Below, one piece after another: positions 1-41,793 of a stretch of 41,793 bases of DNA. Numbering within the stretch: the stretch's first letter is position 1; each line of letters begins with the position of its first letter. Origin of the DNA: a virus; IMG/VR virus record IMGVR_UViG_3300037119_000735, positions 1 to 41,793 of that record; one strand, 5' to 3'. The notes under the pieces were generated by a model. That model worked only from the letters and a program-made list of their open reading frames with translations, was not told the origin of the DNA and made no database searches. Made by a program: the position numbers and the translations under genes.

Positions 1-1
1 G

Positions 2-92
2 ATCGAGTCGGTTGACGTTGCCAGCATCCAGCCCGAAGCTGTCGAGATGATCGCTGATGCCGTGCAAGAGCACCACGAGAGGGAGAGGTAAG
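2..92 (+). CDS. C-terminal fragment of a small coiled-coil-like protein (cut by left edge)
   Basis: An open frame enters from the left edge and ends with TAA at 90-92, giving about 29 residues rich in Glu, Val and Ile, ending HHERER. There is no start inside the window. The last reading frame at the right edge (41614-41793) stops at a complete codon and would continue into this frame if one or two bases were missing at the contig joint. I think both pieces belong to one small protein encoded between the head-closure and HK97-gp10-like genes. Function is unknown. Confidence 0.5.
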
Positions 93-94
93 AC

Positions 95-232
95 ATGCAA
101 CTGGGACTTGGCGGGGTCTGCTACATCGTCGCGGTGATCCTGTTCATCCTGGCAACCATCCCGTTCGGGGAATGGAACGGGCGGCTCTCAACCATCGGGC
201 TGGCGTTCTTCGCGGCTGGGCATCTGCTCTGA
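95..232 (+). CDS. 45-residue membrane protein
   Basis: ATG at 95 follows the previous stop by two bases and a purine-rich stretch (GGGAGAGG) lies upstream. The product has one strong hydrophobic segment at about residues 5-22 (VCYIVAVILFILAT) and a second weaker one at 33-45, so it is probably a small inner-membrane protein. It lies with two other short TM proteins in the head/tail connector region (40798-41124 and 41367-41630). One of these could be a holin, because none is seen beside the endolysin. The stop overlaps the next ATG (TGATG). Confidence 0.6.
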   Translation: MQLGLGGVCYIVAVILFILATIPFGEWNGRLSTIGLAFFAAGHLL

Positions 233-390
233 TGCCCGTCTACACCTACGATGCGCCCGCGTCCACCGACCCACCGCCGCCGGAGAAGCCGCCAATGATC
301 GTCTGCACGCTTGCATCGGCCGATACGGGCGAGGCGTGCCGGTACTGTGGCTATGCCAGCGGTGCCGGCCACGGGAAGAAACGAGGCTGA
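232..390 (+). CDS. Small Pro-rich protein with CxxC motif
   Basis: A 52-residue frame starting at ATG 232, which overlaps the upstream stop as TGATG, the coupling style seen throughout this genome. It has a proline-rich N-terminal half (STDPPPPEKPP) and a short Cys cluster (ACRYCGY) near residue 39, with a basic tail. No known domain is recognised. The tight packing upstream of the HK97-gp10-like gene supports it as a translated gene rather than filler. Confidence 0.5.
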   Translation: MPVYTYDAPASTDPPPPEKPPMIVCTLASADTGEACRYCGYASGAGHGKKRG

Positions 391-392
391 CC

Positions 393-737
393 GTGGCTGG
401 ATCTACCGGCGTCACGGTGAAGATCGTCAGCAACCGCCTGCCCGCGATCTCGGCTGCCATCCGCCCACAGGTGAGTGCCGAGGTCAAGAAAGCCGCGTTC
501 GACGTCGAGGCGCTGGCGAAGGCGAGAGTCCCCGTCAAGACGGCCACGCTCCAGCGGTCGATCCATACCGTGTTCCCGACTGACCTCTCGGCCGTCGTCG
601 GCCCGAGCGTCTTCTACGGCCTCTTCGTCGAGATGGGCACCAGGCGCATGGGCGCGCGGCCGTACATGCGGCCGGCGGCTGAGGCCGTGCTGCCGAAGTT
701 CGCGGCGGCCGTCAAAGCCCTGATGGGGAAGCTCTGA
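393..737 (+). CDS. HK97-gp10-like tail completion protein
   Basis: This protein of about 114 residues resembles the HK97 gp10-like family, minor proteins that help join the tail to the head. Family hallmarks visible are the helix with ARVPVKTATLQRSI, the strand VVGPSVFYGLFVEMGT and the closing RPYMRPAAEAVLPKF. GTG at 393 is chosen because it follows the previous stop by two bases; GTG at 417 is an alternative. It overlaps the next gene as TGATG. Its place before a DUF3168-type gene and the tail tube is the canonical order in siphoviruses. Confidence 0.85.
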   Translation: MAGSTGVTVKIVSNRLPAISAAIRPQVSAEVKKAAFDVEALAKARVPVKTATLQRSIHTVFPTDLSAVVGPSVFYGLFVEMGTRRMGARPYMRPAAEAVLPKFAAAVKALMGKL

Positions 738-1153
738 TGCTGGAAGGGCAGAGGGTGGCGTCGTTCGTGTTCGATACCCTGAAGGCTGACTCCGGCGCCG
801 GCGGTGTCAACACGCTCGTCAGTGGGCGCATCTATCGTGACCGCGTGCCTCAAACCGCACTGCTGCCGGCCGTCACCGTGACCCTGGTATCTGCAACCGA
901 TACCAACACGCTCGGCGGGAACAGGGTATTCGCCAACATCCTGGTAGACGTGCGCGTGGTCAACGACGGGACGGTCTACAGTAACGCCATCGCTGACCGT
1001 ATTGACACCGTGATTCAGCAAGCGGCCGGCCTAAAGGAACTGGTCCACGTCAACGAGCTGCGCCGCGAGCAAGTGATGGCGTTTACGGAGGATGACGCGG
1101 GCAAGGCGTATGCGCATCTGGTCATGACCTACCGAAGTGAGGCGTACGCATGA
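737..1153 (+). CDS. DUF3168-like tail terminator
   Basis: A 138-residue protein that looks like the DUF3168 / tail-terminator family. It has an N-terminal helix, then a strand with RVPQTALLPAVTVTLVSA, and a central beta meander (FANILVDVRVV) followed by a helix around NAIADRIDTVIQ. Such proteins cap the tail tube and meet the head connector. ATG 737 overlaps the upstream stop. The last 25 bases overlap, on the other strand, the 3' end of an HNH gene, so the endonuclease appears to have inserted just at the end of this gene. Confidence 0.75.
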   Translation: MLEGQRVASFVFDTLKADSGAGGVNTLVSGRIYRDRVPQTALLPAVTVTLVSATDTNTLGGNRVFANILVDVRVVNDGTVYSNAIADRIDTVIQQAAGLKELVHVNELRREQVMAFTEDDAGKAYAHLVMTYRSEAYA

Positions 1154-1554
1154 CGCTTTCTTCGCCCCTTCGCCTTCATGTCGGCCATGTTGTCTGCGTG
1201 CGTGCCGAGGAACAAATGGTCAAGACGGCAGCATGGCGGGTTATCGCAGGTGTGGCAGACTTGCATGCCGGACGGAATCGGACCGTTGGCCTGCTCCCAT
1301 GCGAAACGATGGGCAAGCATCGTGGTCGTCCCGGTCCAGAGAGACCCGTAGCCATCGGCCGTCCTGCATCGCACCCACGGCCAGCAGTCGCCAGGGTTGC
1401 TCTGGTCGACCGCACTCCAGAAGTCGCTGGCAAGGCGGGCGGATGGGTGACGGTAGCACGACCGCGAACAGTACAGACCCCTGCCCCTGTTGCGCTCGGC
1501 CTGAAGTGCCAAAAAGGGCTTGCCGCAGTGGCGGCAGGTACACTGAACGTACAT
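1129..1554 (-). CDS. HNH homing endonuclease, antisense to late operon
   Basis: A 141-residue protein with an N-terminal zinc ribbon (CTCRHCGKPF at residues 5-14, paired with CSRSC near 34). A HNH_3-type nuclease core follows: FWSAVD, CWPW, GYGSL, AHRFAWEQANGPIPSG, VCHTCDNPPCCRLDHLFLG. These are free-standing phage homing endonucleases that cut DNA and promote their own spread. ATG 1554 is chosen because AGGAG sits eight bases upstream on this strand. The gene lies opposite to the tail operon between the tail terminator and tail tube genes. A hairpin 19 bases upstream of the start recurs beside a second, decayed endonuclease at 31350-31583. Confidence 0.85.
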   Translation of the reverse strand: MYVQCTCRHCGKPFLALQAERNRGRGLYCSRSCYRHPSARLASDFWSAVDQSNPGDCWPWVRCRTADGYGSLWTGTTTMLAHRFAWEQANGPIPSGMQVCHTCDNPPCCRLDHLFLGTHADNMADMKAKGRRKRHAYASLR

Positions 1555-1573
1555 CAGATCACTCCTGGTGTCA

Positions 1574-1602
1574 GACCCCGGCCGTTGACGCGGTGCGGGG
1601 TC
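1574..1602 (-). promoter_or_regulatory. Conserved two-stem hairpin in HNH leader (copy 1)
   Basis: Plus-strand reading: GACCCCG pairs with CGGGGTC (1574-1580 with 1596-1602), then a one-base/two-base internal loop, then CCG with CGG (1582-1584 with 1591-1593) closing a TTGACG loop. The second copy at 31604-31633 has the same inner stem and loop but a C:G pair in place of A:T in the outer stem. The element ends 19 bases before the HNH start codon. It could be an attenuator, a recognition site, or part of a mobile leader; it is not followed by a T-run. Confidence 0.7.
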
Positions 1603-1663
1603 ACTTTGCGTCGTCATTCTACCACGTTGGGTGGTGGTATTCATGCGATAGGAGGGCACGAAG

Positions 1664-2659
1664 TTGGCAGATAGGTACCCGGTCTCGGAGAAGGTCCAGA
1701 TCGGCATCGAGGGCACCATCGGCACGAACGTCGCGCCGACCATCGAACTCCAGGGACTCAACGTCGAGCTTGACACCGCGCTTGAGGTTGACGAGTTCGG
1801 GCCTATGGGCATGATCCCGCAGACGCTCGTAGCACCCCGTCAGGAGTGGTCGACGGGCGCCCTCAGCGGCTACCCGACCTATACCGAGATCCACTATCCG
1901 CTCTCCAACCTGCTGGGCGCGGCCACCATCTCGACCCCATCAGGTGCCGTCCGGCAGTGGCTCTGGTCGCCCGATGAGTCAACCCCGTGGACCCCGAAGT
2001 CCTGGACGATCCGTCGCGGCGTGCCAGGAGGGACAGCTGAGGAGGCGGGGTACGCGCTGCTCTCCGGCCTGAATATGTCGTTCTCGCGGACAGCAACGCC
2101 GGAGATCGGCGGCGACCTGTTCGCCCGCCGGCTCGACTACGCGGCGACGTTGGCGACGACCGGTCTGACCTCACCAACGCTCGTGCCGATCCTGCCGTCC
2201 GAAGGCGACATCTGGCTCGACCCCAGCGGTGCGACGCTCGGCACGACCAAGCTGCTCCGTGACTTCGCCTTCTCGTGGAGCATCTCCGATCTGCTCGGCC
2301 CAATCTGGCCGATCAACTCGTCGTTCAACAGCTTTGCCGCGCACGGCGTGCAGAAGCCGACGCTTGAGGCGACGCTGCGGATGGGCAACGACGCGGCCGG
2401 CATCGGACCCGTCACCAACATGCGGGCGGGCTCGTCCACGTTCGTTCGGTACAAGGCGACGAGCGGGACAGTCGTGCCGACCACGGCAACGCCGTACAGC
2501 TTGCAGATTGACATGGCGCTGAAGGTGGCAGGGGCGCCGCAGCGAGGCGACGAGGACGGCCTGCTCTCAACGCTGGAGTGGACGTTCAGAAATGTGTATG
2601 ACGCAACTTGGGATGCCTGGATGAAGGTTACCCTTATCACTGGTGCGACGGGCCTCTAG
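1664..2659 (+). CDS. Major tail tube protein
   Basis: A 331-residue protein in the tail-tube position, between the tail terminator and the frameshifted chaperone pair. It begins with TTG at 1664, eight bases after AGGAGG at about 1650-1655; no ATG fits that ribosome site. The sequence is beta-rich with an N-terminal VQIGIEGTIGTNVAP reminiscent of phage tail-tube proteins that open with an EGTYGT-like motif. The C-terminal half has repeated strand segments such as PYSLQIDMALKV and STLEWTFRNVYD. The family assignment rests mostly on size and position. Confidence 0.75.
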   Translation: MADRYPVSEKVQIGIEGTIGTNVAPTIELQGLNVELDTALEVDEFGPMGMIPQTLVAPRQEWSTGALSGYPTYTEIHYPLSNLLGAATISTPSGAVRQWLWSPDESTPWTPKSWTIRRGVPGGTAEEAGYALLSGLNMSFSRTATPEIGGDLFARRLDYAATLATTGLTSPTLVPILPSEGDIWLDPSGATLGTTKLLRDFAFSWSISDLLGPIWPINSSFNSFAAHGVQKPTLEATLRMGNDAAGIGPVTNMRAGSSTFVRYKATSGTVVPTTATPYSLQIDMALKVAGAPQRGDEDGLLSTLEWTFRNVYDATWDAWMKVTLITGATGL

Positions 2660-2668
2660 GGAGGGTAC

Positions 2669-3214
2669 GTGCCTTACGATCTACAGTCGGTCGAGCGCGG
2701 CTACGGCGAGTGTGACGTTGATTGGAACGGCAACAGCATCCTTGTCCGCTACCGCGCCGACCTCAACAACCGCGCGCTCATCGCCATGAAACGGGTCATG
2801 ATCGGCGTGACCGCGCTCGACGGGGTCACGAAGTTTCCCGACGTCGAGGCGATCATCGACGAGCTGATCCGCGTGCTACTCCCGTCCGGCCCCGAGGTCG
2901 ACGAGGACGAGCGGGGCTGGGATCTCACGGACGGCGGCGTGTCGATCCCGATCACGTTTGACACGCTGGTCGATCTGCCGCCGGGCTTGCCGGCCGGCAT
3001 CCTCGGCGCCATCTTCCGGGACGTCAATGACCCAAACCGTCGAAGGCCCTCCAGAGGTGGCTCGGCTCGGGGGGCAAGCTCGGCGCCGATGGAGTCCCCG
3101 ACTACTACGGCCTCATCTGCGACGCCAAATGGGCAGGGCTCGCTCCCTGGTCCCTCGCCGGCCTTGATGACAGTCGGGAGTGGGTCTGCTGGCGAATCTG
3201 GATTCGGAGTGTGA
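2669..3214 (+). CDS. Tail assembly chaperone G (zero-frame product)
   Basis: A 181-residue product starting with GTG at 2669 after GGGAGGG. Residues 1-120 form the conserved part (VDWNGNSILVRYRADLNN, then an acidic stretch and FDTLVDLPPGLPAGILGAIF). After residue 123 the zero-frame continuation is a low-complexity Ser/Gly/Pro tail, typical of sequence not under protein-level selection. Such proteins bind the tape measure during tail assembly. Lambda-type G/GT pairs are made by a -1 shift; the slippery site here is at 3031-3037. Confidence 0.8.
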   Translation: MPYDLQSVERGYGECDVDWNGNSILVRYRADLNNRALIAMKRVMIGVTALDGVTKFPDVEAIIDELIRVLLPSGPEVDEDERGWDLTDGGVSIPITFDTLVDLPPGLPAGILGAIFRDVNDPNRRRPSRGGSARGASSAPMESPTTTASSATPNGQGSLPGPSPALMTVGSGSAGESGFGV

Positions 3215-3303
3215 GACAGGCCGAGAACGGCGCCGAGTACGAGCGCCAGAAGGCTGAGCAGCGCCGGTCGAAGATGCGATCAGCGGCCGGCGGGAGGCGG
3301 TAA
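2669..3303 (+). CDS. Tail assembly chaperone GT (-1 frameshift product)
   Basis: Joining 2669-3037 to 3037-3303 in the -1 frame gives about 211 residues. After the slip the new frame reads PSKALQRWLG, then a conserved-looking GVPDYYGLICDAKWAGLAPW, then an Arg/Glu-rich tail ending at TAA 3301-3303, immediately before the tape measure start. The -1 frame has no start codon with a ribosome site of its own and is the more protein-like frame downstream of the slip. This matches the GT fusion of siphoviruses, in which the T domain recruits tail tube subunits. Confidence 0.8.
3031..3037 (+). promoter_or_regulatory. Programmed -1 frameshift heptamer CCCAAAC
   Basis: In the zero frame the ribosome reads GAC CCA AAC, so the heptamer splits as C-CCA-AAC, the X-XXY-YYZ form. 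Slipping back one base lets both tRNAs re-pair with CCC and AAA. The shift leads into an open -1 frame that runs to the base before the tape measure gene. Confidence 0.85.
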
Positions 3304-6300
3304 GTGCCTGACGTCGCCGCCCTGAACGTGGTCATCTCGGCCGACACGAAAGACCTGGAGGCCGGGCTCGCTCGTGCTGAGCAGTCGGTCAGCAAGGCCG
3401 GGTCAGCGATCCAGTCAGCGCTGGGCGGTGCCCTCATCGCCGGTATCGCCGGCGTCGGGGCGGCGGTGGCCGGGTCGGTTAAGTCGGCGGCCGACTTCGA
3501 GAAGCAGATCAGCGCCATTGTGGCAGTATCCGGCGAGGGCGCCGAGTCCATCGGCCGTATCCGAGACGAAGCCCTCCGCCTCGGCAAAGATACCTCGTTC
3601 TCCGCTTCGGAAGCCGCCGCCGGCATGGAGGAGATGATTAAGGCCGGCCTGACCGTTGAGCAGGTGATTGGTGGCGCGGCTCAGGCAACGCTCGACCTGG
3701 CGGCGGCATCCGGGACGGCGGTCGCCGAGTCGGCCACCATCATGTCCAACGCTCTCAACACCTTCAAGGCCGACAACATGGCAGCGGCAGATGCCGCGAG
3801 TATCCTGGCTGGGGCTGCCAACGCATCCGCAACCAGCGTACACGAGCTGGGCTACGGGCTTGCGTCGGTCGGCAACGTCGCGGCAACCGTTGGTATGAGC
3901 TTCGGGGATACCGCGTCTCTCCTGGCGCTGTTCGCGCAGAACGGGCTCAAGGGGTCCGATGCGGGCACGTCGCTCAAGACAATGATGCTCAACCTTCAAC
4001 CGACGACGAAGGCGCAGATTGCCGAGTTTGAGCGGCTGGGCATCGCCACGGTCGCTGGCGGCGAGGCGTTCTCGACACTCAAGGCGGCGCTACTCCAGAC
4101 TGCCGAAGGGCAGAAGGCGTACGACAAGATGACGAAAGAGGGCGTCCTGACCACAGAAAATATGTGGAAGGCCGCCGAAAAACTGGGGATGGCTGCCGTC
4201 AAGGGGACCACGTCCTACGAGCGGTGGCTGTCTGTCAGCGGCAACCTCAATAACGCCTTCTTCGATCAGAACGGCAAGGTCAAAGATGCGGCGTCTATGG
4301 CTGATGTGCTTAACAAGGCAATGGCAGGGCTGACGCAGCAAGAGAAGCTGGCTTCTCTTGAAATCATGTTCGGCACCGACGCCATCCGCGCTGCGGCCAT
4401 CATGGCGAACGGCGGCGCGGAAGCCGTCACCACGATGACCGAGGCGATGAAAAAGCAGGGCGATATCCAGAAGCTCGCGGCCGAGCGATTGAATAACGTC
4501 ATGGGCAGCCTGGAGAAGCTGAAAGGGTCACTGGAGACGGGCGCTATCGTGCTCGGGTCGATGTTCCTGCCGGCGCTGAAGCGTGCAATTGATGGACTCA
4601 CCGACTTTGCAAACAAGGGCATTGATGCCATCCAGATGTTGCCTGAAGTCTGGGGGGACGTCGTTGCCGCGTTCACCGGCGGCCAGTTGGACGATGCGCT
4701 CGACACCCTGCTGACCGATGTCCTGGGATTCAGCGCCGCCACCGCGCAAGGATTCCAGGACGTCATTGCCGCAGCCGGTCAGATGTGGGCTGGGCTCCAG
4801 CCGATTCTGGTCGGCATCGCCACAGCGATTCAGGAGAACATCGCGCCTATCGCGGCGTTCGTCGCCGGCTTCCTCGGCGCGATTGGCGCCGCTGGCCTGT
4901 TCACCGCTGCCATCGCTGCCGTGACGGCCGTGCTCACGCTCCTGCTCTCGCCTATCGGGTTGGTTGCCATCGCGGTCGGGCTGCTGGCGGCTGCCTGGAC
5001 GACGAACTTCATGGGCATCCAGGAGGCGACGGCTGCCGCCTGGGCCTACCTGCTGCCGATCTTTACCCAGATCGTCGATTGGCTAGGCCCGAAGATTTCG
5101 GCCGTTCTGACGTGGCTGACGACGACCGGCTGGCCGGCGATGCTGGCGGCTGCAACGGTGGTCGGCACCTGGATCACCACGGTTGCCATCCCGGCACTGA
5201 CGCAACTGGTGGACTGGCTCGGGCCGAAGCTCTCGGCGGTCGTGACCTGGATCTACACGACCGGCTGGCCGTCGCTGGTGACGGCAGGCGAGACGGTCGT
5301 CACGGTCGTGACTGCCATCCTCACGTGGTTTACTGATCTGTTCACGGCCCTTGAACAACGCGCCGTCTTCACGGAGCTGGGCGTTATCTGGACAACGCTC
5401 TCCAGCATCGGAGAAAAGCTCTGGTCGATCATCCAGAAGATCATCGACGTCTTTACGCCGTTCAAGGCGCTTGGCGATCAATTCAACACCGGGACCGGCG
5501 CGCTCATGGTCGGGATGTTCGCCAAGCTTGCCGAGACGATGGGGCTCACGGTCGGGCCTATCGAGTTGATCAGCAAGGGGCTGTCCGGCCTGTTCGCCAT
5601 CATCTCTCTGCAACTGAGCATGGTGGAAAAGTTCATTAGCTACCTGGACAAGATCGCCGCGTTCAAGATGCCGTCATTCAACCTGCCGGGCGGCGGTGGC
5701 GGTGGCACCCAAAACCTGAGCCTGAACACCGGCGGGCCGCGCGGCGCCGGTGCGCCCGTCAGTGAAGACGAGATCGACGCCTATATCTATGACGCCGCCG
5801 TCAAGCGCGGCCACGACCCGAACACGGCGATAGCAGTCAGCCGGGCCGAGCGGATCAACATCGCGGCGATGCAGAGCGGCGATAGCGGATCGTCGTTCGG
5901 CCCGTACCAGTTGCACTACGGGGGGATGGCCCCGGGCGGCAACTCCGTCCCCGGCATGGGGGAAGGATTCACCGCTCGCACCGGCAAGCACGCAAGTGAC
6001 ATCTCGACCTGGCGCGAGCAGGTTGACTACGTCCTGGACAACCTCAGTCAGACCGGCTGGACGCCGTTTCATGCCGCCGAGGCGCGGGGCATCGGGCCTC
6101 GTCAGGGCGTCGGTACCGGGGCGCCGCGCTCCAACGCCCCCGGCGTGATGGACCGTATCCCGCTAGGACCGCCGGAGAAGGGCGGCACGGGCAGCGACCC
6201 GTCGCAGTGGCCGGGCTTTATGGCACAGGTCAACGAGCAGTTGCCGGCCTACCTGACATCGCTCGACACGATTCAGGGGAAGGGCGTGCTCGCCTTCAAC

Positions 6301-7296
6301 GGGACAGCTCAGGCGGCCACCGTGGCGAGCGGCGCCGTTGTCCAGCAGATGAATCTGATGGGGACCGGCTCAGTTGCCCAGATCACCGACATGGGCGGCC
6401 AGATCATCACCAAGCTGACCGAGACCTCTGGACTGTCCTCAACCACCGTGACGAATATGGCCGGCGTCGTCCTTTCCCAGATGACCACGCTGAAAGACGG
6501 CACCGTCATCCAGATGGACGACCTGGGCGTCAAGACGACCACGGCATTCAACACGATGTCACAGCTCACGACGACGACCGTAACGACGATGGCTGGCACC
6601 ATCATCACGACCACGACGGACATGAACGGCCAGATTGTTGCGCAGACCATCGCGACCGGCATGGCCGTCCAGCAGCAGTGGGTCACGACCAGCGCGGCCG
6701 TCATCGCGACAGCAACCGCGATGGGGCTGGAGGTGCTCGGCCAGTCTCGGGTGATGGGTGACGGCCTGGTCACGGCGACGAAGACCAGTACCGGCGAGAT
6801 GGTGTCGATCATCACGAACGCCGCCGGCGAGGTGATCGGCCAGTTCAAGAACATTGTTGAGGCCGGCAAGACGGTCGCGACCGGGCTTGACGCTGCAAAG
6901 GGCGGCCTCAAGAGCTACGCCGATGGGTTGAAGGGCGTAGGGGATGCGGCCAGAAAGGCGGCCGACCAGCTTGCCGAGTTCAACAAGCAGGCCGGCGGCG
7001 GCAAGGCGTCCGAGTTCGCGAAGGGCAAGACGGGCAGTGGGTCGTTCGGCAAGGCGGCCGGCGGGTCGGTCAACGCCAATCAGGTGTATATGGTCGGCGA
7101 GCAAGGCCCAGAGCTGTTCATGTCCGGGACGGGCGGCACGATCATCCCGAATCACCGGCTCGGCGGTGGTGGCCCGGTCACCGTCGTCAACGTGTCGGTC
7201 AACGGCAGCCTGGTAGCCCAGAATGATCTTGAGGACACCATCGCGCACGCGGTCGCCACGAGCTTGCGTAACGGCTCGCTGGCGTGGAGCGGATAG
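3304..7296 (+). CDS. Tape measure protein with embedded lysozyme-like domain
   Basis: At 1330 residues this is the longest gene, directly after the chaperone pair, starting with GTG at 3304. Residues about 100-225 carry the conserved tape measure core (SFSASEAAAGMEEMIKAG, then ALFAQNGLKGSDAGTSLK). Hydrophobic stretches at 40-65 and 510-570 may enter the host membrane during DNA delivery. Residues about 820-935 resemble a lytic transglycosylase/lysozyme insert, with SRAER and SSFGPYQLHYGG, which would locally degrade peptidoglycan. Residues 1040-1160 are Thr-rich near-repeats (TTTTVTTMAGTIITTTT). The C-terminus has the common motif VGEQGPELF near residue 1264. Confidence 0.92.
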   Translation: MPDVAALNVVISADTKDLEAGLARAEQSVSKAGSAIQSALGGALIAGIAGVGAAVAGSVKSAADFEKQISAIVAVSGEGAESIGRIRDEALRLGKDTSFSASEAAAGMEEMIKAGLTVEQVIGGAAQATLDLAAASGTAVAESATIMSNALNTFKADNMAAADAASILAGAANASATSVHELGYGLASVGNVAATVGMSFGDTASLLALFAQNGLKGSDAGTSLKTMMLNLQPTTKAQIAEFERLGIATVAGGEAFSTLKAALLQTAEGQKAYDKMTKEGVLTTENMWKAAEKLGMAAVKGTTSYERWLSVSGNLNNAFFDQNGKVKDAASMADVLNKAMAGLTQQEKLASLEIMFGTDAIRAAAIMANGGAEAVTTMTEAMKKQGDIQKLAAERLNNVMGSLEKLKGSLETGAIVLGSMFLPALKRAIDGLTDFANKGIDAIQMLPEVWGDVVAAFTGGQLDDALDTLLTDVLGFSAATAQGFQDVIAAAGQMWAGLQPILVGIATAIQENIAPIAAFVAGFLGAIGAAGLFTAAIAAVTAVLTLLLSPIGLVAIAVGLLAAAWTTNFMGIQEATAAAWAYLLPIFTQIVDWLGPKISAVLTWLTTTGWPAMLAAATVVGTWITTVAIPALTQLVDWLGPKLSAVVTWIYTTGWPSLVTAGETVVTVVTAILTWFTDLFTALEQRAVFTELGVIWTTLSSIGEKLWSIIQKIIDVFTPFKALGDQFNTGTGALMVGMFAKLAETMGLTVGPIELISKGLSGLFAIISLQLSMVEKFISYLDKIAAFKMPSFNLPGGGGGGTQNLSLNTGGPRGAGAPVSEDEIDAYIYDAAVKRGHDPNTAIAVSRAERINIAAMQSGDSGSSFGPYQLHYGGMAPGGNSVPGMGEGFTARTGKHASDISTWREQVDYVLDNLSQTGWTPFHAAEARGIGPRQGVGTGAPRSNAPGVMDRIPLGPPEKGGTGSDPSQWPGFMAQVNEQLPAYLTSLDTIQGKGVLAFNGTAQAATVASGAVVQQMNLMGTGSVAQITDMGGQIITKLTETSGLSSTTVTNMAGVVLSQMTTLKDGTVIQMDDLGVKTTTAFNTMSQLTTTTVTTMAGTIITTTTDMNGQIVAQTIATGMAVQQQWVTTSAAVIATATAMGLEVLGQSRVMGDGLVTATKTSTGEMVSIITNAAGEVIGQFKNIVEAGKTVATGLDAAKGGLKSYADGLKGVGDAARKAADQLAEFNKQAGGGKASEFAKGKTGSGSFGKAAGGSVNANQVYMVGEQGPELFMSGTGGTIIPNHRLGGGGPVTVVNVSVNGSLVAQNDLEDTIAHAVATSLRNGSLAWSG

Positions 7297-7299
7297 AGT

Positions 7300-7989
7300 A
7301 TGGCAAACGAGGGGCTCACACTCGTTAAAGATAGGTGGTACACCGCGCTCACGGCTGACGTGAGCGCTGCGGCGACCTCGCTGCCGGTTGTGACGAACGT
7401 CGTTGGCGGGAACACGCTGCCGACACCCTGCCTCATCATGTGCGGATTCGAGCAGATGTACGCGACCGCCTCGACCGCGACGACGATTACCGTCACGCGG
7501 GGATTTGCCAGCACCGCAGCCGCGCACGCGAAGGGCGCGACGGTCGGCATCGCGCGCACCGCCGCGCATCACAATGACGTGGTCGTCGCGATTGCGGCGC
7601 TGGGTGGGGCGGTCACCTACGGCTCGGACGTGGCGACGGGTTCAACTGACCCGACAACCACCAGCGGAACGCCGGTTGCGCTCGCGAACCCAACCGTGAC
7701 GATGACGACCGTGGGCGGCACAGTGCTGGCGCTCGCTCGGATGACGATCAACTGCTCGACGTCGGCCGTGATTAACCTGTACGTCCGTCACGTCGCAACC
7801 GGCACGTTCATCATGGTCGGCGACGTTTCGCCGCCGTCCTCAGCGGGTCGCCAGACGGTCTCTGGGTTCCACCTCTTTACGGGATTGTCTGCCGGCTCGC
7901 AGACATTCGATATGGGCTGGGCGACGACGGGAGGGACGGCGACGAGCTACGGCGCCTCGCGCCGCATACTGGCGAGGGAGTTGCCCTGA
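7300..7989 (+). CDS. Tail protein, unassigned
   Basis: A 229-residue protein that begins three bases after the tape measure stop. It is rich in Thr, Ala and Val with short beta-strand-like segments (TTITVTRGFASTAAA and FIMVGDVSPPSSAGRQTVSG), as expected for a distal-tail or baseplate beta protein. No named family is recognised with confidence. The first 90 residues (VKDRWYTALTADVSAAATSLPV, cut here to its pattern) resemble short domains seen near tail tips. Its stop overlaps the next ATG. Confidence 0.6.
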   Translation: MANEGLTLVKDRWYTALTADVSAAATSLPVVTNVVGGNTLPTPCLIMCGFEQMYATASTATTITVTRGFASTAAAHAKGATVGIARTAAHHNDVVVAIAALGGAVTYGSDVATGSTDPTTTSGTPVALANPTVTMTTVGGTVLALARMTINCSTSAVINLYVRHVATGTFIMVGDVSPPSSAGRQTVSGFHLFTGLSAGSQTFDMGWATTGGTATSYGASRRILARELP

Positions 7990-8375
7990 TGCTGATAGCC
8001 GAGAATCTTGCGAATGCGCTCCGCTCGCGCCTGCACGTCCTGGACGCTGCGCTCAAGGCTGCCGGCCACCTGACGCCAGAGCAGGGGCTGTCCCTGGACG
8101 GGGCGACGCTGATGGTGACCGAGGGTGGCGGCCTCATCGAGCTATCGCCAGCAGCCCAGGCGTTCATCGCCGGCTATTCGCCGGTGGTGCCGGTCGTGCC
8201 CGACTACGGCCCCGATCTACTGACCGAGGACGAACTGGCAGAGCAGGCCGCCGCTGCCGTTGCGAACTTACGGGCCTATCGAGTGTTGGCGACGCCAACC
8301 GCCGTCCAGCGAAAAGCGTTCGAGGATCTGGTGGCGCGGATCCTCATCCGCTACGTCGGGCAGCAGGTAGGCTGA
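7989..8375 (+). CDS. Hypothetical tail-tip protein
   Basis: A 128-residue protein starting at ATG 7989, overlapping the preceding stop as TGATG. The N-terminal 45 residues look helical, the middle (FIAGYSPVVPVVPDYGP) is Pro/Val-rich and the C-terminal 50 residues are again helical (AEQAAAAVANLRAYR). No domain is recognised. Translational coupling to both neighbours indicates a real gene in the tail module. Confidence 0.6.
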   Translation: MLIAENLANALRSRLHVLDAALKAAGHLTPEQGLSLDGATLMVTEGGGLIELSPAAQAFIAGYSPVVPVVPDYGPDLLTEDELAEQAAAAVANLRAYRVLATPTAVQRKAFEDLVARILIRYVGQQVG

Positions 8376-8378
8376 CCG

Positions 8379-10292
8379 ATGCCAGCAGACGGGCTGTACG
8401 GCACGCTGGGTGGCCTCTGGGGCGAAGCGACCGACGAGGCGCTCTACCCGGCCTATACCGTCATTCTGGCCGGTCAGGGGCTCATGCTGCCGCCGGGCGG
8501 CTACACGCGGACGCTGAGCCAGCAGTTCGCGGCCAAGCTCTCCATCTCGGGCACGGCCGAGAGCGACCGCCTCGGCGAGCAACAGGCGCTCATCAATGAC
8601 TGGGGCGGCGGCGAAGGCCTGTCCCGCCTCGGCACGACGCCGGCATCGGATCGCTACCGCCGAGGGTCCGGTATCAACGTCTACGATGAGGACTCGGCGG
8701 TTGGGCTCGGACCCAACCCCGTCAACCCGAGCCCGTTACAGACGAGCCTGGGTGCTTGCACGGCGATGGCCGTCTATCACGGGTATCTGATTCTCGGATT
8801 CAACAACGGCCAGGTGTACCGCTGGGACGGCACGACCCTGAACCTCGCCGGTACGCTGCCCGCCGCCGCCGCGTCCTTCGGTATCACCGAGCAAAACCTG
8901 TATATGGGGAATAGCGTAGACGGTGCCGTGTGGCGCTGGATCGGTACCGGCGTGCCAGGAGGCGCGAACTTCGCCGCGAACTACACGGTCGGCCCGGTCG
9001 GGGGTGACACCATAACCGGCGTCATCACGATGGCAAATCACTTCGTTGGCACGAACAGTGTGCTCGTCTTCGGTGCCAGCAGCAATAACCACGGCTGGGC
9101 TGGCGTCGGCGTCAACACTGCGGGCACGGCGGTACCGACGACCGCCGGCTCGCTGACGGTGGAGGAGCCGGAAGTCGCCGTCCTGCTTCAGTACGGCGAT
9201 ACGATGCTGGCAGTATCGAGGTACCAGACATCCCGGTACTGGCGCCTCTGGTCCGGCAGCTCCGCCAGCCCCATCGTGTGGACGCACAAAGCGATGATCC
9301 GGGATAGCGTCGCGCAGTGCGGCGCCGTGCTCAACGGCATCGCCTATTTCGGGGATCAGATTCAGGGGCGGATCTGGAAGTGGGACGGCAGCAGGCTGAG
9401 CTTGTACCGCCAGATCGGCAACGACATCACGCCGTATACCTATTCGATCCTCGGCATGGCGGCGTGGCGCGGGGCGCTCTGGATCTCCATCATGGACACG
9501 AACGGCACTGGGGCGCTGATCCGAGACGACGGCGTCGGGGGGAGCTGGTCGCGGCCGGTCTCTGGCATGGTCGGGACGAATCCCGGCCTTGTGGCCGTCT
9601 ACAACGACAAAGTCCATATGGGGATGAATGCGACTGCCGCGACAAAGATTTACATCGTGGAGCCATCGACGTTCGCCGCTACGGGCTGGGTCGAGTCGCC
9701 GCTCATCAACGCCAACCTCGACGGCACCGGCAAGCTCTGGCTGGGCGTCGAGGTCAATCACTCCGCACTCGCCGCGACGCAGTCAGTCCTGATCCAGTAC
9801 CAGCTCAACGATACGGGGTCGTGGGTGACACTCGGGACATCCGACGTTGACGGGGCGAACAGTGCATCGTTCGATTTCCCGACCGGGGTTATCGCGAACC
9901 AGATCGGTTTCAAATTGACGCTGACCGGCACGGCAGGGTCGTCAACACCGCTCCAGGTGTTCAGCCTGGTGGCTCGGTACCTGCCGTCCTCGGAAGGCGG
10001 CAAGGAGTGGCAACTGACCGTGCTGATGTTCGGCACGGACGATATCCCGATGCCGCTCTCTGACGGGTCAAACGAGCCGCTGACGGGGCAGGATCTCAGC
10101 GACTACGTCTGGTCGCTGGTGGATGCGGGGGCGCCAGTATCCTATCTGGACATCGACCGCCAGGAGTACACGGTGAGCATTGCCGGATGGTCTGAGAAGT
10201 TCGCGGATCGCATGGGGTCGCTCCAGCAGCGCGCAACGTCCGTAGGCTGGTCGCTGGAGGGATCCCTGCGGCTGCGGGAGGTACAGCCCTGA
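8379..10292 (+). CDS. Large tail-tip / host-contact protein
   Basis: A 637-residue protein between the tape measure region and the endolysin. Residues about 110-450 contain spaced motifs such as YLILGFNNGQVYRWDG, NGIAYFGDQIQGRIWKWDG and GALWISIMDTNG, which look like blades of a beta-propeller. The C-terminal part (about 460-560) is a beta-sandwich-like segment with IQYQLNDTGSWVTLGTSD, followed by a DNA-modification-unrelated domain with YLDIDRQEYTVSIAGW. The position fits a tip attachment or receptor-binding protein. The stop overlaps the endolysin ATG. Confidence 0.6.
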   Translation: MPADGLYGTLGGLWGEATDEALYPAYTVILAGQGLMLPPGGYTRTLSQQFAAKLSISGTAESDRLGEQQALINDWGGGEGLSRLGTTPASDRYRRGSGINVYDEDSAVGLGPNPVNPSPLQTSLGACTAMAVYHGYLILGFNNGQVYRWDGTTLNLAGTLPAAAASFGITEQNLYMGNSVDGAVWRWIGTGVPGGANFAANYTVGPVGGDTITGVITMANHFVGTNSVLVFGASSNNHGWAGVGVNTAGTAVPTTAGSLTVEEPEVAVLLQYGDTMLAVSRYQTSRYWRLWSGSSASPIVWTHKAMIRDSVAQCGAVLNGIAYFGDQIQGRIWKWDGSRLSLYRQIGNDITPYTYSILGMAAWRGALWISIMDTNGTGALIRDDGVGGSWSRPVSGMVGTNPGLVAVYNDKVHMGMNATAATKIYIVEPSTFAATGWVESPLINANLDGTGKLWLGVEVNHSALAATQSVLIQYQLNDTGSWVTLGTSDVDGANSASFDFPTGVIANQIGFKLTLTGTAGSSTPLQVFSLVARYLPSSEGGKEWQLTVLMFGTDDIPMPLSDGSNEPLTGQDLSDYVWSLVDAGAPVSYLDIDRQEYTVSIAGWSEKFADRMGSLQQRATSVGWSLEGSLRLREVQP

Positions 10293-11509
10293 TGGCTGAC
10301 GCCTGGCAGTTCTGGTCATCCTCAGCGATTGCGGCTGCCACGGGCTCACCAGAGGCCAATATCAGGGCGCAGTGGCCTGCTCTCTGCGACGCGCTCCACG
10401 GCAGGGGCATCGGTGACCGTCCCGTCCAGCAGGCAGCCATCGCCACGACGGCTGTAGAGTCGGGCTCGTTCCTGCCGGTGGCCGAGGCGTACTGGCTGGC
10501 CGAACCCCAGCGCACCGAGTACCTGACGAAGATGTACGAGGGCAGATCCGACCTCGGCAACACGCAGGAGGGAGACGGACGCCGCTTCAAGGGGCGGGGC
10601 TTCGTCCAGATCACCGGCCGGTCGAACTACACCACGTACGGGAACATCCTGGGCGTTGACCTCGTGGGCAACCCGGACCTCGCGCTGCGCCCTGACATCG
10701 CAGCTAACGTCTTCGCCGTCTACTTCACCAACCACTACATCCGCTGGGAGCCAGCGCCGGCGCCGCTGATGAACTGCGCCGACCTGGCCCGCGTCGGCGA
10801 GTGGCGCGGCGTGCGGGTTGCGGTGAACGGCGGCGAGAACGGCTTAGCCAGGTTTATGGATGTCGTCAACGAGCTGGAGGCAGGAGGCCCGCCCGTGCCC
10901 ACGGTCACCTACAACTCGATGGAGCCGGCGATCACGCAGAACGACCAGTGGAGCTGTGCCCCCACCAGCACGCGATGGAGTCTGTACGCGGTGGGGCGCC
11001 GTCCGACTGAGGGGTGGATCGAGAGCCAGATGAAATCGGATGGCATCGTCTCCGAGGAGCAGGGGTTGCTCGATGCCACCGGGCGCGCGTTGGCCGGCTG
11101 GATCACCGAGCAGTATCAGGAGTTCGGCTACTACGCCAACCACGAGGCGGCCGTGTCGTTCAACGCGCTCGCTGCCGAGATCGGGCCGTACCCGATGCTG
11201 ATCGGCGGTCGGTCATGGGGAGGCCCTGGCCTCGGACACTGGTCGGGACTCCGGGCCTACGACAGCGCGCGAGGGGTGCTGCTCCTGGCGAACCCGGCCG
11301 GCAACAGCGGGTCGTTCGGCGGGCAGGAGATGACGCGGGCGCAGTTCGCGGCTCGGGGGCCGTTCAGCATGGTCCGCGTGCTGCACCCTGACCTGCTGGA
11401 GTCAGAGCCGCAACCGATCCCGCCAATTCCACCCGTCGACACGCGACTGACCCGCGCACGCGCCAAGATGGTCGAGGCTATCGCGATCCTGGACGAGCCC
11501 GCGCCGTAG
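10292..11509 (+). CDS. Two-domain endolysin: GH19 muramidase-like + C39-like peptidase
   Basis: A 405-residue cell wall hydrolase. Residues 10-155 match glycoside hydrolase family 19 lysozyme-like domains: the putative acid in TTAVESGSF (E55) and the motif FKGRGFVQITGRSNY at 99-113. After a linker, residues 203-385 resemble a C39-like papain-fold peptidase: Cys222 in NDQWSCAPTST, His316 in GLGHWSGLRAYD and a following Asn/Asp. Together they would cut glycan and peptide bonds during lysis. There is no signal peptide, so a holin is expected. It is coupled to the tail-tip gene (TGATG) and is the last gene of the late operon. Confidence 0.85.
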   Translation: MADAWQFWSSSAIAAATGSPEANIRAQWPALCDALHGRGIGDRPVQQAAIATTAVESGSFLPVAEAYWLAEPQRTEYLTKMYEGRSDLGNTQEGDGRRFKGRGFVQITGRSNYTTYGNILGVDLVGNPDLALRPDIAANVFAVYFTNHYIRWEPAPAPLMNCADLARVGEWRGVRVAVNGGENGLARFMDVVNELEAGGPPVPTVTYNSMEPAITQNDQWSCAPTSTRWSLYAVGRRPTEGWIESQMKSDGIVSEEQGLLDATGRALAGWITEQYQEFGYYANHEAAVSFNALAAEIGPYPMLIGGRSWGGPGLGHWSGLRAYDSARGVLLLANPAGNSGSFGGQEMTRAQFAARGPFSMVRVLHPDLLESEPQPIPPIPPVDTRLTRARAKMVEAIAILDEPAP

Positions 11510-11533
11510 GCGGTTCAACTAAGCGTGCGTAGG

Positions 11534-11956
11534 TTACGCAACCTTCTTGAGTCGGTAGATCGCCCGGGGCGGCATGTTGTAGATATCGGGACTCGGCCCG
11601 TAGGTCACCAGCTGGATGTAGCCGGGCTCGGCGGCCTTGATGCCCAGGAACAGGCTGTCGTCGAGGTAGGTGCCGCTCATCTGGTCTACCCGGGCGCCGT
11701 GGGCCTGGATACCGTTGCCTTCGAGGCGACCGTGCCCGACGTAGGCTGCGGCGTGCGTCCCGTAGGGGTTGGCCCAGATGACGCTGATATCGCCGCACGG
11801 ATACACCATCAGGCGCATATACGGGGACTCGTAGATGCCGGCCATGTCGTGCTGTGGGAAGAGGCCCGGCTGGCAGTAGGGCGGCGGGGCAGCCTCGGCC
11901 GTGCTGGCCGGCAGGGCGAGAGCTGCGGCGATGGCGATTACGAGTAGGTAGCGCAT
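11534..11956 (-). CDS. Exported protein with signal peptide
   Basis: A 140-residue protein on the minus strand. ATG 11956 is chosen because GGAGG lies eight bases upstream. Residues 1-22 form a clear signal peptide (MRYLLVIAIAAALALPAS followed by TAEA-A). The mature part has two Cys (YCQPG and VYPCGD), which could form a disulfide, and beta-rich segments. No lipobox is present, so it should be secreted or periplasm-like. It sits at the distal end of a minus-strand block of small genes and converges with the endolysin, so it could aid lysis or surface exclusion, but the function is unknown. Confidence 0.7.
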   Translation of the reverse strand: MRYLLVIAIAAALALPASTAEAAPPPYCQPGLFPQHDMAGIYESPYMRLMVYPCGDISVIWANPYGTHAAAYVGHGRLEGNGIQAHGARVDQMSGTYLDDSLFLGIKAAEPGYIQLVTYGPSPDIYNMPPRAIYRLKKVA

Positions 11957-12126
11957 GATTCCTCCTGCTCTGGGTCTGGGATGAACTCGAAGCAATCCCG
12001 GCACATGAGATAGCGGGTGCCGGCATCGCTGACGAACAGGATCACGTCTCCGTCGTGGTGGCAGTCGTCTTCGGGCGGCTGCATCGCATCGTACTCGGCC
12101 TGTGCGCGGGCGAATCCTGCGTCCAT
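11938..12126 (-). CDS. Small Cys-containing protein, paralog of 20343-20561
   Basis: A 62-residue protein starting at ATG 12126, with GGGAGG just upstream. The N-terminus MDAGFARAQAEYDAMQPPED matches the N-terminus of the product of 20343-20561 (MDAAFHRAQAAYDAM). The C-terminal half has a CRDC motif, a DDCHHD cluster and acidic residues, suggesting a small zinc-binding fold. The MDA-RAQ-YDAM module recurs in small proteins of unrelated phages; its function is unknown to me. It overlaps the next minus gene by 19 bases. Confidence 0.65.
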   Translation of the reverse strand: MDAGFARAQAEYDAMQPPEDDCHHDGDVILFVSDAGTRYLMCRDCFEFIPDPEQEESCATYS

Positions 12127-12127
12127 G

Positions 12128-12295
12128 TCAGCCCTCCCGGACCAGGACAACCCGCTCCATCCCAGGGGCTAGCGGGAACTTGGAATTACGCCAGAGGATC
12201 TCTCCCTTGATCTGGAACTCAGTCTGCCACTCGCCGGGGCAGACGCGCTTGATCTGATCGGTGCCCTTCCGTGCGATGCCGATGCGATATGTCAT
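12128..12295 (-). CDS. Small basic protein, unknown
   Basis: A 55-residue frame (MTYRIGIARKGTD start) with GGGAG nine bases upstream of ATG 12295. It is basic, with short strand-like segments and one Cys. It has a leader of 24 bases (12296-12319) that is nearly identical to the leader of the next minus gene at 12566-12589. One base separates its stop from the start of the downstream gene. No domain is recognised. Confidence 0.55.
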   Translation of the reverse strand: MTYRIGIARKGTDQIKRVCPGEWQTEFQIKGEILWRNSKFPLAPGMERVVLVREG

Positions 12296-12319
12296 GTCCG
12301 ACTCCCTTGCGCTGGTGGC
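12296..12319 (-). repeat. Duplicated 5' leader, copy 1
   Basis: On the plus strand this reads GTCCG then ACTCCCTTGCGCTGGTGGC and touches the start codon of the gene at 12128-12295. It matches 12566-12589 at 22 of 24 positions. It includes the ribosome site (GGGAG on the minus strand), so similar translation control of two genes or a recent leader duplication is possible. Confidence 0.7.
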
Positions 12320-12345
12320 CGAGGGTGACCTCGGCCCGTGGGTGG

Positions 12346-12564
12346 TTACGCCTCCAACCATTCCGAAACGACGTACTCCGAGCCGTCCCAGACGTACACG
12401 GTGCATTTGGGAATGCCGCGCTTCTGCATTTGCTCGGCTGCCCAGTCAATGGTTTCGAGGTAGTCGGCCGAGTCGTCCATAGCAACGGCCAGGATTTCGG
12501 TCGTCAGCATGGGTCGGTTCATCTTGCCATCGCCTACGCGGATAAGCGTGTCGTGCGTCTTCAT
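12346..12564 (-). CDS. Small acidic protein, unknown
   Basis: A 72-residue protein, first gene of the leftward block. ATG 12564 has GGGAGA upstream within a leader nearly identical to that of the next gene. The product has an N-terminal strand region, a helix around DDSADYLETIDWAAEQMQKR and a C-terminal hairpin CTVYVWDGSEYVVSEW. No known family. A good leftward promoter lies 45-75 bases upstream (12609-12637). Confidence 0.6.
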   Translation of the reverse strand: MKTHDTLIRVGDGKMNRPMLTTEILAVAMDDSADYLETIDWAAEQMQKRGIPKCTVYVWDGSEYVVSEWLEA

Positions 12565-12565
12565 T

Positions 12566-12589
12566 GTCCGTCTCCCTGGCGCTGGTGGC
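12566..12589 (-). repeat. Duplicated 5' leader, copy 2
   Basis: Plus-strand GTCCG then TCTCCCTGGCGCTGGTGGC, next to the start codon of 12346-12564. It differs from copy 1 (12296-12319) at two positions only. Confidence 0.7.
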
Positions 12590-12608
12590 GCCTCTTTGAT
12601 CTGATGTC

Positions 12609-12637
12609 ATCATAGCACCCCGTATGCCTCTTGTCTA
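12609..12637 (-). promoter_or_regulatory. Leftward sigma70-like promoter
   Basis: On the minus strand: TAGACA (complement of 12632-12637), a 17-base gap, and TATGAT (complement of 12609-12614). It would drive the small genes 12564 to 11534. The same -35 hexamer occurs in the other divergent region at 20860-20888. Confidence 0.65.
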
Positions 12638-12648
12638 TACTCATGTAC

Positions 12649-12661
12649 GCGCAAAGTGCGC
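12649..12661. promoter_or_regulatory. Palindrome in divergent region
   Basis: GCGCA-AAG-TGCGC, a perfect 5-base inverted repeat midway between the leftward and rightward promoters. It is a plausible operator for a small repressor such as the ribbon-helix-helix protein encoded at 12728. Confidence 0.4.
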
Positions 12662-12682
12662 TAGAACGCGCGCAGTTGTACG

Positions 12683-12711
12683 TAGACTGTATAGCCGTAG
12701 TGCGCTATACT
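12683..12711 (+). promoter_or_regulatory. Rightward early promoter with overlapping inverted repeat
   Basis: TAGACT (12683-12688), a 17-base gap and TATACT (12706-12711). TATAGC at 12690-12695 and GCTATA at 12704-12709 form an inverted repeat across the spacer and -10, a typical place for a repressor to bind. Transcription would start near 12718, leaving only a very short leader before the GGAGG at 12718-12722. Confidence 0.65.
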
Positions 12712-12727
12712 GGCGTTGGAGGTTGCG

Positions 12728-12892
12728 ATGCAGGACGACAAGAAGCGGATGAGTGTCTGGGTCACGCCCGAGGACCGCGAGGCGATGAAGACCATCGCTA
12801 GGCACCTGGGGCTCGGCTCCGAGAGCGCGGCACTGCGGTACGCCGTGTTGCAGGTAGCGCGTGAGATCAAGGCGAAGGAGCAGGCAGCGTGA
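12728..12892 (+). CDS. Ribbon-helix-helix-like regulator
   Basis: A 54-residue protein starting at ATG 12728 with GGAGG six bases upstream. The sequence RMSVWVTPEDREAMKTIARH has the strand-helix pattern of ribbon-helix-helix repressors, followed by GLGSESAALRYAVLQVAREI as the second helix. Such proteins bind DNA as dimers through the N-terminal strand. It is the first gene after the divergent promoter region and probably represses it. It overlaps the next gene as GTGA. Confidence 0.7.
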   Translation: MQDDKKRMSVWVTPEDREAMKTIARHLGLGSESAALRYAVLQVAREIKAKEQAA

Positions 12893-13077
12893 CCACCATA
12901 GAAGACCTCAAGCGGCGAGATGTCGCCATCGCGCTCGCGGCTGAGCAGGCGCGCGAGCAGGCCGAGACCCACAACGCCGTCTGCCGCTACTTGCGGCGTG
13001 GGCTACGATGTAGCACCTGTACTGACACCCAGGAGCGGGCGGCGCGGCTGGCCCGTCTCGCGGGCGCCGCCTCGTGA
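12889..13077 (+). CDS. Small helical protein with CxxC
   Basis: A 62-residue frame starting with GTG at 12889, overlapping the preceding stop. It is strongly helical and charged (KRRDVAIALAAEQAREQAE) with a Cys pair CSTC near residue 44. Unknown function. It is part of the early operon through four-base overlaps on both sides. Confidence 0.5.
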   Translation: MTTIEDLKRRDVAIALAAEQAREQAETHNAVCRYLRRGLRCSTCTDTQERAARLARLAGAAS

Positions 13078-13292
13078 GGGGCGTGCCCAGCATCTATGGG
13101 CCGCTGACGCCCGAGGCCGAGATCGCGTACTCGCGCTGGATTATGGCCCTCTTCGACCTGACGGAGCACGTCTCGTGGTGCAAGGACGGCTGCCGAGACG
13201 CCGACTACCGCTGCCCGGTCGGGCGCGCGCTGTACATCGTCGAGCAGTCGAGCTGGAAGCTTTGGAAGGAGGCACGCGATGGCGACGCTTAG
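13074..13292 (+). CDS. Small Cys-containing early protein
   Basis: A 72-residue frame with a GTG start at 13074 (GTG at 13083 is an alternative). It contains four spaced Cys (WCKDGCRDADYRC) and aromatic helices (YSRWIMALFDLTEHVSW). A small zinc-binding role is possible. It overlaps the next gene by 14 bases. No family recognised. Confidence 0.5.
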   Translation: MRGVPSIYGPLTPEAEIAYSRWIMALFDLTEHVSWCKDGCRDADYRCPVGRALYIVEQSSWKLWKEARDGDA

Positions 13293-13926
13293 AGAGCAAC
13301 GACGCTCGACTCGTCGCTGTGTAACCTGCGACGTCGAGTTCGTAGTACGGAGAAGTGAAGACCTGCCGCGTCCGCGTCGCTCTTGCAGTCGTGACTGCGA
13401 CACTGCCGCGAGACGGCTCGGATCTGAGCCAATCCTGAACGGCGATGGGACAGCCAGCGTCCCCCTTCGACGCCGAGACGGCGTGATCGTCGCATTCGCT
13501 CTCATCGACGTGGCCGACGTCGCGCTCGTTGGACGGTGGTCATGGCACCTGAATTCGCGGGGCTATGCCTCCAGGGGTCAGGTCGAGAATGGACGGCAGC
13601 GAACCGTCAGGCTCCATCGGGAAATCCTCGGCCTGCGGCCCGGCGACGGCATTGAGGGCGATCACATCAATCGCGACCGACTGGACAACCGCAGGGCCAA
13701 CTTGCGCCAGGTGCCAATCGGTACGAACGCCCAGAACCAATCGGCGCATCGGGATGGATCGTCGAGGTTCCGAGGTGTCTCGTGGAGTCGAGACAAGGGG
13801 AAGTGGACCGCGCAGGTGAAGGCGAGGGGGCGCACGCATTACCTGGGCGTCTTCGATACGGAAGAGGCGGCGTCTCAGGCAGCGAGCAGTGCCCGCATGT
13901 CGTTGCTGCCATACGCGACAGGGTGA
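13279..13926 (+). CDS. HNH endonuclease with AP2 DNA-binding domain
   Basis: A 215-residue homing-type endonuclease. ATG 13279 has AGGAGG upstream. Residues 14-40 form a zinc-finger-like part (CVTCDVEF and CSRDCD). Residues 100-150 hold the HNH core (RLHREILGL, then EGDHINRDRLDNRRANLR). Residues 160-205 are an AP2 domain (RFRGVSWSRDKGKWTAQV, HYLGVFDTEEAA), used for sequence-specific binding. It is inserted in the early operon on the sense strand. It lacks the conserved leader hairpin found beside the two minus-strand endonuclease loci. Confidence 0.9.
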   Translation: MATLREQRRSTRRCVTCDVEFVVRRSEDLPRPRRSCSRDCDTAARRLGSEPILNGDGTASVPLRRRDGVIVAFALIDVADVALVGRWSWHLNSRGYASRGQVENGRQRTVRLHREILGLRPGDGIEGDHINRDRLDNRRANLRQVPIGTNAQNQSAHRDGSSRFRGVSWSRDKGKWTAQVKARGRTHYLGVFDTEEAASQAASSARMSLLPYATG

Positions 13927-13935
13927 GGGATTGAT

Positions 13936-14187
13936 ATGCCTGATTTCGCGGAGTGTATCCGCCGGTTTCATGAAGCTGACCGCAGGCGTGTACCAGGAGC
14001 CCCCATACGGATTGTGCGTGTCGCGATGCTCCGGACGAAGACCTGGCGGCAGGACGTCAAGCACCTGGAGAGTAAGTTCCTCGCCCTCGCCCCTGGCATC
14101 GACTCGCGAGACGCTGAGCGGTGCCGCGCGATGGCCGAGCTGGGCGAACACCTGGGGCTGGAGCGCGTCGGGCTGCTGGTGGGGTGA
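13936..14187 (+). CDS. Hypothetical early protein
   Basis: An 83-residue, Arg-rich and mostly helical protein starting at ATG 13936. Segments such as FAECIRRFHEADRRR and RDAERCRAMAELGEHLG suggest a small helical bundle. No recognised domain. It lies in the early operon with nine bases after the HNH gene and four before the next gene. Confidence 0.45.
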   Translation: MPDFAECIRRFHEADRRRVPGAPIRIVRVAMLRTKTWRQDVKHLESKFLALAPGIDSRDAERCRAMAELGEHLGLERVGLLVG

Positions 14188-14191
14188 CGAG

Positions 14192-14443
14192 ATGGCCCAC
14201 ACCCGAACCATGATGCAGCGCGGGCGCGGGCGCCGTGGTACGGCGCCGAGTCCAGCCGTGGTCGAGCCTCGGCCGTCCGGCTTCGGGCTTACAGCCGGGG
14301 TCCGGTGCAAGCGGTGCGGCGCAACGCGAGCACCGTTTCAGCACTGCCGAGACTGCGAGATCGAGAAGGGGCGGCGGGTCGGCTCCTACGGCCCGACAGA
14401 GAACACAACGCCGACGCAACGAAAAGAGAGGGCGACTTTGTGA
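14192..14443 (+). CDS. Small zinc-ribbon protein
   Basis: An 83-residue protein starting at ATG 14192. The C-terminal half has RCKRCGA followed 8 residues later by HCRDC, a four-ligand CxxC/CxxC or HCxxC ribbon. The N-terminal part is basic and Pro-rich. It overlaps the next gene as GTGA. A nucleic-acid-binding accessory role is possible, without direct evidence. Confidence 0.5.
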   Translation: MAHTRTMMQRGRGRRGTAPSPAVVEPRPSGFGLTAGVRCKRCGATRAPFQHCRDCEIEKGRRVGSYGPTENTTPTQRKERATL

Positions 14444-14706
14444 GTGACAACCTGCTCAGGCTCAAGGCCGAGGACATGGCCGAGCCCATCAACCAGCCGA
14501 TGCACGAGGACGTGATCTCGGCGATGACCGAGGCCCAGTTGCTCGAAGTGGTCGGCAAGCTCGGCGCCGCGCAGCGGTACATCCTGCTGACCTTCGAGCA
14601 GTCGATGAGCCCGTCGTCGCGCAAGCCGTTGCGGTTGGCCTACGGGGCCGTGAACGACGCGATCAGGTTGGCGCAGGCCCTCGTCGACTCGACGAGGCGG
14701 TTCTGA
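14440..14706 (+). CDS. Hypothetical helical early protein
   Basis: An 88-residue protein with GTG at 14440 overlapping the preceding stop. It is acidic in the N-terminal half and helical (EAQLLEVVGKLGAAQRYILL), with a basic C-terminal helix. The family is unknown. Gene packing supports translation. Confidence 0.5.
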   Translation: MSDNLLRLKAEDMAEPINQPMHEDVISAMTEAQLLEVVGKLGAAQRYILLTFEQSMSPSSRKPLRLAYGAVNDAIRLAQALVDSTRRF

Positions 14707-14707
14707 C

Positions 14708-15001
14708 GTGGCGAGGAAGTGGCCGTATGGCGAGATCGGGAAGTGGGGACATCCGCCGCCGCCGTTCCTGATCGACAAGCACCGCTGGCAGGCGTTCTGT
14801 CGGACGGTTGCGGATCGCATCTGCTCGATGCGAATGGCTGACGGGATCGACGGTCGCCGCGAGGGCTGGCAGACGTTCGCGACCCCGCTGCCGGCCGAGG
14901 TGTTGCCGTTCCGACCGTACCGGCCACGGAGTTCAGCGATACCGACGCTTCCGAGAGACGCAAGGGGCCGACTGATGGCCCGTAGAGAGGAAGCATCATG
15001 A
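14708..15001 (+). CDS. Hypothetical basic protein
   Basis: A 97-residue, Arg/Trp/Pro-rich protein starting with GTG at 14708, one base after the preceding stop. It has motifs KWPYGEIGKWGHPPPPFL and RPYRPRSS. It overlaps the annealing-protein-like gene by four bases (ATGA), which suggests co-expression. No domain recognised. Confidence 0.5.
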   Translation: MARKWPYGEIGKWGHPPPPFLIDKHRWQAFCRTVADRICSMRMADGIDGRREGWQTFATPLPAEVLPFRPYRPRSSAIPTLPRDARGRLMARREEAS

Positions 15002-15738
15002 CAGCAACCGACCTCGCGACCCAGCCGGTACCGACTCCTGAGCCCGTCCGACTGCCAACCTACGAGATGGATCTGTCTGCCATCGAGCGGCTGATCGTGC
15101 TGGGCGACCTGTCCAAGCTCAGCCCTGACGAACGCTGGTCCTACTACATTCAGGTCTGCCGGTCGGTCGGGTTGAACCCGGCGACCCAGCCGTTCCAGTA
15201 CATCACGCTCAGCGACAAGCTCGTCCTCTACGCAACGAAGGGCGCGGCCGAGCAACTCCGAGACAACAACCACGTCAGCATCGACATCACGAGCCGCGAG
15301 CGGATCGACGACCTGTACGTGGTGACAGCCCGAGCGACGACGCCAGATGGTCGCCACGACGAAGAGATCGGAGCGGTACCGATCGGCACCCTCAAGGGCG
15401 ACGCGCTCGCGAACGCGCTGATGAAGGCGACCACGAAGGCGAAGCGGCGGGTCACGCTGTCGATGATCGGGCTCGGCATGCTCGACGAGACCGAAGTCGA
15501 GACGATCCCGAACGTCCGCTATGAGACCAACAGCAACATACACGGCGAGCACAGCGGCGACTTCGACCGCGCGGCAGCCGAGATCGAGTACCTGGAACTG
15601 GCCGATCAGGCGATCAACCTGGAGCACCCGAAGGCAGACAAGATCAAGGCCACGAGTGCCGAGAGCCTGTCCGATGCCGTGCTGGTGGCGTCGATCAAGG
15701 CGCTGCAAAAGTGGATCGATGATCGGGACGCGTTCTGA
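14998..15738 (+). CDS. Putative single-strand annealing protein (RecT/Sak-like)
   Basis: A 246-residue protein. The segment CRSVGLNPATQPFQYITL, then KLVLYATKGAAEQLRDNN, then ALANALMKATTKAKRRVTLS with an LGMLDETEV end is a pattern I know from a widespread phage family usually listed as recombination or RecT-like proteins. Such proteins anneal complementary single strands during replication-linked recombination. I see no partner exonuclease nearby, though a VRR-NUC nuclease lies at 18104-18490. The assignment is by sequence pattern only. Confidence 0.6.
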   Translation: MTATDLATQPVPTPEPVRLPTYEMDLSAIERLIVLGDLSKLSPDERWSYYIQVCRSVGLNPATQPFQYITLSDKLVLYATKGAAEQLRDNNHVSIDITSRERIDDLYVVTARATTPDGRHDEEIGAVPIGTLKGDALANALMKATTKAKRRVTLSMIGLGMLDETEVETIPNVRYETNSNIHGEHSGDFDRAAAEIEYLELADQAINLEHPKADKIKATSAESLSDAVLVASIKALQKWIDDRDAF

Positions 15739-15941
15739 TGGCGAGGTGCAAGAGCTGTAACGCGCCAATCGTTTGGGAGAAGACGGAGAACGGCAAGGCG
15801 ACGCCGAACAACCTCGACGGCACAACCCACTGGTCGACCTGCCCTCACCGCCGCGAGTGGCGCAAGGGTACGGCGATGCAGCAGGCGAGTTTCGAGGACA
15901 TGTCGGCGCCGAAGCCCGAGACGCGGGACTACCCGGGGTGA
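15738..15941 (+). CDS. Small zinc-ribbon protein
   Basis: A 67-residue protein starting at ATG 15738, overlapping the preceding stop. It opens with MARCKSCNAPIVWEKTENGK, followed by THWSTCPHRREW, a CxxC...CxH ribbon common in phage early regions. Such small ribbons bind zinc; the partner is unknown. It overlaps the next gene by four bases. Confidence 0.65.
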   Translation: MARCKSCNAPIVWEKTENGKATPNNLDGTTHWSTCPHRREWRKGTAMQQASFEDMSAPKPETRDYPG

Positions 15942-16345
15942 GTGGGTGGCCCGCTTGCATCAAGCACGACGGCAAGCACCAGTCCGTCTATGGGCAGTGC
16001 GTCCACTGGGGAGCGCCCTGCGCCATCCGGATGGGCGAATGCCAGGAGTGCGGGCAGGAGATCGCGTTTCGGCGCGATCTCCGCTCTGGCCGCGTGACCA
16101 TCATCGAGGCCGGGTCAGATGTTCCGCACCGCCACCCGGTGCCGGTCAAGGTCGAGATTGACGCCGAAGGATTGGCGGACGGCATCGCTCTCGCCCTCGA
16201 CAGCCTGATGGAACGCAGGCGTGAGCAGAGAGCCAGCTACGCACAGAAAACCGCTCCTGAGCCCACCAGCGGCGATTCTGGGCCATCAGAGGATCAAGCA
16301 ATCATCGGTACGCCGGTGGGAAGGGCGGATGATGGCGATAGCTAA
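15938..16345 (+). CDS. Cys-rich early protein with helical tail
   Basis: A 135-residue protein starting with GTG at 15938. Two Cys pairs (YGQCVHWGAPC and GECQECGQEI) suggest a zinc-binding head at residues 5-40, followed by a beta segment and an acidic-helical tail with SLMERRREQRA. It overlaps the ATPase gene start by 17 bases. No known family. Confidence 0.5.
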   Translation: MSGWPACIKHDGKHQSVYGQCVHWGAPCAIRMGECQECGQEIAFRRDLRSGRVTIIEAGSDVPHRHPVPVKVEIDAEGLADGIALALDSLMERRREQRASYAQKTAPEPTSGDSGPSEDQAIIGTPVGRADDGDS

Positions 16346-17723
16346 TACCAGTATCCGCGCGCCGAAGGTGGCGCGCGACGGCCTCGGGTTCAGGGTAGAG
16401 CCGCACGAGGCCCCGGTGAGCATGACGTTCTCGCGGATCGTGGAGCGCAGCTCGGAGCTGACGGCCGAGATCCACGTCCAGACCCGGCCGGGCTCGGGTC
16501 ACGTCCTGCGCCGCCGCATCAACCTGCTAGGGGCGAGGGCGCCGGCCGACTTGGCGAAAGACCTCGACCTCGCCACCGACGCGGCCGGCTGGCCCTGGCG
16601 GCGGATCGTGGAATCGGCGTTCGCGTCCGTGGTCGAGTCCTTCCGATCCGGCGATGCCGTCAAGGTGCTCGGCGGGAAGGCGTCGGCGCCGCCGGCGCCG
16701 ACGCATCTAATCGCCGGGGGCGTGCTCATCAAGAACACGGCGAATACGTGGTTTGGGCCGGGCGGCACTGGCAAATCGACGGCGGCGGTGGCGGCCTGCG
16801 TAGCCCATACCATCGGGCAGCCGTTCGCTGGCCTGGAGACGGAGCAGGGCATAGCTTTGTACCTGGATTGGGAAGACGAAGACGAGGCGATGGAGCGGCT
16901 GCTCTGGGAGGTCTCCCGAGGCTACGACCTCGACCAGAGCGTCCGACTGCATTGGCGACGGATGAAGGCGCCGCTGGCCGGCGAGATCGCCTTTGTCTCG
17001 GCACTGATCGACCGCATCGGTGCTACCCTGGTCGTGATCGACTCGGCCACCCGGGCGATGGGCGCAGCCGGCGAGCACGGCACCTACGAGAGCACCGCCG
17101 TTGCCTTCGCTGAGGCGATCAGGGCCCTCGGGAAGGTGACCATCCTCATCATTGACCACGTTGACGGCGCGACGGTCAAAGAGGGCATCATCGCCAAGAA
17201 GTCCTACGGCAGCATCCACAAGATGAACTTTGTCCGCAACGCCTGGAGCCTGACGCCCGACGACGAAGCCAGCGAGCAGACGGTCGGCTGGACGCACGCG
17301 AAGGTCAACTACATCCGCAAGCGCCCGCCGTTCGGGATTCGCTATCAGCGAGATCAGGTCGTCGGTGGACTGCGATTGATCCCGATGGCAGAGGCCGACG
17401 TCGAGGTGATGGCGAAGGCCATGCCGCAGTGGAAGCAGCTCTCATCGCTGCTGGAGCGCACCGGGCCGCTCGATATCAAAACGGCGGCGCTGGAGCTGTT
17501 AGGGCGCGACGACGACAAGGCGTGCAGCCAGACCCGAGTCATCTTCAGTCGTGACCGTGGCGTTCACATGGTCAGACTCCCGGACGGCCGCATCTCGGCC
17601 CGGTTCACGCCGATGCCTGTTTCGGATGGCACCCCGTTCCGATTCCCAGGACGGCCGAAACTGAGCATGGTGGAGGGCGTAACATCCCCAGAATCGGAGG
17701 CTTCCGATGAGGTGCCATTCTAA
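16329..17723 (+). CDS. RecA-fold ATPase, RepA/DnaB-like
   Basis: A 464-residue protein, start chosen at ATG 16329 behind GGGAAGGGCGG (ATG 16332 also possible). Walker A is GPGGTGKST at about residues 143-151, and a Walker B-like LVVIDSATRAMG lies near 234-245. These define an AAA_25/RepA-type hexameric ATPase, used by phages and plasmids as a replicative helicase or helicase loader. The C-terminal 100 residues contain a winged-helix-like part (LLERTGPLDIKTAALELLG). TGTTACG iterons start at its 3' end, in keeping with a replication role. Confidence 0.8.
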   Translation: MMAIANTSIRAPKVARDGLGFRVEPHEAPVSMTFSRIVERSSELTAEIHVQTRPGSGHVLRRRINLLGARAPADLAKDLDLATDAAGWPWRRIVESAFASVVESFRSGDAVKVLGGKASAPPAPTHLIAGGVLIKNTANTWFGPGGTGKSTAAVAACVAHTIGQPFAGLETEQGIALYLDWEDEDEAMERLLWEVSRGYDLDQSVRLHWRRMKAPLAGEIAFVSALIDRIGATLVVIDSATRAMGAAGEHGTYESTAVAFAEAIRALGKVTILIIDHVDGATVKEGIIAKKSYGSIHKMNFVRNAWSLTPDDEASEQTVGWTHAKVNYIRKRPPFGIRYQRDQVVGGLRLIPMAEADVEVMAKAMPQWKQLSSLLERTGPLDIKTAALELLGRDDDKACSQTRVIFSRDRGVHMVRLPDGRISARFTPMPVSDGTPFRFPGRPKLSMVEGVTSPESEASDEVPF

Positions 17724-17870
17724 GGGCTTTTCTCCGAGAGAGGCAGGGGGCGTAACACGTAACATCCCTTTAACTACAGAAAGTGTTACGGGGGGTGTGC
17801 GTTTGCTTCGCACGCCCACCCCCGATAACAGCGAAACATATATCCATGTTACGGTGTTACGGTGTTACGC
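17679..17870. repeat. TGTTACG iteron cluster, possible replication origin
   Basis: Seven copies of one 7-mer in about 190 bases. CGTAACA occurs at 17679-17685, 17751-17757 and 17758-17764. The complement TGTTACG occurs at 17784-17790, 17847-17853, 17855-17861 and 17863-17869, the last three as an 8-base tandem repeat. A GC-rich hairpin lies inside the cluster. It directly follows the RepA/DnaB-like gene. Both a replication origin and a multi-site operator would look like this. Confidence 0.7.
17791..17823. repeat. GC-rich hairpin in iteron region
   Basis: GGGGGTG (17791-17797) pairs with CACCCCC (17817-17823) and TGCG (17798-17801) with CGCA (17809-17812), leaving a CGCC bulge and a TTTGCTT loop. 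There is no T-run, so it is not a classical terminator. It sits between the two orientations of the iteron. Confidence 0.65.
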
Positions 17871-17885
17871 TCTCAGGGGGTTTTC

Positions 17886-18107
17886 ATGATTCGAGGACGT
17901 ATCCAGATTGGCGACATCGTCACCGGCCGCGCCGGCGGCGAGCAGTGGATCGTCACTCATGTCCGTGGCCCACGCATCGAGATCATGCGCGACCGCACCG
18001 ACTCCCGAGGTGTCAACTGGATCGAGCGGCGCGAGGTCACCCGCCGTGATGTCGTCGTCGTCGGTAGTCAGATCCCACTTGGCCTATCCACGGAGACGGG
18101 CGTATGA
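17886..18107 (+). CDS. Hypothetical small beta protein
   Basis: A 73-residue protein starting at ATG 17886, seven to eight bases after AGGGGG. The sequence RIQIGDIVTGRAGGEQWIVTHV looks like an SH3-like beta barrel, with Arg-rich surroundings that may contact nucleic acid. It directly follows the iterons and overlaps the next gene by four bases (ATGA). Confidence 0.55.
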   Translation: MIRGRIQIGDIVTGRAGGEQWIVTHVRGPRIEIMRDRTDSRGVNWIERREVTRRDVVVVGSQIPLGLSTETGV

Positions 18108-18490
18108 CCGCAGATGCCCCAAGAACGCCGCTCAAGCCCTCTACAGCCGTTTCTAGGTCGAAAACGGAGAGAGTGGCACCCCACTACAATCCGGCCGAAT
18201 CTAAACCGATTCAGCAGACCGAGCGCGCCTTTCAGGCTTCCGTGGTCAGGTACGCCAGGCTTATGGGCTGGACGTGCCATCACCACTACGACTCGCGGCG
18301 GTCATCCCCTGGTCTGCCGGACTTGCTACTCGTCCGCCGACCCCGCGTCGTCTGGGCAGAACTCAAGAGCGAACGCGGCCGGCTCACTCCAGACCAGCGC
18401 GCCTGGATAACCGAGCTTCGAGCCTGCGGCCAGGAAGCCTACATCTGGCGCCCGAGCCAGTGGCAGGACGTAGAACGTATCTTGAAGTAG
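18104..18490 (+). CDS. VRR-NUC domain nuclease
   Basis: A 128-residue protein. Residues 40-110 show the VRR-NUC fold of the PD-(D/E)xK superfamily: helix ERAFQASVVRYARLMGW, then SPGLPDLLLV with Asp73, then WAELKS with Glu86 and Lys88. Phage members act as Holliday-junction resolvases or nicking enzymes in recombination and packaging. The first 35 residues are probably disordered. It lies between the iteron region and the ParB-like gene. Confidence 0.85.
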   Translation: MTADAPRTPLKPSTAVSRSKTERVAPHYNPAESKPIQQTERAFQASVVRYARLMGWTCHHHYDSRRSSPGLPDLLLVRRPRVVWAELKSERGRLTPDQRAWITELRACGQEAYIWRPSQWQDVERILK

Positions 18491-18510
18491 GGTGCTATGA
18501 TGGGGACAGC

Positions 18511-19137
18511 ATGACATCTGCAACTGCCTGGCGGAATCGGATCATCGGGCACGGCGAGGAAGCGCCGGATCAGCTGCTCGCCAACCCCCGAAATTGGCGT
18601 ATCCACCCGAAGGCGCAGCAGGACGCGCTCGCCGGCGTGCTCGATCAAGTCGGCTGGGTCCAGGACGTCATCGTCAACCAGCAGACCGGCCACGTCGTTG
18701 ACGGCCACGCGCGAGTCGCCATCGCCATCAGCCGATCGGAGCCATCCGTCCCCGTCGTGTACGTCGACCTCTCCGAGGACGAGGAAGCCCTGATCCTGGC
18801 AACGCTCGATCCGTTGTCCGCGATGGCAGTCACCGACCGCGAGCAACTGTCAGAGCTGCTGGCCGAGATCAGCACCGGCGATGCGGCCGTGCAGGCGATG
18901 CTGGACCGACTCGCCGGGGTCACCGACGATCCGATGGCAGAGTGGCAGGGGATGCCGTCCTTCGAGCAGGAAGACCACATGCCATATCGGACGCTCAACG
19001 TGCACTTTGCCGATGCGGACGCGGTTCGAGACTTCGGGCAGATCGTCGGCCAGACGCTCAGCGATGCGACGAAGTCGATCTGGCATCCAGAGCAGCGATC
19101 CCAATCGCGCGGGACGTTCGTCAGCGATGAATCCTAG
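18511..19137 (+). CDS. ParB/Srx-fold protein
   Basis: A 208-residue protein starting at ATG 18511. Residues 20-110 contain the ParB-like nuclease/sulfiredoxin fold: LLANPRNWRIHPKAQQDAL, GWVQDVIVN, and HVVDGHARV with the DGHAR motif at 64-68. In phages such ParB-like domains often stand next to, or fused with, DNA-modifying enzymes. Here the stop overlaps the start of a TET-associated glycosyltransferase by 11 bases, so the two are probably made together. Confidence 0.8.
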   Translation: MTSATAWRNRIIGHGEEAPDQLLANPRNWRIHPKAQQDALAGVLDQVGWVQDVIVNQQTGHVVDGHARVAIAISRSEPSVPVVYVDLSEDEEALILATLDPLSAMAVTDREQLSELLAEISTGDAAVQAMLDRLAGVTDDPMAEWQGMPSFEQEDHMPYRTLNVHFADADAVRDFGQIVGQTLSDATKSIWHPEQRSQSRGTFVSDES

Positions 19138-19993
19138 ATATCCTATCTACGTCATCTCGAAGGGGCGTTCCGAGTCGCGCCTGACGAGTCGTGCGCTTGA
19201 GAGGATGCGCGTACCGTATCGGATCGTCGTCGAGTCACAGGAGTACGCCGAGTACGCCGCCGTCATCGACCCGGCGAAGATCCTGACGCTGCCGTTCTCC
19301 AACCTCGGGCAAGGTTCGATCCCAGCCCGTAACTGGGTCTGGGAGCATTCGATCAGCGAGGGGCACGCCCGTCACTGGATTCTTGATGACAATCTTCAAG
19401 ACTTTGGGCGAACGTACCGGAATACCCAGCCCAGACTGCAAGACGGAGCGGCTATCGCAGCTATGGAAGACTTCGTTGACCGATATCAGAATGTCCCGAT
19501 GGCTGGCCCGAATTATCGGACCTTCGTACCGCAGCGATCAGTGATGCCGCCGTTCTATCTGAACCATCGTGTGTACTCGTGTACCCTGCTAGCGAACGAC
19601 GTACCGCACCGCTGGCGTGGCCGATACAACGAAGACACTGACCTCTCGCTGCGCTTCTTAAAGGACGGCTACTGCACCATTCTGTTCAACGTCTTCGTCG
19701 TTCAGAAGATCCCGACGATGACGATGAAGGGCGGCAATACCGAGTCGCTGTACCTGCTGCCGGACGGTACGGACGGTCGTCTGCTGATGGCGCAGTCGCT
19801 CCAGCGTCAGCACCCGGACGTGACGAAGATCACGCGCAAGTGGGGCCGATGGCAGCATCAGGTTGACTATCGGTCGTTCAAGACGAACCGGCTCATCAAA
19901 AGGCCCGGTCTGGAGATCCCAGCCGGGCCGAACGAGTATGGGATGAAGCTCGTGACTACGGCATCTCAACAGGGTGATAGCCGTGCGAGCTAA
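19127..19993 (+). CDS. TET-associated glycosyltransferase (TAGT), DNA hypermodification
   Basis: A 288-residue protein that I recognise as the TAGT family. Visible hallmarks are YPIYVISKGR at the N-terminus, LPFSNLGQGSIPARNW, HWILDDNLQDFGR (metal-binding DDN at 87-89), AGPNYRTF, RWRGRYNEDTDLSLR and TMKGGNTE. Family members transfer sugars onto hydroxymethylated bases in phage DNA. It is translated with an upstream ParB-like protein. No TET/JBP dioxygenase or hydroxymethyl-transferase was found in the window, so the acceptor base is unknown. It might rely on a host enzyme, act on a free nucleotide, or have a different acceptor. Confidence 0.85.
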   Translation: MNPRYPIYVISKGRSESRLTSRALERMRVPYRIVVESQEYAEYAAVIDPAKILTLPFSNLGQGSIPARNWVWEHSISEGHARHWILDDNLQDFGRTYRNTQPRLQDGAAIAAMEDFVDRYQNVPMAGPNYRTFVPQRSVMPPFYLNHRVYSCTLLANDVPHRWRGRYNEDTDLSLRFLKDGYCTILFNVFVVQKIPTMTMKGGNTESLYLLPDGTDGRLLMAQSLQRQHPDVTKITRKWGRWQHQVDYRSFKTNRLIKRPGLEIPAGPNEYGMKLVTTASQQGDSRAS

Positions 19994-20159
19994 CCTCCAG
20001 CAGCCGCCACTGTCGATCATCAGCCGTCCGCGCCATACGAGCCGCGACCTCGGCACTCGGATAGAGTCGCTGGAGCGGTCGCCACGCCATCAGGGTAGGG
20101 TCATACCATTCGAGCTTGTACAGCGGCCCTGTCGCGTCCAGTCGCCGTTTTCGGTGCAT
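19956..20159 (-). CDS. Hypothetical small protein
   Basis: A 67-residue basic protein on the minus strand, converging with and overlapping the glycosyltransferase gene by 38 bases. It contains LYKLEWYDPTLMAWRPLQR, a likely beta hairpin, then a helix (EVAARMARTA). It follows the HTH gene directly. Unknown function. Confidence 0.55.
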   Translation of the reverse strand: MHRKRRLDATGPLYKLEWYDPTLMAWRPLQRLYPSAEVAARMARTADDRQWRLLEVSSHGYHPVEMP

Positions 20160-20342
20160 CTAGGTTCCCTTCCTCGGCCGTCCGGCCTTGCGGTTAGCGA
20201 CCAGCTTCAGCGCATCTGGACGGATGCTCCAGTCCCGCCCATGCCGCACAGCCGGCAGCCGCCCAGCCAGGATCAACTGGCGCACGCGCGCCTGGGAGAC
20301 ACCCAGGCGCGCGGCAGCTTCGCTCGTGGTGAGGCTTGCCAT
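20160..20342 (-). CDS. MerR/excisionase-type HTH protein
   Basis: A 60-residue protein. TTSEAAARLGVSQARVRQLI, then AGRLPAVRHGRDWSI and a basic tail, is the classic winged helix-turn-helix of the excisionase/MerR-like helix-turn-helix family. It could be an Xis-type architectural factor or a small regulator. No integrase was seen, so a regulatory role is as likely as excision. It is packed between two small minus-strand genes, with the downstream gene starting immediately after. Confidence 0.75.
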   Translation of the reverse strand: MASLTTSEAAARLGVSQARVRQLILAGRLPAVRHGRDWSIRPDALKLVANRKAGRPRKGT

Positions 20343-20561
20343 CTAGCGCCCCCACTCTCGACGGCTGTAGAGGTCGATATCCGACGAGCCGCACCTGGGG
20401 CACTCCAGTTCGCCGTCGTCAAGCTCGGCCAGCGTGCCGTCAACGCCGGTACCGCACTCCATGCAGGCGAAACGCGGCTCGGGCGGCTCGTCCTCCTCCT
20501 CGATGTAGTCCGGGACCATCGCGTCGTAGGCAGCCTGTGCGCGGTGAAACGCTGCGTCCAT
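20343..20561 (-). CDS. Small zinc-ribbon protein, paralog of 11938-12126
   Basis: A 72-residue protein. The N-terminal MDAAFHRAQAAYDAM matches the product of 11938-12126. After an acidic linker (IEEEDEPPEP) there is a zinc ribbon with CMECG and CPRCG. Two minus-strand blocks each carrying a copy of this module suggests duplication. Function unknown. Confidence 0.65.
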   Translation of the reverse strand: MDAAFHRAQAAYDAMVPDYIEEEDEPPEPRFACMECGTGVDGTLAELDDGELECPRCGSSDIDLYSRREWGR

Positions 20562-20564
20562 GTC

Positions 20565-20840
20565 CTAGCCCTCCATGCTGTTGCGGATGTCGATGGCGCG
20601 AGTCGCGAAGTTTACGGCGTCGCAGAACTCGCGAGCGGTTCGGCGCTGGTAGCCAAACGGGCAGGTGATCGCACCCTGCTCGTTGAAGATCTCGTTGACG
20701 AGATAGCCGCCGTAGATCCCGTTGTGATCGAGCGTCCAGCTTCCGACGTCCTGATAACTCGCCGCCTCGCGCCTGCTGCATGCCAGCAACAGGCGCGCGA
20801 ATGCGGCCTGAGCGTCGCGCTTGGTGTACCGGTCTGCCAT
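20565..20840 (-). CDS. Hypothetical small protein
   Basis: A 91-residue protein starting at ATG 20840, with GGAGG eight bases upstream. It is mixed helical and beta, with QAAFARLLLACSRREA and VGSWTLDHNGIYGGYLVNEI. It is the first gene of the leftward block and follows the promoter at 20860-20888. The middle segment resembles small phage proteins of unknown function. Confidence 0.6.
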   Translation of the reverse strand: MADRYTKRDAQAAFARLLLACSRREAASYQDVGSWTLDHNGIYGGYLVNEIFNEQGAITCPFGYQRRTAREFCDAVNFATRAIDIRNSMEG

Positions 20841-20859
20841 GTCGTTTCCTCCTGTACTT

Positions 20860-20888
20860 ACTCTAACACACACGTAAGAGATTGTCTA
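20860..20888 (-). promoter_or_regulatory. Leftward sigma70-like promoter
   Basis: On the minus strand, TAGACA (complement of 20883-20888), a 17-base gap and TAGAGT (complement of 20860-20865). It overlaps, on the other strand, the -35 of a rightward promoter (20882-20911), so the two probably compete. Confidence 0.55.
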
Positions 20889-20911
20889 CAGGGTAGAGAT
20901 TACGATAGTGT
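20882..20911 (+). promoter_or_regulatory. Rightward promoter for packaging genes
   Basis: TTGTCT (20882-20887), an 18-base gap and TAGTGT (20906-20911). It stands upstream of the terminase small subunit start at 20933, which has GGAGG eight bases upstream. It is weaker than consensus and shares bases with the leftward promoter. Confidence 0.45.
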
Positions 20912-20932
20912 AATAGTTTCGGAGGCTGCGTG

Positions 20933-21337
20933 ATGGGCCGGCCAACGAAGTACACGCCAGAGACGGCCAAGACGATCACCGACGCCATCTCTGCCGGCAA
21001 CACCCGTAAAGCCTCTGCGCAGTACGCCGGCATCTGCGAGGACACGTTCCATGTCTGGATGCGCCGTAATTCAGATTTCAGAGCGGCCGTAGAAACCGCC
21101 GAGGCCCGAGCCGAAGTCGGTCACGTCCTGAATATCCGTACAGCCGCTATCAATGGCACCTGGACCGCCTCCGCGTGGTGGCTCGAACGAAGACGTCATG
21201 AGGACTGGGGACGCAAGGACCGGATCGAGATCATCAACAGCGTTCGTGAGATGGCACGCGCTGCTGGGGCCGACGAGGACGCTGCCGTCGCTGAGGCCGA
21301 GGAATACCTGAAAGAGATCAGAAGTGCCCGCCGTTAG
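20933..21337 (+). CDS. Terminase small subunit
   Basis: A 134-residue protein starting at ATG 20933 after GGAGG. The N-terminal helix-turn-helix (KYTPETAKTITDAISAGNTR, then AGICEDTFHVWMRR) and the following helical segment with NGTWTASAWWLERR are typical of small terminase subunits that recognise the packaging site. It overlaps the large subunit gene by 14 bases. The DNA-binding HTH is followed by an acidic helical tail. Confidence 0.85.
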   Translation: MGRPTKYTPETAKTITDAISAGNTRKASAQYAGICEDTFHVWMRRNSDFRAAVETAEARAEVGHVLNIRTAAINGTWTASAWWLERRRHEDWGRKDRIEIINSVREMARAAGADEDAAVAEAEEYLKEIRSARR

Positions 21338-22625
21338 CCCGCCCGAGGCCATCCTCGTCCGCTCGCATATGCGCGAGTGGCTGCGTGAGCGCCGGCAGGT
21401 TGAGAACGATCCCGTCCTGCTCTCGCCGCTCCAGTGGGCCGAGCAGAACGCAACGATCGTCCTCCCCACCGAAGGCCGTATGCCGTTTGCGCCCTACCCG
21501 TACCAGCGCGACCTGCTCGAAGACCGCTCCCTGCGTCGGGTCGTCCTCAAGGCAAGGCAGACCGGGATGAGCAACGTCATCGCGATTGAGGCGTTGCACT
21601 TAGCCATCACCCGCCCAGACAGTACGATCCTGTTCGTCTCCAGGAACCAGCAGGCAGCTCGAGTCCTCATCACCTACGCCCAGCACACGCTCAGTGGGCT
21701 ACGCCAGATCCCCGAACTCACCAACGAGACACAGTCAGAACTCGCCTTCCCGAACGGCAGCCGCATCATCAGCCTGCCAGCCACCGCTAGCACCGGCCGA
21801 GGCTTCGCTGCCACCCGCGTCTACCTGGACGAGTTCGCCTTCTGCGCCTACGATGGGCTGATCTATGAGTCCATCGTCGGTACGGTATCCACTGGTGGTG
21901 ACCTGACCGTCCTGTCTACAGCCAACGGCCGCAACAACGTCTTCTTCCGCCTCTGGTCCGGCGTCGAGGGCGGGCACTGGACGCGACACCGCGTTCACTG
22001 GTCGGACTGCCCACGCTATGACGACGCCTGGGCCGAGCGCACCCGAGCCGGCATGACGAGACAGGCGTTCGCACAGGAGTACGACCTGGACTTCCTGACC
22101 TCGGGTGACGCCGTCTTCGACCCTGCCGACCTGGCCCTGTGCGGCGACGACTGGATCGGCGATAGCGAGCGGTGTACCCAGTTCGTCACGGCATGGGACA
22201 TCGGCCGCAGGCAGGACCACACGGTCGGTATCACCCTCGGCCAGCGTGGCGAGGAGTGGCACGTCGTGGCCTTCGAGCGCTTCTTAGCCCCCTACCCCGT
22301 CATTCAGAGCAGGATCGAAGCCCGAGCGGAAGAGTACCCCGGCCGCCATGTCGTGGAGTCCAACGGCGTTGGTGACCCCGTCATTGAGAACCTGAGCGTC
22401 AGAGTTGATCCGTTCACGACGACAGCTCGGACCAAAGTGCAGGCGATCCAGGCGTTGCAGCTGCTGATCCAGCAACGCCGCTTCAAGCATCAGGAGCAGC
22501 AGCTCGCCAACGAACTGAGCGTGTATGAGTGGGCAGACTCCGGCATCGTCCAGGACAGCGTGATGGCAGCGTCTATCGCCGCGTTCACCGTCCAGAAGCC
22601 GGCCCGTCAAGCGTACGTATGGTAG
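21324..22625 (+). CDS. Terminase large subunit
   Basis: A 433-residue packaging motor starting with GTG at 21324. The ATPase has a Walker A-like KARQTGMS at residues 76-83, Walker B VYLDEF around 167-171 (Asp169, Glu170) and coupling motif STANGRNN near 199. The nuclease domain begins with TAWDIGRRQDHT near 289, the first acidic residue of the RNase H-like fold. It cuts concatemeric DNA and fills heads with ATP hydrolysis. Adjacent genes are the small subunit and portal. Confidence 0.93.
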   Translation: MPAVSPPEAILVRSHMREWLRERRQVENDPVLLSPLQWAEQNATIVLPTEGRMPFAPYPYQRDLLEDRSLRRVVLKARQTGMSNVIAIEALHLAITRPDSTILFVSRNQQAARVLITYAQHTLSGLRQIPELTNETQSELAFPNGSRIISLPATASTGRGFAATRVYLDEFAFCAYDGLIYESIVGTVSTGGDLTVLSTANGRNNVFFRLWSGVEGGHWTRHRVHWSDCPRYDDAWAERTRAGMTRQAFAQEYDLDFLTSGDAVFDPADLALCGDDWIGDSERCTQFVTAWDIGRRQDHTVGITLGQRGEEWHVVAFERFLAPYPVIQSRIEARAEEYPGRHVVESNGVGDPVIENLSVRVDPFTTTARTKVQAIQALQLLIQQRRFKHQEQQLANELSVYEWADSGIVQDSVMAASIAAFTVQKPARQAYVW

Positions 22626-22643
22626 CGAGAGGGGGTGAACCCT

Positions 22644-24674
22644 GTGGGATTCCTTGACTTCCTGCTCCATCCAGCCGGCAAGGCGAGAGGATGGGATCAA
22701 CTCCCATCTCCCGTCACCGAGCGGAAGGCTAGCTGGACGATTGATGACTACCGCGCCGTCATCGTCACCCCGCTCGTGCATGGCCCGGGTGCAACCGACC
22801 TGCTGGCCGGCGCCTACGGGTCATCCGCCAATAGCGCCGTGTTCGCCTGTCTCCAGGTGATCGCCACGGCCCTCGCCGAGCCCGAGCTGAAGGTCTACCG
22901 GATCGCAGCCGGCGAGCGGGTCGAGGTGGACAACGCCCCGATCACCGATCTGCTCAAGCGTCCCAACCCGCACATGACGCTCGACACCCTGCTCTGGTAT
23001 CTGAGTAACTGCCTCAAGGTCGATGGCAACGCCTACTGGCGGAAGATGCGCGCCGGCAACCCGGACACCGGCAACGTGGTGGAGCTGTGGCCGATCAGCC
23101 CGAGCAGGCTGGAGCCACGTACGGTCAAGGACTCGGGCGACTTCATCTCCTTTTATCGTTATTACGTACGGCCCGGCGTCCACGAGGACATCCCGATTGA
23201 CAACATCGTCCACTTCAAGACGGGCCTCGATGACAAGGACCATCGGCTCGGCTGCGCGCCCCTGAAGCGCCTCGCTCGTGAGGTCTCATCCGACGACCAG
23301 GCCACACGGTACGCCGACCGCCTGCTCGCGAACCTCGCCATCAACGGTCTCTCGATGGAGTTCGACAAAGACATGGGCCCGATCGACCGTGCGACCGCCG
23401 ACGAGATGAAGGCCCGCATCCAGTCGGCCTACTCGGGCGACAACGTCGGCGCCGTCTCTGTCCTTAGCCCCGGCGCCAAGCTCGTGTCACATGGATTCAG
23501 CCCCGAACAGATGGACCTCAAGGTCTTGCACCGCGTGCCAGAGGAACGCATTGCCGCCGTGCTGGGCGTTCCTGCGATTGTGGCGGGTTTAGGGGCAGGA
23601 CTGGACCGGAGTACCTACTCCAACTTTTCAGAGGCTCGTGAGGCGTTTACGGAGATGACGCTCATTCCCTCGTGGCGCTCTATCGCTGCGACCATCACCC
23701 TCAGCCTTCTGCCCAACTTCAACAGCGAGAAGGGCATGGTCGTTGACTTCGACATTGACGACGTGCGAGCGCTCGGCGACGACGAGGACAAGAAGGCGAC
23801 CAGGTTGTCTGCCTACGTGGCAGCCGGCATCCTGACGACCGACGAAGCCCGCGCCGAGATCGGACGGGAGCCGTTGCCAGAGAGTGAGAAGCCGGCCGCG
23901 CCCGAGATCGTCACGATGCCGGCGCGACCAGCGGATATGCCCGCTCTACCCGAGGCTCGATCCTGGCCGCGCATCCTGACCCTGCCAGGACGCAAGGCAG
24001 CCAACGACCTGCCCGGCCAGTTCGGGCGGATGAAGGACAATCTTGAGCCGGACTGGTTCTCCGAGATCGAGGCGTTCCTGACCGCGCAAATGAGGAGGGT
24101 CAATGCACAGCTCAGGGCGGGAGCCGATACCGCTGAGGGACTGGTCGCCGAGGGCGAGGCGATCCTCCTGGGGGAGACTCTTACGCCGCTGCAAGTCAGC
24201 CTGCTTGACGATGTCGGCCGTCTGGTCGTGGCTGAGCTTGGCGTGGCCTTCGACCTCGACGACGCGGCCGCCCGAGAGTACCTCCGAGCGGCCGGCGGGA
24301 ATATCGTAGGAATAACTTCGACCACTCGTGACGCCGTCAGAGCGGCACTGATCGAAGGGCAGCAAGCCGGCGAAGGCATCCCCCAACTGGCCGCCCGCCT
24401 GGAGCAGCTACCGGCCTTCAACCGCGCCCGCGCCATCACGGTCGCCCGGACGGAGCTAGGCAACAGCACCAACCTCGCCGCGATCCAGAACTACCGCTCG
24501 TCTGGCGTCGTCGCCGGCGTCCGTGTCTTCGACGGCGACTACGACGCCGAGTGCATCGCCATGAACGGCCGAGTATTCAGCCTCGACCAGACACCGCCAA
24601 CCTTGCAGCACCCTCGCTGCCTGCGGGCCTTCGCGCCGATCACCGACGCATCAGAGCTGACGCGCTCAGCGTAA
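22644..24674 (+). CDS. Portal protein fused to MuF-type minor head protein
   Basis: About 676 residues; GTG 22644 is preferred over GTG 22635 because AGGGGG lies eight bases upstream. Residues 1-400 are an HK97-type portal (VFACLQVIATALAEP, LLKRPNPHMT, NIVHFKTG, VPAIVAGLGAGLDRSTYSN). After a Pro-rich linker, residues about 590-670 carry the MuF head morphogenesis signature, ITVARTELGNSTNLAAIQNY to the Cys/Asp/His-rich end HPRCLRAFAPI. A portal joined to a MuF domain is uncommon but known in phages. The fusion would bring the MuF part into the capsid with the portal ring. Confidence 0.88.
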   Translation: MGFLDFLLHPAGKARGWDQLPSPVTERKASWTIDDYRAVIVTPLVHGPGATDLLAGAYGSSANSAVFACLQVIATALAEPELKVYRIAAGERVEVDNAPITDLLKRPNPHMTLDTLLWYLSNCLKVDGNAYWRKMRAGNPDTGNVVELWPISPSRLEPRTVKDSGDFISFYRYYVRPGVHEDIPIDNIVHFKTGLDDKDHRLGCAPLKRLAREVSSDDQATRYADRLLANLAINGLSMEFDKDMGPIDRATADEMKARIQSAYSGDNVGAVSVLSPGAKLVSHGFSPEQMDLKVLHRVPEERIAAVLGVPAIVAGLGAGLDRSTYSNFSEAREAFTEMTLIPSWRSIAATITLSLLPNFNSEKGMVVDFDIDDVRALGDDEDKKATRLSAYVAAGILTTDEARAEIGREPLPESEKPAAPEIVTMPARPADMPALPEARSWPRILTLPGRKAANDLPGQFGRMKDNLEPDWFSEIEAFLTAQMRRVNAQLRAGADTAEGLVAEGEAILLGETLTPLQVSLLDDVGRLVVAELGVAFDLDDAAAREYLRAAGGNIVGITSTTRDAVRAALIEGQQAGEGIPQLAARLEQLPAFNRARAITVARTELGNSTNLAAIQNYRSSGVVAGVRVFDGDYDAECIAMNGRVFSLDQTPPTLQHPRCLRAFAPITDASELTRSA

Positions 24675-24686
24675 AGGAGAGATACC

Positions 24687-25106
24687 GTGGCCCTCGACCC
24701 GAGCATTACCACCGCAGCTGCCAACGCCGCCTGTGACGCGGTCGTCGACCTGATCGACGCCGGCACCCCGCCCGGCCTGTTGAAGATTTACAGCGGCACC
24801 GTCCCGACCAATGCGAACGCCGCGTTGGGTGGCGCCACGCTGCTCGGCACGCTGACGTTCAGTAACCCGGCCTTCGGGGCGGCTGCGGCTGGCGTGGCGA
24901 CTGCCTCGGCGATCACGTCCGACACCTCGGCCGATGCGACCGGCACGGCGTCGTTCTTCCGGATCACCAACGCCGCTGGCACGGTCATCATCCAGGGCGA
25001 GGTCGGGACATCAGGTTGTGACCTGAACCTGTCGTCCGTCGCCATCACCATCGGCGGCACGATCGCTATTTCGTCGCTCACGTACACACAGCAGGGCCTC
25101 GCGTAA
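24687..25106 (+). CDS. Virion-associated protein, unassigned
   Basis: A 139-residue protein starting with GTG at 24687 behind AAAGGAGAG. It is Ala/Thr/Gly-rich with strands such as GLLKIYSGTVPT and VATASAITSDT. Members of this type occur in many phages beside tail or head genes. It lies between portal and a secreted protein. A structural role is inferred from position. Confidence 0.6.
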   Translation: MALDPSITTAAANAACDAVVDLIDAGTPPGLLKIYSGTVPTNANAALGGATLLGTLTFSNPAFGAAAAGVATASAITSDTSADATGTASFFRITNAAGTVIIQGEVGTSGCDLNLSSVAITIGGTIAISSLTYTQQGLA

Positions 25107-25112
25107 GGAGCC

Positions 25113-26750
25113 ATGATGCCGCAACCACGACACATCATCAGTGGACTGGTGCTGGCTGCCGTGGTTGCGGCAGTCTCGCTCTCCGACCGACCGTCCATGA
25201 CGGTCACGGCTCAGACGGGCAGCTCGTCCTACCTGGAGAACTTCGACCGGTACGAGACGAGTGCTCCGATGCCGCTCGTCTCGTACGTTCCACCAGCCGG
25301 CGGCCAACGATCCAACACCCTGGAGATCCTGACGCACTCGCGAAACGGTGATACGTGGCAGGCCCTCAACCACATGCTGATGGATCACGGTTCGGCCTGT
25401 CAGGCACCACCGGCCCAGCACGACCCCGGCGACCCCCTGCTCTACCCTCAGTCGTCGTTCATCTGCGCGGCCAATCCCCATCTGATGACGGCCTTGAATG
25501 GGGAGGGCTACGCGGCGATGTTCCTCACCCCAAACCATCAGGTCGACTTCTCGGCCGGCGAAGCGGTCATCACGTTCGACCTCTCGACGTTCCGCACGGC
25601 TGACCGCGACTGGATCGACGTCTGGGTGACGCCGTTCGCCCAGGCGGTGACGATCCCGTTTGAGGGTGGCGATGTTGACGCACAGGGCTATCCGATGAAC
25701 AGCGTCAACATCAAGATGCACGGTCGTCGTGGCGAGACAGGGTTTGATGTGAGCGACATCCGTAACGGTATCGCGTCGTTCTTCCCGCCCGGTGCCGGCC
25801 CGCACTGGTACCTGGGCATGGAGTCGATTCCCGGGTTCATCCCGTCAGCCAGTCGTCGCGACACCTTCGAGATTCGCATCTCGAAGACCCACATCAAGGT
25901 CTGGATGCCGCAGTACGGGATGACCTGGGTAGATCGCGATTGGGTGGCGCCGCTTGAGTTCAGCCGTGGGGTCGTGCAACTCGGGCACCACAGCTACACC
26001 CCGACCAAGGACTGTGTCCCGGCCGACTGCACCCCGCAGACGTGGCACTGGGACAACATCGCCATCAGTCCGTCGATCCCGTTTACGCAGATCCACGCCA
26101 ACGAGCGGGCGTCCTTCGAGGCGTCGACGGGTCAGGTGATGGCCTTTACCTTCCCGGCCCCGGCACCCCCGAACGCCTTTCTCCGGATCGACGCAATCGG
26201 TCAGGGCTACGAGGTCAGCACCGATGGCGGCGCGACCTGGGCAACGCTGACACGGCAGGCGTCGAGCAGGGACGACCCCGGCCACGTCAGGCCGTACCAC
26301 CACCCGATCCCAGCTGGCACGACCTCCGCGCAGTTTCGCACGACCGAATCCGGCTGGTGGGGCCTGGGCATGATTGATGACGTGTCGATCTGGGCCGAGC
26401 AGTCTCCATCGGTCCCGACCCCACCAGTGGCGACCCCGACTTCGCTGCCGCCAACCGCGACGCCTGAGCCGCCGACGAGCACGCCAGCCCAGACAGGCAC
26501 GCCGCTCCCGACGTTCACGCCGGCACCGTCTCCACCAACCGCTACCAGCATCGCGGCTGCCACCAACACAGCAGTTGTGGCGACCGCAACCTCGGTTGCT
26601 GCCACCAGCACGGCGATTGTGGCGACCGCGACTGCCCATGCTGCGACCGCGACGGCGATTGCCACGCAAGCCGGAACACCAGCGCCGATGGGGAGTTGCA
26701 CGGTCACGGTGGCGAAGAACGGAAAGTCCGGCTCCTGGAGTTGTCCGTGA
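25113..26750 (+). CDS. Secreted protein with Thr/Pro stalk
   Basis: A 545-residue protein. Residues 1-34 look like a signal peptide (IISGLVLAAVVAAVSLS, cleaved near VTAQ-T). Residues about 40-350 form a beta-sandwich-like region with many aromatic and His residues (DWIDVWVTPFAQAV). Residues 440-520 are a low-complexity Pro/Thr/Ala stalk with ATPEPPTSTP and ATATAIATQ. The C-terminus has CTVTV, typical of an anchored domain. It may be an exported adhesin or surface protein. A signal peptide is unusual for a virion protein, and the stalk resembles Chloroflexota surface proteins, so host origin is possible. Confidence 0.65.
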   Translation: MMPQPRHIISGLVLAAVVAAVSLSDRPSMTVTAQTGSSSYLENFDRYETSAPMPLVSYVPPAGGQRSNTLEILTHSRNGDTWQALNHMLMDHGSACQAPPAQHDPGDPLLYPQSSFICAANPHLMTALNGEGYAAMFLTPNHQVDFSAGEAVITFDLSTFRTADRDWIDVWVTPFAQAVTIPFEGGDVDAQGYPMNSVNIKMHGRRGETGFDVSDIRNGIASFFPPGAGPHWYLGMESIPGFIPSASRRDTFEIRISKTHIKVWMPQYGMTWVDRDWVAPLEFSRGVVQLGHHSYTPTKDCVPADCTPQTWHWDNIAISPSIPFTQIHANERASFEASTGQVMAFTFPAPAPPNAFLRIDAIGQGYEVSTDGGATWATLTRQASSRDDPGHVRPYHHPIPAGTTSAQFRTTESGWWGLGMIDDVSIWAEQSPSVPTPPVATPTSLPPTATPEPPTSTPAQTGTPLPTFTPAPSPPTATSIAAATNTAVVATATSVAATSTAIVATATAHAATATAIATQAGTPAPMGSCTVTVAKNGKSGSWSCP

Positions 26751-27241
26751 TGGCCGTCAATCTCGCTGCCCTGAAAACAGAGATCCAGACCGATCCGCTG
26801 ACGTATGGATACGCCCCGCTGGTTGCTGCCAACCGCCCGGGCGCCGTAGCCGAACTGCTGAGTAGGATTCGTGATGGTACAGATGGTGAGGCGGCGATCA
26901 CCGTCCGGCGGGCCGACATCAGCTCGCAGGAGATCGTTCAGGCCATCGACGTGGCCGACTACACGGCCCTGCCCGGCAGTCCGACCGCCGCGCAGCTCTC
27001 GGCAGAGCGGCGCTATCTGGCGTGGTTGACGCTGATCGCCGCGGCTCCGACTGTGCGACTCCTTGCCGATGACGGCTCGAATACACCCGTCGTTGCCAAC
27101 CTGCTCGCGATGTTCCCGGCGAGCGGCACGCGGACGCGACTGCTCGCGCTCGCCTCGCGCTTCGGCTCTCGATCCGAGCAGTTGTTTGGGACTGGCACAC
27201 TCGTCACCTCGACGGACGTGATCGAGGCATTGGAGTCCTAG
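26750..27241 (+). CDS. Structural protein, unassigned
   Basis: A 163-residue protein starting at ATG 26750, overlapping the previous stop (TGATG). It is Ala/Leu-rich and helical with a strand-like end, and has LKTEIQTDPLTYGYAPLV at the N-terminus. The N-terminal motif resembles a common uncharacterised phage family located among tail and fibre genes. The exact role is unknown. Confidence 0.6.
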   Translation: MAVNLAALKTEIQTDPLTYGYAPLVAANRPGAVAELLSRIRDGTDGEAAITVRRADISSQEIVQAIDVADYTALPGSPTAAQLSAERRYLAWLTLIAAAPTVRLLADDGSNTPVVANLLAMFPASGTRTRLLALASRFGSRSEQLFGTGTLVTSTDVIEALES

Positions 27242-27242
27242 T

Positions 27243-27731
27243 ATGCCCAACGATATTTTCCGCGAGTTAGGCACCCCGATCACGTTCCGGGATTCGGCCG
27301 GTGACGCCGTCATCACCCTGCTCAACCTTGCCGCCGGTGCCGGACGGATCAGCGCCCGCTATGACCAGGGTGCAGGATCGAAGCCGCGCATCTGGGAGTG
27401 GCGTGCGGTGATCCAGTGGGAGACGGCGCCCGCCGTGGGTGAAGTCGCTGAGATTTACCTGGCCGAGTCGGACGGGACATACATGGACGGCACGCTTGGG
27501 ACGGCCGATGCCGCGCTCGGGTCGGACAAACGAAAGAACCTGAAGCTGCTCGGCGTCGTCATCGCTGATAGCGTGAGCACCGCGACCGACAACATCGCCT
27601 CGGGCCTGTGCATCGTCAACCAGCGGTATTTTAGTATCGGCGTCTGGAACGCCTCGGTCGCTGACAATCTGGAGAACACGGCCAACGCCTGTCGGGTCAT
27701 CATGACGCCGGCGTACGACGAAGTGCAGTAG
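27243..27731 (+). CDS. Structural protein, unassigned
   Basis: A 162-residue protein one base after its upstream neighbour. It has many beta-strand segments (RIWEWRAVIQWETAPAV, YFSIGVWNASVA), as in small virion decoration or fibre-base proteins. It precedes the large repetitive fibre gene by three bases. No domain named. Confidence 0.6.
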   Translation: MPNDIFRELGTPITFRDSAGDAVITLLNLAAGAGRISARYDQGAGSKPRIWEWRAVIQWETAPAVGEVAEIYLAESDGTYMDGTLGTADAALGSDKRKNLKLLGVVIADSVSTATDNIASGLCIVNQRYFSIGVWNASVADNLENTANACRVIMTPAYDEVQ

Positions 27732-27734
27732 CGC

Positions 27735-30434
27735 ATGCGGCAGTGGCGCTGGACGAAGCCGCCGCCAATCGGGACGCCGCTCGACCCCGCGTGGGAGCGC
27801 AATCTGGCCGGGGTCTGGGTGGCGAACGCCGGCGGCAAGCTGATGCCGGATCTGTCCCGCTGGCGCAACCATGCCGTGCTCCCAAGCGGAGCCGCATACG
27901 CCGAGCGGGGCGTCCAGAACAGTTCTTCGGCAGCCGCCGTAACGGCGACGGATCGGAGCAACGGCCAGACGATCTCGCAGGGGACGTTTATCACATTCGC
28001 GAGCCTCACGGCGGGCTCTATCAATGGGTACGGCGGCGTGCTGGTCAAGCAAAGCGGCACCAGTTCGACGCGGAACGGCCTTGCTGTTGCCAACACCGCC
28101 AGCCACCTCGGGTACTTTTGGCATACCGTCGGGGACGAGTTCGACCAGGGGACCACCCCCGGCTTGCCGTCGCTCACGACCGGCGTACCGGCGCTGCACG
28201 CCGTCTCGGTGCGACCGGACCGGGCGCTCCTCTTCGAGGACGGGAGGACGTACGAGAACGTCAAGACGCATAGCCCGATCACGATTGACGGCGTCTGGAA
28301 GCTCGGTGTCGACGATGTCGTCGGCCTCAACCGGACCGTTGGCGCCGTCTACTACGTCGCCTACGTGTGGCTCGACCGCGCGCTGACACTCGGTGAACTG
28401 CACGCACTCAAGGCCGATCCATACGCGCCGTTCGCGCCGCCCGTCTGGCGGCGGTACTTCATACCGCCTGGAGGGGGCGCTACCGGCACCGGGGCCATCA
28501 GCGTCGGCGCCCCGGCCGTTGCCGGCACCGGGACCGTCTTCAACCCCCCGACCGTTGTCGCGGCTGGCACGGCAGCGTACACCGCCACCAACGCTACTGC
28601 CATCTCTCCGGGCCTGCCGGCCGGCTTCGCCGCCAATGACATTCACGTCCTGATCGCCGCTCGTGGCGACAACACGGCGATGACGACGTTGTCCGGCTGG
28701 AACTCGTTATCTGCCGCCAACAACACGGCAGCATTCCGGGTCGAGGTCTGGTGGCGCCGAGCGGTCGGCGGCGACACCGCCCCGACCATCACGTTCGGGT
28801 CGGGCACCGTCGTTCGGGGCGCCCAGATTATCGGCATCAGAGGATGTCCGACCAACGTCGACCCGTTCGCGGTCGCGCTCAGCCGGTCCGATAACGCCGC
28901 CTCGGCGACCGTCACGTTTGCGACGATCACGCCGGACCAGGCGAAGACGCTGCTGCTGGCACTGTACGCCTACGAGGACGACCCATCGGCGGCATCGCAG
29001 ATCACGAACTGGTCGGTCTTCACGGTCAGCACCAGCGCCCTCGGCAGCGACATGGCGTTGGGCTACGCCAACATCGTCTGGCCGACGGCCAACAGCGCGA
29101 CGGGCGCCCTGACCTCGACGGTATCGGGCGGGACGTTCGCCAACAGCCCGAACACCGGCGTCATCCTCTCGCTGGCGCCGGTCGCCCTCACGATCACCGG
29201 CACCGGCGCTATCAGCCTGAGCCCGCCCGTCGTTGCCGGCACCGGGACATCGAGCGCACCGAGCAACGACGGCGCCATCACCATCGGGGCGCCGCAGCTC
29301 GCCGGCACCGGCACATTCACGACCACTGGTACAGGGGCGCCGTCGATAGCGAAGCCAGTTCTGGCAGGTACGGGATCATTCGCCACCACGGGGGCAGGAG
29401 CGGCCAGTATTGGTGTTCCGGTGGTGGCCGGTACTGGGTCATTCGGGGTTACCGGGTCAGGCGCGGTCAGTATCGCCGGGCCAGTCCTCGCGGCTACTGG
29501 CTCATTCGCCACCGTAGGCACCGGCAGCGTCAGCATCGGTATCCCGGTCCTGGCGGCAACGGGCACGTTTAGCACAACCGGGGCCGGCGCTGTCAGCATC
29601 GGCACTCCGGTCCTGGCCGGGACCGGCGTAGCCTTCGACCCGCCCGTAACGGGCACCGGCAGCGTCAGCCTGAGCCCGCCAGTCATCGCTGGCACCGGCA
29701 CCTTTACGCCCGTTGGGGCGATCACGGGCACAGGGGCGGTGAGTGTAGGTGCTCCGGTCGTCAGCGCGGCGGGCAGCTTCACGACCACCGGCAGCGGCGC
29801 AATCGCGGTTCTCCCCCCGGCGATCGCCGCTGCCGGTTCCTTTGCCACAACGGGATCAGGGGCCATCAGCATCGGTGGGCCTGCGGTCGCCGGCTCGGGT
29901 TCGGCGGTCGATCCCGGTACCGGGTCGGGGGCTATCGGCATCGCCGCCCCGGTGCTGATAGCCTCCGGCGTCTTCAGCACATCGGGGACTGGCGCCCTGT
30001 CGGTCGCTGCTCCAGGTGTCGCCGGCACCGGTACGTTCACGCCGCTGGGGATCAGCGGTACGGGCGCCATCACGGTCGGTGGGCCTCAGATACAGGGTAC
30101 CGGCTCGTTTGCCACCACAGGCGCAGGAACGGTCACTGTTGGGGCTCCTGCTGTTGCCGGTACCGGGACATTCCAGACGCTCACGTTTGCCGGCACCGGG
30201 ACGATCACGATACCAGCGCCAGTCCTGACCGGCACCGGCACCCTGATCTACACCGGCACCGGCACGATCACGATTCCTGGCCCGCTGCTCTCGGGCTACT
30301 CGGTGCTCGCCACCAGGGCGGCAGCATCGGACTCGGCGTACGGGGGAGCTGTCGGCAGCGACGCCGCCTACACCGGGGCGGGCTCAGGCGACCTGGCGCT
30401 CGTGGGAGCTACAGCAAGCGATGAGGAGGTGTGA
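27735..30434 (+). CDS. Tail fibre with LamG-like head and GTG/TTG repeats
   Basis: An 899-residue protein. Residues 1-230 look like a LamG/concanavalin fold (GVWVANAGGKLMPDLSRWRN, and ALFEDG-like strand motifs). Residues 270-480 form a second beta domain. Residues about 485-860 are near-identical repeats of about 18-21 residues: (T)GTGAISIGAPVVAGTGT followed by a short spacer such as FATTG. About 17 copies can be counted by eye. The protein is a good candidate for a receptor-binding fibre; the repeats would form a long beta-fibrous shaft. It lies just before the glycosyltransferase island. Confidence 0.7.
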   Translation: MRQWRWTKPPPIGTPLDPAWERNLAGVWVANAGGKLMPDLSRWRNHAVLPSGAAYAERGVQNSSSAAAVTATDRSNGQTISQGTFITFASLTAGSINGYGGVLVKQSGTSSTRNGLAVANTASHLGYFWHTVGDEFDQGTTPGLPSLTTGVPALHAVSVRPDRALLFEDGRTYENVKTHSPITIDGVWKLGVDDVVGLNRTVGAVYYVAYVWLDRALTLGELHALKADPYAPFAPPVWRRYFIPPGGGATGTGAISVGAPAVAGTGTVFNPPTVVAAGTAAYTATNATAISPGLPAGFAANDIHVLIAARGDNTAMTTLSGWNSLSAANNTAAFRVEVWWRRAVGGDTAPTITFGSGTVVRGAQIIGIRGCPTNVDPFAVALSRSDNAASATVTFATITPDQAKTLLLALYAYEDDPSAASQITNWSVFTVSTSALGSDMALGYANIVWPTANSATGALTSTVSGGTFANSPNTGVILSLAPVALTITGTGAISLSPPVVAGTGTSSAPSNDGAITIGAPQLAGTGTFTTTGTGAPSIAKPVLAGTGSFATTGAGAASIGVPVVAGTGSFGVTGSGAVSIAGPVLAATGSFATVGTGSVSIGIPVLAATGTFSTTGAGAVSIGTPVLAGTGVAFDPPVTGTGSVSLSPPVIAGTGTFTPVGAITGTGAVSVGAPVVSAAGSFTTTGSGAIAVLPPAIAAAGSFATTGSGAISIGGPAVAGSGSAVDPGTGSGAIGIAAPVLIASGVFSTSGTGALSVAAPGVAGTGTFTPLGISGTGAITVGGPQIQGTGSFATTGAGTVTVGAPAVAGTGTFQTLTFAGTGTITIPAPVLTGTGTLIYTGTGTITIPGPLLSGYSVLATRAAASDSAYGGAVGSDAAYTGAGSGDLALVGATASDEEV
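29190..30300 (+). repeat. Coding repeats of the fibre gene
   Basis: Repeated DNA of about 54-63 bases encodes the consensus GTGAISIGAPVVAGTGTF-TT. The copies differ mainly at third positions, so selection acts on the protein repeat rather than the DNA. The copy number may vary between strains by recombination. Confidence 0.75.
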
Positions 30435-30721
30435 TGTCAGCCTATGCGCGGGGCCAGTCAGTCAGGCTCTATGTTGCCTTTACGGATAGTGCCGGCGTCG
30501 CGGCCAACCCGACGACCGTCACCTGTGAGGTCGAGGAGCCGGACGGGACGGAGACCACGTACACCACGCCGACCATCACCAACCCGTCAACTGGCACCTT
30601 TCAACTGATCGTGGTGCCCGATCAGTCTGGCATGTACTCCTACCGCTGGGAAGGCACCACCGGGACCAGCGTTGCCGTCGACGAGGATCAGTTCCACGTA
30701 CTCGGCAGCGTCTTCCCATGA
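30434..30721 (+). CDS. Small beta-sandwich protein
   Basis: A 95-residue protein starting at ATG 30434, overlapping the fibre stop (TGATG) and preceded by GAGGAGG. The sequence VRLYVAFTDSAGVAANPT, EEPDGTETTY and GMYSYRWEGT has an immunoglobulin-like pattern, often used for fibre attachment. It overlaps the first glycosyltransferase by four bases. Confidence 0.6.
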   Translation: MSAYARGQSVRLYVAFTDSAGVAANPTTVTCEVEEPDGTETTYTTPTITNPSTGTFQLIVVPDQSGMYSYRWEGTTGTSVAVDEDQFHVLGSVFP

Positions 30722-31353
30722 GGCCGTTGGTGTCCGTGGTAACCCCGACGTGGCAACGGCCGGAGCTGCTGGCAGAAACCATCCGCCATCTTCGGGAGCA
30801 GGACTACCCGAACATGCTGGAGCACCTGATCGTCAGCGACGGCCCGGACATGCGCGTCGAGCAGGTGCTCGACCATGCCAGGCTGCGGACGGAGTACGGG
30901 AATCCGCAACTGTTCTCTGTGCAGCTTGGCCGGAACTGGTCAGGCCTGATGCCGTCGTCGTTCGGGATAGCGCCGCTGCTGGTCGGCTACCTGATGGCGA
31001 GAGGTGACTACGTTGCCAATCTCTCAGACGATGACAGGATGAGCCCAGACTACATCAGCCGCCTAGTCGCGCTGCTCGAAGAGACGGGCGCGGATTTCGC
31101 CTACAGCAAGGCGCGTTTCTACTGGTCCGACCAGCGGCCGGAGGACGGCTACGACATCGGGACTGATCCGCCCCAGCACGGGCAGATCACGAGCATGGTG
31201 GCACGCACATCCTGTTTCTGGCGGTTCGGCATGCCGCGATGGTCCAGCCACCCCGTGGACTGGAGTCTGATTTCAGACTGGATTTCCGCCGGCGCCAGAT
31301 GGGCATTCCTGCCAGAGGTGCTGTTCTGGCACCGAGCGGACCAGAGAGGCTAG
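30718..31353 (+). CDS. Family 2 glycosyltransferase A
   Basis: A 211-residue GT-A enzyme. The N-terminal RPLVSVVTPTWQRPELLAET is the nucleotide-sugar binding start, and LSDDDRMSP at 102-110 includes the metal-binding DXD-like motif. Paralogous to the gene at 32922-33527, with shared YSKA, GQIT and FLPEVLF-type segments. The final stop overlaps by two bases the stop of a decayed endonuclease on the other strand. It could decorate the adjacent fibre, the host surface, or DNA. Confidence 0.85.
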   Translation: MRPLVSVVTPTWQRPELLAETIRHLREQDYPNMLEHLIVSDGPDMRVEQVLDHARLRTEYGNPQLFSVQLGRNWSGLMPSSFGIAPLLVGYLMARGDYVANLSDDDRMSPDYISRLVALLEETGADFAYSKARFYWSDQRPEDGYDIGTDPPQHGQITSMVARTSCFWRFGMPRWSSHPVDWSLISDWISAGARWAFLPEVLFWHRADQRG

Positions 31354-31583
31354 ACGTGCTTCCAGTTCTTACGCTGAATCACCGCATACAGCGTGCTGGT
31401 ATTGATGCCCATCTGGTGCGCCAGCGCCTTGACCGTGATGTCGCCCTCAGCGTGACGGCGTCGCGCCTCGATCACGATGGCTTCGGTCAGTTTCGCTACG
31501 CAGTGGGCAGGGATCGGGCCGTTCCGATCAACCTTGGCCCAGAACGTAGCTACGCGCTGCTCGGGCGTATACTTGGCTGGTAT
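31350..31583 (-). pseudogene. Remnant of HNH homing endonuclease
   Basis: The minus strand reads PAKYTPEQR, then after a one-base shift ATFWAKVDRNGPIPAHC and AKLTEAIVIEARRRH, and ends with HQMGINTSTLYAVI and NWKHV. FW-KVD and NGPIP are the beginning and middle of the HNH core, and the rest is the usual C-terminal helix-turn-helix of these enzymes. The nuclease centre between them is deleted. The start-codon position (complement 31581-31583) reads ATA instead of ATG, with GAGGGGGA upstream. I read this as a decayed element. Confidence 0.7.
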
Positions 31584-31603
31584 CGAGATTCCCCCTCGGT
31601 GTC

Positions 31604-31633
31604 GCCCCCGGCCGTTGACGCGGTAGCGGGGGC
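31604..31633 (-). promoter_or_regulatory. Conserved two-stem hairpin in decayed HNH leader (copy 2)
   Basis: GCCCCCG (31604-31610) pairs with CGGGGGC (31627-31633); the inner stem CCG/CGG with loop TTGACG is identical to copy 1 (1574-1602). The compensatory A:T to C:G change in the outer stem supports a real structure. It ends 20 bases before the putative start. Confidence 0.7.
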
Positions 31634-31675
31634 TTCGTGCGTCAATTATACCAGTTCGCTTCGAGTGGATCAGCC

Positions 31676-31801
31676 GTGAGGACGGTCATCCTGGCGGCGA
31701 TCCTGGCCGTGCTGTTCCATGTGGCTGGCCGGCGGTTCTGGTGCTGGTGGAGCTGCGGCGCCGGCGAGTTGCCGGCCGATCTCGTGCGGAGGTCTCAGTA
31801 G
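31676..31801 (+). CDS. Small membrane protein
   Basis: A 41-residue frame starting with GTG at 31676. Residues 4-18 (VILAAILAVLFHVAG) form a transmembrane helix, followed by a Trp/Cys-rich stretch (FWCWWSCG). Its stop overlaps the next GTG start (TAGTGG). It could anchor a glycosylation complex; this is a guess from its place in the island. Confidence 0.45.
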   Translation: MRTVILAAILAVLFHVAGRRFWCWWSCGAGELPADLVRRSQ

Positions 31802-32025
31802 TGGCGAATGACAAGATGCTCCTTGTCTGCCGTGGGCGCCGGTGTGTTCTGGGTATCTTCAAGTACTTCGGCCGCGCAGACCCCTCGGCATACATCTCAG
31901 GTGATGAACTCGGCGCCTTCATTGCCGAGCATCTGTACCACACCGGGCATCACCCTGACCGATTCCATCTGCCTGAAGATGCCTTTGAGGTGCAGACCGA
32001 TCATATGCTGATGAGCGAATCGTGA
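31801..32025 (+). CDS. Hypothetical small protein
   Basis: A 74-residue protein starting with GTG at 31801. It has two Cys in VCRGRRC and a pattern of alternating strands and helices (KMLLVCRGRRCVLGIFKYF, AYISGDELGAFIAEHLYH). It overlaps the next glycosyltransferase by four bases. No family. Confidence 0.5.
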   Translation: MANDKMLLVCRGRRCVLGIFKYFGRADPSAYISGDELGAFIAEHLYHTGHHPDRFHLPEDAFEVQTDHMLMSES

Positions 32026-32612
32026 GTGCTGACCTGACCATCGTTATCCCAACGCAGGGACGGGAGACGCTGAACCGTTGCCTGAACTCGATGCTGCCGA
32101 GCAGGCAGGGGAATGGGCCGGTACAGATTCTTGTCGTCGCCGACACCCACTCGCCGCTCCAGCAAGATGTCAAGTGGCTGGCCGAGCAGTACCGCGTCAC
32201 CTATCTGGAGCTTGACGCCGGATGGCATGATTGGGGATATCCTCAGTTGCAATATGGCTACGATCTGGCGTTAGGCGACTGGATCATGAACATCGGTGAC
32301 GACGACGTCTACGACCCTGGCGCCTTCGAGGTCATCCGAAACGCCATTGACGAGTTGCCGTCTACCCGGCCGCTGCTGTTCCGCGCGCTGATGCACCCGA
32401 GCGTCAGCCGCCCGTGTGGCGATCCGCTCGTGCTCTGGCGGTTGCGCGGGCAGATCAAGCGAGGGACGGTCACCGGCCAGAACCTCGTTGCCCCGAACGT
32501 GCCGGCGAATCTCGGCACCTGGGCTGACGACTTCGAGCATCTGAGGCAGACCGTTGAACTGTGGGACGGGCTGGTCGAGTGGCGCGACGAGGTTATCTGC
32601 AAGTGTTTCTAG
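32022..32612 (+). CDS. Family 2 glycosyltransferase B
   Basis: A 196-residue GT-A protein starting with GTG at 32022. LTIVIPTQGRETLNRCLNSM is the nucleotide-sugar start and IGDDDVYDPG at 91-100 the metal-binding motif. It is less similar to the other two GT2 proteins, so it probably has another acceptor or sugar. It overlaps the next frame by ten bases. Confidence 0.8.
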   Translation: MSADLTIVIPTQGRETLNRCLNSMLPSRQGNGPVQILVVADTHSPLQQDVKWLAEQYRVTYLELDAGWHDWGYPQLQYGYDLALGDWIMNIGDDDVYDPGAFEVIRNAIDELPSTRPLLFRALMHPSVSRPCGDPLVLWRLRGQIKRGTVTGQNLVAPNVPANLGTWADDFEHLRQTVELWDGLVEWRDEVICKCF

Positions 32613-32896
32613 AGGAACGCACCCCCGATGGGCATATACAAGTCTGGTTACTGTTCAGGCCAGAGCCGTTCGCGCCGTGGTCGGACGACGACCGCAGTAT
32701 CCACCTCTGGGTCCGGCGGGCTGACGTGTTCACCAGTCGGGTTGTGGCTATCGCCTTCCTCGACAACCTGCTGGGCTATCAGGTGACGTGGACGGAGTAC
32801 AACGAGGCGTTCCCGGAGCTGTGGATCGGCTGGGCCCGGGGCGACCGCTGGCTGTTGACAAGCGCACCCCTGGACCCTCCGGGGGCTCAGATATGA
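32603..32896 (+). CDS. Hypothetical protein in glycosyltransferase island
   Basis: A 97-residue protein with GTG start at 32603. It is aromatic-rich with strands (GHIQVWLLFRPEPFAPW, IHLWVRRADVFTSRVVAI). Function is unknown, but its overlap with the upstream glycosyltransferase ties it to the island. Confidence 0.45.
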   Translation: MFLEERTPDGHIQVWLLFRPEPFAPWSDDDRSIHLWVRRADVFTSRVVAIAFLDNLLGYQVTWTEYNEAFPELWIGWARGDRWLLTSAPLDPPGAQI

Positions 32897-32921
32897 CGGC
32901 CTTTCTGGCTGGAGGTCAGCG

Positions 32922-33527
32922 GTGAGGAAGTTGGTCAGCGTCGTGACCGGAACGTACCAGCGCCACGACCTGCTGCTGGGCGCCATCGAGAACGTGCGCG
33001 CCCAGGCCTACCGGCCGCTTGAGCACGTCATCATCGCGGATGGGCCCGACGATGAACTGGACGTGGTCCGCAAAGATGACGACGTTCCGATCATCTTTCA
33101 AGAGCTGGGCTTCTGGTCGTCCGGCCTCCTGACCAATAGCATCAGCGCCGCGCCCTTCATGGTGGCGCAGTTGCTGGCGCGCGGTGAGTACCAGATCACC
33201 CTGTCGGATGACGAGCGGTTCCTCGCCCCTGACGCCATCACGAAGCTGGTCGACTACCTCGAGCGGTATGACGTGGACTTCGCCTACTCCAAGGCGGAAT
33301 TGACGTTTGCCTGGGACAACCCGCCCACGATCATCGGGACCAACCCACCGATGAGTGGGCAGATCACCCAGTTTCTCTACAAGCGCGAGATGTTGGAGCG
33401 GGGCATGCTGTTCCGGACGCACGTCGGCAACGCGACCGACTGGGATGCCGTCCAGCGCGCGATGCAGAATCGAGCCAAGTGGGTGTTTGTGCCGGAAGTG
33501 CTCGTGACGCATCGAGTTGACAAATGA
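32922..33527 (+). CDS. Family 2 glycosyltransferase C
   Basis: A 201-residue GT-A protein, paralog of 30718-31353. Shared features are VSVVTGTYQRHDLL, the LSDDERF metal site at 94-100, DFAYSKAE, GTNPPMSGQIT and WVFVPEVLV. GTG is the start codon. The duplication suggests two successive additions or two acceptors. Its stop overlaps the next gene (ATGA). Confidence 0.85.
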   Translation: MRKLVSVVTGTYQRHDLLLGAIENVRAQAYRPLEHVIIADGPDDELDVVRKDDDVPIIFQELGFWSSGLLTNSISAAPFMVAQLLARGEYQITLSDDERFLAPDAITKLVDYLERYDVDFAYSKAELTFAWDNPPTIIGTNPPMSGQITQFLYKREMLERGMLFRTHVGNATDWDAVQRAMQNRAKWVFVPEVLVTHRVDK

Positions 33528-33760
33528 CCACGCAGGGCCACGGTTGGGTGACGCCGCTTCCTGACGGCGCGAAGGCGCGGTGCATGGGGCCGCCGGGCTG
33601 CGCCGCCTGCGTCGAGGAGTGGCACGCCAAGAACGACACGCTCACGACGCCGTGCGGCTGCGGGCGCCCGATGCGCTACATCAACTACATCTCGCCGCGA
33701 GCGTCCTGCTGGGGCTGCGGCCTGCCAGAGGAGAGATGCACATGTCAGCCGCTCCCCTGA
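33524..33760 (+). CDS. Cys-rich small protein
   Basis: A 78-residue protein with many Cys (RCMGPPGCAACVEEW, PCGCGRPM, SCWGCG, RCTC), enough for two zinc sites. It precedes and overlaps the GT-B gene by 19 bases. Unknown function; a small zinc-binding adaptor is plausible. Confidence 0.5.
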   Translation: MTTQGHGWVTPLPDGAKARCMGPPGCAACVEEWHAKNDTLTTPCGCGRPMRYINYISPRASCWGCGLPEERCTCQPLP

Positions 33761-34848
33761 CCGGCCCGAGCATCCTCGCCCTCGTCGGCCGCCAACAGAC
33801 CGGGCCGGACCTCTGGCGCGTGTTGTCTCCGATCACGGCGTTGGAGAAGCAAGGCTACCCGGCCGGCTGGGACTTCAAGGACGCCGACCTGCTGGGCCTG
33901 GTTGCGAGCGTGGCCGAGGCGATCCTGATGCCGCGTATGGAGTGGCCGCCCGAGTACCGCCGGGTCGCGGAAGCGTGGTTTGCCGACAACCGGGCGAAGG
34001 GTAAGGTCACGATCTACGATGCTGATGACGACATCTTTACCGCCGCAGAGACCCAGCGCCGGGTCGAACTCGGATGGATGGAAGGCAAGAGCTATGAGCA
34101 ACTGGAGGCGTCACGCTTCGAGCGGATCTGGGCCATGCAGCAGTGCGACGGCGTGACGGTCTCAACGCAGCGGCTCGCGACCATCGTCCGCAGCTTCACC
34201 ACCAAGCCCGTTATCGTGGTCCCCAACGCGATAGACCTCGTCTGGTTTAGAGGCGTTGTACGGGCCACCAGTCGCCAGATTCCGGGCCTGACGATCGGAT
34301 GGGCCGGTGGGCGCCGCCACGATCGCGACGTCGAGATGATGGCCGAGGCGTGGGGACGGATCGCACACCGCTACCCGGCGGTGCGGTTCGTCGTGCAGGG
34401 CCATGTGCCGCCAGTCATCCTGGAGAACGTCGACCGCGATCGGCTCGCTATCCTGCCGTGGATGCGGCTACAGGAGTACCCCTATGGAATCCGACAGATC
34501 GACATTGGCTGCTGCGCGGTTGCAGACACGCCTTTCAACCGACCTAAGAGCAACATCAAGGCGATGGAATATGCGGCGGCAGGCGCAGCGGTTGTGGCTA
34601 GCCCTACTCTATATGCTGGTCTTGTGGATCATGGATATAGCGGATTTATTGCTGACTCGGCTGGAGAGTGGGAAGATGCGCTATCTCAGCTCGTCGAGTC
34701 GCACGCGCTCCGAAAGATGATGGCTCGCAGACTAATCAAGGTCGTCGAGAAGCGACACTCGCTGGCCGGCAATCTGTGGCGCTGGCCGGCGGCATGGTCG
34801 GCGATCGCCGAGAGCGCGAAGACGCGCGGAAGGCTGGTGACGGCCTGA
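33742..34848 (+). CDS. GT-B glycosyltransferase (family 4-like)
   Basis: A 368-residue protein, ATG 33742 with GAGGAGAG upstream. Residues 130-190 carry the first Rossmann domain (DADDDIFTA near 100 and VIVVPNAIDLVWF). The C-terminal domain has the nucleotide-sugar site: LTIGWAGGRRHDRDVEMM, IGCCAVADTPFNRPKSNIK, and the conserved acidic EYAAAGAAVVAS. This is the GT4 pattern of EX7E-type transferases. Its stop overlaps the next gene as TGATG. Confidence 0.8.
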   Translation: MSAAPLTGPSILALVGRQQTGPDLWRVLSPITALEKQGYPAGWDFKDADLLGLVASVAEAILMPRMEWPPEYRRVAEAWFADNRAKGKVTIYDADDDIFTAAETQRRVELGWMEGKSYEQLEASRFERIWAMQQCDGVTVSTQRLATIVRSFTTKPVIVVPNAIDLVWFRGVVRATSRQIPGLTIGWAGGRRHDRDVEMMAEAWGRIAHRYPAVRFVVQGHVPPVILENVDRDRLAILPWMRLQEYPYGIRQIDIGCCAVADTPFNRPKSNIKAMEYAAAGAAVVASPTLYAGLVDHGYSGFIADSAGEWEDALSQLVESHALRKMMARRLIKVVEKRHSLAGNLWRWPAAWSAIAESAKTRGRLVTA

Positions 34849-35117
34849 TGTTGTGGAAGAACGTACCGGAGCATCGTCGACACGAGCGGCGATGGCGGAC
34901 GAAGCTAGACTACCCGTTCGTCGCCTACGTCTACGAGTCATCGCGGGAGTACCCGGAGCCATCGTGTGGGATCGCGGTGGCAGTGGGGCGCGGGTCGCAC
35001 CCCGACTACCAACCGTGCACGGGCAAGGCCGGCCCTGACCGATTCTGCACTCGGCACCGCCCCGACATCCTCCGGGTGCCGCCGGTCCCGAACGTCGTTG
35101 GCGAGTCGTGGGGCTGA
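34848..35117 (+). CDS. Hypothetical protein with Cys/His cluster
   Basis: An 89-residue protein overlapping the preceding stop. The C-terminal half has YQPCTGKAGPDRFCTRHRPD, a possible zinc-binding CxnCxxH pattern. Aromatic residues are common in the first half. No family recognised. It ends the island, just before the Com-like gene. Confidence 0.5.
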   Translation: MLWKNVPEHRRHERRWRTKLDYPFVAYVYESSREYPEPSCGIAVAVGRGSHPDYQPCTGKAGPDRFCTRHRPDILRVPPVPNVVGESWG

Positions 35118-35119
35118 TC

Positions 35120-35293
35120 GTGGCCTCGTCCTGGCGCGAGCCTAACCCCCCGAGGATGCAGGAATATCGGTGCCGTGATTGCGGCCGGCTCCTGTTCAGG
35201 GCAGACGGCAAGGGCCGCGTCGAGGTCGTGTGTGCCGATAGACGATGCCGGCGCATGCAGACTAAGCAGTTGGATCAGCCGAACGGTCGATAG
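35120..35293 (+). CDS. Com-like zinc-ribbon protein
   Basis: A 57-residue protein, GTG 35120 after GGGG (GTG 35108 is an alternative start). The core EYRCRDCGRLLFRADGKGRV, followed by VVCADRRC, is the zinc ribbon of Com-like proteins, including the Mu translational activator of Mom. Com-like ribbons are also found widely as single small phage genes of unknown role. No Mom-like gene was found. It converges with, and overlaps by 32 bases, the minus-strand ribbon-helix-helix gene. Confidence 0.7.
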   Translation: MASSWREPNPPRMQEYRCRDCGRLLFRADGKGRVEVVCADRRCRRMQTKQLDQPNGR

Positions 35294-35429
35294 CACGCTG
35301 CGCGGCGTACTGCCGCAGGACGTGAATGATGAGTGAATGCAGGCTCCGATCATCCTCCTGGGCCAGTCGCTTCAAGAGGTCTCGAAGGTCATCCGGTAGT
35401 CGCAGAGTCATCGGCGTACGCTCCTGCAT
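35262..35429 (-). CDS. Ribbon-helix-helix (Arc-like) repressor next to TIGR array
   Basis: A 55-residue protein starting at ATG 35429 on the minus strand. PMTLRLPDDLRDLLKRLAQE is a textbook Arc/MetJ-type ribbon followed by helix A, and DDRSLHSLIIHVLRQYAA is helix B. It is encoded divergently from the TIGR-Tas locus and separated from it by about 75 bases with two inverted repeats (35444-35472 and 35451-35487). It probably represses itself and the array. It overlaps a Com-like gene at its 3' end. Confidence 0.8.
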   Translation of the reverse strand: MQERTPMTLRLPDDLRDLLKRLAQEDDRSLHSLIIHVLRQYAAQRAIDRSADPTA

Positions 35430-35443
35430 GGGATCAATCGTAC

Positions 35444-35487
35444 ACCAGACTGGTATCAGGTATCTGTCTGGTGGTAAGATGATACCA
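35444..35487. promoter_or_regulatory. Operator-like inverted repeats upstream of TIGR array
   Basis: ACCAGAC at 35444-35450 and GTCTGGT at 35466-35472 form a perfect 7-base inverted repeat. TGGTATCA (35451-35458) and TGATACCA (35480-35487) form a second, 8-base one. TAAGAT at 35475-35480 may be a -10 for rightward transcription. The TGATAC core resembles the TIGR loop sequence, so the operator and the array may share a binding motif. Confidence 0.55.
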
Positions 35488-35504
35488 TCTGGACATCAGA
35501 TCGT

Positions 35505-35628
35505 GGCCGGTTGAGCGTTGATACCCAAGACGAAGATGCCGCACAAGGAGGTCGGTAGATCCCTGATACCCATACCAGGAGTGCCTCAGCGCGGCCGTCT
35601 GCTGTCTGATACCCATGACGCCGGTGCC
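35505..35628 (+). repeat. TIGR array block 1 (units 1-3)
   Basis: Each unit is 36 bases: edge GGYCG, nine-base spacer A, TGATACCC, nine-base spacer B, RTGCC. Unit 1 (35505-35540): GTTGAGCGT / AAGACGAAG. Unit 2 (35550-35585): GTAGATCCC / ATACCAGGA. Unit 3 (35593-35628): TCTGCTGTC / ATGACGCCG. The loop TGATACCC is identical in all three; spacers share no sequence. The gaps between units are 9 and 7 bases. Unit length 36 matches what I know of mature tigRNAs, with two 9-base guides around a loop. Confidence 0.85.
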
Positions 35629-35647
35629 GCGCCAAAAGGAGGAGCCG

Positions 35648-36169
35648 ATGCCCAAGCGTGAAATTGAGAACCGAGACAGCCTGGTTACCTGGGTCCAGGA
35701 GCACATTGACAACGGACTGGAGCCGCACACAGCGTGCGAGGCAGCGTTTACCGAGGCGATCAAGGAGAGGCGTGCCGCTGACGTGCTGCGCGTGCTGGGT
35801 TGGCGGTATGCCTTCTACGAAATATGGGTCGAGGCCAACCGCATGAACCGCCTTCCCGAGCCCTCTCCGATCCGAGACCCGCTCGAAGGTCCGGCCGCTC
35901 GGCGCGTCAATCTCGGCGCCGTCGCTGCCGACTCGCGGTACTCGAAATTGGTAAACGTCGGCCGTCATCAATGGGTGGCGTTAGGAGACCTGACACGGTC
36001 ACAGTGCGCGGTCGTCGCTGCTGCGTACCGCGTGCGGGCAGCGGCGAACGAAGCGGAGGCGGTGCTGTTCGAGGCGCTTGGCGCGGGATTGGAGGACGAC
36101 ACCACGACCATTCGCGATAGGTTCACGGAGGCGGAGATCGCGGCGCTTCGGCAGGCTAAGGCGGCATAG
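35648..36169 (+). CDS. Actinophage-type early protein between array blocks
   Basis: A 173-residue protein, ATG 35648 with AAAGGAGG upstream. The C-terminal half (KLVNVGRHQWVALGDLTRSQ, then AYRVRAAANEAEA) resembles a small family I have seen among phages of high-GC hosts, function unknown. The N-terminal half is helical (DSLVTWVQEHIDNGLEP). It lies between array blocks 1 and 2 in the same direction as the tas-like gene. It may be a passenger, or a partner of the TIGR-Tas system. Confidence 0.6.
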   Translation: MPKREIENRDSLVTWVQEHIDNGLEPHTACEAAFTEAIKERRAADVLRVLGWRYAFYEIWVEANRMNRLPEPSPIRDPLEGPAARRVNLGAVAADSRYSKLVNVGRHQWVALGDLTRSQCAVVAAAYRVRAAANEAEAVLFEALGAGLEDDTTTIRDRFTEAEIAALRQAKAA

Positions 36170-36176
36170 ACGGACG

Positions 36177-36300
36177 GGCCGAATGAGGCTTGATACCCAA
36201 CGGCTTCGTGCCCGTCCGACCTGACCACACGATCACTGATCCCCATGAAGTCCGTGTCAGGACCGGCCGCCTGAGCACTGTTACCCACGAGCGTGGTGCC
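36177..36300 (+). repeat. TIGR array block 2 (units 4-6)
   Basis: Unit 4 (36177-36212): AATGAGGCT / AACGGCTTC. Unit 5 (36223-36258): edge GACCA, CACGATCAC, loop TGATCCCC, ATGAAGTCC, edge GTGTC. Unit 6 (36265-36300): CCTGAGCAC, loop TGTTACCC, ACGAGCGTG. Units 5 and 6 each have one change in the loop. The block lies directly before the tas-like gene, within 40 bases of its start codon. Confidence 0.85.
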
Positions 36301-36329
36301 GGTCCTGGCACCCCAACAAAGGAATAACC

Positions 36330-37127
36330 ATGAGTAACGGCCAGCCGATTCTTGATACCCAAAAAAGAGATGCCGAACTCACCCGCCTCCATGCCCTTCT
36401 GGGGCACTTCGCCCGCCAACTGTGGGACATCCAGCAGCAAAGAATAAGCGCAGGCAACCGCGTCGCCGCCATGGAACGCGACGGTCTGTCCGATTACGCC
36501 GAACCCGCCCGCGCCATCGTGGCGGAGTACGACGCCATCGAGAAGGGGATCGACCGCGAGCTAACCAAGCTGGTCAAGGGTCATTTTATGGCTCCGTGGA
36601 TCGCGGAACAGCGAGGCATCGGCTTGCCAGGGTTCGCGCGACTGCTCGGGGTGACGGGCGACATCTCGCGGTTTCCGACCGTCTCGAAGTTGTGGAAGTA
36701 TCTCGGCCTGCACGTTGTCGATGGCCGCGCCCCCAAGCGCGAAAAGGGTGTTCCGTGGACGCACACCGACTGCAAGTTCCAACATCTCCTGACCTGTCCA
36801 GCGGATTGCAAGACCGACCATCATCCGAACTGTGTACCAGGAGGCGTCGGCACCGCCTACGCCCCACAGGGGCGGGTCGTCTGCCACCAAATCGGTGACG
36901 CGATTGTGAAAATGGGAGGGGGTGGTCCGTACCGCCGTGCGTATGACGAAAAGAAGGCGTACTACGAAGCCGAGCGTCCCGACTGGACCCAGGCGAGGCG
37001 ACACAACGCGGCTGCGAGGTACGCTGTGAAGGAGTTAGTCAAGAACTTATGGATTGAATGGCACACCCGACGCGGCCAAGGTGCTGGTGACGCCCGTGTA
37101 AGTTTTGCCGCGTCCTCTGTTGCCTGA
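36330..37127 (+). CDS. TasA-like protein (IS110/Nop-type, no RuvC domain)
   Basis: A 265-residue protein; ATG 36330 follows AAAGGAAT. Residues 14-90 are predicted long helices (coiled-coil-like), the position of the Nop arm. Residues 96-140 (RGIGLPGFARLLG, SRFPTVSKLWKYLGL, DGRAPKREKG) match the C-terminal region of IS110/IS116-type transposases. Residues 148-185 hold several Cys/His (DCKF, TCPADC, HHPNC), a possible zinc-binding insert. The end, YRRAYDEKKAYYEAER and HNAAARYAVKELVKNLW, continues this family. The IS110 RuvC-like DEDD part is absent. With the 36-base array around it, a nuclease-less Tas protein is the best reading. Confidence 0.8.
   Translation: MSNGQPILDTQKRDAELTRLHALLGHFARQLWDIQQQRISAGNRVAAMERDGLSDYAEPARAIVAEYDAIEKGIDRELTKLVKGHFMAPWIAEQRGIGLPGFARLLGVTGDISRFPTVSKLWKYLGLHVVDGRAPKREKGVPWTHTDCKFQHLLTCPADCKTDHHPNCVPGGVGTAYAPQGRVVCHQIGDAIVKMGGGGPYRRAYDEKKAYYEAERPDWTQARRHNAAARYAVKELVKNLWIEWHTRRGQGAGDARVSFAASSVA
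36339..36374 (+). repeat. TIGR unit 7, inside the tas-like gene
   Basis: Edge GGCCA, spacer GCCGATTCT, loop TGATACCC, spacer AAAAAAGAG, edge ATGCC. It covers codons 4-15 of the protein (GQPILDTQKRDA). Either a functional unit doubles as coding sequence or the gene start has moved into the array. Confidence 0.8.
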
Positions 37128-37140
37128 CCCTGGGAGTGGC

Positions 37141-37315
37141 GGCCAGTCGACGCTTTATACCCAACATCACCGTGCCGCCTGACCATCGAAGGGCTGATAC
37201 CCGATAGCCAGTTGACACGGGCGGCCGGTGACCATCTTGATACCCGAGGCGCGGATGCCGCCCGCTGACTAGCAAGAAGGGCCTTGGAGCGACTGTTACC
37301 CATAATGCGGGTGCC
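37141..37315 (+). repeat. TIGR array block 3 (units 8-11)
   Basis: Unit 8 (37141-37176): GTCGACGCT, loop TTATACCC, AACATCACC. Unit 9 (37181-37216): edge GACCA, TCGAAGGGC, TGATACCC, GATAGCCAG, edge TTGAC. Unit 10 (37224-37259): TGACCATCT, GAGGCGCGG, edge ATGCC; with GGCCG taken at 37223 the first spacer is ten bases. Unit 11 (37280-37315): edge GGCCT, TGGAGCGAC, TGTTACCC, ATAATGCGG, edge GTGCC. It begins 14 bases after the tas-like stop. Confidence 0.85.
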
Positions 37316-37374
37316 CCCTTGCACTAACCGTCTAAGCGACGCATACTAGTTCCAACGAAATAACTACGGGCTTC

Positions 37375-37418
37375 GAGCCCTCACCAGTCGCGTACAGCGA
37401 TGGGGAGGGCTCTTTTTT
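37375..37418 (+). terminator. Intrinsic terminator closing TIGR locus
   Basis: GAGCCCTC (37375-37382) pairs with GAGGGCTC (37405-37412), loop 22 bases, followed by six T (37413-37418). The next base is the A of the ATG of the prohead protease. The 3' arm includes GGGGAGGG, the likely ribosome site of that gene. Confidence 0.8.
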
Positions 37419-38159
37419 ATGGCACTGGAATACAAGAGCATCCCGTTTGAGGTTAAAGAGGTCGTCGACGTCTCGGGCGGCGGCTGGGAGATCGCCGGCT
37501 ACGCCAGCACCTTCGGCGGCGAGCCTGACTCCTACGGCGACATCATCGCCGCCGGCGCCTTCACCGAGTCCATTGCCACGCGGCCCACGAAGTTTCTCTA
37601 TGAGCACTTCGAGCCCATCGGGAAGCAACTGGAGATCCGCGAGGACGACAAGGGGCTGTTCGGCCGCTGGTCCATCGTCAACACCCGGACCGGCGAGGAT
37701 GCGTACAAGCTCGCGAAGGCCGGCGTCCTCGACTCCTTGTCGATTGGTTACTTCACCGTCGATGCCGACTACGACAAGGACGGCGTCCGCATCCTGCGGA
37801 AAGTTGATCTGTACGAAGTGTCGGCCGTCGCCATCCCGGCGAATAAATCGGCCGTCATCACCGATGTCAAGTCGGCATCGTTCGAGCGCCGCTCCGAGGA
37901 TGTGCGGATCGCACTCCAGGAGTGGCTGAGCCATCTCAAGGCCGGATCGGCCATCAGAGCTGCGGACGGCAAAGCCCCATTCACCGCAGCCCGTCGCGAT
38001 CACATGACCGAAGTGAGCGGATCGCTCCAGGACACGGTCAAGGAGATCGAGGCGCTACTGGTCCCGCCTCCCGCTCCGGTCAGGCGCTACAGCGTCGAAC
38101 TGGAACGGCGCCGACACCGCCTTGAGCGGCTCGGCATCCTGGAGCGATCTGCATCATGA
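37419..38159 (+). CDS. HK97-family prohead protease (S78)
   Basis: A 246-residue serine protease that cuts capsid scaffolding segments. Visible catalytic residues are His63 (YEHFEPIG) and Ser108 (VLDSLSIGY), with supporting YEVSAVAIPANKSAV near 133-145. The C-terminal 90 residues are helical and may be the scaffold-like portion. Its ribosome site lies in the 3' arm of the terminator. It overlaps the capsid gene by four bases. Confidence 0.9.
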   Translation: MALEYKSIPFEVKEVVDVSGGGWEIAGYASTFGGEPDSYGDIIAAGAFTESIATRPTKFLYEHFEPIGKQLEIREDDKGLFGRWSIVNTRTGEDAYKLAKAGVLDSLSIGYFTVDADYDKDGVRILRKVDLYEVSAVAIPANKSAVITDVKSASFERRSEDVRIALQEWLSHLKAGSAIRAADGKAPFTAARRDHMTEVSGSLQDTVKEIEALLVPPPAPVRRYSVELERRRHRLERLGILERSAS

Positions 38160-39460
38160 GCATGACCATCCCCGAAGCCCACGCCCTGATCGCCAAGACC
38201 TACGACGACGCGGCGGCGATCGAGAACAAGTACCCCGGTGGCCTGACCATCGACGTCAACAAGGCTGACTTTGAGGAGCGGAACCGCTTGCTCGAAACGG
38301 TTGACGGCCTGGAGGAGAAGCTGTCTGGTCTGGAGGATGCCGACCAGCAGAAGCGGCGCATCCTCGACGGCCAGAAGCGGCGCTCGCAGCCGACCCAGCA
38401 ACACCCGCAGCCAGACGGCGACCTGGACGACCGCTCGACGTCAATCGAGATGTACGGCTCGGAGTTCGTCGACTCCGACGAGTACAAGAGCATCGTCGCA
38501 TCTGGCGTCCTGCACAACCCGTCATCTCGCGTCGAGTTCGGCGTCCAGCTCAAGCACTCACTGTTGCCGATCCTGATGCGGAAGGCGCTCGCCTACTCGG
38601 GCACCGGCGTCGGCGGTAACAACCTGATTCAGAACCAGCGCATCCCGGGCCTGGACTTCCTGTTTCGCGAGACCACGCTGCTTGACATGATCCCGACCGC
38701 TCGCACGACGTCGAACATGATCGAGTATTACGAGATGACGACCAGCACCAACAATGCTGCGTTCGTCGCTGAGGCCAGCGTCACGACCGGTACCACCGGC
38801 CTTAAGCCCGAGGGCGCGATCGGCTGGTCGCTCCGGACGTCTCCCGTCAGCACGCTGGCTGAGTGGCTGCCAGTAACAAACCAGTTTCTCGCAGACGCCC
38901 CGGCCGTCGAGGGCATGATCCGCGAGCAGCTCTTGACGCATCTCCAGCTGGCGCTGGAGACGGGGATCATCTCCGGCAACGGCACCGCTCCCAACCTGCT
39001 CGGCATCCTGAACACGCCGAACGTGCAGACGCTCGGTGTCACGACCACGGTAGCCGACGCGGCGCTCAACGCCATGAACCAGATTTCGGTCACGGGTCTT
39101 GGTCAGGCCAACGTCGTCGTGATGCATCCGTCCGACTGGACGGCGCTACGGCTGCTCCGTGAGTCGACGGTCACTGGCAACGTCAACCCCGGCGGCTACC
39201 TCTACGGCCCGCCGAGCGTGGCTGGTCCGATGACCCTCTGGGGACGGCCGGTCGTGCTCTCTCTGGGCCTGACGGAGAACACCATGCTGGTCGGCGACTT
39301 CTCGCGCGGCTGCATGTTGTTCGACCGCGAGCAGTCAGCCATCCGGGTCGGGACGATCAATGACCAGTTCGTCAGGAATATGTTGACGATCCTGGCTGAG
39401 CTTCGGGCGGCGTTCGCCGTCTTCCGTCCCCTGGTGTTCGCGAAAGTGACCGGGGTCTAG
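38156..39460 (+). CDS. HK97-fold major capsid protein
   Basis: A 434-residue protein. Residues 1-90 are helical and charged (FEERNRLLETVDGLEEKL), resembling the delta scaffolding domain cleaved by the protease. The rest carries HK97 signatures: MIPTARTTSNMIEYYEMT, AGW-like TLAEWLPVTNQFLADAP, LALETGIISGNGTAPNLLGIL and a C-terminal FRPLVFAKVTGV. Expected to form the shell of the head. Confidence 0.92.
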   Translation: MSMTIPEAHALIAKTYDDAAAIENKYPGGLTIDVNKADFEERNRLLETVDGLEEKLSGLEDADQQKRRILDGQKRRSQPTQQHPQPDGDLDDRSTSIEMYGSEFVDSDEYKSIVASGVLHNPSSRVEFGVQLKHSLLPILMRKALAYSGTGVGGNNLIQNQRIPGLDFLFRETTLLDMIPTARTTSNMIEYYEMTTSTNNAAFVAEASVTTGTTGLKPEGAIGWSLRTSPVSTLAEWLPVTNQFLADAPAVEGMIREQLLTHLQLALETGIISGNGTAPNLLGILNTPNVQTLGVTTTVADAALNAMNQISVTGLGQANVVVMHPSDWTALRLLRESTVTGNVNPGGYLYGPPSVAGPMTLWGRPVVLSLGLTENTMLVGDFSRGCMLFDREQSAIRVGTINDQFVRNMLTILAELRAAFAVFRPLVFAKVTGV

Positions 39461-39464
39461 TCAG

Positions 39465-39653
39465 GTGACGTACCGGGTTGGGGAAGCGGGGGCCACCGTC
39501 TTCAATGAGGACGGTGACCCCATCGCGTCCCTCCGGCCCGGCTACGTCGTCGTTCCTGGGTCGCTCAAGACGCCGGGCTCGCTTGCGGATCAGCACCGCA
39601 AGCGGATCCGCAACTACGCCGACAAGAAAGTACGACCGGAGAACGACAAGTGA
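39465..39653 (+). CDS. Small head-associated protein
   Basis: A 62-residue protein with a GTG start, four bases after the capsid stop. It contains a GDPIASLRPGYVVVPGSL core and a basic tail. It lies where small decoration or connector-related proteins are often found. Unknown role. Confidence 0.5.
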   Translation: MTYRVGEAGATVFNEDGDPIASLRPGYVVVPGSLKTPGSLADQHRKRIRNYADKKVRPENDK

Positions 39654-40222
39654 CGGCGTACACAGACAGCGCAAAGATTGAGAAGTACCTGGGCGTGACC
39701 TTGACGGGTGCCCAGCAGAATCAGGCCGGCATTGCCGCTCAGGCGGCCTCCGATTGGTGTGACCGCTATCTCGCACGGTCCTGGCAGGACGCCTCGCCCA
39801 TTGCTGGCGAGGTGCATTCGATCCTGGACGACCGCGTCTACCTGAACGCGCGGCCGGTGGTTGCTGTCACCAGCGTCAGCACCCGCTCACCCGTCTATGC
39901 GGGCGGCTCGTGGACGACGCTTGCTGTCGGCCAGTACGAGCTGCTCAACGCTGAGAACGGCGTGCTGCTGATCCAGGGCTGGGGACCAGGGCTCGCGCAG
40001 GTTGCCTACACCCACGCGACCGAGCCGCCCAGTAATGTCGCGTTCGCCGCCACCATGATCGCCGCGTCGCTGCTCGGGCCGACCATCCGCCCGAACACGA
40101 GCGGCCTGGAGTCGGTCGCCGTTGGTCAGTCGGATGTAGTGGTGAAATTCTCCGTCGACTACGGATCAGTGCCTAAGGAGGCGCTGTCGCTGCTCGGTGC
40201 TCGCGGCGTCGTCATCGCGTAA
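39650..40222 (+). CDS. Head-tail connector (gp6-like adaptor)
   Basis: A 190-residue protein with GTG start. The pattern ITDSAKIEKYLGVTL-like start, then ASDWCDRYLAR, then beta segments VYLNARPVVAVTSVS and a tail helix (ALSLLGARG), is that of phage head-tail adaptors that bind the portal. Its place right after the capsid gene matches. AGGAGG follows its stop as ribosome site for the next gene. Confidence 0.75.
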   Translation: MTAYTDSAKIEKYLGVTLTGAQQNQAGIAAQAASDWCDRYLARSWQDASPIAGEVHSILDDRVYLNARPVVAVTSVSTRSPVYAGGSWTTLAVGQYELLNAENGVLLIQGWGPGLAQVAYTHATEPPSNVAFAATMIAASLLGPTIRPNTSGLESVAVGQSDVVVKFSVDYGSVPKEALSLLGARGVVIA

Positions 40223-40231
40223 GGAGGAAAC

Positions 40232-40435
40232 GTGCAGGTCATCATCAGCAACGACAAGACCGGCGAGCAGTACGAGATCGACAGCGCCGACTTCCGCCGG
40301 GGCAAGCACTACCAGCAGCCTGATGGCGAGATGGTCTCGTTTGAGGAAGCCGGATTCAAGATCGTCAGCCACCCGAACGGCGAGCCGTACACCGGGCCGC
40401 TCAACGACCCGCCGAAGGCCGACAAGGACGACTAG
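40232..40435 (+). CDS. Small connector-region protein
   Basis: A 67-residue acidic protein starting with GTG at 40232 after AAGGAGGA. It has strand segments (VIISNDKTGEQYEID, KIVSHPNGEPYTG) and an acidic-Lys tail. Such small proteins occur between adaptor and head-closure genes. No named family. Confidence 0.5.
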   Translation: MQVIISNDKTGEQYEIDSADFRRGKHYQQPDGEMVSFEEAGFKIVSHPNGEPYTGPLNDPPKADKDD

Positions 40436-40437
40436 CC

Positions 40438-40791
40438 GTGATTGTCCCCGTCGACTTCCTCCGCGCCCTGAGCAACCAGTTCCTTCCGGATCTGTGCTCA
40501 ATTCAGCGGTACGCGGAGACCAGCACCGGCGACGGCACGACGCAGACGTGGTCGGACCTGGCGACGGGCGTCGCTTGCCGGGTCTCGCCGCTGGCGTCTG
40601 GTGCGGCCGAGGCGCTCGGAGCTGATGCGTCGCTTCAGGCGGTCGCGCAGTGGACGATCTGGCTGCAAGCCGGGCAGGACGTGACGGTCAAGGACCGGAT
40701 CGTCTACGGGACGCGCACCTTCGAGGTTGCCAGGGTCGGCGCTCGGAGCTACGAGACGATCAGGGAATGCATCTGTCGTGAGGTCGTGTAG
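40438..40791 (+). CDS. Head closure protein
   Basis: A 117-residue protein starting with GTG at 40438. Segments FLPDLCSIQRYAETSTGDG, then ATGVACRVSPL and a C-terminal VKDRIVYGTRTFEVARV are typical of SPP1 gp16/HK97 head-closure proteins that seal the connector. The HK97-gp10-like protein that should follow is at the other end of the window (393-737). Confidence 0.75.
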   Translation: MIVPVDFLRALSNQFLPDLCSIQRYAETSTGDGTTQTWSDLATGVACRVSPLASGAAEALGADASLQAVAQWTIWLQAGQDVTVKDRIVYGTRTFEVARVGARSYETIRECICREVV

Positions 40792-40797
40792 TGCCTG

Positions 40798-41124
40798 ATG
40801 TCAGACGTCGTACTCTCGCCCCAGACCGTCGTCCTGGTGGGCGGCTTGATGTCGGCGCTGGTGCTGGCGATCTCGGCACTCAGCGGGGCAATCGTTTTCC
40901 TGTATCGCCAGATTCTTACGGAACGGGACCGACTCCTCACCGAGCGGGACCGGGTGTTGGAGGAGCGAGACGCGCGGCTGGTGGATCTCTGGCGCGACCT
41001 CGAAGAGAAAGAGATCAGGATTACGACACTCGAATCCAGCAACGAGCGGCTACAGAAGCTCGCTATCGACGCGACCGAAGGCTGGAAGGACTCCGTATCG
41101 CTCTCGCGAGTGAGTCCGACCTGA
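40798..41124 (+). CDS. Membrane protein with coiled coil
   Basis: A 108-residue protein. Residues 10-35 form a transmembrane helix (VLVGGLMSALVLAISAL) and 40-95 a charged coiled coil (ERDRLLTERDRVLEERDARL, Arg/Glu heptads). It could be a holin-like or spanin-like lysis factor, or a tail-associated membrane protein. No decisive signal. Confidence 0.65.
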   Translation: MSDVVLSPQTVVLVGGLMSALVLAISALSGAIVFLYRQILTERDRLLTERDRVLEERDARLVDLWRDLEEKEIRITTLESSNERLQKLAIDATEGWKDSVSLSRVSPT

Positions 41125-41366
41125 TGTGCCGGCCGACTGATGCACTCCGTCATCTGCTCGGTATCCGTGACTACGCACCCGGGCCGCACCCGCATGCCAG
41201 GGTCAGGAAACCGACATGGCATGGCGCACGATCCACGAACGGTCATGCTCCGGGGCTCGACGTGATCCCCGATCCGGCCGTCGCACGGCTGGCCCGAGAG
41301 CATCGGCTAATTCGTCAGATGCTCGCCGACGCCGCGCGCTGGGCGAGGGGCGAGGGGCGCGAATGA
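41124..41366 (+). CDS. Hypothetical basic protein
   Basis: An 80-residue frame whose ATG overlaps the previous stop (TGATG). It is His/Arg/Pro-rich in the first half and helical in the second (AREHRLIRQMLADAARWARG). No domain. Its packing suggests it is translated. Confidence 0.45.
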   Translation: MCRPTDALRHLLGIRDYAPGPHPHARVRKPTWHGARSTNGHAPGLDVIPDPAVARLAREHRLIRQMLADAARWARGEGRE

Positions 41367-41630
41367 ATGACCATCCAGACGATATTCGACGCGATCTTGG
41401 GGCAGGCAGGGGTCATCGTCCTATTGCTCGTCATCCTCTGGTCAGGGTGGAAACGGTACTGGGTGTTTGGGTCGTACTACACCGAGATGCAGGCGGAACT
41501 CCGTCTCCAGCTATCCAAGACGGAGCACCGACTTGATCGCGCACTGGGAGCGGCCGAGACCGGGACCGGGTTGGCCGCCAGCGCCATACGGCAGGCAGAA
41601 GGCCGGGCTAGCGATGAGCGACCTAACTGA
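41367..41630 (+). CDS. Membrane protein with coiled coil
   Basis: An 87-residue protein. Residues 9-27 form a transmembrane helix (LGQAGVIVLLLVILWSG) and 40-70 a coiled coil (EMQAELRLQLSKTEHRLDR). Architecture is the same as 40798-41124, so these may form a pair, such as holin and antiholin, or accessory membrane proteins. It overlaps the next frame by 17 bases. Confidence 0.6.
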   Translation: MTIQTIFDAILGQAGVIVLLLVILWSGWKRYWVFGSYYTEMQAELRLQLSKTEHRLDRALGAAETGTGLAASAIRQAEGRASDERPN

Positions 41631-41793
41631 CATCGTCCGTCACGTATTCGCCCGCTTCGGTCGGCCCCAGGTGGCGGAAGCGCACCGCGCGACTGACGAG
41701 AACATGGAGCTGCTTGACCATAGGCTCGGCGACGTTGAGGATAAGCAGCGCGCGATTGCCGCACGCCTCCGTCTCCTGGAGATTCAGGCCGAC
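41614..41793 (+). CDS. Small helical protein (cut by right edge)
   Basis: Sixty codons from ATG 41614 to the window end: MSDLTDIVRHVFARFGR, then a coiled-coil-like acidic/basic region ending LLEIQAD. If the window is circular and joined exactly, the frame would stop four codons further on (DRVG). If two bases are missing at the joint it would run on into the fragment at 2-92, which ends in HHERER. The second reading gives a more natural protein. Confidence 0.5.
   Translation, partial: MSDLTDIVRHVFARFGRPQVAEAHRATDENMELLDHRLGDVEDKQRAIAARLRLLEIQAD

What the first reader, a model, noticed from the sequence alone, without database searches (positions are those of the whole stretch)
35505..37315. 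TIGR-Tas locus in a phage genome: eleven 36-base dual-spacer units with a nuclease-less Tas protein
Eleven units fit one model: a five-base edge (GGCCG, GGCCA or close), nine variable bases, an eight-base loop (TGATACCC with at most one or two changes), nine variable bases, and a second edge (RTGCC or close). Total length is 36 in all but one unit, where an extra base can be assigned. The spacers differ in all units. In the middle stands a 265-residue gene with IS110/Nop-like features and no RuvC-like part. This is the architecture I know of TIGR-Tas systems (36-base guide RNAs with two short spacers, bound by Nop-domain proteins). A TasA-type, nuclease-free version with guides in a virus would suggest targeted binding or silencing rather than cutting.
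Basis: partly seen in the sequence, partly recalled or inferred. Interest (0 to 1): 0.95.

Follow-up and report, generated by a model that had tools for sequence, protein, structure and literature searches.

The report
Phage RNA-guided TIGR-TasA locus
This phage carries a small RNA-guided DNA-binding system (TIGR-TasA) with twelve hairpin guide units, and comparison with related phages suggests that its guides are swapped in and out as cassettes and aimed at the genes of sister phages.

Summary
There are twelve units, not eleven; the twelfth (37074-37109) lies in the 3' end of the tasA gene. Each unit reads stem-CCR-9-nt spacer A-TG-NNNN-CCR-9-nt spacer B-TG-stem, and the flanks are variable palindromic stems. 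So this is the stem-loop-array type of TIGR, not the tandem edge-repeat type. The 265-residue protein is TasA: NCBIfam TIGR_Tas_endo E 9.5e-48; best fold hit TIGR-TasR 9mty; no RuvC or HNH domain. The locus is a new member of a known family.

Related loci add points I found in no paper. (1) Spacer pairs turn over as whole cassettes in fixed slots, while stems and tasA stay conserved. (2) The last bases of spacers A and B are complementary far above chance (338 further units: 157 Watson-Crick, 88 expected), so both halves probably read the same central base pair of a 17-bp target. (3) With that geometry only, guides match homologous genes of sister phages (tasA, recT, a DnaA-like gene) above 1000 permutations, with little or no excess in their own genome. 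No target was found for the window's own guides. Most likely function: non-cleaving, RNA-guided interference between related phages.

The parts
36330..37127 (+). tasA, 265 aa, solo Nop-domain Tas protein without nuclease domain
   Evidence: SD-like AAGGAA upstream of ATG
35648..36169 (+). conserved partner gene 'P2' (173 aa from the ATG with GGAGGAG ahead of it; open frame from 35615), unknown function, between two sub-arrays
   Evidence: homologues at the same place in L001, L012, L013, L016, L020 and L084; PHROG 4604 only weakly
35505..35540 (+). unit 1
35550..35585 (+). unit 2
35593..35628 (+). unit 3, 7-bp stem
36177..36212 (+). unit 4, 9-bp stem
36223..36258 (+). unit 5, 6-bp stem with a compensatory A-T pair
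36265..36300 (+). unit 6, stem of 10 or more bp
36339..36374 (+). unit 7, inside the 5' end of the tasA coding sequence
   Evidence: same slot in L001 and L084
   Evidence: same slot in L001
37141..37176 (+). unit 9 (loop starts TT, box D partner G lost)
37181..37216 (+). unit 10, degenerate (poor stem, non-complementary spacer ends)
37223..37259 (+). unit 11, 10-nt spacer A, 8-bp stem
37280..37315 (+). unit 12
37375..37418 (+). rho-independent-type terminator after the last unit (strong hairpin then UUUUUU)
   Evidence: -28.2 kcal/mol, z -4.8
35262..35429 (-). Arc-like ribbon-helix-helix gene divergent from the array; possible regulator, not shown to belong to the system
   Evidence: PF03869, 1.2e-5

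Best explanation
The locus is a TIGR-TasA system of the stem-loop-array type. Sub-arrays and tasA are probably transcribed in one direction and end at the terminator at 37375-37418 (inferred). A TasA dimer binds single hairpin units, whose two box C/box D pairs (CCR/TG at the stem and at the loop) fit the two halves of the dimer (inferred from the TasR structure). Spacer A then pairs with one strand and spacer B with the other strand of a dsDNA site, the spacer 3' ends meeting and sharing one central base pair, so the site is 17 bp. TasA has no nuclease, so it binds, opens and bends DNA and would block transcription or replication there. The targets are most likely homologous genes of related phages that compete for the same host. 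New guides come in by exchange of spacer cassettes within fixed slots. Shown here: family membership, stem structure, cassette turnover, spacer-end complementarity, and an excess of target matches in sister phages (family level). Not shown: expression, binding, blocking, and any target of the window's own twelve guides. My estimates: membership 0.97; 17-bp overlapping target 0.75; sister-phage targeting 0.6.
For: Membership. Stems: (window 55/84 vs 35.0; L001 50/70 vs 29.4; both above all 20,000 permutations). Turnover: window vs L001 in 10 shared slots, spacers 27-30% identical, stems 71-74%, boxes and loops 86-95%, 4-fold synonymous sites 51-54%; L119 vs L123 tasA about 98% identical, slots either 17-18/18 or 2-5/18 identical. 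Spacer-end complementarity: hypothesis from the window, then three held-out sets: 22/47 vs 11.5, p 1.5e-4; 19/36 vs 10.0, p 1e-4; 157/338 vs 87.9, z about 9, next best of 81 position pairs z 2.4. Targets: positions 1-8 of each spacer only, DNA homologous to the source contig: at the 1-bp-overlap geometry 26 hits of 14/16 or better vs 8.0 (max 18 of 1000), 19 units vs 6.6 (max 14); other offsets at control level. Own contigs: little or no excess. Examples: unit of L158 = 17/17 in tasA of L119 and L123, own site 6 mismatches; unit of L132 = 17/17 in a DnaA_C-domain gene of L151, own homologous site 4 mismatches.
Against: No target for the window's own guides: best 14/16 in 16 kb of relatives and in itself, i.e. 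chance level. The broad target signal was not seen in 736 kb of more distant DNA of the same contigs, and a reversed-database control is slightly inflated. The focused test was designed after seeing the first hits; without the five best hits the 14/16 level still exceeds all 100 permutations (21 vs 7.6, max 17), but hits in related contigs are not independent. In isolate phages with box D = CG the spacer-end complementarity is not significant (9/25 vs 6.3, p 0.12), and in L048 both positions are fixed A. No expression data. No sigma-70-type promoter found.
Confidence: 0.65

Rival explanations
1. TIGR-TasA that regulates the phage's own genes: guides bind sites in the same genome to time gene expression, and units 7 and 8 inside tasA serve autoregulation.
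For: Units lie inside both ends of the tasA coding sequence in the window and L001, so processing of these units would cut the tasA mRNA.
Against: Little sign of self targets: window best scores at chance; in 33 contigs 27 hits of 14/16 vs 18.2, p 0.03, and 2 vs 1.2 at 15 or more. Spacers change completely while stems and tasA stay, which fixed self sites would not allow.
Confidence: 0.15
2. Guides aim at the host chromosome or at unrelated mobile elements (defence or host takeover), and the sister-phage matches are a minor side effect or shared ancestry of short motifs.
For: Most units have no match in any DNA searched; hosts are unknown; exact 17-18-mers in isolate phages are at chance level.
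Against: Excess is confined to one of six offsets and to homologous phage DNA; shared ancestry would not prefer the A-rc(B) overlap geometry.
Confidence: 0.2
3. The spacer-end complementarity is an RNA-RNA pair inside the guide (last base of A with last base of B) and says nothing about the target; the true target is 16 bp plus one structural pair. This can be true together with any of the biological roles.
For: G-U is mildly enriched in the largest set (74 vs 61.4, p 0.012).
Against: G-U not enriched in the smaller sets; target matches made with positions 1-8 only show the same 1-bp spacing.
Confidence: 0.25
4. The arrays are relics or chance repeats of an IS110-like element without function.
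For: Units 9 and 10 are degenerate; PHROG and Pfam name the protein a transposase.
Against: No DEDD domain; stems and boxes kept under covariation; the same architecture with TasA in dozens of viral contigs; NCBIfam TIGR_Tas model.
Confidence: 0.02

Closest known systems
TIGR-TasA with stem-loop array (Peromyscus leucopus gut contig, Faure et al. 2025, PMC12045711)
   Same: Solo Nop protein; 13 units in three sub-arrays there, 12 units in several sub-arrays here; [quoted passage not shown] variable palindromic stems instead of edge repeats.
   Different: Here the loop is short and nearly constant (TGATACCCA), a form the paper mentions as possibly intermediate; units lie inside the tasA frame; spacer ends are complementary, whereas the paper saw no obvious covariation between spacers.
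TIGR dual-repeat arrays (FpTIGR-TasA, TaTIGR-TasR, SpTIGR-TasH)
   Same: Unit of box C, 9-nt spacer, box D, loop, box C, 9-nt spacer, box D; Nop protein (9mty best fold).
   Different: Here units are separated by linkers and closed by variable stems; no constant edge repeat; no nuclease.
IS110/IS621 recombinase with bridge RNA
   Same: Homologous RNA-binding Nop-like domain; two guides that read opposite strands and meet at a shared core (the last point from memory, not tested here).
   Different: No DEDD catalytic domain, no donor loop, many separate units rather than one bridge RNA.
Archaeal/eukaryotic box C/D snoRNP (Nop5/Nop56/58)
   Same: Nop fold (1nt2 found weakly), C/D boxes around two guides.
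   Different: Guides that would read DNA, no fibrillarin or L7Ae, no K-turn.

Membership tests
TIGR-Tas | Nop-domain Tas protein | tested here: met
   NCBIfam NF052498 163 bits, cut-off 100; 9mty phmmer E 1.2e-15; Foldseek E 8.5e-9 to 9mty
[quoted passage not shown]
TIGR-Tas | spacers of 8-12 nt that differ between units | tested here: met
TIGR-Tas | array followed by a rho-independent terminator | tested here: met
TIGR-Tas | expressed and processed guide RNAs bound by Tas | not testable with these tools
   no RNA data
TIGR-Tas | RNA-guided DNA binding with A and B on opposite strands | tested here: inconclusive
   no target found for the window's guides; target excess with this geometry in related loci
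TasA class | no RuvC or HNH domain | tested here: met
   match to 9mty covers residues 114-292 of 331 only; Pfam finds no nuclease; model helical from residue 6
Stem-loop-array TIGR | variable palindromic stems in place of edge repeats | tested here: met
Dual-repeat TIGR | constant edge repeat shared by adjacent units | tested here: not met
   linkers of differing length between units and different stems
IS110 transposase | N-terminal DEDD domain | tested here: not met
   NCBIfam IS110 23 bits of 140 required, only profile 135-259 matched

The most novel reading that the evidence does not exclude
TIGR-TasA stem arrays of phages are a hypervariable, cassette-swapped guide repertoire for RNA-guided interference between sister phages: each guide reads a 17-bp site whose central base pair is read by both spacers from opposite strands, the sites lie in replication, recombination and tasA genes of close relatives, and the carrier's own copy of the site is diverged.
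Probability: 0.5. Interest if true: 0.92.

Novelty: new member of a known kind. Interest (0 to 1): 0.75.

Why it matters
Faure et al. 2025 list the natural targets of TIGR systems, the role of nuclease-free TasA and the way arrays change as open questions. This locus and its relatives give a testable answer to each: targets in sister phages, a 17-bp overlapping read-out, and replacement of spacer pairs as cassettes inside conserved stems.

Tried and rejected
Self targets in the window and early relatives: chance level. An 18-bp abutting target and the reverse rc(B)-A geometry: no excess. Broad target signal: not used as proof, because it failed in further DNA of the same contigs and a reversed database is slightly inflated. 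An earlier count that kept position 9 was discarded as biased by the spacer-end complementarity. 17-18-mer targets of Morrissey, LonelyBoi and four window guides in 50,697 phage records: only hits expected by chance, several across artificial junctions. Genome-contig scan: none. Rfam and PADLOC: none. Megablast of the window in isolate phages: none. Idea that embedded units show coding use of arrays in general: in L012, L013 and L016 the frame is open through arrays and may be incidental; only in window, L001 and probably L084 does a unit sit after a likely start. P2 as a ParB partner (Faure's tasParB): no Pfam or PHROG support, model pTM 0.39, so left as unknown.

Full report
OBSERVATION. The units are real. 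The motif GGCCR-N9-TGATACCC-N9-RTGCC with up to three mismatches has 12 matches in the 41.8-kb window, all on one strand within 35505-37315, against 0.13 expected. Reading them with their flanks gives the model stem-CCR-A9-TG-NNNN-CCR-B9-TG-stem. The outer bases are not constant edges but arms of different palindromes: GCGCGGC/GCCGCGC (unit 3), CGGACGGGC/GCCCGTCCG (unit 4), CCTGAC/GTCAGG (unit 5), AGGACCGGC/GCCGGTCCT (unit 6). Units were chosen by motif only, and their 3' arms pair with their own 5' arms far better than with those of other units (55/84 against 35.0, maximum 53 in 20,000 permutations; L001 50/70 against 29.4). A twelfth unit, 37074-37109, has an 8-bp stem and lies in the last codons of the 265-residue gene.

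PROTEIN. P0001 passes the NCBIfam TIGR_Tas_endo cut-off (E 9.5e-48), matches the TIGR-TasR chain 9mty over the Nop part only and folds (AF2, 15 sequences, pLDDT 81, pTM 0.77) into a helical protein whose best solved neighbours are TasR, several TasH structures, IS621/ISCro4 and weakly Nop5. It has no nuclease domain: it is a TasA. The paper that defines the family (PMC12045711) describes TasA with stem-loop arrays, some with a conserved loop; the window belongs there.

NEIGHBOURHOOD. The locus sits between glycosyltransferase genes and the prohead protease and capsid genes of a tailed phage. A strong hairpin followed by U6 ends it at 37418. Between sub-arrays lies a 173-residue gene (P2) whose divergent homologues stand at the same place beside TasA in L001, L012, L013, L016, L020 and L084; it is restricted to this clade (6 loci of the pattern set against 39 with TasA). 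Its function is unknown.

RELATED LOCI. Protein searches and two pattern scans of IMG/VR gave more than 40 loci with three or more units, most with TasA on the same strand. Isolate phages of Gordonia and Mycobacterium (Morrissey, LonelyBoi, Rich) have the same stem units with box D = CG beside genes annotated as hypothetical.

TURNOVER. In window and L001 (tasA 85% identical) ten units occupy the same slots. Their spacers are 27-30% identical, i.e. random, while stems (71-74%), boxes and loops (86-95%) and even 4-fold synonymous sites (51-54%) are more alike. L084, the next relative, shows the same in six slots (35/108 spacer bases identical, 63/90 stem, 49/54 loop). In L119 and L123 (tasA region about 98% identical) slots are either 17-18/18 identical or 2-5/18, so spacer pairs are exchanged as blocks. 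One unit occurs in two slots of L119, and a few spacers are shared without their partner, which suggests recombination through stems and loops (inference).

SPACER ENDS. In the window the last base of A and of B can pair (G-U included) in 11 of 12 units. This was taken as a hypothesis and tested on held-out units with permutation of B within each locus: 22/47 Watson-Crick against 11.5 (p 1.5e-4); 19/36 against 10.0 (p 1e-4); 157/338 against 87.9 (0 of 20,000). Of 81 position pairs this one has z about 9, the next 2.4. It is not significant in CG-box isolate phages. Faure et al. report no obvious covariation between spacers and an 18-bp abutting target for TasR.

TARGETS. If both spacers read the same central base pair, targets should be 17 bp, 5'-A-rc(B)-3' overlapping by one. 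To avoid bias only positions 1-8 of each spacer were scored. In DNA of other contigs that is homologous to the source contig, matches of 14/16 or better number 26 at this offset against 8.0 (maximum 18 of 1000 permutations), in 19 units against 6.6 (maximum 14); the five other offsets are at control level. The source's own contig shows little (27 against 18.2 at 14/16, p 0.03; 2 against 1.2 at 15 or more). Best cases: a guide of L158 matches 17/17 in tasA of L119 and L123 and has 6 mismatches in its own tasA; a guide of L132 matches 17/17 in a DnaA_C-domain gene of L151 (own homologous site 4 mismatches), with a second guide 80 bp away at 15/17; guides of L146 and L119 match recT of relatives. 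Self mismatches in these chosen cases are partly expected from selection; the permutation tests carry the argument. Limits: the focused test followed a first look, the hits are not all independent, a broad search did not extend to distant DNA, and the window's own guides have no match above chance, with only 16 kb of homologous DNA at hand.

READING. Membership in TIGR-Tas (TasA, stem-loop arrays) is settled as far as sequence and fold can settle it. The mechanism I favour is non-cleaving interference with sister phages by RNA-guided DNA binding, with a guide repertoire renewed by cassette exchange. Units 7 and 8 inside tasA would make guide processing cut the tasA mRNA, a possible feedback (inference).

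Noticed in passing
window 35262-35500: Arc-like ribbon-helix-helix gene on the - strand, divergent from the array, with repeated CCAGA..TCTGG-type words in the intergenic stretch that look like an operator.
   Followed up: partly
window 36330-36374 and 37074-37127; L001; L084: TIGR units overlap the start and the end of the tasA coding sequence, so the protein's first 15 or so and last 15 or so residues vary with the spacers.
   Followed up: partly
L013 3562-3740 and 5605-5840: Units in strict tandem with periods 35 and 39 and shared, alternately complementary edges: looks like an intermediate between stem-loop and dual-repeat arrays.
   Followed up: partly
L119, L123, L146, L158: Two stem types (CGGTCG/CGACCG with loop TGAAGCCCA; GCGCGCCCGG/CCGGGCGCGC with loop TGATGCCCA) alternate along the arrays.
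   Followed up: no
L048 2002-3822: A+T-rich array with fixed A at the last base of both spacers (box D = ATG, 8-nt spacers) and loop TGAAACCCT.
   Followed up: no
L033 3626-4825 (Gordonia phage LonelyBoi gp46): Two hairpin units lie in the middle of the annotated TasA coding sequence.
   Followed up: no
window P0001 residues 146-176: Low-confidence insertion with spaced Cys and His (C148, C156, C160, H164/H165, C168), shared with L001, L012 and L013 but absent from L016: possible zinc ribbon.
   Followed up: no
L087: Thirteen units on a 15-kb contig without a detectable TasA.
   Followed up: no
window 18881-19993: Match to PHROG 842, beta-glucosyl-HMC-alpha-glucosyltransferase, and other glycosyltransferases nearby: possible DNA or capsid glycosylation.
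   Followed up: no
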